In this document: positions 1 through 64,000 of the stretch, in pieces
Layout of the letters: each line of letters begins with the position of its first letter
Position numbering within the stretch: position 1 is the first letter of the stretch
NCBI GenBank assembly: GCA_016793865.1
Contig: JAEULJ010000007.1
Coordinates: 62,001-126,000 of the forward strand
Source of the DNA: Altererythrobacter sp.
Lineage (GTDB): Bacteria; Pseudomonadota; Alphaproteobacteria; Sphingomonadales; Sphingomonadaceae
Length of the DNA: 64,000 nt
Reading direction: 5' to 3'
Notes under the pieces: model-generated
The model's database searches: none
The model's input: only the letters and a program-made list of their open reading frames with translations
What the model was told of the DNA's origin: nothing
Position numbers and translations under genes: made by a program

Positions 1-438
1 GCGGGAATCCCGGTAGCCGTCGAGGAGATCGTAGGAAGCGGCATAGGCCAATCGGGCATCCAGGCCCAGATGCGACGCCACGTCCGCGGTGCGCGATTCC
101 CACACGCTGGTCCGCACGTTCAGCGACGTTGGACGACCGACCCGACTGGTCAATCGAAGCGAAGCGCCGGATTGCAACAGGCGCTGCCACTGGTCGAGCT
201 GGTCCAGGCGGGCGTTGATGCAGGGTGCCTGCGCCATGCGGTCGCGGATCGCGCCGAAATCATAGCCGAGCTCGGAGTCCAGGGCGGCACGGAATTCCTT
301 CACCTCGCCGCGCGCATTCCAGCCATCGACGGCCTGCTGCGCGGCGAGCGCGATCAGCACCCCCAGCACCACGATCAGAAGCTCGATCAGGAACGACCGC
401 ACCCCCGGCGCGGGCTTCCAGAACCTGAGGCGCAGCAT
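1..438 (-). CDS. Membrane-anchored hypothetical protein, DUF6090-like, 5' part only
   Basis: An open frame on the minus strand starts with ATG at 436-438 and runs without a stop to the window edge (146 codons seen). The first residues are charged. Residues about 15-36 form one hydrophobic segment (IELLIVVLGVLIALAAQQAV), followed by DGWNAR and a soluble part rich in Arg, Leu and Gln. A single N-terminal anchor ending in a Q-x-x-D-x-W-N motif is typical of small membrane-anchored proteins grouped as DUF6090, whose function is not known. The start lies 16 bases after the sdhB stop, so it may be co-transcribed with sdhB. The C-terminus and true length are outside the window. Confidence 0.6.
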   Translation of the reverse strand, partial: MLRLRFWKPAPGVRSFLIELLIVVLGVLIALAAQQAVDGWNARGEVKEFRAALDSELGYDFGAIRDRMAQAPCINARLDQLDQWQRLLQSGASLRLTSRVGRPTSLNVRTSVWESRTADVASHLGLDARLAYAASYDLLDGYRDSR

Positions 439-454
439 CCCCCCGATGCTCCGC

Positions 455-1246
455 TCAGATCGCGCGTTCGGCGACCAGCTTCTTGGTCTCCGCGATCGCC
501 CTGGCGGGGCTGAGGCCCTTGGGGCAGACGTTCGCGCAGTTCATGATCGTGTGGCAGCGGTAGAGGCGGAACGGGTCCTCCAGGCTGTCGAGCCGCTCGC
601 CGGTCATCTCGTCGCGGCTGTCGGCCAGCCAGCGATAGGCCTGGAGCAGGATCGCCGGGCCCAGGAAGCTGTCCGAATTCCACCAATAGCTGGGGCACGC
701 GGTCGAACAGCAGGCGCACAGGATGCATTCGTAAAGCCCGTCGAGCTTTTCGCGCTGTTCGGGCGATTGCAGCCTTTCCTTGCCGCTGGGCGCTGGCGTT
801 ACGGTCTGGAGCCACGGCTTGATGCTGGCGTATTGAGCGTAGAAATGGGTGAAGTCGGGCACCAGATCCTTGATGACTTCCATGTGCGGAAGGGGGGTGA
901 TCCGGATGTCGCCTTTGAGATCCTCGATCGCGGTGGTGCAGGCCAGGCCGTTGGCCCCGTTCATGTTCATCGAGCACGAGCCGCAGATGCCCTCGCGGCA
1001 GCTCCGCCGGAAGGTCAGCGAGGGATCGACCTCGTTCTTGATCTTGAACAGGGCGTCCAGCACCATCGGGCCGCACTGGTCGAGGTCGATCTCGAAGCTG
1101 TCGTAACGCGGGTTGGCGCCGCTGTCGGGATCGTAGCGATAGATGCGGAACCGCTTCACGCGTGCCGGGTTCGCCGCGCCCTCGGCCTTGTGGTTCTGGC
1201 CCTTGCCGGTGATCCGCGAATTTTTCGGAAGGGTGAAGGTGGCCAT
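455..1246 (-). CDS. sdhB: Succinate dehydrogenase iron-sulfur subunit
   Basis: This is the electron-transfer subunit of complex II. It passes electrons from FAD in SdhA to ubiquinone at the membrane. The 263 residues hold all three clusters: [2Fe-2S] ligands C83, C88, C91 ([10 protein letters not shown]) and C103, the [4Fe-4S] run C174-C177-C180-C184 ([12 protein letters not shown]), and C231, C237 and C241 (CANVCPKG) shared by the [4Fe-4S] and [3Fe-4S] clusters. Length and order match the family. The gene stands alone on the minus strand beside rne, 22 kb from sdhC, sdhD and sdhA on the plus strand, so the complex is made from two loci. The 188 bases to the rne stop hold a strong stem-loop, so sdhB probably has its own promoter there. 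Confidence 0.97.
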
Positions 1247-1395
1247 CGGGGATGCGTTCCTGTGCGTCTCGTGCCGGCCTCTCTAACGGCCGCGAGGACA
1301 AGGGCAAGCGCACAGGATGCACCCGACGTGTGCATTTTCGCCTGCGTGCCGGCCTGTCGCGGGTTTCAATGACCCGGGCGGGGCGGGCGAGGCGT

Positions 1396-1423
1396 GCCCC
1401 GGCGGATCAAGGTCCGCCGGGGC
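1396..1423 (-). terminator. Stem-loop after rne, possible transcription end
   Basis: There is a perfect 11-base inverted repeat (GCCCCGGCGGA, loop TCAAGG, then its complement) 11 bases after the rne stop codon. There is no T run on the minus-strand 3' side, so it is not a classical Rho-independent terminator. It could protect the rne 3' end or pause polymerase before sdhB. Confidence 0.45.
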
Positions 1424-1434
1424 ATACCGTCATC

Positions 1435-4173
1435 CTATTCGCCGAAAGTGCGCTGCCACCAGCCGCGACGGGGCTTGCCATCGCCATCTTCGGCTGGCGC
1501 CGCCTCGTCCGCACCGGACGCTTCGCTCGCTTGCGGGTCGGAATCTCCCGGCTCGGCGGCAGGCTTCTTGCGGCTGCGCCTGGGCTTGGCGGGCGCCTTC
1601 GCCTCGACGGGAGCCACGGCCTCCGCCGGCGCTTCGGCGGCGCTGTCGGCCTTCTTGCGGCGTGTCCGCTTGGGCTTGGCGTCGGCGTCCGCAGCGGGTT
1701 CGGCAGGTGCCTCGGGCGCGGGCATGGTCACCTCGGCGGTCGCATCGGCCACTTCGGCGGCGGCGGCGGGCTTCTTGCGGCGCGAGCTCCGCGGGGCGGG
1801 GGTATCCTCGACGGGGGCAGGGGATTCATCGTCCCCGGGCCCGGCGACGACGGCCATATCCGCCTCCACCTGTTCCGCTACCTCATCGAGCCCGTTTTCG
1901 GCGCCTTCGGATTCGCCGTCCTCGCGGTCGCGGCCGCCACGGCGGCCCCTGCCGCCACGGCGCCGGCGCTTGCGCGGCTTGTGCTCTCCGTCGGCACCCG
2001 GTTCACGCTCGAAGTCCTCGCGATCCTCGGCGCCCGCGGGCTCGTCGCCATGCTCGTCCGTCTGCTCGTCGGCGGTGGCGTCGTCGCCTTCGCCTTCGCC
2101 GTGATCGTCCCGGTCCCTGCGGCGATTGCGTCCACCCCGGCGGCGGCGCTTCTTGCCGCGCTCGCCGCCATCGCGATCCTCGCGGTGGCGATGCTGGTTG
2201 CGCGGGGTTTCCTCCTCGTCGCCGTCGTCCTCGTAATCATCGTCCTCCGGCAGATCGTCGTCATCGCCGGGTTGATGCACAATCGGTTCGAACTTGGGGG
2301 CCGTGGTCGGGCGCGGGCCGGAGCTCGCGATCGCCATCTTGGCGCCTTCGTTCTCGCCCTCCGGGATGACCTCGATCTCGACGCCATAACGCTCCTCGAT
2401 CTCCATCAGCTCGGCGCGCTTGGCGTTGAGCAGGTAGATCGCCGCTTCGGTGCTGGCCGACAGGGTGAGGATGGTGCCCCGGCCGCGGGCGGCCTCTTCC
2501 TCGATCAGCCGGAGCGCGGAAAGCCCGGCGCTGGAAGCGGTGCGGACGAGCCCGGTGCCGTCGCAATGCGGGCAGGTCCGGCTCGTGGCTTCCAGCACGC
2601 CCGTGCGCAGGCGCTGGCGGCTCATCTCCATCAGCCCGAAGCTGGATATGCGGCCGACCTGGATGCGGGCGCGGTCGTTCTTGAGCGCGTCCTTCATCGC
2701 CTTCTCGACCTTACGGGTGTTGGAGTTGTGCTCCATGTCGATGAAGTCGATGACGACCAGGCCCGCCATGTCGCGCAGGCGGAGCTGGCGGGCGATTTCG
2801 CGCGCGGCTTCCAGATTGGTGGCGAGCGCCGTCTGCTCGATGCCATGCTCCTTGGTGGAGCGGCCCGAGTTGATGTCGATCGAGACCAGCGCCTCGGTCG
2901 GGTTGATGACCAGGTAGCCGCCCGATTTGAGCTGCACGACCGGATCGTACATCGCCTTGAGCTGGTCTTCCGCGCCATAGCGCTGGAACAACGGCACCGG
3001 GTCCGAATAGGGCTTCACCCGCCGGGCGTGGCTGGGCATCAGCATCTTCATGAAATCGCGGGCGGATTTATATCCCTCCGCGCCCTCGACCACGACCTCC
3101 TCGATCTCCTTGTTGTAGATGTCGCGGATGGCGCGCTTGATCAGGTCGCTGTCGGAATGGATCAGCGCCGGCGCGCTCGACTTCAGCGTGTTCTCGCGAA
3201 TCTCGTCCCACAGGCGGGCGAGATAGTCGAAATCGCGCTTGATCTCGGGTTTGGTGCGCTGGAGGCCGGCGGTGCGGACGATGAGCCCCATCGACTTGGG
3301 CAGCGTCATCTCGTCGACGATGGTCTTGAGCCGCTTGCGGTCGCCGGCCGAGCTGATCTTGCGGCTGATGCCGCCGCCGTGGCTGGAATTGGGCATGAGC
3401 ACGCAATAGCGGCCCGCCAGGCTGAGATAGGTGGTCAGCGCCGCGCCCTTGTTGCCGCGCTCTTCCTTGACGACCTGCACCAGCAGCACCTGGCGGCGCT
3501 GGATGACGTCCTGAATCTTGTAGCGGCGGCGCAGCGCAATGCGCTTGGCGCGGGCTTCGTCCACCTCTTTGGCGCGGGTTCGCCCGCCGCCACCCTTGCC
3601 CTGGCGGCGTCCGCGACGGCGGGGCGCGCCTTCGCCCGCTTCCTCGCGGTCCTCGCCTGCGTCCGAATAGCCGTCGGCGTGCTCGCCGTCGTCATCGCCG
3701 TTGTCGTAGTGGCCGTCGTCGAGCGTGGCGACATCGTCCTTCTCGGACGTATCGACTTCCTCAACCCCGTCTTCGGCGATTTCCTCGACGAACTGCTCGG
3801 CGCTCTCGTCTTCGGCGTCGTATTCCTCGCCGGGCATTTCGCCGCGCTCTTCTTCTTCCTCGCGCAGCCGCGCCTCTTCCTCGGCAACCTCGGCCTCGGC
3901 GGCGAGCAGCGCCTCGCGGTCTTCGCGCGGGATCTGGTAATAATCGGGATGGATCTCGCTGAAGGCGAGGAAGCCGTGGCGGTTGCCGCCGAAGTCGACG
4001 AACGCAGCCTGGAGGCTCGGCTCTACGCGAGTGACCTTGGCGAGATAGATATTGCCCTTGATCTGCTTGCGATCGGCAGATTCGAAGTCGAATTCCTCAA
4101 TCCGGTTGCCCTTGAGCACCGCCACCCGGGTTTCTTCCTGGTGGCGCGCATCGATTAGCATGCGCATTGTCAT
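1435..4173 (-). CDS. rne: Ribonuclease E/G family protein with degradosome-type C-terminal tail
   Basis: This endoribonuclease matures rRNA and tRNA and starts mRNA decay. The 912 residues begin with the RNase H-like/S1 region (KGNIYLAKVTRVEPSLQAAFVDFGGNRHGFL). The S1 fold is interrupted at about residues 80-205 by a Glu/Asp-rich insertion with a basic end, a feature of alphaproteobacterial RNase E. The DNase I-like catalytic domain follows, with candidate metal Asp residues in VSIDINSGRST and VVIDFIDMEHNSNTRK. Next comes the zinc-link motif CPHCDGTG for tetramer formation. From about residue 600 the chain is low-complexity Arg/Lys/Glu/Pro/Ala repeats, the usual unstructured degradosome scaffold, ending in GWWQRTFGE. 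The ATG at 4173 has GGAG about nine bases upstream; ATG at 4167 is an alternative. A hairpin lies just upstream in the leader. Confidence 0.95.
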   Translation of the reverse strand: MTMRMLIDARHQEETRVAVLKGNRIEEFDFESADRKQIKGNIYLAKVTRVEPSLQAAFVDFGGNRHGFLAFSEIHPDYYQIPREDREALLAAEAEVAEEEARLREEEEERGEMPGEEYDAEDESAEQFVEEIAEDGVEEVDTSEKDDVATLDDGHYDNGDDDGEHADGYSDAGEDREEAGEGAPRRRGRRQGKGGGGRTRAKEVDEARAKRIALRRRYKIQDVIQRRQVLLVQVVKEERGNKGAALTTYLSLAGRYCVLMPNSSHGGGISRKISSAGDRKRLKTIVDEMTLPKSMGLIVRTAGLQRTKPEIKRDFDYLARLWDEIRENTLKSSAPALIHSDSDLIKRAIRDIYNKEIEEVVVEGAEGYKSARDFMKMLMPSHARRVKPYSDPVPLFQRYGAEDQLKAMYDPVVQLKSGGYLVINPTEALVSIDINSGRSTKEHGIEQTALATNLEAAREIARQLRLRDMAGLVVIDFIDMEHNSNTRKVEKAMKDALKNDRARIQVGRISSFGLMEMSRQRLRTGVLEATSRTCPHCDGTGLVRTASSAGLSALRLIEEEAARGRGTILTLSASTEAAIYLLNAKRAELMEIEERYGVEIEVIPEGENEGAKMAIASSGPRPTTAPKFEPIVHQPGDDDDLPEDDDYEDDGDEEETPRNQHRHREDRDGGERGKKRRRRGGRNRRRDRDDHGEGEGDDATADEQTDEHGDEPAGAEDREDFEREPGADGEHKPRKRRRRGGRGRRGGRDREDGESEGAENGLDEVAEQVEADMAVVAGPGDDESPAPVEDTPAPRSSRRKKPAAAAEVADATAEVTMPAPEAPAEPAADADAKPKRTRRKKADSAAEAPAEAVAPVEAKAPAKPRRSRKKPAAEPGDSDPQASEASGADEAAPAEDGDGKPRRGWWQRTFGE

Positions 4174-4596
4174 TGTAAGTTCTCCATGCGCGCGCGGCCG
4201 GGTGCAAACCGGCCGCAGTGTCGCGCGAATTGTGGGTAAGTCCGCCGCCGCGATGCGGCCTTGCGACCGGTTCGGAGCGGGCGGAGTGGGTGGACCGTGC
4301 CGGGCGTGTCATTTCACCGGCACGGAATGTCGTGTCTGCAGCCGCCGCCTTGCGCCGCGCGGGCGCTGTCCGGCCCGCCAAAGCCGTGCCGAAGGCGATA
4401 GCCTGCGACATGAAGGGCGGGGAGGGACGGAGTGGACGCTGCATCAACCTGTCTTCGGATTGCGCCCGGCAGGACGCCGGGAACTCGGCCAAGCGGCGCG
4501 CGAGGGCGCTTCGGGCCAGGCGCGCAGCGCTAGCACCGGGGGTTCGCGGCGGCAACCATATTGCGCCGATCGCGGTTAGCGCCCTAACCCCTCGTC
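4174..4596. other. Divergent control region between rne and the amidase gene
   Basis: These 423 bases separate two divergent starts and contain no convincing gene. Open frames that cross it are continuations of frames opposite rne or the amidase and show no family features. It must carry the rne promoter and leader (minus strand) and the amidase promoter (plus strand). A hairpin at 4194-4216 lies in the rne leader. No clear -35/-10 pair was recognised on either strand. Confidence 0.5.
4194..4216 (-). promoter_or_regulatory. Hairpin in the rne leader
   Basis: A perfect 8-base inverted repeat (GCGGCCGG, 7-base loop, CCGGCCGC) ends 21 bases upstream of the rne start codon, just before the Shine-Dalgarno region. 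In enterobacteria RNase E controls its own synthesis through 5' leader hairpins. The position suggests the same kind of control here, but that is inference. Confidence 0.4.
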
Positions 4597-5562
4597 ATGG
4601 ATCGGCGAGGACGGATCGCGAATGTGTTCAGCGTGGCGATGATCGCGCTTGCACTGGCCGTGGCCGCGGCCTGGGCGCTGGCCGTGCAGGTCCCGTTCCT
4701 GGCTCTGCCGGGGACCAGGGTGGCGCGGATAATGCTGCCCGTGGCATTGCCGCACGATCTGCCGCCCGTCGCCGGGGCGAGGGATGCGAGCCTGCCGCTG
4801 GTGATGATCGATCCGGGGCACGGCGGCTTCGATCCCGGCGCGCGCACGCCCGCGATGGACGAGAAGAACCTGACCCTCGCGCTCGCGCTCGCGCTGCGCG
4901 ACCAGCTCCTTGCCGATGGCGGCGTGCGCGTGGCCATGACGCGCCAGGACGACAGCTTCGTGGCGCTGCCCGAGCGCGCGGAGGCCGCACGCCGGCTGGG
5001 CGCGGACCTGCTGCTTTCGGTCCATGCCGATTCGGCCGGGGTCGAGAACGCACGCGCGGGCGAGATCGCGGGGGCCACCATCTACACCCTGTCGGAGCGG
5101 GCATCTGATGCCGCGGCGCAGCGCTTCGCCGCGCGGGAGAACGCCGCCGACCGCATCAATGGCCAGGCCCTGGCCGGGCGCAGCGATGCGGTGAACGCGA
5201 TCCTGGTCGAACTGTCTCAGCAGCGCACCCAGGCGCGTTCGAACCGCCTCGCCGCGCTGATCGAGGAGCAAGGGCGCGGGCGGCTGGTCTTCCACCCGCA
5301 GCCGCGCAAATCCGCCGCGCTCGAAGTGCTGCGTGCGCCCGATGTGCCCTCGGTCCTGTTCGAAAGCGGATACATCACCAACGCGCGCGACGTGGCGCGG
5401 CTCGCGTCCGGGCCGGGGCGCGCCGAATTCGCGCAGGTCATGGCCCGCGCGATCCGCCTGTACTTCGCCCGCGAGCGGCTGGAGGCGGCGCGAGACGGGG
5501 AGGGTGCTGCCGGCGCCACGCCTTCCGCCAGCCCCATTGCCAGCCCGCCCAGCGCCCCCTAA
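4597..5562 (+). CDS. N-acetylmuramoyl-L-alanine amidase (Amidase_3, AmiC type)
   Basis: This zinc enzyme removes peptides from the glycan strand of peptidoglycan and acts in cell separation. The 321 residues have an N-terminal hydrophobic segment (about 10-35) that is either a signal peptide or an anchor. The catalytic domain starts near residue 66 with MIDPGHGGFDPGA. The zinc and catalytic residues visible are H75, E89 (DEKN), H143 (SVHAD) and the final Glu in LFESGYITN. No AMIN domain precedes the catalytic domain, so targeting may rely on the N-terminal segment. A low-complexity Ala/Pro/Ser tail ends the protein. It lies 11 bases before the PBP1A gene, so cleavage and synthesis enzymes of the wall are probably made from one transcript. 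Confidence 0.93.
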   Translation: MDRRGRIANVFSVAMIALALAVAAAWALAVQVPFLALPGTRVARIMLPVALPHDLPPVAGARDASLPLVMIDPGHGGFDPGARTPAMDEKNLTLALALALRDQLLADGGVRVAMTRQDDSFVALPERAEAARRLGADLLLSVHADSAGVENARAGEIAGATIYTLSERASDAAAQRFAARENAADRINGQALAGRSDAVNAILVELSQQRTQARSNRLAALIEEQGRGRLVFHPQPRKSAALEVLRAPDVPSVLFESGYITNARDVARLASGPGRAEFAQVMARAIRLYFARERLEAARDGEGAAGATPSASPIASPPSAP

Positions 5563-5573
5563 TCCGCACCGCG

Positions 5574-8084
5574 ATGGCCGAGGTTTCGAGATTGGACAGG
5601 GTCCGCGCGCGCCTCGCGAGCACCTGGACCGGCGCGCGCGAGCGACTGGCGCGCAACTGGCGCGAGCGGCGCTGGTTCCGCTGGCTGGCGATCCTTTCCG
5701 GAGCGGGGCTGGCATTTCTGGTCGCGCTCTGGCTGTACCTCGCCAGCAGCCTGCCCGATGCCGAATCATTGCTGGAGTACGAAACGCCGCTGCCCACGGT
5801 GGTGCGCGGCGCCGATGGGGAGATCGTCCATTCCTACGCCCGCGAGCGGCGCGTCCAGCTCCAGTATGAGGACTTCCCGCCCCAGCTCGTGAAGGCCTTC
5901 CTAGCGGCGGAGGACAAGACCTTCTTCACGCATGGCGGGGTCGATTTCTTCGGCACCATGAACGCGGTGCTCGATTTCGCGCGCAAGGCCGGTTCAGACG
6001 AGCGCGCCGTGGGTGGATCGACCATCACCCAGCAGGTCGCCAAGAATGTCCTGCTGACGAACGAATATTCGGTTACCCGCAAGCTCAAGGAAATGCTTCT
6101 GGCGCGGCGGATCGAAGGGGTGCTGACCAAGCCCGAGATCCTCACCCTCTATCTCAACGAAATCCCGCTGGGGCGGCGCAGTTTCGGGGTCCAGGCGGCG
6201 AGCCGCGCCTATTTCGACAAGGATGTGAGCGATCTGGCGCTGCATGAAGCGGCGTTCCTGGCGATCCTGCCCAAGGCGCCCGAACGCTATGGCCGCAGCG
6301 CGAACGAGGGACGGGCGATCGCGCGGCGCAATTTCGTGCTGGACCAGATGGTCGACAATGAATTCATCACCCCGGCGCAGGCCAGCGCGGCCAAGGCGAT
6401 GCCGCTCGGTCTCGTGACCGAGCGGGCCGAGCGCTTCGCCGATGCCGGCTATTTCCTCGAGGAGGTGCGCCGCCAGTTGCTGGCGAAATATGGCGAGAAT
6501 GCCGAGGACGGGCGCAACAGCGTCTATGCGGGAGGGTTGTGGGTTCGCACCTCGCTCGACATGGAGTTGCAGGACGCGGCGCGCGACGCGCTGAGGCAGG
6601 GGCTGCTCCGCTATGCCGCCGGCAAATCGTGGAAGGCGATCGCCTGGCTCGATCCCGATGCCGGCGATCTGACCGGCCAGCTCGCCGGCGCGAACCTGGG
6701 CATCCGCTATCGCGACTGGCGCATCGGCGTGGTCACCCGGCGCAGCGGTGGCAGCGCCGCCATCGGCTTCGCGGACGGCAAGAGCTTCGCGCTGTCCGGC
6801 CTGCCCGACGCGATGAAGGTGGGTGATGTCACCGCCGCGGCCCCTGCCGGCGGCGGTTATGCCGTCCGCACCGTACCGGAAGCCTCCGGCGCGTTCCTGG
6901 CCGAAGATCCCGCCAACGGCCGCATCATGGCGATGCAGGGTGGCTTCGACAGCCGGCTCGGCAGTTTCAATCGTGCCACTCAGGCGCTGCGCCAGCCGGG
7001 ATCGACGATCAAGCCGTTCGTCTATGCCGCCGGGCTGGATTCCGGCATGACCCCGGCAACCCAGGTCGCCGACCAGCCCTTCTGCGTCTATCAGGGCGCA
7101 GGTCTGGGCGAGAAATGCTTCCGCAACTTCGGCGGTGGCGGCGGCGGCACGCACACCATGCGCTGGGGGCTGGAGCAGAGCCGCAACCTTATGACCGTCC
7201 ATATCGCCGCCGAGGCGGGGATGCCGGCCGTCAACGGGCTCATCAAGCGGGTCGGGATCGGGGATTATCAGAACTACCTCTCCTTCGCGCTGGGCGCGGG
7301 TGACACAACGGTGGCCAAGATGGTGTCCGCCTATGCCGCGATCGCCAACTGGGGCCGCATCCACGGCCAGGGCACGGTGATCGACTATGTGCAGGACCGG
7401 AACGGCAAGGTCATCTGGCGCGCGGACAGGCGTGGCTGCACCGGCTGCTCGATGGCGGAATGGGATGGCAAGGGGATGCCGCGGCTGGGCGTTTCCGGCC
7501 GACCGGTGATGGATGCGCGCACCGCCTTCCAGGTGGTGCATATGCTCCAGGGCGTGGTGACGCGCGGCACGGCGGTGCGGCTGCGCTCGCTCAACCTGCC
7601 GATCTTCGGCAAGACCGGCACCTCGACCGGGCCGACCAATGCCTGGTTCGTGGGCGGATCGCCCAATCTCGTCGCCGGAACCTATGTCGGCTTCGACCGG
7701 CCGCGCTCGCTGGGCGGCTGGGTCCAGGGCGGCAACACCGCCGCGCCGATCTTCAAGGATTTCGTGGAGCTGACGCGCAAGCGCTGGACGCCCGAGGAAT
7801 TCGTCGCGCCGCCGGGTGTGCTGATGGTCAAGGTCGATCGCCGCTCGGGCAAGCGCGTGTTCGAAGGCACGCCGAGCGACGATGCCAAGGCGGCGATCAT
7901 CTGGGAGGCGTTCAAGCCCGATACCGAGCCGCCGCGGGCCACCCGGCAGGACCAGATCGCCGCGCGCCGCAACGAGATCCTCGCCCTGATCCGCGCCGCC
8001 CGCCGCCCGGCCGAACGCGCCGACGATGGCCAGCAGGGCGACCAGAACCCCGACTTCGTGGAGGAGCAGGGGGGGATTTACTGA
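5574..8084 (+). CDS. mrcA: Class A penicillin-binding protein 1A
   Basis: This bifunctional glycosyltransferase/transpeptidase of peptidoglycan is anchored in the inner membrane. The 836 residues have a basic cytoplasmic N-terminus, a single membrane segment (about 36-58), then a GT51 domain with the catalytic Glu at E113 (AAEDKTFF) and the motif GGSTITQQVAKN. The transpeptidase carries the three penicillin-binding motifs: S477-x-x-K480 (QPGSTIKPF), SRN near residue 535 and K680-T-G (FGKTGTSTGP). The middle region (about 350-440) fits the OB-like insert of PBP1A. Length matches the family. It follows the amidase at an 11-base gap. Confidence 0.95.
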   Translation: MAEVSRLDRVRARLASTWTGARERLARNWRERRWFRWLAILSGAGLAFLVALWLYLASSLPDAESLLEYETPLPTVVRGADGEIVHSYARERRVQLQYEDFPPQLVKAFLAAEDKTFFTHGGVDFFGTMNAVLDFARKAGSDERAVGGSTITQQVAKNVLLTNEYSVTRKLKEMLLARRIEGVLTKPEILTLYLNEIPLGRRSFGVQAASRAYFDKDVSDLALHEAAFLAILPKAPERYGRSANEGRAIARRNFVLDQMVDNEFITPAQASAAKAMPLGLVTERAERFADAGYFLEEVRRQLLAKYGENAEDGRNSVYAGGLWVRTSLDMELQDAARDALRQGLLRYAAGKSWKAIAWLDPDAGDLTGQLAGANLGIRYRDWRIGVVTRRSGGSAAIGFADGKSFALSGLPDAMKVGDVTAAAPAGGGYAVRTVPEASGAFLAEDPANGRIMAMQGGFDSRLGSFNRATQALRQPGSTIKPFVYAAGLDSGMTPATQVADQPFCVYQGAGLGEKCFRNFGGGGGGTHTMRWGLEQSRNLMTVHIAAEAGMPAVNGLIKRVGIGDYQNYLSFALGAGDTTVAKMVSAYAAIANWGRIHGQGTVIDYVQDRNGKVIWRADRRGCTGCSMAEWDGKGMPRLGVSGRPVMDARTAFQVVHMLQGVVTRGTAVRLRSLNLPIFGKTGTSTGPTNAWFVGGSPNLVAGTYVGFDRPRSLGGWVQGGNTAAPIFKDFVELTRKRWTPEEFVAPPGVLMVKVDRRSGKRVFEGTPSDDAKAAIIWEAFKPDTEPPRATRQDQIAARRNEILALIRAARRPAERADDGQQGDQNPDFVEEQGGIY

Positions 8085-8169
8085 GGGGCGCTGCCGTTCG
8101 GCTGCTGTTAGAAGGCCGCGCCCCACAAGACAGCTTGGCGCGCGCATCGAACGGGTCCATGATGCGGAG

Positions 8170-8715
8170 ATGATCCTTCGCCGCACCTTCATCGCCGCCG
8201 CCGTGGTCGCGGCAGTCGCCACCGCAGCGGCGGTGCCGCTCGCCGCCGCGCTACAGGACGGGGTCAAGGCTCCGCTGTTCTCGGCCAAGGGTGCCCGGGC
8301 GGGCAAGCCGGTTTCCGTCAATCTGGCCAGCGAGCTCAGGAAAGGGCCGGTGGTGCTCTATTTCTTCCCCGCCGCCTTCACCGCGGGCTGCACGATCGAG
8401 GCCAATGCCTTCGCGCAGAAAATCGGAGAGTTCCGTCAGGCCGGCGCCACCGTCATCGGCATGACCGCGGGCAATGTCGACCGGCTGATCGAGTTCTCGG
8501 CCAAGGAATGCGCCGGGCAGTTCACCGTCGCCGCCGCGAGCCCGGCGGTCATCAAGGCCTATGACGTGCATCTTGCCGCCAAGCCCGGCTGGACCACGCG
8601 CACCACCTATGTGATCGGCAGGAACGGCCGCATCGCCGATGCATTCACCGACATGGCTCCGAACGGGCATATCGCGCGCAGCCTCGAGGTTGTCCGCAAG
8701 ATGGCGGCGCGCTGA
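8170..8715 (+). CDS. Exported peroxiredoxin (AhpC/TSA, BCP-like)
   Basis: This thiol peroxidase reduces peroxides. The 181 residues begin with a clear export signal (MILRRTFIAAAVVAAVATAA...) ending near residue 28. The thioredoxin fold carries the peroxidatic Cys74 in PAAFTAGCTIEA. Bacterioferritin comigratory proteins often have a second Cys five residues later. It is absent here, and C114 (AKECAGQF) is the only other cysteine, so it is the candidate resolving residue. Start at 8170 was chosen because the signal peptide begins there; no earlier in-frame start gives a sensible N-terminus. The predicted compartment is the periplasm. It lies between PBP1A and prfB on the same strand. Confidence 0.85.
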   Translation: MILRRTFIAAAVVAAVATAAAVPLAAALQDGVKAPLFSAKGARAGKPVSVNLASELRKGPVVLYFFPAAFTAGCTIEANAFAQKIGEFRQAGATVIGMTAGNVDRLIEFSAKECAGQFTVAAASPAVIKAYDVHLAAKPGWTTRTTYVIGRNGRIADAFTDMAPNGHIARSLEVVRKMAAR

Positions 8716-8789
8716 CCCGGCACACCGCCGCTTTCCCCGTTCCCCGCGTTGCGCTAGGCGCGGCCCCCAATCTTTCTCGGAGTAGTTCC

Positions 8790-9917
8790 ATGCGTGCCGA
8801 AGGGCAGGCCCATATCGTCCGTATCGAAGCCGCGCTGGCGCTGGTGCGCCAGGCGCTGGACTGGGAGCGCGCGCTGCGCCGGCTCGACGAACTGAACGCC
8901 CGGGTCGAGGATCCCACGCTGTGGAACGATCCCAAGGATGCCGAAGCCGTGATGAAGGAACGCCGAAAGCTGGAAGCGGCGATCGGCACGGTGAAGGAGA
9001 TTTCGTCCGAGATGGCCGATGCCGTCGAGTTCGTCGAACTGGGCGAGGCCGAGGGCGATGCCGACATCGAGGCCGAGGGGCTGGCGAGCCTCGCCGCGCT
9101 GGCAAGCCGCGCCGATGCCGACAAGGTCCAGGCGCTGCTCTCGGGCGAGGTGGACGGCAACGACACCTTCCTCGAAATTCACGCCGGGGCGGGCGGCACC
9201 GAGAGCCAGGACTGGGCCGAGATGCTGCTGCGGATGTATGCCCGCTGGGCCGAGCGCCGGGGCTTCAAGGTCGAGACGGTCGAATACCAGTCGGGCGAGG
9301 CGGCGGGCATCAAGAGCGCCACGCTGCTGCTCAAGGGTGACAACGCCTATGGCTATGCCAAGACCGAGAGCGGCGTCCACCGCCTGGTCCGCATCAGCCC
9401 TTACGACAGCAGCGCGCGCCGCCATACCAGCTTCAGCTCGGTGTGGGTCTATCCGGTGATCGACGACAGCTTCGAGATCGACATCAACCCGGCCGACCTC
9501 AAGATCGACACCTACCGCGCCAGCGGCGCCGGCGGCCAGCACGTCAACACCACCGACAGCGCCGTCCGCATCACGCACGGCCCCAGCGGCATCGTGGTCG
9601 CCAGCCAGCAGGACCGCAGCCAGCACAAGAACCGCGAGATCGCGATGGGGATGCTCAAGGCGCGGCTCTACGAGGCCGAGATGCGCGCCCGCGAGGAGGC
9701 CGCCAGCGCCGAGCATAGCGCCAAGAGCGACATCGGCTGGGGCCACCAGATCAGGAGCTACGTGCTCCAGCCCTATCAGATGGTGAAGGATCTGCGGACC
9801 GGCCACACCAGCCCCACGCCCGACGACGTGCTGGACGGCGCGCTCGACCCTTTCATCTCCGCCGCGCTCGCTCAGCGCGTGACCGGCGAGACGGTCGAGG
9901 TCGAGGACGCGGACTAG
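8790..9917 (+). CDS. prfB: Peptide chain release factor 2
   Basis: It ends translation at UGA and UAA. The 375 residues match RF2 length. The catalytic GGQ loop is seen in RASGAGGQHVNTTDSAVR, and the RF2-type recognition region in RISPYDSSARRHTSF. The stop-codon tripeptide reads SPY rather than the SPF of Escherichia coli, a variant I believe is common in alphaproteobacteria. The frame is uninterrupted near its start, so the programmed +1 frameshift used by many bacteria to control RF2 is absent. GGAG lies about eight bases before the ATG. Confidence 0.97.
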   Translation: MRAEGQAHIVRIEAALALVRQALDWERALRRLDELNARVEDPTLWNDPKDAEAVMKERRKLEAAIGTVKEISSEMADAVEFVELGEAEGDADIEAEGLASLAALASRADADKVQALLSGEVDGNDTFLEIHAGAGGTESQDWAEMLLRMYARWAERRGFKVETVEYQSGEAAGIKSATLLLKGDNAYGYAKTESGVHRLVRISPYDSSARRHTSFSSVWVYPVIDDSFEIDINPADLKIDTYRASGAGGQHVNTTDSAVRITHGPSGIVVASQQDRSQHKNREIAMGMLKARLYEAEMRAREEAASAEHSAKSDIGWGHQIRSYVLQPYQMVKDLRTGHTSPTPDDVLDGALDPFISAALAQRVTGETVEVEDAD

Positions 9918-9972
9918 GGGTGCGGCGGCCTTCGCCTTTGCCTTGCCGGGTTGCTCTGGCTAAAGCCCGCCC

Positions 9973-10710
9973 ATGATGCTCCGTCCCTTCATCGCGGCCC
10001 TTGCCACGCTGGCGCTCGCTGGGTGCGACATGCCCGGCGGCGCCCCGGAATCGAGCGCCGGCACCTTCCCCATGCCCGATCGCCCGGTTTCTCCCCGCGG
10101 CTCGACCCAGTTCTCCACCGAGGACGCCCGCGACCAGCGCGGCGAGGCGGAGAGCGTCATGCGACTCGCCGAGATCACCCCGGGAATGCGCGTGGCCGAT
10201 ATCGGCGCGGGCGAGGGCTACTATACCATCCGCCTGGCGGAGAAGGTCGGGTCCGATGGCCGCGTGCTGGCGCAGGACATCGATCCCGACGTGCTCAAGC
10301 GGCTGGGCGATCGGGTCGTGCGGGAACGGCTCGACAATGTCTCGATAAAGCTTGGCGAGACTGCCGATCCCAAGCTGCCGGAGAACAGCTTCGACCGCGT
10401 ATTCCTCGTCCATATGTATCACGAGGTGCGCGAACCCTACGCCTTCCTGTGGAATATGTGGCCCTCGCTCAAGCCCGGCGGGCAGGTGATCGTGGTCGAT
10501 CGCGACTTCCCGACCGACCGGCACGGCGTTCCGCCCCTGCTTTTGAGCTGCGAGCTGGAGGCCGCCGGCTTCCGCCTGGTTGCGTTCAAGGATGCACCCG
10601 AGCTCCAGGGCTACTATGCACAATTCGAGCGTGCGTCTAAGAGGCCAAAGCCCGAGCACATCCAGGCGTGCAAGGGCAATGCGCCGCAACCGGGCGGCGC
10701 GGCCGCCTGA
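9973..10710 (+). CDS. SAM-dependent methyltransferase-fold lipoprotein
   Basis: The protein combines an export signal with a class I methyltransferase fold. Residues 1-18 form a lipoprotein signal (ATLALAGC, lipidated Cys18). The Rossmann core starts near residue 70 with motif I VADIGAGEGYYT, then an acidic end of strand 2 (AQDIDPD), DRVFLVHMYHEV and a final LKPGGQVIVVDRD. This arrangement resembles COG4798 predicted methyltransferases, which often have signal peptides. The substrate is not known. S-adenosylmethionine is cytoplasmic, so enzyme activity in the periplasm is a puzzle. The protein may bind another ligand or work before export. It lies 36 bases before the nitronate monooxygenase-like gene. 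Confidence 0.8.
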   Translation: MMLRPFIAALATLALAGCDMPGGAPESSAGTFPMPDRPVSPRGSTQFSTEDARDQRGEAESVMRLAEITPGMRVADIGAGEGYYTIRLAEKVGSDGRVLAQDIDPDVLKRLGDRVVRERLDNVSIKLGETADPKLPENSFDRVFLVHMYHEVREPYAFLWNMWPSLKPGGQVIVVDRDFPTDRHGVPPLLLSCELEAAGFRLVAFKDAPELQGYYAQFERASKRPKPEHIQACKGNAPQPGGAAA

Positions 10711-10745
10711 CCGGCCATCGCCGCCGCCGGGGGAGAGAGTTTTCA

Positions 10746-12152
10746 ATGTCGTTCAAGGGCTTGCAGCCGATACTTTACAGTGGTCGCGAGGTGTGGCCGC
10801 TGATCGAAGGTGGCAAGGGCGTTTCCGCCACCAACGGCATGAGCTCTGGCGCCTGGGCGGCGGCGGGCGGCATCGGCACGGTCAGCGCGGTCAACGCCGA
10901 CAGCTATGACGCCGATGGCAAGATCATTCCCCAGATATACGATCAGCTCACCCGGCTCGAACGACACCGCCAGCTTATCGCTTATGCCATCGACGGCGCG
11001 GTCGAACAGGTGCGCCGCGCCTATGATCACGCGGGCGGCAAGGGCGCGATCAACATCAACGTGCTGTGGGAAATGGGCGGCGCGCAGGAAGTGCTGGAAG
11101 GTGTGCTGGAGCGCACGCGCGGCATGGTCGCCGGTGTAACCTGCGGCGCGGGCATGCCCTACAAGCTGGCCGAGATCGCGCAGCGCTTCAACGTCCACTA
11201 TCTTCCCATCATCAGCTCGGCGCGCGCCTTCCGCGCGTTGTGGAAGCGCAGCTACAACAAGGTCGCCGATCTGATGGCGGCTGTGGTTTACGAGGACCCG
11301 TGGCTGGCGGGCGGGCACAACGGCCTGTCCAATGCCGAAGACCCGCTCAGGCCCGAGGATCCCTATCCGCGCGTCAGGGCGCTGCGCGAGACGATGCGCG
11401 CCGAGGGCGTCAGCGAAGACACCGCGATCGTGATGGCGGGCGGGGTATGGTTCCTGCGCGAATGGAACGACTGGATCGACAATCCCGAGCTGGGCAAGAT
11501 CGCCTTCCAGTTCGGCACCCGGCCGCTGCTGACCGAAGAAAGCCCGATACCCGGTGAATGGAAGGAGGCGCTGCGCCACCTCGACGATGGCGACGTGCTG
11601 CTGCACAAGTTCAGCCCTACCGGCTTCTATTCCAGCGCGGTGAAGAACAGCTTCCTTTGGGATCTGATCCACCGCAGCGAACGCCAGATACCCTACAGCA
11701 AGGTGGAGGCGGGCGAGCACACCCGCCAGCTCGACGTGGGCGTGCGCGGCAAGAACTTCTGGGTCGCCCAGAAGGACTACGAGCGGGCAAAGGCATGGTT
11801 CGCGCAAGGCCATACCGAGGCGCTCAAGACGCCGGACGACACCATCGTCTATGTGGCCCCCGACAAGCGCGACGAGATCCGCAAGGACCAGAAGGACTGC
11901 ATGGGCTGCCTCAGCCACTGCCAGTTCAGCAGCTGGAAGGACCACGGCGATTTCACCACCGGGCGCCTCGCCGATCCGCGCAGCTTCTGCATCCAGAAGA
12001 CACTGCAGGACATCGCCCACGGCGATCCGGTCGATCGCAACCTGATGTTCGCCGGCCACGCCGCCTATCGGTTCAAGCAGGACCCGTTCTATTCCAACAA
12101 CTTCACGCCCAGCGTGAAGCAATTGGTGGACCGCATTCTGACGGGAGATTGA
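10746..12152 (+). CDS. Nitronate monooxygenase-like flavoenzyme with C-terminal cysteine cluster
   Basis: The 468-residue protein has the TIM-barrel features of the 2-nitropropane dioxygenase/nitronate monooxygenase family: an N-terminal GKGVSATNGMSSGAWAAAGG loop, VAGVTCGAGMPYKLAE, and MAGGVWF leading to FGTRPLLTEESPIPGEWK. These enzymes use FMN to oxidise nitronates or related substrates. Unlike ordinary members of about 330-380 residues it has a C-terminal extension with C385, C388, C392 and C415 (DCMGCLSHC and SFCIQ), suggesting a zinc or iron-sulfur site. The start at 10746 has a GGGGGAGAGAG purine run seven to eight bases upstream. The true substrate is uncertain. Its stop is followed after one base by the acetyltransferase start. 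Confidence 0.75.
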   Translation: MSFKGLQPILYSGREVWPLIEGGKGVSATNGMSSGAWAAAGGIGTVSAVNADSYDADGKIIPQIYDQLTRLERHRQLIAYAIDGAVEQVRRAYDHAGGKGAININVLWEMGGAQEVLEGVLERTRGMVAGVTCGAGMPYKLAEIAQRFNVHYLPIISSARAFRALWKRSYNKVADLMAAVVYEDPWLAGGHNGLSNAEDPLRPEDPYPRVRALRETMRAEGVSEDTAIVMAGGVWFLREWNDWIDNPELGKIAFQFGTRPLLTEESPIPGEWKEALRHLDDGDVLLHKFSPTGFYSSAVKNSFLWDLIHRSERQIPYSKVEAGEHTRQLDVGVRGKNFWVAQKDYERAKAWFAQGHTEALKTPDDTIVYVAPDKRDEIRKDQKDCMGCLSHCQFSSWKDHGDFTTGRLADPRSFCIQKTLQDIAHGDPVDRNLMFAGHAAYRFKQDPFYSNNFTPSVKQLVDRILTGD

Positions 12153-12153
12153 A

Positions 12154-12609
12154 TTGCAGATTGGCGTAGCTCGCCTGACCGCAGCCGACACCCGCGAATT
12201 GATGGCCGAGCATCAACGTCGGCTCCACGATCTATCGCCGCCTGGTACATCGTTTGCTTTGGACCTGTCTGGCCTGGCAAGCCCCGACATCACCATCTTC
12301 GAAGCCCGCCACGACAATCTTCTCTTGGGCGTAGGCGCTCTTAAGCACCTTGGTGACGCGGAAGGCGAAATCAAGGCGATGCGCACCGCGGATCATGCCC
12401 TGCGTCGAGGCGTTGGCCAAGCGCTGCTCGCTCATATCATGGATGTCGCCAAGGGCCGTCGATACGCCCGAGTGCTGCTTGAGACAGGCACAGGCGGCCC
12501 GTTCGAGCCCGCGAACAGAATGTATGTCCGCAACGGCTTCAGGCGGCGCGATCCGTTTGGGAGCTACACCGAAACCGGGTTCAACATCTTTTACGAACTC
12601 GCCTTCTAG
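12154..12609 (+). CDS. GNAT-family N-acetyltransferase
   Basis: This is an acetyl-CoA-dependent acetyltransferase of 151 residues. The acetyl-CoA loop is seen in MRTADHALRRGVGQALLAH, followed by ARVLLETGTG and the C-terminal RMYVRNGFRRRDPFGSY, the usual end of the fold. The substrate cannot be told. The start is TTG at 12154, one base after the previous stop, with GGGAG eight bases upstream; no ATG gives a complete fold. Codon use is less GC-biased than in its neighbours, so the gene may be a newer arrival. Expression is probably coupled to the monooxygenase-like gene. Confidence 0.82.
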   Translation: MQIGVARLTAADTRELMAEHQRRLHDLSPPGTSFALDLSGLASPDITIFEARHDNLLLGVGALKHLGDAEGEIKAMRTADHALRRGVGQALLAHIMDVAKGRRYARVLLETGTGGPFEPANRMYVRNGFRRRDPFGSYTETGFNIFYELAF

Positions 12610-12613
12610 CCGT

Positions 12614-13042
12614 TCACCGCCACAATTGCATCGAGCGGATCGCTGCGGGCAGGTCGGGATCTGGGTCGGGGCGTGAAACCGTGCGTTCGAGCAGGTTCCA
12701 CCGCTGGCGCAACCCGCCGCGTTTCCACAGATCGACGATCCAGACCGTTCCGGCCCAGCGGTGACCGTCGATGCTCGCCTCGATGGTGAGGTCGGACGCG
12801 AACACCCCTATCTTGCCGTGGCGGCGGACATAGACATTGCCGAAGCGGTAGCTTTCGCAAATGAAGCGCGAGCCCGCCGCCTCCAGCCAGCTCGCCCGGT
12901 CGAGGATGGCGGCTTTCTCCGACCCGAGCAGGAAGATGAAGCTGCGCGCGGCGAGCGCCTTCATCACCTTGCGGTCTTGCTGAATCCAGGCGCGCATCCA
13001 CTGGTGTTCCAGCGCTTCGATAGTGCTTTCGAAATTGGTCAT
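12614..13042 (-). CDS. NTF2-like (DUF4440/SnoaL-type) protein
   Basis: A 142-residue protein beginning MTNFESTIEALEHQWMRAWIQQDRKVMK, the usual first helix of NTF2-like proteins. It continues with LAARSFIFLLGSEKAAILDRASWLE, VRRHGKIGVFASDLTIEA and WAGTVWIVDLWKR, matching the beta-sheet cup of this fold. Members bind or convert small molecules, or have no known role. The start at 13042 was chosen because the fold begins there; a longer frame reads into the proA end. It follows proA by 55 bases on the same strand and ends four bases from the convergent acetyltransferase stop. Confidence 0.78.
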   Translation of the reverse strand: MTNFESTIEALEHQWMRAWIQQDRKVMKALAARSFIFLLGSEKAAILDRASWLEAAGSRFICESYRFGNVYVRRHGKIGVFASDLTIEASIDGHRWAGTVWIVDLWKRGGLRQRWNLLERTVSRPDPDPDLPAAIRSMQLWR

Positions 13043-13097
13043 CGCGCGCCTGCATACACGAGCGGGCCGGCGGGAAAAGCGGGTGTCGCGGGCAAAG

Positions 13098-14357
13098 TCA
13101 GCCTCTTGTCTGGCCGTTCCCGCGCACCCGGTATTTGTAGGTCGTGAGCTGTTCCAGCCCAACCGGCCCGCGAGCGTGCAGCCGGCCGGTCGCGATGCCG
13201 ATTTCCGCGCCCATGCCGAATTCGCCGCCGTCGGCGAACTGGGTCGAGGCATTGTGGATCACGATGGCGCTGTCGACCTCGGCGAGGAAGCGTTCGGCGG
13301 CGGCGCTGTCCTCGGTGAGGATCGCATCGGTATGGTGCGAGCCGTGGCGGTTGACCCAGGCGATCGCTTCGCCGAGCCCGCCAACCACGGCGACGGAGGC
13401 CACCGCATCGAGATATTCGGTGCTCCAGTCGCTCTCATCAGCGGCGCCGATCCGCCCGTCGAGCGCGACGGCGGCGGGATCGCCGCGCAATTCGCATTCG
13501 CCCGCGAATTCGCCGGCGAGGCTGGGGATGAAGCGCTCCGCCACCGCGTGGTCCACCAATATGCTCTCGGTCGCGCCGCAGATGCCGGTGCGGCGCAGCT
13601 TGGCGTTGCGGATCACCGCCAGCGCCTTGTCGAGATCGGCCGCCTCGTGGACATAGCTGTGGCAGTTGCCGTCGAGATGCAGGAGGGTGGGCACCCGCGC
13701 CTCGCGCCGGACCAGATCCACCAGCCCCTTGCCGCCGCGCGGTATCACCAGGTCCACCGTCCCGCCGGCCCCGCGCAGCATTTCCGCCACCGCCGCGCGG
13801 TCGGGCGTGCCCACGGCCTGGACGGCATCTTCGGGCAGGCCGGCCTCGGCCAGACCGACGCGCATGGCCGCCACGATGGCCGCGCTCGAGCGCGCGCTGT
13901 CGCTGCCGCCGCGCAATATGACCGCATTGCCGGACTTGAGGCACAGCGCCCCCGCGTCTGCCGCGACATTGGGACGCGATTCGTAGATCATCCCGATCAC
14001 CCCGATCGGCACCGCGACGCGCTCGATCGCGAGGCCGTTGGGGCGGGCCGTGGTGTCGAGCAGCCGGCCGACGGGATCGGGCAGGGCGGCGATCGCCTCC
14101 AGGCCGGCGGCCATCCCCTCGATCCGGTCCGGCGTCAGCGTCAGCCGGTCGACGAAGCTGGCCGCCATTCCCTGAGCCTTCGCGGCGGCGAGGTCGGCGG
14201 CGTTGGCCTCAAGCAGTCCGGCCTGTGTCTTCCGCAGCGCGCGCGCGGCGGCGGCAAGGGCGGCGTCCTTCACCGCCCGGCCTGCCCGCGAAAGGGCGGG
14301 GAGGGCGGCGCGCGCACGGGCACCCAGCGCGCGGATGTGAATCTCTGCCTCGTCCAT
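13098..14357 (-). CDS. proA: Gamma-glutamyl phosphate reductase
   Basis: This is the second step of proline synthesis: NADPH-dependent reduction of gamma-glutamyl phosphate to glutamate semialdehyde. The 419 residues have the aldehyde dehydrogenase-like fold. [20 protein letters not shown] and [14 protein letters not shown] form the cofactor site, and the catalytic Cys lies in [11 protein letters not shown]. Further conserved parts are [11 protein letters not shown] and [18 protein letters not shown]. The ATG at 14357 gives the family's usual start, with a GGAGG-like run 14 bases upstream. An in-frame ATG ten codons earlier is possible. proB is not in the window. Confidence 0.96.
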
Positions 14358-14479
14358 CCCGCCCGTCTCGCCTCCGCGGCGCCTCATGGCAAGGCCAGCC
14401 GCGCTTGCCGCCGCGCAACCCCCGCTATCATGGCGGCTTCACTTGGCGTTCAGCGCGCGGCTGGCTATAGGCGCGCTCC

Positions 14480-15277
14480 ATGACGATCCTTCCCTCGCGC
14501 GCGCGCTGTCGCATCCTCGCCGTCGCCCTGATTCCGCTGGCGCTCGCCGCCTGCGCCACATCGGGGTCCAAGAGGGGGGACACCGCCTATGTGGCTCGCG
14601 ACGTGGAGACTCTCTACGGGGCGGCCAAGGACAAGCTCGATGACCGGCAGCCCAAGCTGGCCGCGGCATTGTTCGATGAGGTGGAGCGCCAGCACCCCTA
14701 TTCGCCCTGGGCCCGCCGCGCCCAGCTGATGAGCGCCTTCAGCTATTACGCCGCGTCCGATTACAACAAGGCGGTGGAGGCGGCGCGCCGCTTCCTCGAA
14801 ATCCATCCCGGCAACAAGGATGCTCCCTACGCCTACTACCTGATCGGGCTCAGCTATTACGAGCAGATCAGCGATATCGACCGCGATCAGAAGATCACCC
14901 TCCAGGCGCGCACCGCGCTGCAGGAGGTGGTCCGTCGCTTTCCCGCTTCGGAGTATGCCTCCGACGCCCGGCTCAAGCTCGACCTCGTGGAAGATCACCT
15001 CGCCGGCAAGGAGATGCAGATCGGCCGCTATTACGAGCGCAGCGGCAAATGGATCGCGGCGCAGATCAAGTTCCAGAACGTGGTGAGGGACTACCAGACC
15101 ACCAGCCACACGGCCGAGGCGCTGTTCCGCCTGGTCGAAACCAATCTCTCGCTCGGCATCCCGACCGAGGCGAAGAAGTACGCCGCCGTGCTCGGGGCCA
15201 ATTATCCGGGCAGCGAGTGGTATGAACGGGCGCACCACCTCATGAGCAAGCACGCGCCCGACGCGGTCGCGAGCTGA
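14480..15277 (+). CDS. bamD: Outer membrane assembly lipoprotein BamD
   Basis: BamD is the essential lipoprotein partner of BamA in folding outer membrane proteins. The 265 residues begin with a lipoprotein signal (LALAAC, lipidated Cys25). About five TPR-like helix pairs follow, among them LFDEVERQHPYSPWARRAQL, YYLIGLSYYEQI and RYYERSGKWIAAQIKFQNV, which are typical of BamD/ComL. Length matches the family. It stands 63 bases before recN; the order bamD-recN-ligA is conserved in many alphaproteobacteria. Confidence 0.95.
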   Translation: MTILPSRARCRILAVALIPLALAACATSGSKRGDTAYVARDVETLYGAAKDKLDDRQPKLAAALFDEVERQHPYSPWARRAQLMSAFSYYAASDYNKAVEAARRFLEIHPGNKDAPYAYYLIGLSYYEQISDIDRDQKITLQARTALQEVVRRFPASEYASDARLKLDLVEDHLAGKEMQIGRYYERSGKWIAAQIKFQNVVRDYQTTSHTAEALFRLVETNLSLGIPTEAKKYAAVLGANYPGSEWYERAHHLMSKHAPDAVAS

Positions 15278-15339
15278 GCGGCTGCGGGCCGCCTCGCCGA
15301 CCTCGTGACCCGCCCGTCCGGCTGCGCTAGAGCGGCGCC

Positions 15340-17025
15340 ATGCTGACGCGGCTGTCGATCCGGAACATCGTGCTGATCGAGGCGCTCGACCTCGATTTCG
15401 GGCGCGGGCTCGGCGTGCTGACCGGCGAGACCGGGGCGGGCAAGTCGATCCTGCTCGACGCGTTGGGGCTGGCGCTGGGCGACCGGGCGGACAGCGGCCT
15501 CGTGCGTGCGGGGGAAGACACGGCGGGCGTTACCGCCAGCTTCGAATTCGCCGCGCTGCCGCCGGCGGTCGTCGTCGTGCTGGACGAGGCGGGCGTCGCG
15601 GTCGAGCCGGGCGAGCCGCTGGTCATCCGCCGCCAGCTCAGGGCCGATGGCGGAAGCAAGGCCTGGCTCAACGACCAGGCGGTCGGCGTCGGCCTGCTGC
15701 GCGCCATTGCCGCCGCGCTTGTAGAACTGCACGGCCAGCACGACGAGCGCGGGCTGGCCAATCCCCGCGGCCATCGCGCGCTGCTGGATCGCTTTGCCGG
15801 CGCGGGCACACAGTTCGATGGTGTCGCACGTTGCTGGTCCGCCTGGCGGGAGGCGAGTGCTTCGCTGGCGGAGGCGCGCGAGCGGGTGGATACCGCGCGG
15901 GCGGACCAGGATCTGCTACTCGCCCATCTGGCCGAGCTGACCGCGCTCGAGCCGAAGGCTGGCGAGGAGGCGCGGCTGGCCGGCACCCGGGCCGCCATGC
16001 AGAAGGGCGAACGCCTTGCCGGCGACCTGGAGGAACTGCGCCACGTCTGGGAAGGGTCGGATTCCCCGCTCGCCGCGCTGCGGGTGGCCGCGCGCCGCCT
16101 CGACCGCATCGCCGGCGAGCACCCCCTGCTGGCCGACGCGCTCGAGACGCTCGACCGGGCGGTGATCGAGGCGGGCGAGGCCGAGGAGAAACTGCGCGCC
16201 GCGGCCGAAGCGCTGGATTTCGATCCGCAGGCGCTGGAGACGGCGGAGACGCGGCTGTTCGAGCTGCGCGCGCTGGCGCGCAAGCACCGCTGCGAGGTGG
16301 ACGATCTGCCAGAGAAGATGCGCGGATTGCGTGCCGGGCTGGATTCGATCGGCAGCGGTGAGGCGGAGCTCGACGCGCTCGAGAGCGAGGAGCAGGCCGC
16401 CGGGGAACGATACCGCGCCGCCGCGCAATCGCTTCGCGCCGCGCGCCACGAGGCCGCGCAGCGGCTCGACGGCGCGGTGGCGGCCGAACTGGCGCCGCTG
16501 AAGCTCGATGCCGCGCGCTTCCGTACCGGCGTGAGCGATCTGCCCGAGGATCGCTGGGGGCCGGGCGGCATGGATGCGGTGGAATTCCTCATCGCCACCA
16601 ATCCCGGCGCCGATTTCGCGCCGCTGAGCAAGATCGCCAGCGGCGGCGAGCTGAGCCGCTTCATCCTGGCGCTCAAGGTCGCGCTGGCGGAGCGGGGCGG
16701 GGCGGCGACGGTGATCTTCGACGAGATCGACCGCGGCGTCGGCGGTGCGGTGGCGAGCGCGATCGGCGAACGGCTGGCGCGGCTGGCGGGCGATGGCTCG
16801 CAAGGTGGCGGGCAGCTGCTGGTGGTGACCCACTCGCCCCAGGTCGCCGCGCGCGGGCGCACCCATTACCTGATCGCCAAGAGCTCGGAAGGGACCGTCA
16901 CCCGGACCTCGGTCGCGCTGCTCGACGAGGCGGGGCGGCAGGAAGAGATCGCACGGATGCTGTCGGGTGCCGAGATCACGCCCGAAGCGCGCGCGCAGGC
17001 GGATCGGTTGCTGGAAGGGGCTTGA
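15340..17025 (+). CDS. recN: DNA repair protein RecN
   Basis: This SMC-like ATPase acts early in double-strand break repair. The 561 residues start with MLTRLSIRNIVLIEALDLDF and the Walker A motif GETGAGKS (about 28-36). A long Ala/Glu/Arg-rich coiled coil fills the middle (about 160-390). The second half of the ATPase site holds the ABC signature IASGGELSRF, Walker B TVIFDEIDRGVGG and the VTHSPQVAARG switch. Length and order match RecN. In other bacteria it is induced by DNA damage; no clear LexA box was recognised upstream. Confidence 0.96.
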   Translation: MLTRLSIRNIVLIEALDLDFGRGLGVLTGETGAGKSILLDALGLALGDRADSGLVRAGEDTAGVTASFEFAALPPAVVVVLDEAGVAVEPGEPLVIRRQLRADGGSKAWLNDQAVGVGLLRAIAAALVELHGQHDERGLANPRGHRALLDRFAGAGTQFDGVARCWSAWREASASLAEARERVDTARADQDLLLAHLAELTALEPKAGEEARLAGTRAAMQKGERLAGDLEELRHVWEGSDSPLAALRVAARRLDRIAGEHPLLADALETLDRAVIEAGEAEEKLRAAAEALDFDPQALETAETRLFELRALARKHRCEVDDLPEKMRGLRAGLDSIGSGEAELDALESEEQAAGERYRAAAQSLRAARHEAAQRLDGAVAAELAPLKLDAARFRTGVSDLPEDRWGPGGMDAVEFLIATNPGADFAPLSKIASGGELSRFILALKVALAERGGAATVIFDEIDRGVGGAVASAIGERLARLAGDGSQGGGQLLVVTHSPQVAARGRTHYLIAKSSEGTVTRTSVALLDEAGRQEEIARMLSGAEITPEARAQADRLLEGA

Positions 17026-17107
17026 GCGTTACGCGGGGCCAGCCATAACTTTCCTACACCCCGGCCGCTGCGGTATGATCGCGGGCATGACCGTGTTTTC
17101 GCCCTCT

Positions 17108-17160
17108 CGCCTTGCCCTGCCGCCGCTCGCGCGGCCCCGCGCGGCAGGGCGGCGTTTTTT
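17108..17160 (+). terminator. Rho-independent terminator after recN
   Basis: GCCCTGCCGC (17114-17123) pairs perfectly with GCGGCAGGGC (17141-17150). The flanking CGCC and GGCG extend the stem across a TT bulge. TTTTTT follows at 17155-17160. It lies 90 bases after the recN stop and 120 bases before ligA, so it separates the two transcripts or attenuates read-through. A smaller hairpin (GGACCG/CGGTCC, 17168-17188) follows. Confidence 0.8.
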
Positions 17161-17178
17161 ATCTCTTGGACCGTGTAA

Positions 17179-19347
<2,169 letters not shown>

Positions 19348-19542
19348 GAAAATTGTGCCATGTCGGGACAGATACTTCGATACAAGACAATACAATTGGC
19401 AATCCCGGACGCCGTCGCTTATCGTCTCGTGACCGAGGGCCAGCCGATTGATGACTCGCGGCGCGGCCTTTGATTGGGGTGTTTCTTGCGTGCGATAGCT
19501 GGCTTGCCGCCGCTGTCGCGCCAGATTTCGAAGGGGTTGGTT

Positions 19543-20193
19543 ATGAAGACGAAGATGATGATTCTGGCCGCGTCGGCCGTGATCGCGAGCGCCGCTCCAT
19601 CGCACGCCGCGACGATCGCGAGCGAGGATTTCGAGGGCGGTGCATCGGGGTGGTCCGACAACAAGAGCGAAGATCCCGGCGCAAACACCGGCGGCTTCAC
19701 GAAACACCTCGGGCGTTTCGGCCAGGGCGCGGTGGTCAGCAAGACCTTCACGCTTTCAGGCACACAGTCGTTCCTCGATATCGCATTCGATCTCTATCGG
19801 ATCGATACGTGGGACAGCGAGTACTTCATCGCCACCGCGACGGATCCGCTGGGCAACAGCAAGGAGTTCAGGACGGGCCCTTATCTCAACAGCGATGGCG
19901 CAGCGAACTACGTCTACGGCTTTCCAGGCTCGACCGATCGCATCGTTCCGTTGTCCTTCATTTTCAACACCACAGCCACCAGTTTCACGCTGACGTTCAG
20001 CTCCACTCTGAACCAGGATTTCAGCGATGAGTCCTGGGGCGTGGACAATCTGCTCATCACCGATGATCTCACTGGTGTCCCGGGTGCCGTCCCGGAGCCT
20101 TCGACCTGGGCGATGCTGATCCTGGGCTTCGGCGTGCTGGGTGGGGCGCTGCGTCGCAGCCGTGGGGCGAGCGAAAGCCTGACCTACGCTTGA
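19543..20193 (+). CDS. PEPxxWA-CTERM sorting domain protein with lectin-like domain
   Basis: An exported protein of 216 residues. It has a signal peptide ending at SHA (about residue 22) and a beta-rich body (ASEDFEGGASGWSDN, SWGVDNLLITDD) of the jelly-roll type common in PEP-CTERM proteins. The C-terminal sorting tag VPEPSTWAMLILGFGVLGG is followed by RRSR. The tag directs proteins to exosortase-type processing and is thought to be linked to exopolysaccharide; the PEPxxWA form is typical of sphingomonads. No exosortase is in the window. The ATG at 19543 has AAGGGG about seven bases upstream. Base composition is less GC-rich than the neighbours. Its ligand is not known. Confidence 0.85.
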   Translation: MKTKMMILAASAVIASAAPSHAATIASEDFEGGASGWSDNKSEDPGANTGGFTKHLGRFGQGAVVSKTFTLSGTQSFLDIAFDLYRIDTWDSEYFIATATDPLGNSKEFRTGPYLNSDGAANYVYGFPGSTDRIVPLSFIFNTTATSFTLTFSSTLNQDFSDESWGVDNLLITDDLTGVPGAVPEPSTWAMLILGFGVLGGALRRSRGASESLTYA

Positions 20194-20205
20194 CGTTCGA
20201 TGCTT

Positions 20206-20282
20206 CGCCGCCGCGCGCAGGCGGCGGCGGACATCCCCGGCCCGGCCGCTTCGACGCCTGGGTGGCGTTGACGCGGGCCGGG
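20206..20282. terminator. Two stem-loops between convergent genes
   Basis: CGCCGCCGC (20206-20214) pairs with GCGGCGGCG (20221-20229), and CCCGGCCCG (20236-20244) with CGGGCCGGG (20274-20282). Both are perfect 9-base stems. They fill the short gap between the PEP-CTERM gene and the DUF2459 gene, which converge, so they may end transcription from both sides. T runs are weak (CCGTTTGA). Confidence 0.45.
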
Positions 20283-20293
20283 CCGTTTGATCC

Positions 20294-20983
20294 CTAACCG
20301 CTCGTCGGATCGGGCACCCATTTCATCACCCCGCCGGCGAAGGGCGTCCACCGGCCGGTCTTCACCCCGGCCGCGGCGAGGGTGTCGCTGGTCCACTGGT
20401 TGCAGGTGTTGTTCCAGCGATAGCGGCCCGGCGCATCGTAGAACACGTCCCAGTCCGCATAGCCGCGATAGCGGCGGCGCTCGCCGGCCGGCGGAAGCGC
20501 GGCTTCGATCCGAGCGACCAACCGCCGGTACTGCGCCGGGGTGAGGCGCAGCGGGCGGTTGTCCGGCCCCGGAGCGGGGCGGACATAGCGCGCCACATGA
20601 AGCAGCGCATCGCCGCCGGTCATGGCCCGCAGCGCGATGGCTGGGCGCAAATCGGTCCATGTCGGGGTGTTGAGGAACACCTCGCGCTCGCCCCAGCTAA
20701 CCGCGACATGGGTGTAGGGTTCGTTTGCGGCCCGCACGTCGGTGGCCGGGAAATCGCCGCGCCAATCCTTCCACGGCGTGACCAGCGGCAGCACCAGCTC
20801 GGTATGGACGCCATTCGTCCCGACCATGATCTCGACCCCGTCGCGCGGCTCGGTCCAGTCCGGGTTGCGGGGAATGGATGAGCCCACCCAGCCGGCCAGG
20901 AGGATCAGGGCGAGCATACCCACCACAACCGCGGCGAGCCAGCCGGCGGCACGGGCGGCCTTCCTCAGCGGCGGCGCAGCCAC
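20294..20983 (-). CDS. DUF2459 / TIGR02117 membrane-anchored protein
   Basis: A 229-residue protein with one membrane segment (about residues 13-33, GWLAAVVVGMLALILLAGWV). A soluble domain contains GTNGVHTELVLP, VSWGEREVFLNTPTW and YRWNNTCNQWTSDTLAAAG. The HTE and NTCNxW-type motifs mark the conserved family TIGR02117 (DUF2459), whose role is unknown. Conserved Cys, His and Asn residues suggest a papain-like catalytic site, but this is not proven. The gene overlaps the end of prmA by 19 bases and is last in the four-gene operon. Confidence 0.8.
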   Translation of the reverse strand: MAAPPLRKAARAAGWLAAVVVGMLALILLAGWVGSSIPRNPDWTEPRDGVEIMVGTNGVHTELVLPLVTPWKDWRGDFPATDVRAANEPYTHVAVSWGEREVFLNTPTWTDLRPAIALRAMTGGDALLHVARYVRPAPGPDNRPLRLTPAQYRRLVARIEAALPPAGERRRYRGYADWDVFYDAPGRYRWNNTCNQWTSDTLAAAGVKTGRWTPFAGGVMKWVPDPTSG

Positions 20984-21861
20984 AGGATCGACCAGTCACC
21001 GCGCTCCAGCCGGCGCGCGAGCCGGAACCCGCGCAGGCGATAGGCGCGCCGCACCGCCGGCTCCTGCGTGGTCAGCAGCCCCGCCAGCACCACGCTGCCG
21101 CCGGGGGCCACCGCGCGCGCGAAATCGGGCGCCATCGCGATCAGCGGGCGGGCGAGGATGTTGGCGATCAGCAGGTCGAACGGGGCGCGGCTGGCGAGCA
21201 GCGGATCGTCGAGACCATCGGCCGTGGTCATCAGCACCTGCCCGCGCCCACCGCCCGGCGGCACGCGGTTGAGGCGGGCGTTCTCCTCCACCACGATCTC
21301 GCACACCGGATCGATGTCGGAAGCGGTGACGAGCGCGCGCGGCCACAGGCTGCGCGCCGCGAAGGCGAGCAGCCCGGTGCCGGTGCCCACATCGATGAGG
21401 TTGCGCGGCGCCAGCCCCTCGCGCTTCATCCGCTCGAGCATGATCAGGCAACCGGCGGTGGTGGCGTGCTGCCCGGTGCCGAACGCCTGGCTCGCGGGGA
21501 TGAGCAGGTCCACGGCCTCGGGGTCGGCAGGATGGTCGGGCGTGCGGACATGGAACCGCCCGGCGCGGATCGGGTTGACGCCCTTCTGGCTCTCGGTCAC
21601 CCAGTCCGCATCGGGCAGCTTCTCGGCTTTGAAACGCGGCGGCTTGCCCGCGAACAGCCGGTCGATGGCGCGGCGATCCGTGGCATTGGGCCGGCGCGGG
21701 AGGTAAACGTCGAGCCGCCATTCCTCGGGCTTGTCCTCGGCGATCTCGAAACCGGCGAGCACGATGTCCTCGTCCCAGTCGAGCGCCAGCTCCTGCGCCA
21801 CGAGCGCGGCTTCGATGACTGCCTTCGAGCCGAAGGCGGTGAGCTTCCATGCCTCAACCAC
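20965..21861 (-). CDS. prmA: Ribosomal protein L11 methyltransferase
   Basis: PrmA trimethylates ribosomal protein L11 using S-adenosylmethionine. The 298 residues end in the class I methyltransferase domain: LLIPASQAFGTGQHATT is the PrmA signature loop, LIDVGTGTGLLAFAA is the SAM site, and LLIANILARPL fits the catalytic strand. The N-terminal part (about 1-110) corresponds to the L11-binding domain. The start is GTG at 21861 and overlaps the end of the upstream metallo-beta-lactamase gene by eight bases, so translation is coupled. No better ATG gives the full domain. Confidence 0.93.
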   Translation of the reverse strand: MVEAWKLTAFGSKAVIEAALVAQELALDWDEDIVLAGFEIAEDKPEEWRLDVYLPRRPNATDRRAIDRLFAGKPPRFKAEKLPDADWVTESQKGVNPIRAGRFHVRTPDHPADPEAVDLLIPASQAFGTGQHATTAGCLIMLERMKREGLAPRNLIDVGTGTGLLAFAARSLWPRALVTASDIDPVCEIVVEENARLNRVPPGGGRGQVLMTTADGLDDPLLASRAPFDLLIANILARPLIAMAPDFARAVAPGGSVVLAGLLTTQEPAVRRAYRLRGFRLARRLERGDWSILWLRRR

Positions 21862-22771
21862 CGGCCGCTTCCGTGGCGAGGCGCTTGTCTAGCCGGGTTG
21901 TCGCGGTGGCGGCGAAGGCGCGACAGCCCTCGCGATCGATCAGCGGCCGGTTGCCGAGCAGCCGCTCGCGTAACTGCACCGCGCCCGGATGCGGGGCGAT
22001 GACGATATCACAATCGGCCGCCGCGATCCTGGCGATCCCCGCGCGCATTCCGGCGACCAGTTCGGGGTGATCGGAAAAGCGATAGCCGTCGGAGGAGATC
22101 GGATTGAGGCTGTCGACATAAACGATGGTCTTGCAGTCGGAGCCCTCGCAGTTCTCCCACTGCCAGCTCATGGCGCCCGGCGTGTGGCCGGGGGTGGCGA
22201 TGGGCATAAAACCCTGTCGGCCCACGCTCGTGCCCACCCGCACCCACTTGCCCGGAGCCAGCTCAAGAAGCGCGCCGGTGACCGGCGGAAAAGGCGGATG
22301 GCCGGATGCGGCCTGTGGATCTCCCTTGCCGGGTCTCCCGGTTCGCAACACCGCCGCTGCCTCCGTTGTGGCGACGATCGCCGTGCCGGTTGCGGCCTGG
22401 ATGCGCGCCATGCCGCCGACATGGTCGAAGTGCTCGTGGCTCATCAGGATCGTGCTCACGTCACGCGGCTCGATGCCCAGGGCGCGGATGTTGGCGAGCA
22501 CGATCTCGGCACCCTTGTCGGTGCCGCTGTCGATCAGCGTATGGCCCTGCGGGCTCGTCACCAGGAGCGCAGTTATGCCGCAGGTGCCGACGTAATAAGT
22601 CTGCCCATAGACGCGGAATGGCGGGCCGGGCTTGTCCCAGCCGTCGCCATCCTTGCAGGCGGCAGCCCACGCGCGCTGGCCGGATGCAGCCTCGGCGAGC
22701 GGGGCCGGCACCGGCGTGGTGGCGCAGCCCGCGAGCAGCGGCAGGGCGACGGCCGCCAGCCTAGCGGACAT
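21854..22771 (-). CDS. Subclass B3 metallo-beta-lactamase
   Basis: This is a zinc beta-lactamase-fold protein of 305 residues with B3 features. It has a lipoprotein-type signal (LPLLAGC, Cys16), TYYVGTCGITALLVTSPQG and the B3 zinc ligands: H112-x-H114-x-D116-H117 in SHEHFDHVGG, H196 in TPGHTPGAMSW and H261 in APHPG. The C-terminal CRAFAATATTRLDKRLATE is typical of B3 enzymes. Such enzymes hydrolyse penicillins, cephalosporins and carbapenems, and chromosomal copies are known in sphingomonads and erythrobacters. Spectrum cannot be judged from sequence. The ATG at 22771 was chosen because the lipoprotein signal begins there with GGGG upstream; ATG at 22783 is possible. It overlaps the SDR stop by 11 bases. 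Confidence 0.88.
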   Translation of the reverse strand: MSARLAAVALPLLAGCATTPVPAPLAEAASGQRAWAAACKDGDGWDKPGPPFRVYGQTYYVGTCGITALLVTSPQGHTLIDSGTDKGAEIVLANIRALGIEPRDVSTILMSHEHFDHVGGMARIQAATGTAIVATTEAAAVLRTGRPGKGDPQAASGHPPFPPVTGALLELAPGKWVRVGTSVGRQGFMPIATPGHTPGAMSWQWENCEGSDCKTIVYVDSLNPISSDGYRFSDHPELVAGMRAGIARIAAADCDIVIAPHPGAVQLRERLLGNRPLIDREGCRAFAATATTRLDKRLATEAAGG

Positions 22772-23471
22772 AGCTTGCCCCATTGGCATCGAGCGTCGCC
22801 CCGGTGAGGCTGGCCGGGGCATCGAGCGCGCAAAATGCGATCAGGGCCCCGATCTCTTGCGGCGTGGCCACGCGGCCCAGCGGGATGTCCGCCAGCAGGC
22901 CCGCACCGCCGCGGCTGGCCAGGTAATCGTCCGCCATACTCGTGTCGGTGAAGCCAGGCGCTATGGCGAAGCTCAGGATGCCGATGGCCGCATAATGGCG
23001 CGCGATGGTCTTGTGCAGCGCCAGCATTCCCCCCTTGCTCGCGGCATAATGCCAGTGATCGGGGGAATCGCCGCGATGCCCCGCACGACTAGCGACATGG
23101 ACGATGCGTCCCGGCACGCCGCGCTCCTGCCAATGGCGCACCGCGAAGCGGCTGAGCTGCGCCGCGCTGGTGAGGTTGATCCGCATCGTGTCGTCCCAGG
23201 CGTCGAGCCAGGCGATGTCCGAGGCATCGAGAGGATTGGCATCGAACAGCCCGGCATTGTTGACCAGCACGTCGATCGTGCCGCCAGCGCGTTCGACGGC
23301 GGCGTCCCACAACAGTTGCGCCGCGCCGGGTTCGCAGAAGTCGGCGGCCAGCGTGTCGTCATCCACCGAACGGCGCGCCTGGCCGATCACGCGGACTCCG
23401 CGCGCTTCCACGGCTGCCCTGGCGGCGGCGCCGATTCCGCGGCTCGATCCGGTGATGAGGACGGTGTGCAT
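22761..23471 (-). CDS. Short-chain dehydrogenase/reductase
   Basis: An NAD(P)-dependent oxidoreductase of 236 residues with a classical SDR fold. TGSSRGIG (about 7-14) binds the cofactor, NNAG follows strand 4, and the active site is the Ser before YAASK (DSPDHWHYAASKGG). The end, GRVATPQEIGALIAFCALD and LTGATLDANGASY, matches classical members. The substrate is unknown. The ATG at 23471 gives the normal N-terminus (MHTVLITGSS); 12 further codons upstream are possible but not needed. It is first in the overlapping operon SDR-bla-prmA-DUF2459 and diverges from sdhC. Confidence 0.9.
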   Translation of the reverse strand: MHTVLITGSSRGIGAAARAAVEARGVRVIGQARRSVDDDTLAADFCEPGAAQLLWDAAVERAGGTIDVLVNNAGLFDANPLDASDIAWLDAWDDTMRINLTSAAQLSRFAVRHWQERGVPGRIVHVASRAGHRGDSPDHWHYAASKGGMLALHKTIARHYAAIGILSFAIAPGFTDTSMADDYLASRGGAGLLADIPLGRVATPQEIGALIAFCALDAPASLTGATLDANGASYVR

Positions 23472-23583
23472 GCATGGCGCTTTTCGCACAATTGCGCCCT
23501 TTGCCAAGCCCGCCCCGCCTTGCGCCCCGCGCGACGGGCGCTAAGGGGGGTGCGATCCCGCTCAGCAGCCACCGGACGCGAAT

Positions 23584-23964
23584 ATGGCCCAACGCCCGCT
23601 CTCGCCGCATCTCTCGATCTGGAAATGGGGCCCGCACATGGCGGTCTCCATCCTGCACCGGATCACTGGGGACGGGCTAGCGCTTGTCGGCCTCGGCGTG
23701 ATGCTGTGGTGGCTGGGCGCGCTGGCCGGCGGACCGGAAAGCTACGCGACCTTCGCGGGCGCGATGGGCAGCCCCTTCGGCATGGTCGTGCTGGTCGGGC
23801 TGAGCTGGGCCTTCTTCACGCATATGGCGAGCGGGCTGCGGCATTTCGTGCTCGACATGGGCGCGGGATACGAGCTGACCGTCAACAGGACCTGGTCGGT
23901 GCTAAGCCCGCTCCTGGGCATTCTCCTCACCGCCCTGTTCTGGGCGGTCATACTGACGAAATAG
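23584..23964 (+). CDS. sdhC: Succinate dehydrogenase cytochrome b556 subunit
   Basis: This membrane anchor of complex II binds haem b and ubiquinone. The 126 residues contain the signatures RPLSPHLSIWKW and SILHRITGDGLA, three membrane helices, and H80-x-x-x-G-x-R-H87 (HMASGLRH), where H80 is the probable haem ligand. It starts the sdhCDA operon, with a six-base gap to sdhD. Confidence 0.95.
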   Translation: MAQRPLSPHLSIWKWGPHMAVSILHRITGDGLALVGLGVMLWWLGALAGGPESYATFAGAMGSPFGMVVLVGLSWAFFTHMASGLRHFVLDMGAGYELTVNRTWSVLSPLLGILLTALFWAVILTK

Positions 23965-23970
23965 GCGATC

Positions 23971-24357
23971 ATGGCCAAGGGAACCGAACTGGGACGGGTG
24001 CGCGGGCTGGGCAGCGCGCATCATGGCGCGCATCACTGGCTGCTCCAGCGCTTCACGGCGGCCGGCAATCTGGTGACGGTGCTGTTCCTGGCGCTCAGCC
24101 TGGCGCTTCTTCCGGGATATGATTTCGTTACTCTGCGCCAATGGGCCGCCAGCCCGCTGGTCGCCACCGCGCTTGCGCTGATGATCGTGAGCACGTTCTG
24201 GCACGCCCGGCTGGGCCTGCAGGTCCTGATCGAGGATTACGTCCACAGCCCAGGCAACCGGTTCGCGGTCCTCCTCCTGCTTAATCTGGCGGCGGTGGGC
24301 GGGGCCATGTTCGGCCTCGTCAGCATCGCCCGCATCGCCCTTACCGGAGCCGCATGA
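23971..24357 (+). CDS. sdhD: Succinate dehydrogenase hydrophobic membrane anchor
   Basis: The second membrane subunit of complex II, 128 residues with three hydrophobic helices. [15 protein letters not shown] before helix 1 and [17 protein letters not shown] between helices 2 and 3 are the SdhD signatures. The HxR-x16-D-Y-like stretch holds the haem/quinone-side residues. The stop overlaps the sdhA start (ATGA). Confidence 0.94.
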
Positions 24358-26174
24358 TGGGTTTCGAAGCCTACAAGATCATCGACCATACCTATGACGT
24401 GGTGGTCGTGGGCGCGGGCGGCAGCGGCCTGCGCGCCACGATGGGTGCGGCCGAAGCGGGCCTCAAGACGGCCAACATCACCAAGGTTTTCCCGACCCGG
24501 AGCCACACCGTGGCGGCGCAGGGCGGCATCGCCGCGAGCCTGGGCAACAATTCGCCCGATCACTGGTCGTGGCATATGTACGATACGGTCAAGGGTTCCG
24601 ACTGGCTCGGCGACCAGGACGCGATCGAATACATGGTCCGCGAGGCACCGGCCGCCGTGTACGAGCTGGAGCACGCCGGCGTGCCCTTCAGCCGCAACGA
24701 GGACGGCACGATCTACCAGCGCCCCTTCGGCGGGCACATGCAGAACATGGGCGAGGGGCCGCCGGTCCAGCGCACCGCCGCCGCGGCGGACCGCACCGGC
24801 CACGCCATGCTCCACGCGCTCTATCAGCAGAGCCTGAAGTATGACGCGGATTTCTTCGTCGAATACTTCGCGCTCGACCTCATCATGGCGGGCGAGGGCG
24901 CGGACCGGCGCTGCGTCGGCGTGGTGGCGATGTGCCTGGACGATGGCACCATCCACCGCTTCCGCGCCCATGCCGTAGTGCTGGCGACCGGAGGCTATGG
25001 ACGCTGTTACTACACCGCTACCAGCGCCCACACCTGCACCGGCGATGGCGGCGGCATGGTGCTGCGCGCCGGCCTGCCGCTCCAGGATATGGAGTTCGTG
25101 CAGTTCCACCCCACCGGCATCTATGGCGCGGGCGTGCTCATCACGGAGGGCGCGCGGGGCGAGGGCGGCTATCTCACCAACAGCGAAGGCGAGCGTTTCA
25201 TGGAACGCTACGCCCCCAGCGCGAAGGACCTGGCTAGCCGGGACGTCGTCAGCCGCTCGATGGCGCTGGAAATCCGCGAAGGGCGGGGCGTGGGGCCGGA
25301 GAAGGACCACATCTATCTCCACCTCGACCATATCGATCCCAAGGTGCTGGCTGCACGGCTTCCCGGCATCACCGAAAGCGGGAAGATCTTCGCGGGCGTT
25401 GACCTGACGCGCCAGCCGCTGCCGGTGGTGCCGACCGTGCATTACAACATGGGCGGCATCCCCTGTAACTACCACGGCGAGGTGATCGTAGGCGATCCGG
25501 GCGATCCGGAGAAGACCGTGCCCGGCCTGTTCGCGGTGGGCGAGGCGGCCTGCGTCTCGGTCCACGGTGCCAACCGCCTCGGCTCCAACAGCCTGATCGA
25601 CCTGGTCGTCTTCGGCCGCGCCACCGGCCAGCGGCTCAAGGAGACGATCAAGCCCGGTTCGGCCCATGCGGAGCTGCCCGCGGGCGGGGCCGACCTCGCG
25701 CTCGCGCGGCTGGACCATTTCCGTAACGCCGCCGGCGCCGCGCCGACCGCGCAGCTTCGTGCCGAGATGCAGAAGGCGATGACGCGATTTGCCGCCGTGT
25801 TCCGCGACAGCAAGGGGCTGGCCGAAGGCGTGGTCGAGCTGGCCGCGGCCAACAAGCGGCTGGAAGACGTCAACGTCACCGACCGTTCGCTGATCTGGAA
25901 CAGCGACCTCATCGAAACGCTCGAGCTCGACAATCTGATGGCGCAGGCCAATGTCACCATGGTCAGCGCCGAGGCGCGCAAGGAAAGCCGTGGCGCTCAT
26001 GCGCACGAGGACTTCCCCGACCGCGACGACAAGGTGTGGATGAAGCACACCCTGTCATGGTTCGATGGCTGGGGCGGCAACGGGGGAACCGTTCGGCTCG
26101 CCTATCGTCCTGTCCATGAATACACGCTCACCGACGACATTGAATACATCAAGCCGAAGAAGCGGGTTTATTGA
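24354..26174 (+). CDS. sdhA: Succinate dehydrogenase flavoprotein subunit
   Basis: This is the catalytic subunit of complex II; it oxidises succinate to fumarate with covalent FAD. The 606 residues show [15 protein letters not shown] (FAD), [13 protein letters not shown] with the flavinylated His, and [25 protein letters not shown] at the dicarboxylate site. [15 protein letters not shown] and [16 protein letters not shown] follow. It ends with the C-terminal [19 protein letters not shown]. It overlaps sdhD by four bases. Its partner sdhB is not next to it but at 455-1246 on the other strand. Confidence 0.97.
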
Positions 26175-26282
26175 TCGAGAGAGGGTCGGGAAGGGACTAG
26201 CATAGCGACACCGCCGCCCTCGACCGTCTGGCACGACGATTTCCTGCCCGCGCCGGCCGATCGCGAGCGGCTATACGATCAG

Positions 26283-27857
26283 TTGCTGGGTTCGATGGAC
26301 GATGGCTTCTGCGTCATCGAGTTCCTCGATGGACCCGAGGGGCCTCTCAGCGACTACATCCACATCTTTGCCAATCCCGCTTATGAACGCCACGCGGGTA
26401 TCAGCGACGTGGTGGGACAGCGCCTGCGCCAGATGGTCTCGCCCACCGCCGCGGATGACTGGGCGGCGCGCTATCGCCAGGTGCTGGAATCCGGAACTCC
26501 GATCCGTTTCGAGCGCGAGCTGGAGGAGACGGGCCGCTTCCTTTCGCTGTCATCCTACCGCATCGAGCCGGCGGAGCAGCGCCGGGTAGCGGTGATGTTT
26601 CAGGACGTTTCCGGCCGCCGCCGCGCGGAGATGGAACTGCGCGAGCTGAACCGTACCCTCGAGACCCGCGTCGCGGACGAGCAGGCCCGTTTCATGGAGG
26701 CGGAGGAGATACTCCGGCAGTCCCAGAAGATGGAGGCTGTCGGACAGCTCACCGGTGGCCTCGCGCATGATTTCAACAATCTGCTGGCGGGCATTTCCGG
26801 TTCGCTGGAGATGATCGGGACGCGCCTGGCTCAGGGGCGGGCGGGCGAGGTGGACAAATACCTGTCCGCCGCCCAGGGGGCCACGCGCCGCGCTGCCTCG
26901 CTCACGCATCGCCTGCTCGCCTTCGCGCGCCGCCAGACGCTCGATCCCCGGCCGCTCGACATGAACGAGCTGCTGACCGACCTGGTGGAGCTGGTGCAGC
27001 GCACGGTAGGCCCGGGTATCGAGGTCGAGGCGGTGGCGGCGGCCGGGCTATGGCCCACACTGGTGGACACCAACCAGCTCGAGAACGCCATCCTGAACCT
27101 GTGCATCAACGCGCGCGATGCGATGGAGGGCGGCGGCCGGATCACCATCGAGACAGGCAACAAATGGATCGACGCGGCAACCGCGCGCCAGCGCGATCTG
27201 GAGGAAGGCCAGTACGCCACGGTGTGCGTCAGCGACACCGGCACCGGCATTCCCCGCGAATTGCTCGACAAGGTGTTCGATCCGTTCTTCACCACCAAGC
27301 CGATCGGCGAGGGCACCGGGCTGGGATTGTCGATGGTTTATGGCTTCGCGCGCCAGAGCAACGGCCATGTCCGCATCTATTCCGAGGAAGGCCGCGGCAC
27401 GATGGTGTGCCTTTACCTGCCCCGCTACCGCGGCGACGCGCAGGACGAGGAAGCCGAGGTGCCCGCTAACGGCGCGGCGGTTTCGATTGCCGATGGAAGG
27501 CATATACTGGTGATCGACGACGAGGCGCTGGTGCGGATGCTGGTGGTCGATGCGCTGGAAGACATGGGGATCGCCTCTGCCGAGGCTGGCACGGGGCCGG
27601 AAGGGCTGGCGCTCCTGGAGCGGATGGAGCGGATCGACCTGCTCATCACCGACGTCGGGTTGCCGGGCGGCTTGAACGGCCGCGAGGTGGCGGATCGTGC
27701 GAGGGAGATGCGGCCCGGGCTCAAGGTGCTGTTCATCACCGGCTACGCCGAGAACGCGGCGCTCAACCACGGCCATATCGGGCCCGGCACGCGCGTGCTC
27801 ACCAAACCGTTCTCGGTCGCCGATCTCAAATCCAGGATCGACAGCCTGCTCGACTAG
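26283..27857 (+). CDS. PAS-containing hybrid histidine kinase with receiver domain
   Basis: A signalling kinase of at least 524 residues without membrane segments. A PAS-like domain (about 1-110) is followed by a short coiled coil. The HisKA dimer has phospho-acceptor H162 in GGLAHDFNNLL. The ATPase domain carries NLCINARDAMEGGG, SDTGTGIP and GTGLGLSMVYGF. A C-terminal receiver has phospho-acceptor Asp457 (LLITDVGLPGG) and conserved TGYAENA and LTKPF. The signal is unknown. The start is doubtful. TTG at 26283 (or ATG at 26295) cuts into a natural-looking PAS leader that stays open back to the sdhA stop. A perfect SD (GGGAAGGG, 26188-26195) stands six bases before ATA at 26202, where an ATG would be expected. 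Confidence 0.88.
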   Translation: MLGSMDDGFCVIEFLDGPEGPLSDYIHIFANPAYERHAGISDVVGQRLRQMVSPTAADDWAARYRQVLESGTPIRFERELEETGRFLSLSSYRIEPAEQRRVAVMFQDVSGRRRAEMELRELNRTLETRVADEQARFMEAEEILRQSQKMEAVGQLTGGLAHDFNNLLAGISGSLEMIGTRLAQGRAGEVDKYLSAAQGATRRAASLTHRLLAFARRQTLDPRPLDMNELLTDLVELVQRTVGPGIEVEAVAAAGLWPTLVDTNQLENAILNLCINARDAMEGGGRITIETGNKWIDAATARQRDLEEGQYATVCVSDTGTGIPRELLDKVFDPFFTTKPIGEGTGLGLSMVYGFARQSNGHVRIYSEEGRGTMVCLYLPRYRGDAQDEEAEVPANGAAVSIADGRHILVIDDEALVRMLVVDALEDMGIASAEAGTGPEGLALLERMERIDLLITDVGLPGGLNGREVADRAREMRPGLKVLFITGYAENAALNHGHIGPGTRVLTKPFSVADLKSRIDSLLD

Positions 27858-29226
<1,369 letters not shown>

Positions 29227-29227
<1 letters not shown>

Positions 29228-30018
29228 TGGATAATTTGGAAAGCATCCCGCTCTTTCTGGCCACCGACGGTGTGCATAACTTTCGTGACTATGGCGGCTG
29301 GCTGACAGGGGATGGAAGGCAGGTCAGGCGTGGGCTGCTGTTCCGCAGCGGCCAGCACGTCGAGGCGACCGAGGCCGATCTGGCGCTTATCGCTGCGCTC
29401 CATATCCGCACCGTCATCGACCTGCGCGGAACGAGCGAGCGGCTGCGGCACCCCTGCCGCCGGGTGGAGGGCTTCGCCGGCGAGGTGATCTTCCATGACG
29501 GCGAGACCAGCTCCTCGCCGCCGCACATGGACATCGCGCAGGATGTCACCACCGCCGAGTTCGCGCGCGAACGTATGCTCGGTGTCTATTCGCGCATGCC
29601 GGAGAACCCGGCCATGCAGGCGATGTTCGCCCGTTACCTGCGCATACTGGCAGAGCGGGACGGGGCGAGCCTGGTCCATTGCTTCGCCGGCAAGGATCGC
29701 ACCGGGATCGCCGCCACGCTGCTGCTCCACATCCTCGGCGTCGCGGAAGGCGACCAGATGGCGGAATTCCTGCGCACGAATGCGGCGCCGACGCTGGCGG
29801 TTCTGCGCGCCCAGTCGGTTCCCGCGATCGAGCAGCGCCTCGGCCGCCGACTGGACGAGGAAAGCGCCCGCGCCCTGCTGGGCGTGGATGAGGACTATCT
29901 GCGCCGTTTCCGCGAGACGGTCGCGGCCAGCGATGGATCGATGGATGCTTGGCTGGAGCGGCGAATAGGTGTGGACGAGGCGCTCAGGGAGGCCCTGCGG
30001 CGCCGCTTCGTGGCGTGA
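29227..30018 (+). CDS. Tyrosine-protein phosphatase-like protein (Y_phosphatase3)
   Basis: A 263-residue protein with the dual-specificity/tyrosine phosphatase signature VHCFAGKDRTGIAA, in which C152 is the nucleophile and R158 binds phosphate. The N-terminal VHNFRDYGGW and LFRSGQHVEATEADL match the Y_phosphatase3 family, whose members remove phosphate from protein tyrosine or from lipids. No signal peptide is seen. The ATG shares a base with the ccrM stop (TAATG), so translation is coupled to the methyltransferase. The substrate is unknown. The next gene, trxB, follows after 55 bases. Confidence 0.88.
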
Positions 30019-30073
30019 CAATCGCCGCGCGCTGCCCATATGTGCGCCAACCCGCGCATGTTCGAGGCCATCC

Positions 30074-31051
30074 ATGACCACTCACCGCACCAAGATGCTC
30101 ATCATCGGCTCCGGCCCCGCCGGCTATTCCGCCGCGATCTATGGCGCGCGCGCGATGATGGAACCGATCATGGTTCAGGGGCTCGAGCCCGGCGGGCAGC
30201 TCACGATCACCACCGATGTGGAGAACTATCCCGGCTTCCGCGACGTGATCCAGGGCCCGTGGCTGATGGAGGAGATGAAGGCCCAGGCCGAGCACGTCGG
30301 CACGCGGGTGGTGTGGGACACGATCGTGGACATCGATCTCGCAAATGGCTCGCCATTTCGCGCGGTAGGCGACAGCGGTGACGAGTATTTCGGCGACGTC
30401 GTGGTCATCGCCACGGGCGCGCAGGCCAAGTGGCTGGGCGTTCCGGGCGAGGCGGAGCTGGGCGGCAAGGGGGTTTCCGCCTGCGCCACCTGCGACGGGT
30501 TCTTCTTCCGCGGCAAGCGAGTGGCCGTGATCGGCGGCGGCAACACCGCGGTGGAAGAGGCGCTCTACCTGACGAACCATGCCGAGCACGTCACGCTGAT
30601 CCACCGCCGCGACAGCCTGCGCGCGGAGCGCATCCTCCAGGACAGGCTTGCCGCCCACCCCAAGATTTCGGTGCTCTGGAACAGGATCGTGGAAAGCTTC
30701 GCAGGCGATCCCGCCGGGGCGGGGTTGACCCATCTCGTGCTGCGCGACCGCGAGGGCGGCGGAACAGAGGAATTCCCCGTGGATGGCGCCTTCGTGGCGA
30801 TCGGCCATGCGCCCGCGACCGAGCTGTTCAAGGGCAAGCTCGAGCTCGACGCGAGCGGCTATATCGTGGTCGAGCCGGGCACGCCCAAGACGGCGATCCC
30901 CGGCGTCTTCGCGGCGGGCGACGTGATGGACCACACCTATCGCCAGGCGGTCACCGCCGCGGGCACGGGCTGCATGGCGGCGCTCGATGCGGAGCGGTTC
31001 CTGAGCGGGCTAAGCGTCGATCTGCAAGGCCACGCCCAGGCCGCGGAGTAG
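30074..31051 (+). CDS. trxB: Thioredoxin reductase
   Basis: An NADPH-dependent flavoenzyme that keeps thioredoxin reduced. The 325 residues start with MLIIGSGPAGYSAAIYGARA (FAD). The redox pair is C137-A-T-C140-D in SACATCDGFFFRG, then GGGNTAVEEALYL binds NADPH, and GVFAAGDVMDHTYRQAVTAAGTGCMAA closes the FAD site (quoted in parts: GVFAAGDVMDH and YRQAVTAAG). The ATG at 30074 was chosen because the FAD motif starts directly after it. The last 15 residues extend slightly beyond the usual end. Confidence 0.96.
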   Translation: MTTHRTKMLIIGSGPAGYSAAIYGARAMMEPIMVQGLEPGGQLTITTDVENYPGFRDVIQGPWLMEEMKAQAEHVGTRVVWDTIVDIDLANGSPFRAVGDSGDEYFGDVVVIATGAQAKWLGVPGEAELGGKGVSACATCDGFFFRGKRVAVIGGGNTAVEEALYLTNHAEHVTLIHRRDSLRAERILQDRLAAHPKISVLWNRIVESFAGDPAGAGLTHLVLRDREGGGTEEFPVDGAFVAIGHAPATELFKGKLELDASGYIVVEPGTPKTAIPGVFAAGDVMDHTYRQAVTAAGTGCMAALDAERFLSGLSVDLQGHAQAAE

Positions 31052-31066
31052 CCCTCGCGGCGCCGG

Positions 31067-31513
31067 TCACGCCGGCACGAGATCCGGAAACAGCGTCAGG
31101 CAGAGCGCGCGGACCGTGAGCCATAGCAGCGCCAGGCTGGAGGCGAAGAACAGCAGGAAACGCACCGAAACGACGTTCACCATCGCCTGCCACAGCGAAT
31201 GGGCGATCCGCAGTGCGACATAGATCCATGCCGCCAGCACGTCGCCCGCGGCCGCGCCCAGCAGCGCCACGATCACGCTGACGGCGTAGAACAGCGTCGG
31301 CTGCTCCATCAGATGCGCGTAGTTATGCGCCTTCCAGTTGATGCGGTCGTCAAGGACGCCTTCGAGATCCTGCCCCCGGCCGCCGGGCTTGGCCTTGCCC
31401 ATGCCGCCCAGCTTGGCCTTTATGGCGGGAAGGCGCGTGGCTGCCATCCACACCATCATCACCAGCGACCACGCGATCAGCACCGCGGCCGGTGCGAGCA
31501 TCTGCGCCTGCAT
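31067..31513 (-). CDS. MAPEG-family membrane protein
   Basis: A 148-residue integral membrane protein with four hydrophobic segments. The conserved part KAHNYAHLMEQPTLFYAVSV followed by an ALRIAHSLW segment is the signature of the MAPEG family (membrane-associated eicosanoid and glutathione metabolism). Bacterial members may have glutathione transferase or peroxidase activity, but many are uncharacterised. It converges with trxB, 15 bases away. Confidence 0.82.
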   Translation of the reverse strand: MQAQMLAPAAVLIAWSLVMMVWMAATRLPAIKAKLGGMGKAKPGGRGQDLEGVLDDRINWKAHNYAHLMEQPTLFYAVSVIVALLGAAAGDVLAAWIYVALRIAHSLWQAMVNVVSVRFLLFFASSLALLWLTVRALCLTLFPDLVPA

Positions 31514-31579
31514 GGAAATCTCCCCTCACTTGCCCTCCGCCGGAGGGTGCGGCGCGGCCAGTCGATTGTCAAATGCAAG

Positions 31580-32548
31580 CTAGCCTGCGGTCGCCTCCAG
31601 CATGGCCGCGAAAGCCTCCGCATCGGTGTTTCCGCCGGTAAGGGTGACGACCGTGCCCTCGTCCAGCGGAACCTTGCCTGCAAGCGCCGCCGCCAACGCC
31701 GCCGCGCCGCCGGGCTCCACCACCAGGCGAAGCCGGTCGAACGCGAAGCGCTGGGCGCGCCGCACCTCGTCGTCGCTGACGCTGACCCCCGGCTCCGCGC
31801 GGCGCTTGAGCACCGCGAAATTGATCGGCGCCGTGCTTGGCGTCTGGATGGCGTCGCAGATGGTGCGCGGCGGATTGGCGCCGACACGGACGATCTCCCC
31901 GCGTTCCAGGCTCAGCTTCACATCGTCCCAGCCATCCGGCTCGACCGGGTGGATCGCGGCGCCGGGGCAGGCAAGGGCGAGCCCGGCGGCGAGCCCGCCG
32001 CCACCGCAGCACACCACCATCCGGCTCGGCTCGCGGCCAAGCTGAGCGGCGATCTCGATACCCATGCTCCCCTGGCCCTCGATCACCCAGGGATCGGCAT
32101 AGGCGTGGACCAGCACCCGGCCACGCTCGTCGCACAGGGCATTGGCGATGGCGTCGCGATCTTCGCCGCCGGCGCGGTCGTAGAGAATCACCTCGGCGCC
32201 CAGCGCGCGCGTCGCCGCCAGCTTCACCTTCGGCGCATCGGCCGGCATCACGATGGCGGCCGCTATGCCCAGCTCGCGCGCGGCCCAGGCGACGCCCTGC
32301 GCGTGATTGCCGCTGGAGACGGCGATGACGCCGGCCGCCCGCTCATGCGGCGTGAGGTCGGTCAGCCGGTGCCACGCGCCCCTGATCTTGAAGGCGCCGA
32401 TCGGCTGGAGGACATCGGCCTTGGCATGAATGCGAACGCCGCCGATCTCGATCGGCAGCAGCGGCGTGGGCGGCAGCAGCGCCGCGATCTTTCCGGCGGC
32501 GCGCAGCACGCCGTCATGGGTGGGCTCTCTGGGGCTTTCGCGAAACAT
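31580..32548 (-). CDS. Threonine/serine dehydratase-like PLP enzyme
   Basis: A fold-type II PLP enzyme of 322 residues. The PLP Lys lies in QPIGAFKIRGAWHRL, and the phosphate loop is CCGGGGLAAGLAL. VSSGNHAQGVAWAARELG and EPGGAAALAAAL are also conserved in threonine dehydratases and serine racemases. There is no C-terminal regulatory (ACT) domain, so it is a short catabolic or racemase-like form rather than a feedback-controlled biosynthetic IlvA. Likely reaction: threonine or serine to a 2-oxo acid and ammonia. It diverges from the carboxyspermidine dehydrogenase gene 64 bases away. Confidence 0.85.
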   Translation of the reverse strand: MFRESPREPTHDGVLRAAGKIAALLPPTPLLPIEIGGVRIHAKADVLQPIGAFKIRGAWHRLTDLTPHERAAGVIAVSSGNHAQGVAWAARELGIAAAIVMPADAPKVKLAATRALGAEVILYDRAGGEDRDAIANALCDERGRVLVHAYADPWVIEGQGSMGIEIAAQLGREPSRMVVCCGGGGLAAGLALACPGAAIHPVEPDGWDDVKLSLERGEIVRVGANPPRTICDAIQTPSTAPINFAVLKRRAEPGVSVSDDEVRRAQRFAFDRLRLVVEPGGAAALAAALAGKVPLDEGTVVTLTGGNTDAEAFAAMLEATAG

Positions 32549-32612
32549 CCGGGCCGATTAGGGCGTTGCCCATTCGGCGCCAACACGCGCCTGCCAAGTT
32601 TTCGGAGAAATC

Positions 32613-33836
32613 ATGTCGACAGTCCTGGTAATCGGTGCGGGCGGGGTCAGCTCGGTCTGCGTCCACAAGATGGCCCAAGCGCGTTCGGGGAACGCCGGTA
32701 TCTTCACCGACATTCACCTCGCCAGCCGTACCAAGTCCAAATGCGATGCCATCGCGGACAGTGTGAAGGCACGCACCGGCCAGACGGTCGCGACCTATGA
32801 GATCGACGCCGAGGAGGTGCCGGCAATGGTCAACCTCATCAGGAAGATTCAGCCGAGCCTCGTCGTAAACCTGGCGCTGCCTTACCAGGACCTCCCGATC
32901 ATGGACGCCTGCCTCGAAGCGGGCGTGAACTACCTCGACACCGCGAACTACGAACCCAAGGACGAGGCGAAGTTCGAGTACAAGTGGCAGTGGGCCTATC
33001 ACGACCGCTTCAGGGAAAAGGGGTTGATGGCGCTGCTCGGCTCCGGCTTCGATCCCGGCGTGACCAGCGTGTTCACCATGTGGCTCAAGAAGCACAAGCT
33101 GAAGACCATCCGGCAGCTAGACATCCTCGATTGCAACGGCGGCGATCACGGCCAGCACTTCGCCACCAACTTCAACCCCGAAATCAACATTCGCGAGGTG
33201 ACGGCGCCGGCCCGCCACTGGGAGAACGGCCAGTGGGTCGAAAGCCCGGCGATGGCCAACAAGGTCGGCTTCGACTTCGACGCGGTTGGCCCGAAGAACA
33301 TGTATCTGATGTATCACGAGGAGCTGGAGAGCCTGGCCAGGTTCGTGCCCGAGCTTGAACGCGCGCGGTTCTGGATGACCTTCGGCGACGCCTATATCAC
33401 GCACCTGACCGTGCTCCAGAACGTGGGCATGACCAGCATCGAGCCGATCCGCTACAAGGGGCAGGACATCATCCCGCTCCAGTTCCTGGCCGCCGTCCTG
33501 CCCAAGCCCGAGACTCTGGGCGAGACCACCAAGGGCAACACCAACATCGGTGTCATCGCGACCGGCGAGGCGCTGGATGGTTCGGGCGAGAAGACGTTCT
33601 ACATCAACAATATCTGCTCGCACGAAGCCGCCTATGAGGAGACCGGCAACCAGGCGGTCAGCTACACCACCGGCGTGCCCGCGATGATCGGCAGCGCGAT
33701 GATGGTGACCGGCAAGTGGTCGGGGCAGGGCGTGTTCAACATGGAGGAGCTGGACCCCGATCCCTTCATGGAGATGCTCAATTCCGATGGCCTGCCGTGG
33801 CAGGTGAAGGAACTGCCGGGGCCCGTGGAGTTCTGA
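32613..33836 (+). CDS. Carboxy(nor)spermidine dehydrogenase
   Basis: It reductively joins putrescine (or diaminopropane) to aspartate semialdehyde with NADPH, giving carboxyspermidine. The 407 residues belong to the saccharopine dehydrogenase-like family. VLVIGAGGVSSVCVHKMAQ is the nucleotide site, and LASRTKSKCDAI, GSGFDPGVTSVFTMW, NGGDHGQHFATNFNPE and SYTTGVPAMIGSAMMVTGKW are conserved with the Vibrio enzyme. It starts the polyamine cluster; its stop overlaps the next start (TGATG). A carboxyspermidine decarboxylase lies two genes on and ornithine decarboxylase follows, which supports this role over lysine metabolism. Confidence 0.92.
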   Translation: MSTVLVIGAGGVSSVCVHKMAQARSGNAGIFTDIHLASRTKSKCDAIADSVKARTGQTVATYEIDAEEVPAMVNLIRKIQPSLVVNLALPYQDLPIMDACLEAGVNYLDTANYEPKDEAKFEYKWQWAYHDRFREKGLMALLGSGFDPGVTSVFTMWLKKHKLKTIRQLDILDCNGGDHGQHFATNFNPEINIREVTAPARHWENGQWVESPAMANKVGFDFDAVGPKNMYLMYHEELESLARFVPELERARFWMTFGDAYITHLTVLQNVGMTSIEPIRYKGQDIIPLQFLAAVLPKPETLGETTKGNTNIGVIATGEALDGSGEKTFYINNICSHEAAYEETGNQAVSYTTGVPAMIGSAMMVTGKWSGQGVFNMEELDPDPFMEMLNSDGLPWQVKELPGPVEF

Positions 33837-34822
33837 TGCCCCCACGCTGGCGTTCCGGCGCTACGGTGGCGCGGGCGATGGCGATCCTGTCCGGGCTGGC
33901 ACTTGTCGGTGCCTGCCAGGGACCGCCTCCGGGCGAAGACTTGGCGCGGACCCCGGCGCGGGCGGATTGGGCGGCCTGGCCGCGAGGCGCGGGGGTAGGG
34001 GAAGTAAGCGCGGTCGATGTGGACAGCCACGGCCATGTCTTCGTGCTCCACCGTCCGGGCCGCGACTGGGTTGAGCCGTTCGCCAGCCAGCCGATCGCCG
34101 CGCCGGTCGTGGCTATGTTCGACGCATCCGGCCGGCTGCTGGCCCGGTGGGGCATGGGAGAGACGGTGATGCCGCATGGCCTCTCCGTCGCGCCCGACGA
34201 CAGCGTGTGGATCACTGATGCCGCGCGCGAGCAGATCCTGCGCTTCGGCCATGATGGCACCCTGCTGGACACGATGGGCGAGCGCGGGGTGAGCGGCGAT
34301 GACACGGGGCATTTCGGCCGCCCCACGGATGTCGCTGCCACGCGAGCCGCGCTATATGTAGCGGATGGCTATGCGAACCATCGCATCCTCCGTTTCGCCC
34401 GTACGGTCGATCAGTGGGGAGAGAAGGGCGGGGGAGCCGCAGGACTGGCGATTCCGCATTCGGTGGCCGTCTCGGGCAATCGCGTCGTCGTCGCGGACCG
34501 GGAAAACAGCCGCATCAAGATTTACGACGCCGCCGGCCGCGTGCTGCGCCTGATCCCCGTTCCAGGCCATCCCTATGCAGCCAAGCCGCTTCGCGACGGG
34601 CGTCTCGTCTCGATCGAGGGGCGCGATGCGGCGGATCGCCAGGGCGCGGTGCTGCGGCTGTGGAGCGCCGATGGCCGACAGCTCGCGGCGTTGAACGTCG
34701 CCCCCGATGGCTCGACTCGCGGGCATGACCTTGCGATCGGCGCGGACGGGACCATCTACATTGCCGATGTGGCGGGGCGGCGGGTGCTAACCCTGCCGCT
34801 GTCCAGGCTGACCGGGGATTGA
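33836..34822 (+). CDS. PAL-like beta-propeller lipoprotein (peptidylamidoglycolate lyase family)
   Basis: A 328-residue lipoprotein (LALVGAC, lipidated Cys27) with a six-bladed NHL-type propeller. It matches the catalytic core of eukaryotic peptidyl-alpha-hydroxyglycine alpha-amidating lyase. Zinc ligands are matched by H114 (MPHGLSV), H208 (IPHSVAV) and H297 (GHDLAI), and the catalytic Tyr by Y179 in VADGYANHRI. The two Arg are matched by R73 (VLHRPGRDW) and R222 (VADRENSRIK). PTDVA and GVSGDDTGHF are also shared. PAL cleaves the N-C bond of a carbinolamide, releasing glyoxylate. No partner hydroxylase (PHM) is nearby, so the substrate is unknown. The start overlaps the dehydrogenase stop and the end nearly touches the decarboxylase start, so all three are co-translated. 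Confidence 0.82.
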   Translation: MPPRWRSGATVARAMAILSGLALVGACQGPPPGEDLARTPARADWAAWPRGAGVGEVSAVDVDSHGHVFVLHRPGRDWVEPFASQPIAAPVVAMFDASGRLLARWGMGETVMPHGLSVAPDDSVWITDAAREQILRFGHDGTLLDTMGERGVSGDDTGHFGRPTDVAATRAALYVADGYANHRILRFARTVDQWGEKGGGAAGLAIPHSVAVSGNRVVVADRENSRIKIYDAAGRVLRLIPVPGHPYAAKPLRDGRLVSIEGRDAADRQGAVLRLWSADGRQLAALNVAPDGSTRGHDLAIGADGTIYIADVAGRRVLTLPLSRLTGD

Positions 34823-34824
34823 CC

Positions 34825-36003
34825 ATGGAAACCAGAGCCGGCGATCCCGGCGCCTTCGCGCGTTTCGATCTGGGGCGGGTGGACAGCCCCGCCTTCGTGG
34901 TGGACGCGGCCAGGCTGCGGGCCAACCTCCAGGTGCTGGCCGACATCCGCGATGCCGCCGACATCAAGGTGCTGGCGGCGTTGAAGGCGTTCAGCATGTG
35001 GTCGGTCGCACCGATCATCGGCGAATATCTCGACGGGGTGTGCACCAGCGGGCTGTGGGAGGCGCGGCTCGCGTCCGAGTTCTACGATGGCGAGATCGCC
35101 ACCTATTCCGCCGCCTACAAACCCGACGAACTGGCGGAGGTGTGCCGCCTGTCCGACCATGTCATCTTCAACTCACCCGCCCAGCTCGAACGCTATGCGC
35201 CGCTGCTCGATATCGCGCGCGGTTCGGGCCACACCTTCGACGTCGGGCTGCGCGTGAACCCGCTGTGCCCCTGCGGAGAGGTGCCGCGTTACGACCCGTC
35301 CAGCCCCGGCAGCCGGCTGGGCTTCCCGATCGACCAGCTCACGCCCGAAATCATGGAGCAGGTGGACGGCATACACTTCCACAATTTGTGCGAGCAGGAT
35401 TTCGAGCCGCTGCGGCGGACCTGGGACACTGTGTTCGACGCCATCGAACCGTGGTTCGGCGAGCTGAAGTGGATCAACATGGGCGGCGGCCACCACATCA
35501 CCCGCGCCGATTACCAGCGCGACGAGCTGATCGAGTTCCTGCGTGATGCCAAAGAGGACACCGGCGCCGAAATCTATATTGAGCCGGGGGAGGCGGTGGC
35601 GCTCGATGCCGGCATACTGGTCGGCACCGTGCTCGATACCGGTTGGAACGGCGTGCCCTTCGCCATCACCGACGTTTCCGCGACCTGCCATATGCCCGAT
35701 GTGATCGAGGCGCCCTACCGCCCCGCCATGCTGGGCGAAGCGGAGGCGGGGCAGGGCGATGCGGTGCGGCTGGGCGGCCCATCCTGCCTGGCGGGGGACG
35801 TGATCGGCGATTATCGCCTGCCGGTGCCATGCGAGCCGGGCGCGCGCTTCGCCTTCCTCGACCAGGCGCATTATTCGATGGTCAAGACCAACACCTTCAA
35901 CGGCGTTCCGCTTCCTTCGATCTGGCTGTGGGACAGCGACAGCGACGATCTCCAGCAGGTGAAATCCTTCGGATACGAGGACTTCCGCGACCGGCTGAGC
36001 TGA
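34825..36003 (+). CDS. nspC: Carboxy(nor)spermidine decarboxylase
   Basis: It decarboxylates carboxyspermidine to spermidine. The 392 residues have the alanine racemase-like fold of group IV decarboxylases. The PLP Lys is K54 (VLAALKAFSMW). Also present are SGLWEARLASEFY, GLRVNPLCPCGEVPRYDP, the glycine loop NMGGGHHITRADY, and GGPSCLAGDV plus LDQAHYSMVKTNTFNG, which are typical of NspC. The ATG at 34825 lies two bases after the lipoprotein stop with a CGGGG run upstream. The gene is third in the operon. Confidence 0.94.
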   Translation: METRAGDPGAFARFDLGRVDSPAFVVDAARLRANLQVLADIRDAADIKVLAALKAFSMWSVAPIIGEYLDGVCTSGLWEARLASEFYDGEIATYSAAYKPDELAEVCRLSDHVIFNSPAQLERYAPLLDIARGSGHTFDVGLRVNPLCPCGEVPRYDPSSPGSRLGFPIDQLTPEIMEQVDGIHFHNLCEQDFEPLRRTWDTVFDAIEPWFGELKWINMGGGHHITRADYQRDELIEFLRDAKEDTGAEIYIEPGEAVALDAGILVGTVLDTGWNGVPFAITDVSATCHMPDVIEAPYRPAMLGEAEAGQGDAVRLGGPSCLAGDVIGDYRLPVPCEPGARFAFLDQAHYSMVKTNTFNGVPLPSIWLWDSDSDDLQQVKSFGYEDFRDRLS

Positions 36004-36072
36004 GCCGCTGGCGCCGGCCCGGCGGGCGCCCGCAACTGTGGTCGCCGAACGCCCGCGGGAGCCCAAGTTTAA

Positions 36073-36099
36073 CTTGCGGTTCAGGGGCGAATCTATATA
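36073..36099 (+). promoter_or_regulatory. Candidate promoter of the ornithine decarboxylase gene
   Basis: CTTGCGG (36073-36079) and CTATAT (36093-36098) with a 13-base gap resemble the alphaproteobacterial housekeeping pattern (TTGACGS, 10-14 bases, GCTANAWC). Transcription from here would begin near 36105 and give a leader of about 110 bases. Confidence 0.45.
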
Positions 36100-36104
36100 G
36101 GCGC

Positions 36105-36214
36105 CGCTTCGCAGCCCCAAGGGGACTTCCTAACCGCAAGGCTGCGCTGTTCGCCGGGATTTTCGATCCGAAACGCCCGTCGTCGAAACTAACCGTTCTA
36201 GGGGGTCCCTTGAG
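36105..36214 (+). promoter_or_regulatory. Structured leader of ornithine decarboxylase; helix covers the ribosome binding site
   Basis: CAAGGGGACTTCCTA (36118-36132) can pair with TAGGGGGTCCCTTG (36199-36212): 12 Watson-Crick and two G-U pairs with one bulged G. The 3' strand contains the AGGGGG Shine-Dalgarno of the TTG start at 36215, so this helix would block translation. A competing 7-pair helix, CGCAGCC (36110-36116) with GGCTGCG (36140-46), places the blocking strand in a loop. A small hairpin GGAT/ATCC (36157-36160 with 36166-36169) lies inside. Alphaproteobacteria are known to carry a speF leader RNA (Rfam) before ornithine decarboxylase genes. This is a candidate member or an analogue. 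Confidence 0.6.
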
Positions 36215-37417
36215 TTGCACCATCATCCTGACGCACGGTCTGTAGTTCGCGCCCTCGCGCCCGACGAGCCCGTCATTCTGAACCGCCCGCACGCCGCTGC
36301 GCGCGCTGCCCGCTTCTTCGTGGAGAAGTTTCCGGGCCGCTCGCTCTATGCGGTCAAGGCCAATCCCTCGCCCGATCTGATCGAGGTGCTGTGGGCGAGC
36401 GGAATCACGCATTTCGATGTCGCGTCCATCGCCGAGGTGCGGCTGGTGCGCGACCTGCTGCCCGATGCGGTGCTGTGCTTCATGCACCCGGTGAAGGCGC
36501 CCGGCGCCATCCGCGAGGCCTATTTTGAGCACGGCGTGCGCACCTTCAGCCTCGATTCGACCGAGGAGCTGGAGAAGATCGTGGAGGCGACCCGCGGCGC
36601 CGACGGTGAAGCCGCGAGCGATCTGCGGCTGTGCGTCCGGCTGCGCGTCTCGTCCGAATATTCCGAGCTCTCGCTCGCCAGCAAGTTCGGCTGCGACCTG
36701 ACGGAAGCGCCCGTGCTGCTCCAGCAGTCGCGCCAATATGCCGACTGGCTGGGTGTCTGCTTCCACGTCGGCAGCCAGGCGATGACCCCGTTCGCCTTCG
36801 TCCAGGCGCTCGAGCGCACGCGTGCCGCGATCGCCGAGGCTTCGGTCGTGATCGACATGATCGATGTGGGCGGCGGTTTTCCCAGCGTCTATCCGGGGAT
36901 GGAGCCACCGCCGCTGGAGGATTACTTCACCATCATCCACCGCCAGTTCGAGGCTCTTCCGATCGCCTACAACGCGGAGCTGTGGTGCGAGCCGGGCCGC
37001 GCGTTGAGCGCGGAGTATTCCTCGCTGATCGTGCGCGTCGAGAAGCGCCGGGGCGATGAACTCTACATCAACGACGGCGCCTATGGCGCGTTGTTCGATG
37101 CCGCGCATGTGGGGTGGAAGTTCCCCGTGCGCGCGCTTGAGGACGATCTCATCAAGCCGGTGCAGGATTTCGCCTTCTACGGCCCCACCTGCGACGATGC
37201 CGACTACATGGAAGGTCCGTTTTCGCTTCCGTCGGACATCCAGGCGGGGGACTATATCGAGATCGGTATGCTTGGCGCCTATGGAGCGGCGATGAAGACC
37301 GAATTCAACGGCTTCGGCGCCTCGCCCCGCATTATCGTCGAGGACGAGCCGATGGCGAGCCTGTACGATGGCAGCCGCCGTCGCGAGGTGCGCGACAACG
37401 TCGTCAGCCTGCGTTGA
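36215..37417 (+). CDS. Ornithine decarboxylase (group IV, alanine racemase fold)
   Basis: It decarboxylates ornithine to putrescine, the substrate of the dehydrogenase at 32613. The 400 residues show the PLP Lys48 in YAVKANPSPDLIE. THFDVASIAEV, CFHVGSQAMTPFAF, the phosphate loop IDVGGGFPSVYPG, CEPGRALSAEY and YINDGAYGALFD are also present, as is the active-site Cys loop YGPTCDDAD. Some relatives also accept lysine. The start is TTG at 36215 with AGGGGG ten bases upstream; no ATG or GTG exists before the PLP motif. The unusual start and the leader helix both point to control at translation. It lies 211 bases after nspC with its own likely promoter. Confidence 0.93.
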   Translation: MHHHPDARSVVRALAPDEPVILNRPHAAARAARFFVEKFPGRSLYAVKANPSPDLIEVLWASGITHFDVASIAEVRLVRDLLPDAVLCFMHPVKAPGAIREAYFEHGVRTFSLDSTEELEKIVEATRGADGEAASDLRLCVRLRVSSEYSELSLASKFGCDLTEAPVLLQQSRQYADWLGVCFHVGSQAMTPFAFVQALERTRAAIAEASVVIDMIDVGGGFPSVYPGMEPPPLEDYFTIIHRQFEALPIAYNAELWCEPGRALSAEYSSLIVRVEKRRGDELYINDGAYGALFDAAHVGWKFPVRALEDDLIKPVQDFAFYGPTCDDADYMEGPFSLPSDIQAGDYIEIGMLGAYGAAMKTEFNGFGASPRIIVEDEPMASLYDGSRRREVRDNVVSLR

Positions 37418-37810
37418 TCCGGCTCCGCGCCGGAGGGCGCGGGTTGGGGGCGATGGGGCTATGTGCCCGGTGCTCGCCATTGCTCACGGCGCAGGCGGTC
37501 GCTGGTCGCCGGCCTGCGCGCGGCTCGTCGGGCGACCGCACTTCGCGGATGCACGGGTTTGCGGGCTTGATTCCGCCGTTCAAAAGCATCGCGCAACGCT
37601 CCCCGTGACAGCGAAGCCTGTGCCGTCACACGGGCGAGCGGCGCTGCATGGCCTCCGGTCAGGCGCAATCTGCTCCGCCTGAGTCTCACGCGTCTCGTCC
37701 GGCGTTGTGGAGACGGCGCGGAACCCGCGATGCACCCGGCAAGTCGATCCGGCTAGGGGAGGGGGCCTCGCGTCGGTCGTTTGAAAGCCACCCCGGCGGC
37801 TTCGGGCAAG
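37418..37810. other. Intergenic stretch without a recognised gene
   Basis: Between the ornithine decarboxylase stop and the terminator at 37816, short open frames exist on both strands. None has a ribosome binding site, codon bias or family features. A GC-rich inverted repeat (TCCGGC ... GCCGGA, about 37419-37434) stands just after the stop codon and may end the transcript without a T run. The rest could be a decayed gene or an unrecognised repeat. Confidence 0.4.
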
Positions 37811-37815
37811 AAAAA

Positions 37816-37833
37816 GGGGGGCCGAAGCCCCCC
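37816..37833 (-). terminator. Strong terminator of the PEP-CTERM gene, bidirectional
   Basis: GGGGGGC (37816-37822) pairs with GCCCCCC (37827-37833). On the minus strand the loop is the stable tetraloop TTCG and TTTTT follows, 26 bases after the PEP-CTERM stop. On the plus strand TTT follows the stem, so it may also stop read-through from the decarboxylase side. Confidence 0.9.
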
Positions 37834-37858
37834 TTTCCCTTGCAGAGCTGATCTTGGA

Positions 37859-38530
37859 TCAGGCGAAGTTGAGCGACGCCTTGGCGATCCGCACCTTCGA
37901 GCTGCGGCGGCGCATGGAGTGACCCAGGACGCCGAAGCCGAGGATGAGCAGGGCCCAGGTGCCCGGCTCCGGAACGGCCGAGTACAGGGTGATGTTGTCG
38001 ATGTAGCCACCGAGCGAATCGCTGGTTCCGTTCGCGGTGAAGCGAAGCGTTGCGCCGCCGGCACCCACGGTGAACTGTTGGGTGGTAACAGTCGACCATG
38101 CGGTCGACGGGCCGGTGGTGCCCGATCCGGAGATCTGCGACAGTTCGGCGCCGTTCAGCGTGACGACGATGCCGTTGCTGTTGAAGCCAACGCCCGGACG
38201 CGGCGAGTACAGGTAGTCCAGGTAATAGACACCCGCGCTGAGCGTGCGGTACATCGAGCTGTTGAAGTCAGCGTCGAGCTCGGCGAAGACCTTGCCGCCA
38301 ACCGCAGCAGGCGCGCCCGCAACGTTGTTCTGCAGTTCGATCTGCGTGTCCGGCGTCCAGCCAGCGACACCGGTGGTCGGCGGATTGTTGTAGATCTTGA
38401 AGGTTCCGGCGGCGGGGCCGTCAGGAACCTGGTCGGCTTCCCAAGTGGTCTGCCAAACGATGGCGGCGGAGGCAGGAGCCGCGACGAAGGCGGCAGCTGC
38501 GGCGGCCGCATAGGCTGCTTTCTTAAACAT
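37859..38530 (-). CDS. PEPxxWA-CTERM sorting domain protein
   Basis: An exported 223-residue protein with a signal peptide ending at ASA. The beta-rich body is Asn/Thr/Gly-rich (TTWEADQVPDGPAAG, DTQIELQNN, DFNSSMYRTLSAGVYYLDY, GGYIDNITLYS), close to DUF642-like or lectin folds of PEP-CTERM proteins. The tail is VPEPGTWALLILGFGVLG followed by RRRS. The start at 38530 has an excellent AGGGAAGGG site six bases upstream. Codon use (many GAAC/ACC/GTT choices) and lower GC suggest high expression. It has its own promoter and terminator and is therefore a single-gene transcript. Ligand and role are unknown. Confidence 0.85.
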   Translation of the reverse strand: MFKKAAYAAAAAAAFVAAPASAAIVWQTTWEADQVPDGPAAGTFKIYNNPPTTGVAGWTPDTQIELQNNVAGAPAAVGGKVFAELDADFNSSMYRTLSAGVYYLDYLYSPRPGVGFNSNGIVVTLNGAELSQISGSGTTGPSTAWSTVTTQQFTVGAGGATLRFTANGTSDSLGGYIDNITLYSAVPEPGTWALLILGFGVLGHSMRRRSSKVRIAKASLNFA

Positions 38531-38621
38531 AAATGACCCTTCCCTGGTCTGATCGAGAATTGCCAAGCCTTGACGACCTCGCGCCGCGGGACGGCTTGAC
38601 TACCCCCGGCTCTTGCGAATC

Positions 38622-38648
38622 GTTATAGCGAATTTTAACGGCGTTGAA
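38622..38648 (-). promoter_or_regulatory. Candidate promoter of the PEP-CTERM gene
   Basis: On the minus strand TTCAAC (38643-38648) and TATAAC (38622-38627) are 15 bases apart, inside an A/T-rich patch that stands out from the surroundings. This predicts a leader of about 85 bases before the start at 38530. Confidence 0.4.
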
Positions 38649-38732
38649 AGCGACCAGAGCCGCCAAACCGGATCAAACGGCCTGAAATTGCAACACTGTC
38701 CCGCAGGGAGACGGTCGCGCGGGCGGGGGTAA

Positions 38733-39953
38733 TCAGGCGGCCCGCCGCTCTCCCAGATCGGACCTGGTCCAGATTTCGCCCAGGGCGTCGGCCAGATCGC
38801 GCATCATCTGTTCGCTGTGAGCGGGGCCAGGTGTGAAGCGGAGCCGTTCGGTCCCCCGCGGCACGGTGGGGAAATTGATCGGCTGCACGTAAATGCCGTA
38901 TTCGGCGAGCAGGATATCGGTGATCCGCTTGGCGCGAACCGGGTCGCCCACCATCAACGGCACGATATGCGTGGTGGAGGGCATTACGGGCAGGCCCCGC
39001 TCGGTGAGAATTTCCTTGAGCCGCGCAGCCGCCGCCTGCTGGCCATCGCGCTCCTCGCTCGAAGCCTTGAGATGGCGCACCGCCGCCAGCACCCCGGCGG
39101 CGAGCACCGGGCTGAGCGACGTTGTGAATATGAAACCCGGCGCATAGCTGCGGATGCAGTCCACGATCCGGCGGTCGGCTGCGATATAGCCGCCCATCAC
39201 TCCGAAGGCCTTGCCCAGCGTGCCTTCGATGATGTCGATCCGGTGAGCCGCCTCGTCACGTTCGGAAATGCCGCCGCCGCGCGCGCCGTACATGCCCACC
39301 GCATGGACCTCGTCGATATAGGTCAGCGCGTTGTACTTCTCGGCCAGGTCGCAGATGGCGTGGATGGGCGCGACGTCGCCGTCCATTGAATAGACGCTCT
39401 CGAAAGCGATGAGCTTGGCACGGGCGGGATCCTCCGCCGCCAGCAGCTCTTCCAGATGGGCGAGATCGTTGTGGCGGAACACCCGCTTCTCGCAACCGGA
39501 GTTGCGGATGCCGGCGATCATGCTGGCGTGGTTGAGTTCGTCGGAGAAGATCACGCAGCCCGGCAGCAGCCGCGCGAGCGTGGAAAGGGTGGCATCGTTC
39601 GAGACATAGCCGCTGGTGAACAACAGCGCCGCATCCTTGCCGTGGAGATCGGCGAGTTCGGTCTCCAGCTCGACATGGTAATGGGTGTTGCCGCCGATGT
39701 TGCGGGTGCCGCCCGATCCGGCGCCGACATCGTGGAGAGCTTCCTCCATCGCGGCGATGACCTTGGGATGCTGACCCATCGCCAGATAGTCGTTGGAACA
39801 CCAGACCGTCACCGGCTTGGGGCCGTTATGGCCCGCAAAGCACCGCGCATTGGGGAAGGAACCCTTGTTGCGCAGGATATCGATGAAGACCCGATAGCGC
39901 CCTTCTTCGTGCAGCCGGTCGATCGCCTGATCGAAGATGTGATCGTAGTTCAT
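38733..39953 (-). CDS. hemA: 5-aminolevulinate synthase
   Basis: It condenses glycine and succinyl-CoA to 5-aminolevulinate, the first step of haem in alphaproteobacteria. The 406 residues have the alpha-oxoamine synthase fold: [58 protein letters not shown], and the PLP Lys248 in [13 protein letters not shown]. The C-terminal [14 protein letters not shown] separates ALAS from the related KBL and BioF enzymes. It follows murI by 125 bases on the same strand. Confidence 0.96.
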
Positions 39954-40078
39954 CGCTCGAAAAGCCCTTGCACCCGGTGTGCCGCGCGTGCCGGTTCCCC
40001 TCCGGCGGATCGGGGGCTCCCTAGCCGCAATGGTGACGTGAAACCACAGCGATCTTTGCGAATGGTTCGCAGTTCGGG

Positions 40079-40888
40079 TCAGAACCTATCGAGATGCTCC
40101 AGGCCGTATCGGGCAAGGGCGGGAGCGAGGCGTTGCCAGTCCTCCATCGATCCCGTGGTGGCGGCGCGATCGGGGCCGCTGCGCGCCAGCGGCTGTCCGG
40201 AAGTGAGCGCGGCGATGCGGCGGGCGATGCCGGGGGCACCGTCGACCAGTGCGACCTGCCGGCCGAGCGCTTCCATAAGCTGGGCACCCAGTTCCTCGGT
40301 CAGCAACGGGAAATGGGTGCATGCCAGCACCAGCGTGTCCAGCCGTTCGGCCAGGGGATGTGCCAGCAACCCGGCGAGTTCCTCCCGCACGGCGACCGGA
40401 TCGACCGCCTCGCCCCGCAGCTTCCCCTCCGCCAGCGCCACCAGTCCGTTCGCGCCGTGGCGAATTAGCGTGCGGCCGCTTGCGAATTCCGCCTCCAGCC
40501 GATCGACATAGCCCTGCCGAACCGTCGCTTGCGTTCCCAGGAGTCCGATCACCCCGCTGCGGCTGAGCGCCGCCGCCGGCTTGATCGCTGGCACGGTGCC
40601 CACGATCGGGGTTTCCAGCACATCGCGAACCATCGCGAGCGCGATGGTGCTGGCGGTGTTGCAGGCTATGCAGATCAGCCGCGGCTGCCAGCGTTCGGCC
40701 ATGCGCCCGAGCAGGCCGCAGACGCGCGCCGCCACCTCCGCCTCGGTCTTCGCGCCATAGGGAAGCCCGGCGACGTCCGCGGCGTAGATCACGGGCGCCT
40801 CGGGCAGGACCGTGCGCAGCTCGGCGAGCACGGTCAGCCCCCCGACCCCTGAATCGAACAGCAATATGGGCGAATCCGCACGCACCAA
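40079..40888 (-). CDS. murI: Glutamate racemase
   Basis: It makes D-glutamate for peptidoglycan. The 269 residues show the first substrate motif [10 protein letters not shown], catalytic Cys76 in IACNTAST, and the second catalytic Cys in [19 protein letters not shown] is also conserved. The start was set at GTG 40888 because GAAGGA lies seven bases upstream. A TTG at 40903 extends the protein by five residues but has no ribosome binding site. Its start is only 32 bases from the divergent plsY start. Confidence 0.93.
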
Positions 40889-40920
40889 GCGATCCTTCGA
40901 CAAGCCTGGGAGTGCGCGAT

Positions 40921-41553
40921 ATGGATGCGGTCATGGCCGGACAAGTCCTTCTCGCCTTTGCCTTCGCCTATCTGCTGGGCTCGATCCCCTTTGGCCTCTT
41001 GCTGACAAGGGCGGCGGGGCTGGGCGACGTGCGCGCGATCGGCAGCGGCAATATCGGCGCCACCAATGTGCTGCGGACCGGCAAGAAGTGGCTGGCGGCG
41101 GCCACGCTGATCCTCGACGGGTTGAAAGGATTTCTCGCGGTGGCGCTGGTCCGGCAGTTCTTCGCGCTCAACGATCCGGTGCTTCAGTTCGCGGAAGCCG
41201 GGCCGGTGCCCGCCGCGGCGCTGGGCGCGGTGGTGGGCCATTGCTTCCCGGTGTGGCTGCGCTTCAAGGGCGGCAAGGGCGTGGCCACCAATGCGGGGGT
41301 TGCCTTCGGGCTCGGCTGGCCGATCGGGCTCACCTATGCGCTGGTGTGGATCGGGGTGCTGGCGGCGGCGCGGATCAGCTCGCTGGCGGGGATGAGCGCG
41401 GTGGTCGCCGCCACGATCGCTGCGGCGCTGCTCGGCTACCCACAGTTCGTGCCGGTGCTGGCGGTGATCGCGGTCGTGATTCTGTGGCTCCACCGCGCCA
41501 ACATCGGCCGGCTGATGCGCGGCGAGGAGCCACGCGTGGGCAAGAAGGGCTGA
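40921..41553 (+). CDS. plsY: Glycerol-3-phosphate acyltransferase PlsY
   Basis: It transfers acyl groups from acyl-phosphate to glycerol-3-phosphate, the first step of phospholipid synthesis. The 210 residues form a multi-pass membrane protein. The conserved motifs are AYLLGSIPFGLLLTRAAG (motif 1), IGSGNIGATNVLRTG, VVGHCFPVWLRFKGGKGVAT (motif 2) and LWLHRANIGRLMRGEE (motif 3). The ATG at 40921 has GGGAG eight bases upstream; GTG 40912 and ATG 40933 are alternatives. The stop overlaps the dprA start (TGATG). Confidence 0.95.
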   Translation: MDAVMAGQVLLAFAFAYLLGSIPFGLLLTRAAGLGDVRAIGSGNIGATNVLRTGKKWLAAATLILDGLKGFLAVALVRQFFALNDPVLQFAEAGPVPAAALGAVVGHCFPVWLRFKGGKGVATNAGVAFGLGWPIGLTYALVWIGVLAAARISSLAGMSAVVAATIAAALLGYPQFVPVLAVIAVVILWLHRANIGRLMRGEEPRVGKKG

Positions 41554-42659
41554 TGCACGGCTCCGCACCGGCGCTGAGCCAGGACGAGGCCTTCGCGCGC
41601 ATCCGGCTGCTCAGGAGCCCGCATATCGGCCCGGTCAGCTACGCGCAGTTGCTGGCCCGGTTCGGCACCGCCGCCAGCACGCTCGAGGCGCTGCCCGATC
41701 TCGCGCGGAAGGGCGGGCGGGACTACCGCGCCGCGCCAGCCGATCGGATCGAGCGCGAGGTGGAGGCGGTGCGCCGCGCCGGCGCGCGCTATCTGTTCCA
41801 TGACCAGCCCAGCTATCCGCGCCTCCTGGCCGAGCTGGAGAGCGCACCGCCGATCCTGACGGTGCGCGGCGATGCCTCGCTGGCCGACAAGCCCTGCGTC
41901 GCTGTGGTGGGCGCGCGCAATGCCAGCGCGGCGGCGGTCAAGCTGGCGCGCGATTTCGCCGGTGCGCTGGCCGAAGCGGGCTTCGTCGTGATTTCCGGCC
42001 TGGCGCGCGGTATCGACGGCGCGGCGCATGAAGGCGCGATGCCGGCCACCATCGGCGTGATCGCCAGCGGCATCGACATCGTCTATCCGCCGCAGCACGC
42101 CGGTTTGCAGGAGCGGATCGCGGCCGAGGGCCTGCTGATCGCCGAGCAGCCGCCGGGCACCGAGCCGCGCGGCAGCCATTTTCCCAGCCGCAACCGCATC
42201 ATCGCCGGCCTCGCGAGCGGCACTCTGGTGGTGGAGGCGGCGGTCAAATCGGGCAGCCTCATCACCGCCCGCCTCGCCGCCGAAGCTGGGCGCGAAGTCA
42301 TGGCCATCCCCGGTAGCCCGCTGGAGCCGCGCAGCCACGGCTGCAACCATCTGATCCGCGAAGGCGCGGTGCTGGTCCAGGAGCCCGCCGACGTGATCGA
42401 GCTGTTGTCCGGTTTCGACGGAATCCCGCGCTCGACCTTCCGCGAGGCGGCGGGCGCGTTCGATTACGCGCCTGAAGACCTCGCCGAAGCCGAACCCGCC
42501 GATATCGCCACCCTCCTCACCACTGCCCCGGTGGCGGTCGATGAACTCATCCGCCAGTCCGGCGCGCCGGCGGCGGCGGTGCAATTGGCGCTGCTGGAGC
42601 TGGAAATCGCCGGGAGATTGCAGCGGCACGCGGGGGGCAAGGTGAGCTTATGTGCCTGA
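41553..42659 (+). CDS. dprA: DNA-processing protein DprA
   Basis: It binds single-stranded DNA and loads RecA during natural transformation. The 368 residues have an N-terminal SAM/HhH-like domain (RIRLLRSPHIGPVSYAQLL) and the Rossmann-fold core with VAVVGARNASAAAVKLARD, SGLARGIDGAAHEGAM and FPSRNRIIAGLASGTLVVEA. SGSLITARLAAEAGREVMAIPGSP continues this core (quoted here in overlapping parts: SGSLITARLAAEAG, VMAIPGSP). A C-terminal winged-helix domain follows (DELIRQSGAPAAAVQLALLE). It is translationally coupled to plsY. Confidence 0.95.
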   Translation: MHGSAPALSQDEAFARIRLLRSPHIGPVSYAQLLARFGTAASTLEALPDLARKGGRDYRAAPADRIEREVEAVRRAGARYLFHDQPSYPRLLAELESAPPILTVRGDASLADKPCVAVVGARNASAAAVKLARDFAGALAEAGFVVISGLARGIDGAAHEGAMPATIGVIASGIDIVYPPQHAGLQERIAAEGLLIAEQPPGTEPRGSHFPSRNRIIAGLASGTLVVEAAVKSGSLITARLAAEAGREVMAIPGSPLEPRSHGCNHLIREGAVLVQEPADVIELLSGFDGIPRSTFREAAGAFDYAPEDLAEAEPADIATLLTTAPVAVDELIRQSGAPAAAVQLALLELEIAGRLQRHAGGKVSLCA

Positions 42660-42736
42660 CTTTCGGTAGCACTCACCCGGCCCATCGACTCGTCGGCCCG
42701 GATCAAATCTGGCGTGTCGGTAGAATGTCGTGGACG

Positions 42737-42754
42737 GTGAAGCTTTCGCTTCAC
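42737..42754. terminator. Hairpin between convergent dprA and the hydroxylase-like gene
   Basis: GTGAAGC (42737-42743) pairs perfectly with GCTTCAC (42748-42754) across a four-base loop (GAAA on the minus strand). It spans the stop codon of the hydroxylase-like gene and lies 78 bases after the dprA stop. No T run follows, so it is only a possible end signal. Confidence 0.35.
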
Positions 42755-43710
42755 GCTACCCAGCGGGCTTCCCTGATCCAGCGGCTGTAGAGGAACTTCG
42801 TCCCTGCCGTCACCGGCAGTCCCGCGTGTTCGGTCATCGGGTCCACGCCGCCATCAGGGAGCGCGTTGCGGAAGACGATGGCATCGCCCCGCTTGCCCTT
42901 CAGCTTCAGGCCCGCGCGGATGAAGACCGTCTCTCCGCCGCGATAATCGTGGTTGAGCCACACCAGCGCGGTCTGCCGGCGCTGGTTGGCGGCGGCGCGG
43001 ACGAAATCGAAATGGGGGCGGTATTCCTGCCCCTGGGCGTAGCGCAGCACCTGCGCCGCCTCGCCCTGATCCGCTTGGGTGCCGCTGGCGGCGGCGATGC
43101 GACGGTTGAGTGCGTGGATCGCCGGATCCTCGATCAGCCAGTGCAGCGTGGAGCCATCGGAGGTGCGGATGGGGTCGCGCACCAGCCGCCGCTGGCTGTC
43201 GTAAACCGTGGATGGTCCATAGCCGGCCTGCGCCACAGCCAGGACATAGGCGCATTCGGGCTGGGTGAAGAGCCGCGGGTGCCGGGTGACATGCGGCGCC
43301 TCGCTGACGGTTTCGCTGGCCGGCATGGCAAACGGATCGCCGCCTTCGTCCAGCTTCATCCTGCCGATCAGTGCCAGCGCCCGCGCGCGCGCGGGATCGC
43401 TCTTCGCTTCCTCGTCCAGCCGCGCCACGGCGCCGTGCCAGTCGCGCGGGCCGGCGATGCCGCTGGCCATCAGATTGGTGGCATAGTGGCCGGCCACCCG
43501 GTCCCCCGCCAGCGCCGCCCTCTCGAACAGCGCGCGGGCGGCGGCGGGATCTGGGTCGAGCTGCCCGCCCCAGCGCAACTCACCCACCGCCCGCAGCGCT
43601 TCGCCATGACCGGCGGCGGCCAGGGTGTTGAGCGCCAGCACCGCCTCGCCCTGGTGGCCCGCCAGGAACGCCTGCACGGCCTGCATCACGCGGGGATCGG
43701 CGAAGCTCAT
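42751..43710 (-). CDS. 2-oxoglutarate/Fe(II) oxygenase, prolyl 4-hydroxylase type, with N-terminal Sel1-like repeats
   Basis: A 319-residue protein in two parts. Residues about 10-125 are Ala-rich helical repeats of the Sel1/TPR type (GEALRAVGELRWGGQLDPDP, ARALFERAALAGDRVAGHYA), a protein-binding module. Residues about 140-315 are the double-stranded beta-helix of P4Hc enzymes. The iron ligands are H233-x-D235 (YRPHFDF) and H295 (MTEHAGLPV), and K305 binds 2-oxoglutarate (TAGTKFLYSRW). It probably hydroxylates a protein side chain; the target is unknown. No signal peptide is seen. It sits against the strand of dprA and topA, genes that are often adjacent. Confidence 0.87.
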   Translation of the reverse strand: MSFADPRVMQAVQAFLAGHQGEAVLALNTLAAAGHGEALRAVGELRWGGQLDPDPAAARALFERAALAGDRVAGHYATNLMASGIAGPRDWHGAVARLDEEAKSDPARARALALIGRMKLDEGGDPFAMPASETVSEAPHVTRHPRLFTQPECAYVLAVAQAGYGPSTVYDSQRRLVRDPIRTSDGSTLHWLIEDPAIHALNRRIAAASGTQADQGEAAQVLRYAQGQEYRPHFDFVRAAANQRRQTALVWLNHDYRGGETVFIRAGLKLKGKRGDAIVFRNALPDGGVDPMTEHAGLPVTAGTKFLYSRWIREARWVA

Positions 43711-43842
43711 CGCGCCTGCCTATGCCAGCGATGGCGCCGGCAGGGGAAGGGGGCACGGCCGATTTCGGCAGGGTTGACGGGGCGGCGTTCCACTCGTCAC
43801 CCTCGCGCACACGTATACGCGTAGGGATTTCGTCAAGCCATC

Positions 43843-46394
<2,552 letters not shown>

Positions 46395-46395
<1 letters not shown>

Positions 46396-46577
46396 TGGCC
46401 AAGGAACATTTCGAGCGCCACAAGCAGCCCTGGAACGGCGAGGAAGCCGGTCAGCTCCGGATGCTGGCGGGCAAGGGCAAGGGCCTCAAGGAAATCGCCA
46501 GGGCGCTGAACCGCAGCGAGGAATCGACCAAGGACTTCGCCAAGAAGAACAAGATCGACATCGCGAAGAAGCGGTAG
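46395..46577 (+). CDS. Small basic helix-turn-helix-like protein
   Basis: A 60-residue protein, MAKEHFERHKQPWNGEEAGQ at the start. The middle GKGLKEIARALNRSEESTKD reads as a helix-turn-helix of the SANT/Myb or GcrA-like kind, with a Trp in the first helix and a Lys-rich end. It probably binds DNA or RNA. The ATG shares a base with the topA stop (TGATG), so it is made together with topoisomerase I. I do not recognise a named family. Confidence 0.7.
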
Positions 46578-46641
46578 GGCCCTTCGGGTCAGCCGCCTAC
46601 GGCGTCTGCCACCTCCCCATTTGGCTCGGCAAAAGTTGGAA

Positions 46642-46938
46642 TCAGATGATTGCCACACCGCGTGAAAACGCAAAGAAGCCGGCTATTGAGAAACTCAGGA
46701 GTACAACTCGCCAGAAGTTGAAATCTCGATTTTTCCATGACGCCAAACCGACGATCGTCCCTCCCGGCAGCCGAGACATTGCTAATGAGCACGCCATGAA
46801 TGCGATCCAGTTGGCAATCATCAGGACGAAAATCGGTGTTAATGCCGGCGCTGCTGGAGAAATGGTAATGAGTGCTGAGCACGCCAGCGACACGATTCCG
46901 GCAAAATAATAGAACCGCTTGGTCGTCAGCTTTATCAC
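46642..46938 (-). CDS. Small integral membrane protein, unknown
   Basis: A 98-residue frame starts with GTG at 46936-46938, overlapping the era stop (GTGA), and ends at TGA 46642. It has three likely membrane segments: FYYFAGIVSLACSALITI, LTPIFVLMIANWIAFMACSL and VVLLSFSIAGFFAFSRGVAI. A short loop (LASWKNRDFNFW) lies between the last two. The hydrophobic pattern and the overlap support a real gene. Base composition is near half GC, far lower than lepB-rnc-era, and codons are unlike its neighbours, so it may be a recent insertion at the operon end. No family was recognised. Confidence 0.6.
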   Translation of the reverse strand: MIKLTTKRFYYFAGIVSLACSALITISPAAPALTPIFVLMIANWIAFMACSLAMSRLPGGTIVGLASWKNRDFNFWRVVLLSFSIAGFFAFSRGVAII

Positions 46939-47924
46939 CGTCCCCAATCCAGCCCGATCTCCTCGAATACCTCGCGGTTTTCGGACCAGTTCTCCTCCAC
47001 CTTCACGTGCAGGAAGAGGTGGACCTTCACACCCAGCAGCTCGCTCAGCTCTTTTCTGGCCGCCTCGCCGATCGCCTTGATCTTGCTGCCGCCCTTGCCG
47101 AGCACGATGGCGCGCTGGTTGTCGCGGACGACCACGATCTGCTGGTGGATTTCCAGGCTGCCGTCGGGGCGGTGCTGGTAGAGTTCGGGGCGGACCGCGC
47201 TGTCGTAGGGCAATTCCTCGTGGAGCTGGCGGTAGAGCTGCTCGCGGGTGATTTCGGTGGCGAGCAGGCGCTCGCTGGCATCGGACACCTGATCCTCGGG
47301 ATACATCCACTCCGCCACCGGCATCATCGCCGCCAGCGCTGCTTTCAGTTCAGGCACCCCGTCGCCCGTGAGTGAGGAGACGAAGTAGATTTCCGCAAAC
47401 TCGACCTTGCCCGAAAGCTCCTGCGCCAGCGCCAGCAGCGGCTCCTTCCTGGCCACATCGACCTTGTTGAGGACGAGGATCTTCCTTTCGGGCCGGTTCG
47501 CCAGCGCCTCCAGCAGCGGGTCCAGCTCGTGGCGGCGCTGCTTGATCGGATCGACCATCAGCAGCACGGCGTCGGCCGCCTCGGTCCCTTCCCACGCCGC
47601 GCTCACCATCGCGCGGTCGAGCCGGCGCTTGGGCGCGAAGATGCCGGGCGTATCGACCAGGATCATCTGCGTCCGATCGTGCAGCGCGATGCCCAGCATC
47701 CGCGCCCGCGTGGTCTGCGCCTTGGCGCTGGTGATCGCGACCTTCTGGCCGACCAGCGCATTCACCAGCGTGGACTTGCCCGCGTTGGGCGCGCCGATCA
47801 CGGCCACAAGGCCGCATTTCTGCGTATCCTCGCCGCTGTTCGCCCCGCTGCGTTGCGAGGCGGGGGCGGGCGGGCGGTTGGCCATGCGATCCTCCGCCGG
47901 ATCGTTCGACTCGTTGTGGCTCAT
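46935..47924 (-). CDS. era: GTPase Era
   Basis: Era is an essential GTPase that binds 16S rRNA during 30S assembly. The 329 residues show the G motifs GAPNAGKSTLVN (G1), DTPGIFAPKRRLDRAM (G3) and VLNKVD (G4). A C-terminal KH domain includes IVLGKGGSKIKAIGEAARKE. About 35 residues precede the G domain. Two starts compete. ATG 47924 overlaps the rnc stop (TGATG). ATG 47885 has a perfect GGAGG five bases upstream and would give 316 residues. Order lepB-rnc-era matches many bacteria. Confidence 0.95.
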   Translation of the reverse strand: MSHNESNDPAEDRMANRPPAPASQRSGANSGEDTQKCGLVAVIGAPNAGKSTLVNALVGQKVAITSAKAQTTRARMLGIALHDRTQMILVDTPGIFAPKRRLDRAMVSAAWEGTEAADAVLLMVDPIKQRRHELDPLLEALANRPERKILVLNKVDVARKEPLLALAQELSGKVEFAEIYFVSSLTGDGVPELKAALAAMMPVAEWMYPEDQVSDASERLLATEITREQLYRQLHEELPYDSAVRPELYQHRPDGSLEIHQQIVVVRDNQRAIVLGKGGSKIKAIGEAARKELSELLGVKVHLFLHVKVEENWSENREVFEEIGLDWGR

Positions 47925-48595
47925 CACCCGAACTTCTCCATGAATTCTGCTGCGGCCGCTTTCTCGGCCTCCTGCTTGCTGCTGGCGGTGCCCTCGGCCT
48001 CGCCCACCTTGTGGACCCTGACGCGCACGGTGAAGCGCGCGGCGTGGTCGGGCCCGGAGCGATCGACCAGCTCGTATTCGGGTGGGCGCCGCTGGTTGCC
48101 GGCGGCCCATTCCTGAAGCGCGCTCTTGGGATGCTTGCGCCTGCCTTCGCCTCGGTCCAGCGCCGGACCCCACAGCGCCCCGATCAGCTCGCGCGCGGCC
48201 TGGTAGCCATTGTCGAGAAATTGCGCGCCCAGAAGCGCTTCCATCACGTCGCCCAGTATGTTGTCGCTGTCGCGTCCGCCGTCGGCCTGGGCCTGCTTGG
48301 ATATGCGGACATGGGCCGGCAGCCCGATCTCCCGCGCGACCTGCGCGCACATCTGGCGGCTCACCACGGCGTTGAGGCGCAGCGCCAGCGCCCCTTCCGG
48401 CGCTTCGGACCGCTCGTAGAGAAGCTGCGCCACCGCCAGGCCGAGCACGCGGTCGCCCAGGAACTCCAGCCGCTCGTAATCCGCCGGCTCCCCCATGCTG
48501 CCGTGGGTGAGCGCCGCGTGCCAGATGGCCGGTTTCCGCACGGCGAAGCCGCGCTCTTCCAGCCAGGCGCAGGTTACGGGCTCGATGACGCTCAC
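47924..48595 (-). CDS. rnc: Ribonuclease III
   Basis: A double-strand-specific RNase that processes rRNA precursors and regulates mRNAs. The 223 residues hold the signature ERLEFLGDRVLGLAVAQLL, the second metal site SDNILGDVMEALLGA, and a C-terminal double-stranded RNA-binding domain (SALQEWAAGNQRRPPEYEL, ASSKQEAEKAAAAEF). The start is GTG at 48595, overlapping the lepB stop (GTGA), with GGGGGA about seven bases upstream. It lies between lepB and era. Confidence 0.96.
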   Translation of the reverse strand: MSVIEPVTCAWLEERGFAVRKPAIWHAALTHGSMGEPADYERLEFLGDRVLGLAVAQLLYERSEAPEGALALRLNAVVSRQMCAQVAREIGLPAHVRISKQAQADGGRDSDNILGDVMEALLGAQFLDNGYQAARELIGALWGPALDRGEGRRKHPKSALQEWAAGNQRRPPEYELVDRSGPDHAARFTVRVRVHKVGEAEGTASSKQEAEKAAAAEFMEKFG

Positions 48596-49425
48596 AGTCG
48601 GTCCCCCATGTGGTTCCAGCGGGCCGCGGTGAACCAGCTCACCGGATTCCACCACTTTGCCGAACCATCGGTGGAGAACAGCACCATCTCTGCCCGCCCC
48701 ACCAGCAGGCCCGCCGGCACCAGGCCGACCCCGCCGCCCGCGCGGGCGGGGAAGCGGCTGTCCAGCGAATTGTCGCGATTGTCGCCCAGCATGAAGACAT
48801 GGCCCGGCGGAACGGTCACCGGTCCGAAGCGATCCTGCGGCGTGGCGCCGAAATCGAGCACTGTGTAGCTGCGGCCCCCCGGCAGCGTCTCGACGAGGCG
48901 CGAATAGCGGCACTGGGGCGCTCCGCCGGGGGCCGGTTCCTCCACCGCTCCCCACGCGCAGCGGGTGTTGGGCGAGACGGGGAGCAGGAAGTCCGCCGCT
49001 CGCGCCGTTTGTGCGCGGACCCCGTTCAGGACCACCACCCCCCGGTCCAGCGCCACGGTATCGCCGGGAAGGCCGATCACGCGCTTGATGTATTCGGTGC
49101 GGTCCACCGGATGGCGGAACACGGCGGTGTCGCCGCGAACCGGCGCGCGCTGGAGGATCGTGCCTTCGATCAGCGGCGCATCGAACGGCAGCGACCAGCG
49201 CGACCAGCCGTAGGGCCATTTCGCGGCGACCAGGTAATCGCCCTTGATGAGGCTGGGCAGCATGCTTTCGCTGGGAATGGTGAAGGGTGTGAACAGCAGG
49301 CTGCGGAAGGCCACCACCGCCAGAACCAGCAGCGCCACGAAGCGCAGATAGCTGCCGAGGCTTTCACGCTGTGCCGGCGGGCGCCCGCTCTCGGCTTCGG
49401 GATTGGATGCCGCCGTCACGCTCAT
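48592..49425 (-). CDS. lepB: Signal peptidase I
   Basis: It removes signal peptides from exported proteins at the inner membrane. The 277 residues have one membrane segment (about 28-48), then the catalytic Ser54 in IPSESMLPSL and Lys114 in EYIKRVIGLPGD. The final box VFMLGDNRDNSLDSR is complete. An insertion of about 45 residues between the Lys and the last box, with two Cys (RCAWGAV and PQCRYSR), enlarges the beta domain as in other Gram-negative enzymes. ATG at 49425 begins the operon lepB-rnc-era. It diverges from pgi with 82 bases between the starts. Confidence 0.95.
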   Translation of the reverse strand: MSVTAASNPEAESGRPPAQRESLGSYLRFVALLVLAVVAFRSLLFTPFTIPSESMLPSLIKGDYLVAAKWPYGWSRWSLPFDAPLIEGTILQRAPVRGDTAVFRHPVDRTEYIKRVIGLPGDTVALDRGVVVLNGVRAQTARAADFLLPVSPNTRCAWGAVEEPAPGGAPQCRYSRLVETLPGGRSYTVLDFGATPQDRFGPVTVPPGHVFMLGDNRDNSLDSRFPARAGGGVGLVPAGLLVGRAEMVLFSTDGSAKWWNPVSWFTAARWNHMGDRL

Positions 49426-49507
49426 CGCTCGTTCCGGGGCAACGCGGGGTTTGCAATCATCGACCAGAGCCCTAGGCGCGCACTCTGCGCCACGAAAGGA
49501 TTTTCGC

Positions 49508-51100
49508 GTGTCCAATGCCCCTCGCAACCCCGTAACCGCCGCCTGGGGCCGGCTCGAGGGCCTGCCGCGTCCGACGCTGGGCGAACTGTTCAGCGCCACG
49601 CGCGATGGCGGGGAGGGCGGGGCGGAACCTGCCGGCGCGGAGCGGGTGGCGATGCTCTCGGGCCGGATCGCCTGGGACGCCAGGGACGATGGCGGCGAAG
49701 ATGTCGGCGGCATATTGTTCGACTGGTCCAAGACCCATCTCGACGAGGCCCATCTCGCGGGCTTCGAGGCGCTGGCCGAGGCTTGCGATTTCGCGGGGCG
49801 GCGCGCCGCGCTGTTCGCCGGCGAGAAGGTCAATGTGACCGAAGGCCGCGCCGCCACCCACACCGCCCAGCGCGGCTTCGGGAGCGAGGCCGATGTCGAG
49901 GAGGCTGGCGCTCTCCACGAGCGGATGCGGCTGCTGGTCGAGGCGATCCATGAAGGCGCGCTCGGCGAGGTCAGGCACCTCATCCACATCGGCATCGGCG
50001 GCAGCGCGCTCGGCCCCGCGCTCGCGCTTTCGGCGATCGCGCGCGAGCATCCGCTGGTGGAGGCCCATGTCGTCTCCAACATCGACGGGGTGGCGCTGGA
50101 AACCGCCATGCGCGCCTGCGACCCGGCGACCACGCTGATCGCGGTGGCGAGCAAGACCTTCACCACGATCGAGACCATGACCAATGCCGAAAGCGCGCTC
50201 AAATGGCTGCGCGAGGGCGGGGTGGCCGATCCGCACGGCCGGGTGATCGCGCTCACCGCCAGCCCGGAGAAAGCGGTGGAATGGGGCGTGGACGAAACCC
50301 GCGTGCTGCCTTTTCCGGAGAGCGTTGGCGGGCGCTATTCGCTGTGGTCCTCGATCGGTTTCCCCATCGCATTGGCCGCGGGCTGGGACGAGTTCGCCGC
50401 CATGCTGACGGGCGCGGCCGCCGTGGACGCGCATTTCGAGCAGGCGGAGGGCCGCGCCAACCTTGCCCTGCGCGCCGCCTTCGCGGACCAGCTCTATGCC
50501 CGCCTGCGCGGCTGCCAGGCCCGCGCGGTGTTTGCTTATGACGAGCGGCTGGCGCTGTTCCCGAGCTATCTCCAGCAGCTCGAGATGGAATCGAACGGCA
50601 AGCGCGTCACCGCCGACCAGCAGCCCGTCGGCGGGCCGACCGCGCCGATCACCTGGGGCGGGGTGGGCACCGATGCGCAGCACGCGGTGTTCCAGCTCCT
50701 CCACCAGGGCACGGTGGAAACACCGGTCGATTTTCTGGCCAGCATCGCGCCTGGCGACATGCTCGACCCCGCGCATCACCGCATCCTGCTGATGAACTGC
50801 TTTGCCCAAGGCGCCGCGCTGATGGCGGGCGCGGCGGGCAGCGATCCAGCCCGCGCCTACCCCGGTGACCGACCCAGCGCGACGATGCTGTGCGACGACA
50901 TCGACGCCGCCACCCTCGGCGCGCTGATCGCCTTCCACGAACACCGCACCTTCGCGAACGCGGTGCTGATGGGCATCAACCCCTTCGACCAGTTCGGCGT
51001 GGAACTCGGCAAGCAAATCGCCAACCGGATCGCGGCGGGCGGGGAGAGTTTCGATGCCAGCACCGAGGCGTTGCTGACGGCGGCGGGGTTGAACGGATGA
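49508..51100 (+). CDS. pgi: Glucose-6-phosphate isomerase
   Basis: It interconverts glucose-6-phosphate and fructose-6-phosphate. The 530 residues show IHIGIGGSALGPALAL, the PGI signature GGRYSLWSSIGFPIAL, and the catalytic residues in QQLEMESNGK (Glu), GTDAQHAVFQLLHQG (His) and VELGKQIA (Lys). The start is GTG at 49508 with AAAGGA about eight bases upstream. An ATG far upstream lies in the lepB control region and is not used. It is probably a single-gene transcript. Confidence 0.96.
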   Translation: MSNAPRNPVTAAWGRLEGLPRPTLGELFSATRDGGEGGAEPAGAERVAMLSGRIAWDARDDGGEDVGGILFDWSKTHLDEAHLAGFEALAEACDFAGRRAALFAGEKVNVTEGRAATHTAQRGFGSEADVEEAGALHERMRLLVEAIHEGALGEVRHLIHIGIGGSALGPALALSAIAREHPLVEAHVVSNIDGVALETAMRACDPATTLIAVASKTFTTIETMTNAESALKWLREGGVADPHGRVIALTASPEKAVEWGVDETRVLPFPESVGGRYSLWSSIGFPIALAAGWDEFAAMLTGAAAVDAHFEQAEGRANLALRAAFADQLYARLRGCQARAVFAYDERLALFPSYLQQLEMESNGKRVTADQQPVGGPTAPITWGGVGTDAQHAVFQLLHQGTVETPVDFLASIAPGDMLDPAHHRILLMNCFAQGAALMAGAAGSDPARAYPGDRPSATMLCDDIDAATLGALIAFHEHRTFANAVLMGINPFDQFGVELGKQIANRIAAGGESFDASTEALLTAAGLNG

Positions 51101-51423
51101 CAGGTGCCATTACGAACCTATTCGGTAAATTTTGCTTGACATCGTTACGCTGATCGGGTAGTTCTCGTGAAGATCGCGATAGTGCGATTCGGCCGCTCGT
51201 TCCGTGAATCTTGACTTTCGCGCGCTTCCCCGCCACATGGCGCCCGTCGAAGCGCGCTAGCCAGCGTGAAGCGGCGTGAGGAATACATCTTGCGCCCCGG
51301 CCGTGCCTCGGTTCTCAATTCCCGGACTTCCCATTTCACGCGGGCGGTTTTCAAACCCCGCGACCGCGCTGCCGCCTGAGCGATTGGCTTGGCTGCGCGC
51401 CGCATATTTTGCGAGTTTTCACA
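51101..51423 (+). promoter_or_regulatory. Long leader and promoter of the DEAD-box helicase gene
   Basis: These 323 bases hold no convincing gene. A good -35 (CTTGACA, 51135-51141) and a weaker -10 (TAGTTC, 51159-51164) are 17 bases apart in an A/T-rich patch just after pgi. Transcription from here would give a leader of about 250 bases. Long leaders are usual for RNA helicases of the cold-shock type, whose mRNAs are controlled by decay. Confidence 0.5.
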
Positions 51424-52875
51424 ATGCAATTCACCGATCTCGGGCTGTCGCAGCCCGTTCTCCAGGCGCTCGACCTCAAGGGTTACAGCGTCCCCACGCC
51501 GATCCAGCAGCAGGCGATCCCGCCGGTGCTGGCGGGCCGCGACCTGCTCGGCATCGCGCAGACCGGCACCGGAAAGACGGCGGCCTTCATGCTGCCCAGT
51601 ATCGACCGCCTTCGCGAGGCGGAGCGGCAGACGCCGTTCAAGTCCTGCCGGATGCTGGTCCTCGCCCCCACCCGCGAGCTGGCCGGGCAGATCGCCCAAT
51701 CGGCCAAGGACTATGGCGCGCTCGCGGGCCTCAAGGTGCAGTCGATCGTCGGTGGCACCTCGGTCAACAAGGACCGCAACAAGCTCCACCGCGGCACCGA
51801 CATCCTCGTCGCCACTCCGGGCCGGCTGCTCGACCTGATCGACCAGAAGGCGTTCGGGCTCGGGGCAGTCGAGATCCTCGTCCTCGACGAGGCCGACCAG
51901 ATGCTGGACCTCGGCTTCATCCATGCGCTGCGCAAGATCAGCCAGCTGGTGCCCAAGGAGCGCCAGACGCTGTTCTTCAGCGCCACCATGCCCACCGCCA
52001 TCCGCGAGCTGGTGAAGCAGTATTGCCACGATCCGGTGCAGGTTTCGGTGACGCCCGAGAGCACCACCGCCGAGCGCGTGGATCAGTATCTGCTGATGGT
52101 CCAGCAGGACGAGAAGCAGACCCTGCTCGAGATGATCCTGCGCGGCCGTCATCCGGTGCCCGGCAAGTTCGAGCGCGTGCTGATCTTCACCCGCACCAAG
52201 CACGGCGCTGACCGCGTGGTGAAGAAGCTGGCGCAGGCCGGCGTTCCCGCCAATGCGATCCACGGCAACAAGAGCCAGCCCCAGCGCGAACGTGCGCTCG
52301 ACGAATTCCGCCGGGCCAAGACCCCGGTGCTGGTGGCGACCGACGTGGCCGCGCGCGGGATCGACATCCCGGGCGTCAGCCATGTCATCAATTACGAGCT
52401 GCCCAACGTGCCCGAGCAATATGTCCACCGCATCGGGCGCACGGCGCGTGCGGGGGCGGACGGGGTGGCCATCGCCTTCTGCGCCGAAGACGAGCGCGCC
52501 TATCTCAAGGATATCCGCAAGGTTACCGGGGCGGAGCTGGAGCGGCTGCCGTTGCCCGATAACTTCCGCGCCGTCGTCGAAGGTGTCGGGCCCACGAAGC
52601 GCGAGCAGAAGCCCCGCCTCGCCAAGCCCACGGTGACCCCGCGCTTCGCCTCGCGCGGCACCGAGGGCGGGGACCGCCGCCCGCGCCAGCAGGGCGAGCG
52701 CACCGACGATCAGCGCCGCGAGAAGGGCCGCGACGATGCCCAGGGCAAATCGCGCCAGAAGCATCCCGACCGGGCCGGCAAGCCGCGCCGCGACGGTGCC
52801 GAGGGCGGGGCGCCGGGCGGCGGCGGCCGCCCACAGCGTCGGCGCAGGTTTGGCAGCGGGCGCGGACGCGGCTAA
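51424..52875 (+). CDS. DEAD-box ATP-dependent RNA helicase (RhlE/CsdA type)
   Basis: It unwinds RNA in ribosome assembly and mRNA decay. The 483 residues carry all helicase motifs: the Q motif (FTDLGLSQPVLQALDLKGY, PTPIQQQAIP), AQTGTGKT (I), APTRELAGQI (Ia), TPGRLLDLI, VLDEADQMLDLGF (II) and FFSATMP (III). In the second domain they are LIFTRTKHGADR, VATDVAARGIDIPGV (V) and YVHRIGRTARAG (VI). A Gly/Arg/Lys-rich tail (about 390-483) binds RNA and may contact RNase E. The ATG at 51424 starts the Q motif directly. Confidence 0.95.
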   Translation: MQFTDLGLSQPVLQALDLKGYSVPTPIQQQAIPPVLAGRDLLGIAQTGTGKTAAFMLPSIDRLREAERQTPFKSCRMLVLAPTRELAGQIAQSAKDYGALAGLKVQSIVGGTSVNKDRNKLHRGTDILVATPGRLLDLIDQKAFGLGAVEILVLDEADQMLDLGFIHALRKISQLVPKERQTLFFSATMPTAIRELVKQYCHDPVQVSVTPESTTAERVDQYLLMVQQDEKQTLLEMILRGRHPVPGKFERVLIFTRTKHGADRVVKKLAQAGVPANAIHGNKSQPQRERALDEFRRAKTPVLVATDVAARGIDIPGVSHVINYELPNVPEQYVHRIGRTARAGADGVAIAFCAEDERAYLKDIRKVTGAELERLPLPDNFRAVVEGVGPTKREQKPRLAKPTVTPRFASRGTEGGDRRPRQQGERTDDQRREKGRDDAQGKSRQKHPDRAGKPRRDGAEGGAPGGGGRPQRRRRFGSGRGRG

Positions 52876-52914
52876 GGGCCTTGGGCGGGGGCACGAAAGG
52901 CGATACAAACGAAC

Positions 52915-53595
52915 ATGGCACCGCTCCCCGAAGTCTCGCCCATAGAGCGCATTCAGGAAAACATGCTGGCCCGCGCCGAGCGGCGGCTTCTTACGTGGCT
53001 GTGCGCGCGGATGCCGGGCTGGGTCACGCCCGACCTGCTGACCTATTTCGGCCTGGTTGGCGCGTTGGCGGTGTTCGCGGGCTACCTGGGCAGTAACCTC
53101 GATGCACGGTGGCTGTTGCTGTGCCTAGCGGGTTACCTCATCCACTGGTTCGGGGATTCGCTGGACGGCAGCCTGGCGCGGTTTCGCAAGATCGAGCGGC
53201 CGCGCTACGGCTATTTCCTCGATCACAGTTGCGACGGGGCGGCAACCACGCTGGTGGTGGTGGGGCTTGGGATCACGCCCTACATCGAGATGGAATCCGC
53301 GCTGATCGCGCTGGCCGGCTATCTCCTGCTCTCGATTCATGCCTTCCTGTCGGTGCGGGTTCTGGGGGAGCTCAGGCTGTCCTATTTCAATCTCGGCCCC
53401 ACCGAGCTGAGGGTGATCCTGGTGGTGTTCACCCTGGCGATGTATTTCGTCGAGCCGACCGCCGCCATCGTGGGGTCGCTCAATGGCTTCGACCTGTTCC
53501 TTGGCGGTGCGGGGCTGGTGATGATCGGCATGTTCGTCGCGCTGACCTTCAAGAAGGCACGAATGCTCGCCCTGATGGAGCCGCCGCCCTCCTGA
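52915..53595 (+). CDS. CDP-alcohol phosphatidyltransferase family protein
   Basis: An integral membrane enzyme of 226 residues with about six helices. The catalytic signature D-G-x2-A-R-x8-G-x3-D-x3-D is complete in GDSLDGSLARFRKIERPRYG followed by YFLDHSCD. Such enzymes move a phospho-alcohol or phosphatidyl group from a CDP donor to make phospholipids or inositol lipids. The exact acceptor cannot be decided. It is not the usual PgsA or PssA by length and N-terminus. It lies 40 bases after the helicase gene. Confidence 0.88.
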   Translation: MAPLPEVSPIERIQENMLARAERRLLTWLCARMPGWVTPDLLTYFGLVGALAVFAGYLGSNLDARWLLLCLAGYLIHWFGDSLDGSLARFRKIERPRYGYFLDHSCDGAATTLVVVGLGITPYIEMESALIALAGYLLLSIHAFLSVRVLGELRLSYFNLGPTELRVILVVFTLAMYFVEPTAAIVGSLNGFDLFLGGAGLVMIGMFVALTFKKARMLALMEPPPS

Positions 53596-53666
53596 CGCGT
53601 CGCTCCGGTTGGCAAGCCGCCTGGCGCCCGCCATAGCGCGCCGCATAACGAAGCGAGGAAGCGCGC

Positions 53667-55037
53667 ATGGCCGGAAAGACCACCTCCAAGGCGAAACCCG
53701 CCGCCTACGACTACGACCTGTTCATCATCGGCGCGGGATCGGGCGGGGTGCGCGCCGCCCGGGTGGCGGCATCGTTCGGCGCGCGGGTCGCCATCGCCGA
53801 AGAGTACCGCGTTGGCGGCACCTGCGTCATCCGCGGCTGCGTGCCGAAGAAGATGCTCGTGTACGGGGCCCATTTCGCCGAGGATCTCGAGGATTGCAGC
53901 CATTTCGGATGGTCGATCGGCGAGAAGCGCTTCGACTGGAAAGTCCTGCGGGACAATGTGCTGAAGGACGTGGACCGGCTCAACGCGGCCTATACCGACA
54001 CCCTCGGGAACGCCGGGGTGAAGATCGTGCCGGAACGCGCGGAGCTGGTCGGCCCGCACGAGGTGAGCCTCGCCAGCGGCGCCACGGTGACCGCCAGGAA
54101 CATCCTGATCGCCACGGGCGCGCGCCCGCACGTGCCCGATTGCCCCGGCTGGGAGCTCGGCATCACCAGCAACGAGGCGTTTCATCTCGATTCCATTCCG
54201 CCGCGCGTGCTGATCGCCGGGGGCGGCTATATCGCCAATGAGTTCGCGGGCATTTTCCGCAAGTTCGGCAGCAAGGTCACGATCATGACCCGGGGCGACC
54301 AGATGCTGCGCAGCTATGACGAGGCGCTCCGCGAACGGTTGCTGCACATCTCCATGCTCAAGGGCATCGCCTTCCGCTTCCACGCCGAGTTCGAGGGAAT
54401 CGAGAAGGTCAAGGGCGGGCTCAGGGTCGCCATGACCGGGCACGATCCGATCGAGGTGGACTGCGTGCTCTTCGCCACCGGCCGGGTTCCCAACACCGAG
54501 GGGCTGGGGCTGGAGAAGGCGGGTGTCGAACTGGGCGAAACCGGCGCCATCACGGTCGACCGGTTCAGCAAGACCAATGTCGACCATATCCATGCCGTGG
54601 GCGATGTGACCAACCGCGTGCAGCTCACCCCGGTCGCGATCCGCGAAGGGCAGGCCTATGCGGAAACGGTGTTCGGCAAGAAGCCCAGCGCCGTCGATCA
54701 TTCCTGCATCCCGGCCGCCGTGTTCAGCCATCCGCCGCTGTGCGGGGTGGGCCTGACCGAGAAGCAGGCGCGCCAGAAGCTGGGGGCGGTCAAGGTCTAT
54801 CAGTCCGATTTCCGCCCGATGAAGAACGTGCTGGCCGGCCGCGAGGAGCGCGCGCTCTACAAGATGGTCTGCGATGAATCCGACCGCATCGTCGGCATCC
54901 ACATGATCGGGCCGGAAGCGCCGGAAATCATGCAGATGGCCGCGGTGGCGGTGAAGGCCGGGCTCAGCAAGGCCGATTTCGACGCCACCACGGCGATCCA
55001 TCCCACGATGGCGGAGGAGCTGGTGCTGCTGCGCTGA
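53667..55037 (+). CDS. gor: Glutathione-disulfide reductase
   Basis: It reduces oxidised glutathione with NADPH. The 456 residues show the FAD site FIIGAGSGGVRAARVAASFG, the redox pair in GGTCVIRGCVPKKMLVYG, the NADPH-binding loop IAGGGYIANEFAGIFRKFG, HAVGDVTNRVQLTPVAIREG, and the C-terminal interface ending IHPTMAEELV with the catalytic His. VIRGCVPKK is the form seen in glutathione reductases, distinct from lipoamide dehydrogenase. It has its own short leader of 71 bases. Confidence 0.95.
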   Translation: MAGKTTSKAKPAAYDYDLFIIGAGSGGVRAARVAASFGARVAIAEEYRVGGTCVIRGCVPKKMLVYGAHFAEDLEDCSHFGWSIGEKRFDWKVLRDNVLKDVDRLNAAYTDTLGNAGVKIVPERAELVGPHEVSLASGATVTARNILIATGARPHVPDCPGWELGITSNEAFHLDSIPPRVLIAGGGYIANEFAGIFRKFGSKVTIMTRGDQMLRSYDEALRERLLHISMLKGIAFRFHAEFEGIEKVKGGLRVAMTGHDPIEVDCVLFATGRVPNTEGLGLEKAGVELGETGAITVDRFSKTNVDHIHAVGDVTNRVQLTPVAIREGQAYAETVFGKKPSAVDHSCIPAAVFSHPPLCGVGLTEKQARQKLGAVKVYQSDFRPMKNVLAGREERALYKMVCDESDRIVGIHMIGPEAPEIMQMAAVAVKAGLSKADFDATTAIHPTMAEELVLLR

Positions 55038-55146
55038 TGCCTGGCGGCAGGGGCAGGGGCAGGGCCACGGCAGGGCGGCTTGCGCGACCCCGGCGCCGCA
55101 GCCACAACCCGGAAGTGGCGATTCGCCGGGGAACGAAAGGGTTGCA

Positions 55147-55707
55147 ATGAATTTCCTCGCCTCGCGTGAGCAGTTGCGAGCCAGCCTGATGCGCTGGACG
55201 CTGGTCTGCGTACCGCTATGCGTGCTCCTCGGCTTCCTTTCGGGGCAACTCGCGCACAGCGGTCCGGGCAATCCGTGGTTCGACGGGCTGGCCAAGCCGG
55301 CGATCTATCCGGCGCCGGCGGCGTTCGGGATCGTGTGGACCGCGCTTTATGCGCTGATGGGCTTCGCGCTGGCGCTGGTCGGATCGGCCTGGGGCGCGCG
55401 GGGGCGCGGCGTGGCGATCGCGGTGTTCGCGGTGCAGTTCGCGGTCAACCTGGCGTGGAGCCCGGTGTTCTTCGGAATGCACATGATTACCGGCGGGCTG
55501 GTGGTCATCGTGGTTCTGGCGGTGCTGGTGGCGATCACGCTGGTGCTGTTCTGGCACATCCGCCGGCTCGCGGGGCTGCTGCTGGTGCCCTATCTTGCCT
55601 GGGTGCTGTTCGCGGGGGTGCTCAACTACGAGTTCCTGCGCCTCAATCCGGGGGCGGACGGGGCCGACGGGGCGGCCGCATCCACGCGGGTGCGGATCGG
55701 CGATTGA
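55147..55707 (+). CDS. tspO: TspO/MBR family tryptophan-rich sensory protein
   Basis: A five-helix membrane protein of 186 residues related to the mitochondrial benzodiazepine receptor. Conserved parts are GNPWFDGLAKPAIYPAPAAF, IVWTALYALMGFALALV, NLAWSPVFFG and PYLAWVLFAGVLNYEFLRLN. Members bind tetrapyrroles and cholesterol-like ligands and affect porphyrin levels or oxidative stress responses. The N-terminus (about 1-35) adds a hydrophobic segment. The UbiK-like gene follows after 32 bases. Confidence 0.92.
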   Translation: MNFLASREQLRASLMRWTLVCVPLCVLLGFLSGQLAHSGPGNPWFDGLAKPAIYPAPAAFGIVWTALYALMGFALALVGSAWGARGRGVAIAVFAVQFAVNLAWSPVFFGMHMITGGLVVIVVLAVLVAITLVLFWHIRRLAGLLLVPYLAWVLFAGVLNYEFLRLNPGADGADGAAASTRVRIGD

Positions 55708-55739
55708 TCGCGGACTTCCGCGCGCCTAGACCGCCCGCC

Positions 55740-55994
55740 ATGCAATCCCAGAACCCGCTCGTCGCCGATTTCGTCAAGCTCGCCAACGCCGCGGCCGGCA
55801 CTTTCGCCGGCATGACGCGGGAGGCGCGGGAGGGCGCGCGCGAGCGGCTCAAGGGTGCGCTTGGCGGAGTGGATTTCGTCAGCCGCGACGAGTTCGAGGC
55901 CGTCAAGGCGATGGCCGCCCGGGCGCGCGAGGAGGCCGAGGATCTCAAGGCCCGGGTCGCCAGGCTGGAAGCGGAGCGCACGAACAAGGGTTAG
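55740..55994 (+). CDS. BMFP domain protein, UbiK-like accessory factor
   Basis: An 84-residue protein with an amphipathic N-terminal helix (NPLVADFVKLANAAAGTFAG) and a C-terminal coiled coil (FVSRDEFEAVKAMAARAREE, LKARVARLEAER). This two-part plan is the BMFP/COG2960 family. Its member UbiK assists aerobic ubiquinone synthesis, and the Brucella protein fuses membranes in vitro. FVSREEF before the coiled coil is typical. The ATG at 55740 begins the helix. It follows tspO in the same direction. Confidence 0.87.
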   Translation: MQSQNPLVADFVKLANAAAGTFAGMTREAREGARERLKGALGGVDFVSRDEFEAVKAMAARAREEAEDLKARVARLEAERTNKG

Positions 55995-56046
55995 ATTGGG
56001 GAACAGGCGTTTTCCGCCGCGTTTGCAGCTTCGTCAGGAGGTGCCG

Positions 56047-56289
56047 ATGCTTACCCAACTCAACCCGCCAATCCCGCTTCATGTGCTGGGACGCGGTGAT
56101 GGCCTGTGCCATGCCGTGATCGACTATGGGCCCGAGCACAACCTCCTGTGGGTGACGGCCATCGATGCCACGGGCGAAGTGTGGTGCGCCCCCAATCCCG
56201 AAGTCAGGATGCTCGGCAACTGGTCGATGGGCCGGAAAAAGCCGATGGCGGTCAAGGCCTCGCAGGTGGCGGCGAAGAACGCGGCCTGA
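56047..56289 (+). CDS. Small conserved hypothetical protein
   Basis: An 80-residue soluble protein (MLTQLNPPIPLHVLGRGDG). The core AVIDYGPEHNLLWVTAIDAT and EVWCAPNPEVRMLGNWSMGR suggest a compact beta-strand fold with one Cys and several Trp. A perfect AGGAGGTG ribosome binding site stands just before the ATG at 56047, implying strong translation. Similar short proteins are common in sphingomonads, but I know of no assigned function. Confidence 0.75.
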   Translation: MLTQLNPPIPLHVLGRGDGLCHAVIDYGPEHNLLWVTAIDATGEVWCAPNPEVRMLGNWSMGRKKPMAVKASQVAAKNAA

Positions 56290-56344
56290 TCGCTTGCGCT
56301 GCGCCCGTCCCGCGCGCAAAACCCCCGCGCGAAGGGAGACGGGC

Positions 56345-58429
56345 ATGGCGGACAGGGGGATGCATTGGCTGGCGGGCGCAGCGCTGCTGACTGCCTTGCC
56401 CGCATTCATGGCGGCGGCCCAGGACGCACCCACCCGCGCTTTCACCGGCGAGGATCTGTTCAAGCTCGAAGGCGCGACCGACCCCCGAATAAGCCCGGAC
56501 GGGACCCGGATCGTCTATGTCCGCCGCACCGGGGACATCATGAAGGATCGCTACCAGCCCTCGCTGTGGCTGGTGGACGTGCGCAGCGGGGAGCAGCGGC
56601 CGCTGGTGGCGGACGCGAACATGAACCTGTCGCCGCGCTGGTCACCCGACGGGCGGCGCATCGCCTATGTCTCGACCGCGGGCGGCGCGGGCGCGCAGCT
56701 CCATGTGCTTTATCTCGAGAGCGGCACCAGTATGCGCGTGACCGGCTTGCCCGACGAGCCGGGTGCGATGGCATGGTCCCCCGACGGCCGCCAGATTGCC
56801 TATACCATGCGCGTGCCGGCAGAGGGCGTGCGACTGGGAAAGGCGCCCGACAAGCCGGAGGGGGCGGAATGGGCTAAGCCGCTCACCATCATCGACCGCG
56901 TGACCTATCGCTTCGATGGCGGCGGCTATGCGAAGCCGGGCTTCGACCAGATTTTCGTCGTCTCGTCCGATGGGGGCGCGCCGCGCCGGGTTACCACCGG
57001 CAATTGGGACGCCGCGGGCCCGATCGACTGGTCGGCGGATGGCCAGCGCCTGTTCTTCACGGCCAATCGCGTCGAGGATTGGGAGCGTGCGGCGAACGAG
57101 AGCGAGATTTACTCGGTCGACCTAGCGAATGGCGCAATCCGTGCGCTGACCGACCGGCGCGGGCCGGACATGGCACCCAAGCTGTCGCCCGATGGCCGCT
57201 GGATCGCCTATCTGGGTAGCGATGATGCGGGGCGCTCGCACGAGAATGTCGAGCTCTCGGTGATGCGCGCCGACGGGACCGGCCATCGCACCGTGACCGG
57301 CGCCCTCGACCGCTCGATCGAGGATTTCGCCTGGGCCGGCAGCGATGCTTTCTACGTCACCTACGCCGATCGGGGGCAGATGATGCTGGCCCGGCTTGGC
57401 CTGGACGGGAGGACCAGCGTGGTGGCGGACAATCTCCAGCCCGGTGCGATTTCGGACCGCCCCTATGCCGGCGGGGCGTTCAGCGTCAGCCGCGCGGGCA
57501 CGCTGGCCTATACAGGCGGGGCCACCGATCGGCCCGGCGATCTCTTCGTCAAGAGCGGCGCCACGGCACGCCAGCTCACGCGGCTCAACACCGTGTGGCG
57601 GCAGGGCAAGGATGTCGCCCCGATGCGCAAGCTGGCGGTCACCGCGCCCGATGGCCGCGCGATCGACGCCTGGCTGATCGAGCCCGTTGGCCGCCGTCCG
57701 GGGCAGAAAGTGCCGCTGGTCCTGGAGATCCACGGCGGCCCTCACGCCGAGTATGGCCCCGCCTTCTCGACGGACTACCAGCTCTATGCAGCCGCCGGAT
57801 ACGCGGTGCTGTTCACCAATCCGCGCGGCTCGACCTCCTATGGGGAGGAGTTCGCCAATCTCATCGACAAGAACTATCCCGGCCCGGACTACGACGACCT
57901 GATCGCCTCGGTCGACGCCGCCATCGCCGACGGTATCGCCGATCCGGCAAACCTGTTCGTCACCGGCGGATCGGGCGGCGGGGTGCTGACCGCCTGGATC
58001 GTGGGCAAGACCGACCGCTTCGCCGCCGCAGCAACGCAGAAGCCGGTGATAAACTGGGCCAGCGAGGTGCTTACCGCGGACTTGGCAACCGGTGCGCCGC
58101 GCTACTGGTTCGGTGGGATGCCGTGGGAGAAGCCGGAGGAATACTGGCGGCGCAGCCCGCTGTCGCTGGTCGGCAAGGTCAAGACCCCCACGATGGTGGT
58201 GGTTGGCGAGGATGATTACCGCACGCCGATGTCCGAGGCGGCCCAGTATTACCAGGCGCTGCAATTGCGCGGCGTGCCGACCGCCTTCGTTACCATCCCC
58301 GAGGCGAGCCACGGTTTCGCGGCGCGCCCCAGCCAGAGCGCGGCGAGGGCGAGCGCAATCATCGCCTGGTTCGACCGCTATCGCAGCGACAGGGGCAAGC
58401 CGGCGGCACCCGCGACCGCCGGAAACTGA
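56345..58429 (+). CDS. Exported S9-family prolyl oligopeptidase-like serine peptidase
   Basis: A 694-residue secreted peptidase. The signal peptide ends near residue 25 (FMAAAQDA). The first 420 residues form a WD40-like beta-propeller (repeats such as PRISPDGTRIVYVRR, PRWSPDGRRIAYVS, MAWSPDGRQIAYTM and PKLSPDGRWIAYLG). The alpha/beta-hydrolase domain follows, with VLEIHGGPHAEYGPAFS, nucleophile Ser in FVTGGSGGGVLTA, Asp in VGEDDYRTPMSE and His in PEASHGFAARPS. It resembles acylaminoacyl-peptidases and dipeptidyl peptidases. It probably degrades peptides in the periplasm. The ATG at 56345 precedes the signal. Confidence 0.92.
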   Translation: MADRGMHWLAGAALLTALPAFMAAAQDAPTRAFTGEDLFKLEGATDPRISPDGTRIVYVRRTGDIMKDRYQPSLWLVDVRSGEQRPLVADANMNLSPRWSPDGRRIAYVSTAGGAGAQLHVLYLESGTSMRVTGLPDEPGAMAWSPDGRQIAYTMRVPAEGVRLGKAPDKPEGAEWAKPLTIIDRVTYRFDGGGYAKPGFDQIFVVSSDGGAPRRVTTGNWDAAGPIDWSADGQRLFFTANRVEDWERAANESEIYSVDLANGAIRALTDRRGPDMAPKLSPDGRWIAYLGSDDAGRSHENVELSVMRADGTGHRTVTGALDRSIEDFAWAGSDAFYVTYADRGQMMLARLGLDGRTSVVADNLQPGAISDRPYAGGAFSVSRAGTLAYTGGATDRPGDLFVKSGATARQLTRLNTVWRQGKDVAPMRKLAVTAPDGRAIDAWLIEPVGRRPGQKVPLVLEIHGGPHAEYGPAFSTDYQLYAAAGYAVLFTNPRGSTSYGEEFANLIDKNYPGPDYDDLIASVDAAIADGIADPANLFVTGGSGGGVLTAWIVGKTDRFAAAATQKPVINWASEVLTADLATGAPRYWFGGMPWEKPEEYWRRSPLSLVGKVKTPTMVVVGEDDYRTPMSEAAQYYQALQLRGVPTAFVTIPEASHGFAARPSQSAARASAIIAWFDRYRSDRGKPAAPATAGN

Positions 58430-58442
58430 CGGTCGGGGCGCG

Positions 58443-59051
58443 ATGCAGCTCGCCGCGCCCGCCATCCTGCTTGCCGCGCGTGCGCATGGCGAAACGGCAG
58501 TTATCGCTCGCCTGCTGACCGAGGAGGCAGGGATGATCGCGGCCTATGTCGCGGGCGGGCGCGGGCGCCAGCTTCGCCCGGTGATGATACCGGGCAATGC
58601 CCTTGCCGCCGACATCCGTGCCCGGTCGGACAGCCAGCTTCCCTCCGCGCGCCTGGAGCTGGTGCGGAGCCGGGGGCCGTGGCTGGGAGAGCCGCTTCCC
58701 GCCGCGGCGATAGGCTGGGTGACCGCGCTGACCGCGGCCACGCTGCCAGAGCGCCATCCCTATCCGGCGCTCTACGCCGCGCTTGCGGCTCTGCTGGACG
58801 CGATCTGTGCCGCGCCATCCGCGCGTGGCTGGGCCGGCGCGCTGGTCGCCTACGAGGTGCTGTTGCTGCGCGAGCTGGGTTATGGTGCGGCGGATCAGAC
58901 CCGTCCCTCCATCGCCGGGCTGGACGAAGCGCTCGCCTGGTTCGACCGGCTCGAGCGGCCGATCGCTACGAGGCTGCTTGCCCATACCCGCGCCGATGTT
59001 ATGGGCGCGCGGCTGTTGCTGCGCGAGCGGCTTGGAAAGATGAGAGCATGA
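58443..59051 (+). CDS. recO: DNA repair protein RecO
   Basis: RecO works with RecR to load RecA on gaps coated by SSB. The 202 residues begin with the OB fold (APAILLAARAHGETAVIARL, GMIAAYVAGGRGRQLRPVM) and continue with the helical domain (ALYAALAALLDAI, AYEVLLLRELGYG). The protein is shorter than the E. coli one and lacks a clear zinc finger. The ATG at 58443 follows the S9 gene by 13 bases. The stop overlaps the leuB start (ATGA). Confidence 0.88.
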   Translation: MQLAAPAILLAARAHGETAVIARLLTEEAGMIAAYVAGGRGRQLRPVMIPGNALAADIRARSDSQLPSARLELVRSRGPWLGEPLPAAAIGWVTALTAATLPERHPYPALYAALAALLDAICAAPSARGWAGALVAYEVLLLRELGYGAADQTRPSIAGLDEALAWFDRLERPIATRLLAHTRADVMGARLLLRERLGKMRA

Positions 59052-60130
59052 AGATCGCAGTTTTGCCCGGGGATGGTATCGGACCGGAGGTGACCGGCGC
59101 TGCGCTGCGCGTATTGGATGCGCTGGCCATCGCGGGTATCGAGGTTGAAGAGGGGGATGTCGGCGCCACCGCCTATCGCCGCCACGGTCTCCCGCTTCCG
59201 CTCGACGTGATCGACATGGCGCGTGGCGCGGATGCCGTGCTTTTCGGCGCCGTGGGCGATCCTGAATTCGACACCCTGCCGCGCAATTTGCGGCCCGAGC
59301 AGGCAATCCTTGGCCTGCGCCGCGAACTCGGCCTGTTCGCCAATCTCCGCCCGGCGGCGGGGTGGCCGGGGCTGGAGGCGCTTTCGCCGCTCCGGCCCGA
59401 GCTCGCCAGGGAGATCGACCTGCTGGTGGTGCGTGAATTGACCGGCGACGTCTATTTCGGCGCCAAGGGTGAGCGCAGGACCGAGGCCGGGGAGCGCCAG
59501 GGCTGGGACGAGATGGCCTATGGCGAGGAGGAAATCCGCCGCATCGCCCACACCGCATTTCGCGCCGCCGCAGGGCGGCAGGGCCACGTTACCAGCGTGG
59601 ACAAGGCCAATGTGCTGGAAACGAGCCGTGTCTGGCGCGAGGTGGTGAGTGCGGTCGCGGGCGAATATCCGGGGATCGCGATCGAGCATATGTATGTCGA
59701 CAATGCGGCGATGCAGCTCGTTCGTAGCCCGGGTCAGTTCGACGTGATCCTGACCGGCAATCTTTTCGGGGACATCCTCTCGGACCAAGCCAGCGCTTGC
59801 GTCGGTTCGATCGGACTCCTGCCCAGCGCTTCGCTCGGCGAGCGGCAGACGGCTTATGGAACCTTCGGTCTCTACGAGCCGATCCACGGCAGCGCGCCCG
59901 ATATTGCGGGAACCGGCAGGGCCAATCCGCTGGCGGCGATTCTCAGCCTGGCCATGCTGCTGCGCCATTCGCTGGGTCGCGATGCCGAGGCGGGGCGCGT
60001 GGAAGAGGCGGTGGGCCGGGTGCTCGCGAGCGGGCTGCGCGGCGCGGACCTGGGCGGTGATGCGTCCACGGAAGTGCTTACCGCGGCCGTGATCCGGGAA
60101 CTCGTCCAGCCCGACCAGGGAGCGGCCTGA
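59048..60130 (+). CDS. leuB: 3-isopropylmalate dehydrogenase
   Basis: It oxidises and decarboxylates 3-isopropylmalate in leucine synthesis. The 360 residues have KIAVLPGDGIGPEVTG, ANLRPAAGWPGLEALSPLRP, VRELTGDVYFGAKGERR, TSVDKANVLETSRVWREVV and the metal site NLFGDILSDQASACVGSIGL. EPIHGSAPDIAGTGRANPLA completes the NAD site. LeuB is distinguished from isocitrate dehydrogenase by the VRELTGDVYFG form. It overlaps recO by four bases, an unusual partner. Confidence 0.95.
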   Translation: MKIAVLPGDGIGPEVTGAALRVLDALAIAGIEVEEGDVGATAYRRHGLPLPLDVIDMARGADAVLFGAVGDPEFDTLPRNLRPEQAILGLRRELGLFANLRPAAGWPGLEALSPLRPELAREIDLLVVRELTGDVYFGAKGERRTEAGERQGWDEMAYGEEEIRRIAHTAFRAAAGRQGHVTSVDKANVLETSRVWREVVSAVAGEYPGIAIEHMYVDNAAMQLVRSPGQFDVILTGNLFGDILSDQASACVGSIGLLPSASLGERQTAYGTFGLYEPIHGSAPDIAGTGRANPLAAILSLAMLLRHSLGRDAEAGRVEEAVGRVLASGLRGADLGGDASTEVLTAAVIRELVQPDQGAA

Positions 60131-61249
60131 ATGCCCGCCGCAGCGCCTGCCACGCCATCGGTGCTCGACCTTGCCATCGTGCTTCCCACACTCAACGAAC
60201 GCGAGAACATCGCGCCGCTGATCGCGCGGATCGAGAGCGCCCTGGGACCGGCGGGCTGGGAAGTGCTCGTGGTGGACGACAATTCGGTGGATGGCACCGC
60301 GGAGGAGGCCCGCCAGCTCAGCCTTACCGATCCCCGCCTCCGCGTGATCCAGCGGATCGGCCGTCGCGGCCTTGCGAGCGCCGCGATCGAGGGCTTCTGC
60401 GCCACCGCCGCGCCCTATGTGGCGGTGATGGACGCCGACCACCAGCACGATCCCGCGCTGCTCGCGGCCATGCTGGCCAGCGTCAAGGCTGGTGAAGCGG
60501 AGGTAGCGGTGGCCAGCCGCTTTGCCGAAGGGGCGAGCGTGGCCGACTGGAACCGCCCCGACCGCGAGAAGCTGTCGGGTATTGCCAATGCGCTGGCCCG
60601 GCGGCTGACAGGGGTCGAGCTATCGGACCCGATGAGCGGCTATTTCCTGCTGCCGACCGCCACCGCGCGGCGGCTGGTGCCGAACCTTTCCGGCATCGGC
60701 TTCAAGATCCTGCTCGACCTGCTGGCCACCGCCAGCCCGCCGCTAACCGTCAAGGACTTCCCCATGAACTTTTCCGCGCGCCGCTCGGGCGAGAGCAAGC
60801 TCGACCGCGCGATCGCCTTCGACTTCCTCGCCGGGCTTTACGACAAGAGCTTCGGGCGCATCATCCCCACGCGTTTCGCGCTGTTCGGGACGGTGGGTGT
60901 GGTCGGGGTGGGCGTCCACATGGCCATCCTCGTGCTGTTCATGGAAGGCTTCGGGGTGCCTTTCGTCTGGAGCCAGGCCACGGCGACCTTCGGGGCGATG
61001 AGCTTCAATTTCTGGCTCAACAACTGGCTGACCTACCGTGACCGTCGGCTGGTCAGGGCGGGGGAACTGCTGCGCGGCTGGATCAGCTTCATCGTCGCCT
61101 GTTCGATCGGCGCCTTCGCCAATGTCGCCGCCGCGACCACGCTGCATGATTTCGGCATTCACACGCTGCCTGCCGCCCTGGTGGGCATCGCCATCGGATC
61201 GGTGTGGAACTACGCGCTTTCCAGCCGATTCGTGTGGGGTCGGTTCTGA
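60131..61249 (+). CDS. Polyprenyl-phosphate sugar transferase (GT2, DPM1-like) fused to GtrA-like membrane domain
   Basis: A 372-residue fusion. Residues 1-235 are a GT2 transferase like dolichol-phosphate mannose synthase: VLPTLNERENIAPLI, VVDDNSVDGTAEEA, MDADHQHDPALLAAML and ASRFAEGASVADW. Residues about 245-370 hold four membrane helices of the GtrA type (FALFGTVGVVGVGVHMAILV, NFWLNNWLTYRDRR, VWNYALSSRFVWGRF). The pair makes a lipid-linked sugar (mannose or glucose on polyprenyl phosphate) and probably helps it cross the membrane. It lies immediately after leuB and converges with a GT39 transferase four bases away. Confidence 0.9.
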   Translation: MPAAAPATPSVLDLAIVLPTLNERENIAPLIARIESALGPAGWEVLVVDDNSVDGTAEEARQLSLTDPRLRVIQRIGRRGLASAAIEGFCATAAPYVAVMDADHQHDPALLAAMLASVKAGEAEVAVASRFAEGASVADWNRPDREKLSGIANALARRLTGVELSDPMSGYFLLPTATARRLVPNLSGIGFKILLDLLATASPPLTVKDFPMNFSARRSGESKLDRAIAFDFLAGLYDKSFGRIIPTRFALFGTVGVVGVGVHMAILVLFMEGFGVPFVWSQATATFGAMSFNFWLNNWLTYRDRRLVRAGELLRGWISFIVACSIGAFANVAAATTLHDFGIHTLPAALVGIAIGSVWNYALSSRFVWGRF

Positions 61250-61253
61250 CCGG

Positions 61254-62543
61254 TCAGCGCCAGCGAGGAAGCCACATCCATTCCGCGAAGGCCGCCTTGC
61301 CGCCCGATAGCGCCGCTGCGCTGATGATGGGATAGAAGTAGGCGAACAACCCTATGCTGGCGGCCAGCGGCAGCACCGCCAGCCACCGACGCCCGCCCCG
61401 CCACAGCGCATCCAGCGCCAGCGCCAGCGCCGCAAGAAGGGCCATGCTCGGCACCATGTAGTGGTAGAGGAACTGGATCGGCTTGGCGCTCAGAATCCAG
61501 AAGCCGAGCGTCACGGCGTAAATGGCTGCGATCGCCGCAGCGGCAGGATTGCGGCGAAGCAGCGCCTCGCTCGCCACCCACAGCATCGCGGGCAGGCCAA
61601 GCAGCATGGTCAGGGGGTTGCCGATCAGCACGATCCCGCGCTGCGCCCCGTCCACGAACTCGTAGAGATACCAGATTGAGCGCGAGTTCAGCACCCATTG
61701 CGGCCACCGGCTCATGTAGGGATGAATCTTGACGACGCTTTCCTGCAAGCGGATCGCCTCGATGTGGAGGGCCAGGAAGCTGGCGGAGCCGCCCGGCCTG
61801 CCGATCCCGCCCTGAGCGAGAAACCACACCGGCAGATATGTCAGGATGTAGATCGCGAGCGGAAGCACGCCGAGCCACAGTGCGGCCTCCATCAGGCTGA
61901 CGCCCGGGACCGGCGCGCCGCGACGCGAGAGCAGGAGCCGGCGGCGCCCTGCCTGCGCCCTTGCCGCCAGGAAGACGAGACCGGGAAGGACGGCCAGCGG
62001 CGCCGCGTTCCATTTCGACGCCAGCGCCAACCCAAGGCCGATCCCGGCCAGCGCCAGCCGCATCCGCCCACGCTCCGGCTCGCGCACGGCTGCGGCGAGC
62101 TGCCAGTATGCGAAAGCCGCGAAGGCCACCATGAAGATGTCCAGCATCGCGATGCGAGCGTTGACGAAAATGTAGAAACCCGTCGCGATCAGCACGCCAT
62201 AGGCCAAGGTGGCGAAGCGGCTGAGCGTGGCAAACCACAATGCGCGCATCGCGGCAAAGAGCGTGAGTCCGCCGGCCAGCGCCGGAAAGATGCGCCAACC
62301 CAGGGGCCGATCGCCGAAGACCTGCATCCCCAGCCCGATGATCTCCTTGCCCAACAGCGGGTGCTCGCGGTTGAGATACTTGCCCAGCGCCCAGTACTCG
62401 CGGGCCGCCGGCAGGTAATGGATCTCGTCGAAATACGGCTTGGAGGGGATGCCCAGGCGGACGAAGGCCAGCGCCAGAAAACCCACTGTTAACAGCACGC
62501 ACCAGCCGAACGGATCGCGCGAAAGTGCGGGATGAGCTTGCAT
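61254..62543 (-). CDS. GT39 family glycosyltransferase (protein or lipid mannosyltransferase-like)
   Basis: A 429-residue protein with about ten membrane helices. The first external loop PSKPYFDEIHYLPAAREYW has the catalytic Asp-Glu pair of GT39/PMT enzymes. The second luminal loop follows NREHPLLGKEIIGLGMQ, and FVNARIAMLDIFMVAF and LASKWNAAPLAVLPGL are also conserved. Such enzymes use a lipid-linked sugar to modify protein Ser/Thr or lipid A. The convergent DPM1-like gene would supply that donor. The acceptor is unknown. Confidence 0.88.
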   Translation of the reverse strand: MQAHPALSRDPFGWCVLLTVGFLALAFVRLGIPSKPYFDEIHYLPAAREYWALGKYLNREHPLLGKEIIGLGMQVFGDRPLGWRIFPALAGGLTLFAAMRALWFATLSRFATLAYGVLIATGFYIFVNARIAMLDIFMVAFAAFAYWQLAAAVREPERGRMRLALAGIGLGLALASKWNAAPLAVLPGLVFLAARAQAGRRRLLLSRRGAPVPGVSLMEAALWLGVLPLAIYILTYLPVWFLAQGGIGRPGGSASFLALHIEAIRLQESVVKIHPYMSRWPQWVLNSRSIWYLYEFVDGAQRGIVLIGNPLTMLLGLPAMLWVASEALLRRNPAAAAIAAIYAVTLGFWILSAKPIQFLYHYMVPSMALLAALALALDALWRGGRRWLAVLPLAASIGLFAYFYPIISAAALSGGKAAFAEWMWLPRWR

Positions 62544-62784
62544 GCGGGCCGCGCGCTACAAGAGCATCGCGGCCTTGGCAATCGGGCCATGCGGCCGGAT
62601 GGCGGGGAGGTCGCCTACGGAACTTAACTTAGATGATCTTACGCCAGGCTCGCTTCATCGCACCTTCATCACGTCTGGTGGATGGAGGCTTGATCCATTT
62701 CGGTCATGCCACGATTGTCCGGGTGGGTTTGGCAACTTTGCGCTAAATCCGCGCTTTCGGGCGCTTTTTGAAGGAGTGGGACAC

Positions 62785-62994
62785 ATGAAGAAACGTTTTG
62801 TCGCATTGGCAGGCGCCGCGACGGCGATGGTTGCCGCTCCGGTGGTCGCGAATGCGGCCGCTGCCGACCGCTCTGCCGCCCCGGTTGAGGGTGAGCAGGC
62901 TCTGGGTGGCAGCATCCTCATCGCTGTGCTGGCGGTTGCCGCGGTCGTCGCGGGTATCATCATCATTGCCGATGATAATCCGTCGAGCCCCTGA
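62785..62994 (+). CDS. Small exported membrane protein
   Basis: A 69-residue protein with a signal peptide (MKKRFVALAGAATAMVAAPV, cleavage near ANA). A short polar stretch (ADRSAAPVEGEQALGG) and one C-terminal membrane segment (ILIAVLAVAAVVAGIIIIA) ending in DDNPSSP follow. AAGGAG lies eight bases before the ATG and a terminator follows, so it is a separate gene despite its size. The upstream 241 bases hold GCTAAATC (62739-62746), a possible -10 box of the Caulobacter type, without a clear -35. Function unknown. Confidence 0.8.
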   Translation: MKKRFVALAGAATAMVAAPVVANAAAADRSAAPVEGEQALGGSILIAVLAVAAVVAGIIIIADDNPSSP

Positions 62995-63018
62995 TCGAGC
63001 GATCATTTAGGGTTACGG

Positions 63019-63049
63019 ACGGGCGGGGAGGCAACTTCCCGCCCGTTTT
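63019..63049 (+). terminator. Rho-independent terminator of the small membrane protein gene
   Basis: ACGGGCGGG (63019-63027) pairs perfectly with CCCGCCCGT (63038-63046), followed by TTT. It lies 25 bases after the stop codon. Confidence 0.85.
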
Positions 63050-63135
63050 GTATCGTCTGGATCGCAGTTGTGTGGCGGGCTCCCGGCAGCAGATGGCTTG
63101 CCCCGGCGCGGCGCGCTGCTAGACGCGCGGCCACG

Positions 63136-64000
63136 ATGAAAAAGACAACCGGCACCGATCGTGACGTAACCGCGGGCTGGCGCCCCGCGACCCGGGCTCT
63201 GCGTGGCGGCACCTGGCGTTCGGAGCACGGCGAGACCAGCGAGGCGCTGTTCCTCACTTCCGGCTACACCTACGACGATGCCGCCACCGTCGCCGCGCGT
63301 TTCGCGGGCGAGGCGGAGGGAATGACCTACTCGCGGCTCCAGAATCCCACCGTGGGCATGCTGGAGGAAAGGATCGCCCTGATGGAAGGGGCGGAGGCTT
63401 GTCGCGCGCAGGCGAGCGGCATGGCGGCGATGACGGCGGCTCTGCTGTGCCAGCTTTCGGCCGGAGACCATGTCGTGGCCGGGCGCGCCGCCTTCGGGAG
63501 CTGCCGCTGGCTGGTGGACAGCCTGTTCCCCCGTTTTGGGATCGAAGCCACCACCATCGACGCGGCGGACGATGCGGCTTGGGAAGCCGCGATCCGCCCC
63601 AATACCAGGGTGTTCTTCTACGAAACGCCGGCGAACCCGACGCTCGACGTGGTCGATATGGCGCATGTGAGCGCGGTGGCGAAGGCTCATGGCATCGTCA
63701 CCGTGGTGGACAATGCCTTCGCCGGGCCCACGCTGCAGCGACCGATGGAGTTCGGCGCGGACGTCGTCGCCTACAGCGCGACCAAGCTGATGGACGGGCA
63801 GGGGCGGGTGCTCGCCGGCGCGGTCTGCGGCAGCACCCAGTTCATCGAGGAAGTGCTTCTGCCCTTCCAGCGCAACACCGGGCCGACGCTTTCGCCTTTC
63901 AATGCCTGGGTGGTCCTCAAGGGCCTCGAGACGCTCGATCTGCGTGCACGCCGGCAGAGCGAGAACGCGCTCGCGCTTGGCCGTGTTGTCGAGGGCCGCG
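63136..64000 (+). CDS. metZ: O-succinylhomoserine sulfhydrylase, 5' part
   Basis: It makes homocysteine from O-succinylhomoserine and sulfide in methionine synthesis. The frame starts at ATG 63136 (MKKTTGTDRDVTAGWRPATR) and is open to the window end, giving 288 codons. It has the Cys/Met metabolism PLP-enzyme pattern: ALFLTSGYTYDDA, MTYSRLQNPTVGMLEERIAL, ASGMAAMTAAL, FYETPANPTLDVVDM, VVDNAFAGPTLQRP and the PLP Lys in YSATKLMDGQGR. SGYTYD and ATKLMDGQGR fit MetZ better than MetB. The C-terminal part is outside the window. Confidence 0.9.
   Translation, partial: MKKTTGTDRDVTAGWRPATRALRGGTWRSEHGETSEALFLTSGYTYDDAATVAARFAGEAEGMTYSRLQNPTVGMLEERIALMEGAEACRAQASGMAAMTAALLCQLSAGDHVVAGRAAFGSCRWLVDSLFPRFGIEATTIDAADDAAWEAAIRPNTRVFFYETPANPTLDVVDMAHVSAVAKAHGIVTVVDNAFAGPTLQRPMEFGADVVAYSATKLMDGQGRVLAGAVCGSTQFIEEVLLPFQRNTGPTLSPFNAWVVLKGLETLDLRARRQSENALALGRVVEGR

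Follow-up and report, generated by a model that had tools for sequence, protein, structure and literature searches.

Peptidyl-alpha-hydroxyglycine amidating lyase (PAL) performs the second half of peptide-hormone amidation in animals; the catalytic roles of its histidine, tyrosine and arginine residues are the basis for the roles assigned in this paper, and the rat enzyme has disulfides. The rat PAL domain of peptidylglycine alpha-amidating monooxygenase (3FVZ) is a six-bladed NHL propeller with three zinc-binding histidines, a tyrosine, two arginines and an aspartate after the third histidine, and it is made for the secretory space. Streptogramin B lyase Vgb (2QC5) is also a beta-propeller lyase, and bacterial. 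Another bacterial enzyme, MgdL, is a lyase of N-(hydroxymethyl)guanidine and accelerates the decomposition of this hemiaminal C-N compound; it acts with a dioxygenase encoded beside it and, as its authors state, has no sequence homology with PAL (PMC12508155). PAL-like proteins that contain all six residues (three His, Tyr and two Arg) were found in several bacterial phyla, and some bacterial relatives are named PAL 'family protein' in NCBI records (26-32% identity in four rows so named). No function of a bacterial PAL was described in the titles and opening abstracts of the papers that searches of the open PMC literature listed. The string 'bacteri' does not occur in PMC6529398, PMC6669573 concerns scorpion enzymes, and PMC8503589 has no mention of Erythrobacter, Sphingo or alphaproteobact.

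A PAL-like gene is present in a 64,000-nucleotide stretch of DNA from Altererythrobacter sp. (assembly GCA_016793865.1, contig JAEULJ010000007.1, positions 62,001 to 126,000), which is referred to as the window throughout this paper. The features of the locus are listed below in positions of the window.

32613..33836, plus strand: carboxy(nor)spermidine dehydrogenase-like gene, saccharopine dehydrogenase fold (Pfam Sacchrp_dh_C 1.2e-42, Sacchrp_dh_NADP 3.8e-30)
33836..34822, plus strand: gene of a PAL-like six-bladed NHL propeller lipoprotein of 328 aa (R73, H114, Y179, H208, R222, H297, D298)
33836..33916, plus strand: predicted lipoprotein signal peptide (from sequence) with the VGAC lipobox at its end; lipidation predicted at Cys27
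34825..36003, plus strand: carboxy(nor)spermidine decarboxylase-like gene, PLP decarboxylase (Pfam Orn_DAP_Arg_deC 9.5e-9)
36215..37417, plus strand: PLP decarboxylase gene of the ornithine/DAP/arginine group (Pfam Orn_Arg_deC_N 1.8e-34)

The PAL-like protein shares with rat PAL the fold and all the residues named above, is 28% to 32% identical to it and, judged by its signal peptide, is likewise made for the secretory space. Unlike rat PAL, it is a predicted lipoprotein without a PHM domain, it is encoded in a row with the carboxyspermidine genes in a genus where PF03712 was not found, and it has no counterpart of the rat disulfides, as its sole cysteine is the lipobox Cys27.

The 'carboxyspermidine' names of both flanking enzymes are likely but not settled, as the NCBIfam scores are below the cut-offs (376 bits against 800 for the carboxynorspermidine synthase model, and 373 bits against 409 for the nspC model). 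The best NCBIfam model for the gene 211 bases further downstream (36215..37417) is lysA, with 129.6 bits and a cut-off of 297.9; putrescine supply by its product is a guess. The sequence-only reading had described a start overlapping the dehydrogenase stop and a two-base gap to the decarboxylase, and coordinates and letters both confirm this arrangement: the ATG of the PAL-like gene at 33836 overlaps the dehydrogenase TGA by one base, and the decarboxylase ATG (34825) is two bases past the PAL-like stop. It is the gene overlaps alone that suggest co-transcription of the PAL-like gene with both carboxyspermidine genes, which is probable; a scan of positions 32400-36300 was uninformative, with 0 promoter-like sites (0.5 expected) and, on the minus strand only, three terminator-like sites against 1.9 expected.

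PAL was the nearest solved relative by sequence, by profile and by predicted fold, which upholds the homology proposed earlier. The top two matches of a phmmer search against PDB sequences were PAM/PAL entries (3fvz, 4e-25; 5wm0, 5e-24), with other NHL propellers ranking below them (best 4.8e-21), and a profile of 46 homologues matched 3fvz at 2.1e-70. In its own genome, a search with the PAL-like protein gave one match. The N-terminus consists of a basic start and a hydrophobic stretch followed by the VGAC lipobox, and the lipobox pattern was found in 38 of 39 clade relatives, in agreement with the original description of a lipoprotein; the protein is predicted to be exported and anchored to the membrane. 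Fold relation, conserved residues and export signal are evident at the level of sequence, and the best reading is a secreted, membrane-anchored member of a PAL-like group of NHL propellers.

The residues R73, H114, Y179, H208, R222 and H297 align with positions 42, 94, 163, 199, 215 and 295 of the 3fvz chain. The spacing of these 3fvz sites from the first (52, 121, 157, 173 and 253) equals that of R533, H585, Y654, H690, R706 and H786, which we take to be the corresponding residues of rat PAL. Counterparts of the three zinc histidines, the tyrosine and both arginines had been noticed from the sequence, and all six, together with Asp298, proved invariant in the alignment of 39 of 39 clade relatives (36 distinct rows, L068/L156, L069/L155 and L074/L150 having identical cores). 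Invariant columns number 49 of 296 in the 39 relatives and the query, with all six sites among them; the chance of this is 1.6e-5 if columns are treated as equal. In the predicted model, strands begin at 113, 207 and 296, and H114, H208 and H297 respectively occupy their second positions; we interpret these as the inner strands of blades 2, 4 and 6, so that the histidines would be arranged with three-fold symmetry around the propeller axis. The three histidines would form a single zinc site by analogy with PAL.

The full set of six residues was also found in 40 of 46 wider homologues, in 12 of the 16 distant homologues that the family search gave and in 3 of 4 plasmid homologues, and is therefore not special to the carboxyspermidine operon; an aspartate after the third histidine occurs in 27 of the 46. 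The six wider rows without the full set include truncated or broken extractions (L108, L128, L133, L143) and one row without a start (L137). Of the four distant rows without it, three carry His in place of Tyr and Glu in place of the last His, and L016 looks misaligned; L022 is the same gene as L008, and L020 was outside the rows examined. The set varies in the wider group: a Mesorhizobium relative has Asp at the second Arg, and a Woeseiaceae relative (L106) has Ser at site 73, the first Arg.

An envelope zinc lyase for a carbinolamide of the alpha-hydroxyglycine type is considered the probable, though by no means assured, function of the protein. By analogy with PAL, H114, H208 and H297 would coordinate a single zinc in the middle of the propeller, and the zinc would bind the alpha-hydroxyl of an N-acyl-alpha-hydroxyglycine-like carbinolamide. 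Tyr179 would act as the base, Arg73 and Arg222 would hold the carboxylate and the charge, and the C-N bond would break to give glyoxylate and an amide or amine. The hydroxylated substrate might be supplied from outside or by some oxidase that is not PHM. The zinc, the activity as a lyase, the class of substrate and the roles of the residues are what we infer from this analogy. The proposed enzyme would resemble MgdL as a dedicated bacterial lyase for a hemiaminal C-N bond and would differ from it in its homology to PAL and in the dioxygenase whose gene adjoins that of MgdL (PMC12508155).

A less likely alternative is a propeller that is non-catalytic or differently catalytic, either a periplasmic binding or scaffold lipoprotein keeping the PAL metal site for a ligand, or an enzyme of another reaction such as a streptogramin-lyase-like elimination. 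A scaffold would hardly need the tyrosine and both arginines, and these residues are invariant in all 39 relatives where so few columns are. As for the elimination, streptogramin B lyase 2qc5 came 37th in the Foldseek list, at 11% identity, and the Pfam match was below the cut-off.

For the carbinolamide lyase, which is the preferred reading, PHM as the partner enzyme was searched for through the single domain PF03712. It was found in none of the 60 genus genomes and 149 family genomes searched, which agrees with the earlier remark that no PHM gene is nearby, and the control genomes also gave no match. The search matched 10 of 35 genomes holding PAL-like genes (candidate PHM; 0 of the 5 Erythrobacteraceae among them), and it is thus able to detect the domain, though no control genome matched. 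No oxidase was constantly beside the PAL-like gene.

The distribution of the gene is patchy in the genus (37 of 60 genomes), yet its best match in each genome always lies between dehydrogenase and decarboxylase on the same strand (37 of 37), and the genes in this position form one clade. Each of the two enzymes was found in 59 of the 60 genomes, and 22 of the 59 genomes with the dehydrogenase had no PAL-like match; the constant presence with both enzymes that would mark a member of the carboxyspermidine operon was not observed, the gene occurring in 37 of the 59. None of the 37 best matches has an internal stop. The match ends less than 80 bases from the decarboxylase in 32 carriers, and in 12 it starts within 83 bases of the dehydrogenase end or overlaps it. 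G198 and G227 each have a second, weaker match outside the interval, that of G198 at 33% identity and that of G227 a stop-containing fragment. The genus set includes the genome of L150, whose PAL is identical to that of Qipengyuania pacifica (L074).

A scan of 77 loci from named genomes, overlapping in species with the genus set, showed the order dehydrogenase, PAL, decarboxylase in 32, that is, in all 30 with Erythrobacteraceae names and in two metagenome bins (L069, Proteobacteria; L089, Sphingomonadales); at the other 45, neither enzyme was within the flanks examined, some of which were short. Of 149 genomes drawn from the wider family, 18 had any PAL-like match and 82 the dehydrogenase, and the gene was seen between the two enzymes in three (the genome of the window, G078 and G019). 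A 40% homologue is present in G127, a family genome without a dehydrogenase match in the search. The expectation that relatives would carry the same gene between both enzymes is borne out in position by every genus carrier and every Erythrobacteraceae-type locus, but not in presence; the absence from 22 of 59 genus genomes, together with the mere three family genomes, against 82 with the dehydrogenase, in which the gene was seen at this place, goes part of the way towards the loss in most relatives that had been named as an argument against the proposal. Based on a tree of 72 rows (a quick method, with long-branch warnings for PAL, L100 and others), the 34 rows with the gene in this position are a single clade with support 100, which makes one origin followed by many losses the simplest history. 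The median pairwise identity in 30 loci was 57% for the PAL-like gene against 89% and 81% for the flanking enzymes, indicating that the PAL-like gene evolves faster than they do.

The interval between the two enzymes ranges in the genus from 2 bases to 5.6 kb and holds unrelated cargo (for example, window 33836-34822, L066:1419-6085, L059:6037-8253 and L024:10068-11417). The two enzymes lie apart in one (G231) of the 22 genus genomes with the dehydrogenase but no PAL; in the other 21 the interval measures between 2 and 3778 bases, with four at 2 to 13 bases. The cargo of carriers and non-carriers includes a DMT_6 permease, PDDEXK_3, a macro domain, an MPAB_Lcp-type oxygenase with a TetR regulator, DUF5694, S41/PDZ, an alpha/beta hydrolase, a Cys-rich lipoprotein and a 161-residue protein, the last two without a Pfam match; one representative of each type was scanned against Pfam, and other copies were assigned by eye. 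DMT_6 occurs in 4 of 60 genus genomes, twice inside the interval, and macro domains occur in 5 of 60, with three high-scoring copies inside it and two lower-scoring copies at other places. The small Cys-rich lipoprotein recurs, by eye, between dehydrogenase and PAL (L100:7059-7469, L077:7597-8034, L078:7576-8001, L088:7552-7971), and a similar copy in G078 (L066:5658-6122) has no Pfam match. The view of the interval as a polyamine gene set was rejected, since no theme unites its cargo.

In these bacteria the interval is a hotspot of accessory genes. As it collects unrelated genes, the 'locked' position reflects in part the site itself; a link of PAL with polyamines does not follow from gene position by itself, and most of the force of the polyamine inference is gone. 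The best explanation is an old accessory gene of Erythrobacteraceae that has been kept in or lost from the hotspot.

It is accordingly doubtful that the protein splits an N-alkylated or N-acylated alpha-hydroxyglycine from a polyamine or polyamine conjugate and owes its operon position to this role. The same-strand position of all genus best matches, their closeness to the decarboxylase and the shared order of the 32 loci speak for such a link, but they have to be set against the genus genomes with a dehydrogenase and no PAL, the many unrelated genes of the interval, where all three high-scoring macro-domain genes of the genus reside too, and the 45 loci with neither enzyme in the flanks examined, some of them short. 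Moreover, the annotation used gives the polyamine enzymes no export signal, whereas PAL has one, and there is no glycine unit in carboxyspermidine. The idea of a polyamine substrate is speculative, and no evidence presented here requires it. Quite improbable, too, is a PHM-independent pathway in which the envelope lipoprotein, co-expressed with spermidine synthesis, would cleave carbinolamides that amines or amides, for instance polyamines, form with glyoxylate or with an oxidised glycine end; if true, it would mean that amidation chemistry is used outside peptide hormones. What survives of the sequence-only reading is the PAL homology, the catalytic set, the export signal and the lack of a PF03712 match in the genus and family genomes searched, while its polyamine link was weakened by the hotspot. 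Finally, a pure hitchhiker without selected function, parked in a recombination hotspot, would fit the patchy presence and the hypervariable interval but is very improbable in view of the 37 carriers without internal stops, the invariant active-site residues and the single origin.

Overall, the gene encodes a PAL-family envelope protein, probably catalytic as judged from its conserved residues, in an operon hotspot. A large bacterial group that has the catalytic residues, with no PHM detected in this lineage, suggests that bacteria may cleave carbinolamides more widely, on substrates not named in the literature searched; this lineage offers a compact case with a fixed genomic address. A hotspot between two enzymes of one pathway is also a warning against inferring function from gene order.

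The surroundings of other homologues are varied. In the 44 wider loci (the 77-locus scan minus L143 and the 32 locked loci), no neighbour family besides PAL and its reverse-strand ORFs was found in more than five loci; neighbours were taken by a longest-ORF rule, by which small genes may escape and a reverse-strand ORF replaced PAL in 11 loci. Recurring neighbours, named by eye, were an esterase and an amidohydrolase-aminotransferase fusion. The neighbours in five regions of distant homologues (L025, L157, L158, L159, L162), also inspected by eye, shared no theme. The plasmid relatives named PAL 'family protein' belong to the same fold family and have varied surroundings, with no carboxyspermidine gene annotated in the four regions examined. 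The fourth of the four plasmid rows is a Sulfitobacter gene named 'peptidylglycine monooxygenase'. On the Sulfitobacter pontiacus plasmid (L165:4592-6648), the PAL-like gene encodes the full set of six residues and shares 4 bases with an amidase gene, beside TRAP transporter genes. The two may possibly form a lyase-amidase pair, as the overlap would suit a lyase that hands an amide to an amidase, in keeping with amide-releasing chemistry. The Mesorhizobium gene with Asp for the second catalytic Arg (L163:5947-6858) lies beside genes for ectoine uptake and breakdown. A relative in the same family (L028:9323-10822) has an N-terminal extension with a cytochrome-like CxxCH motif before the propeller, and in it His replaces the tyrosine and Glu the third histidine.
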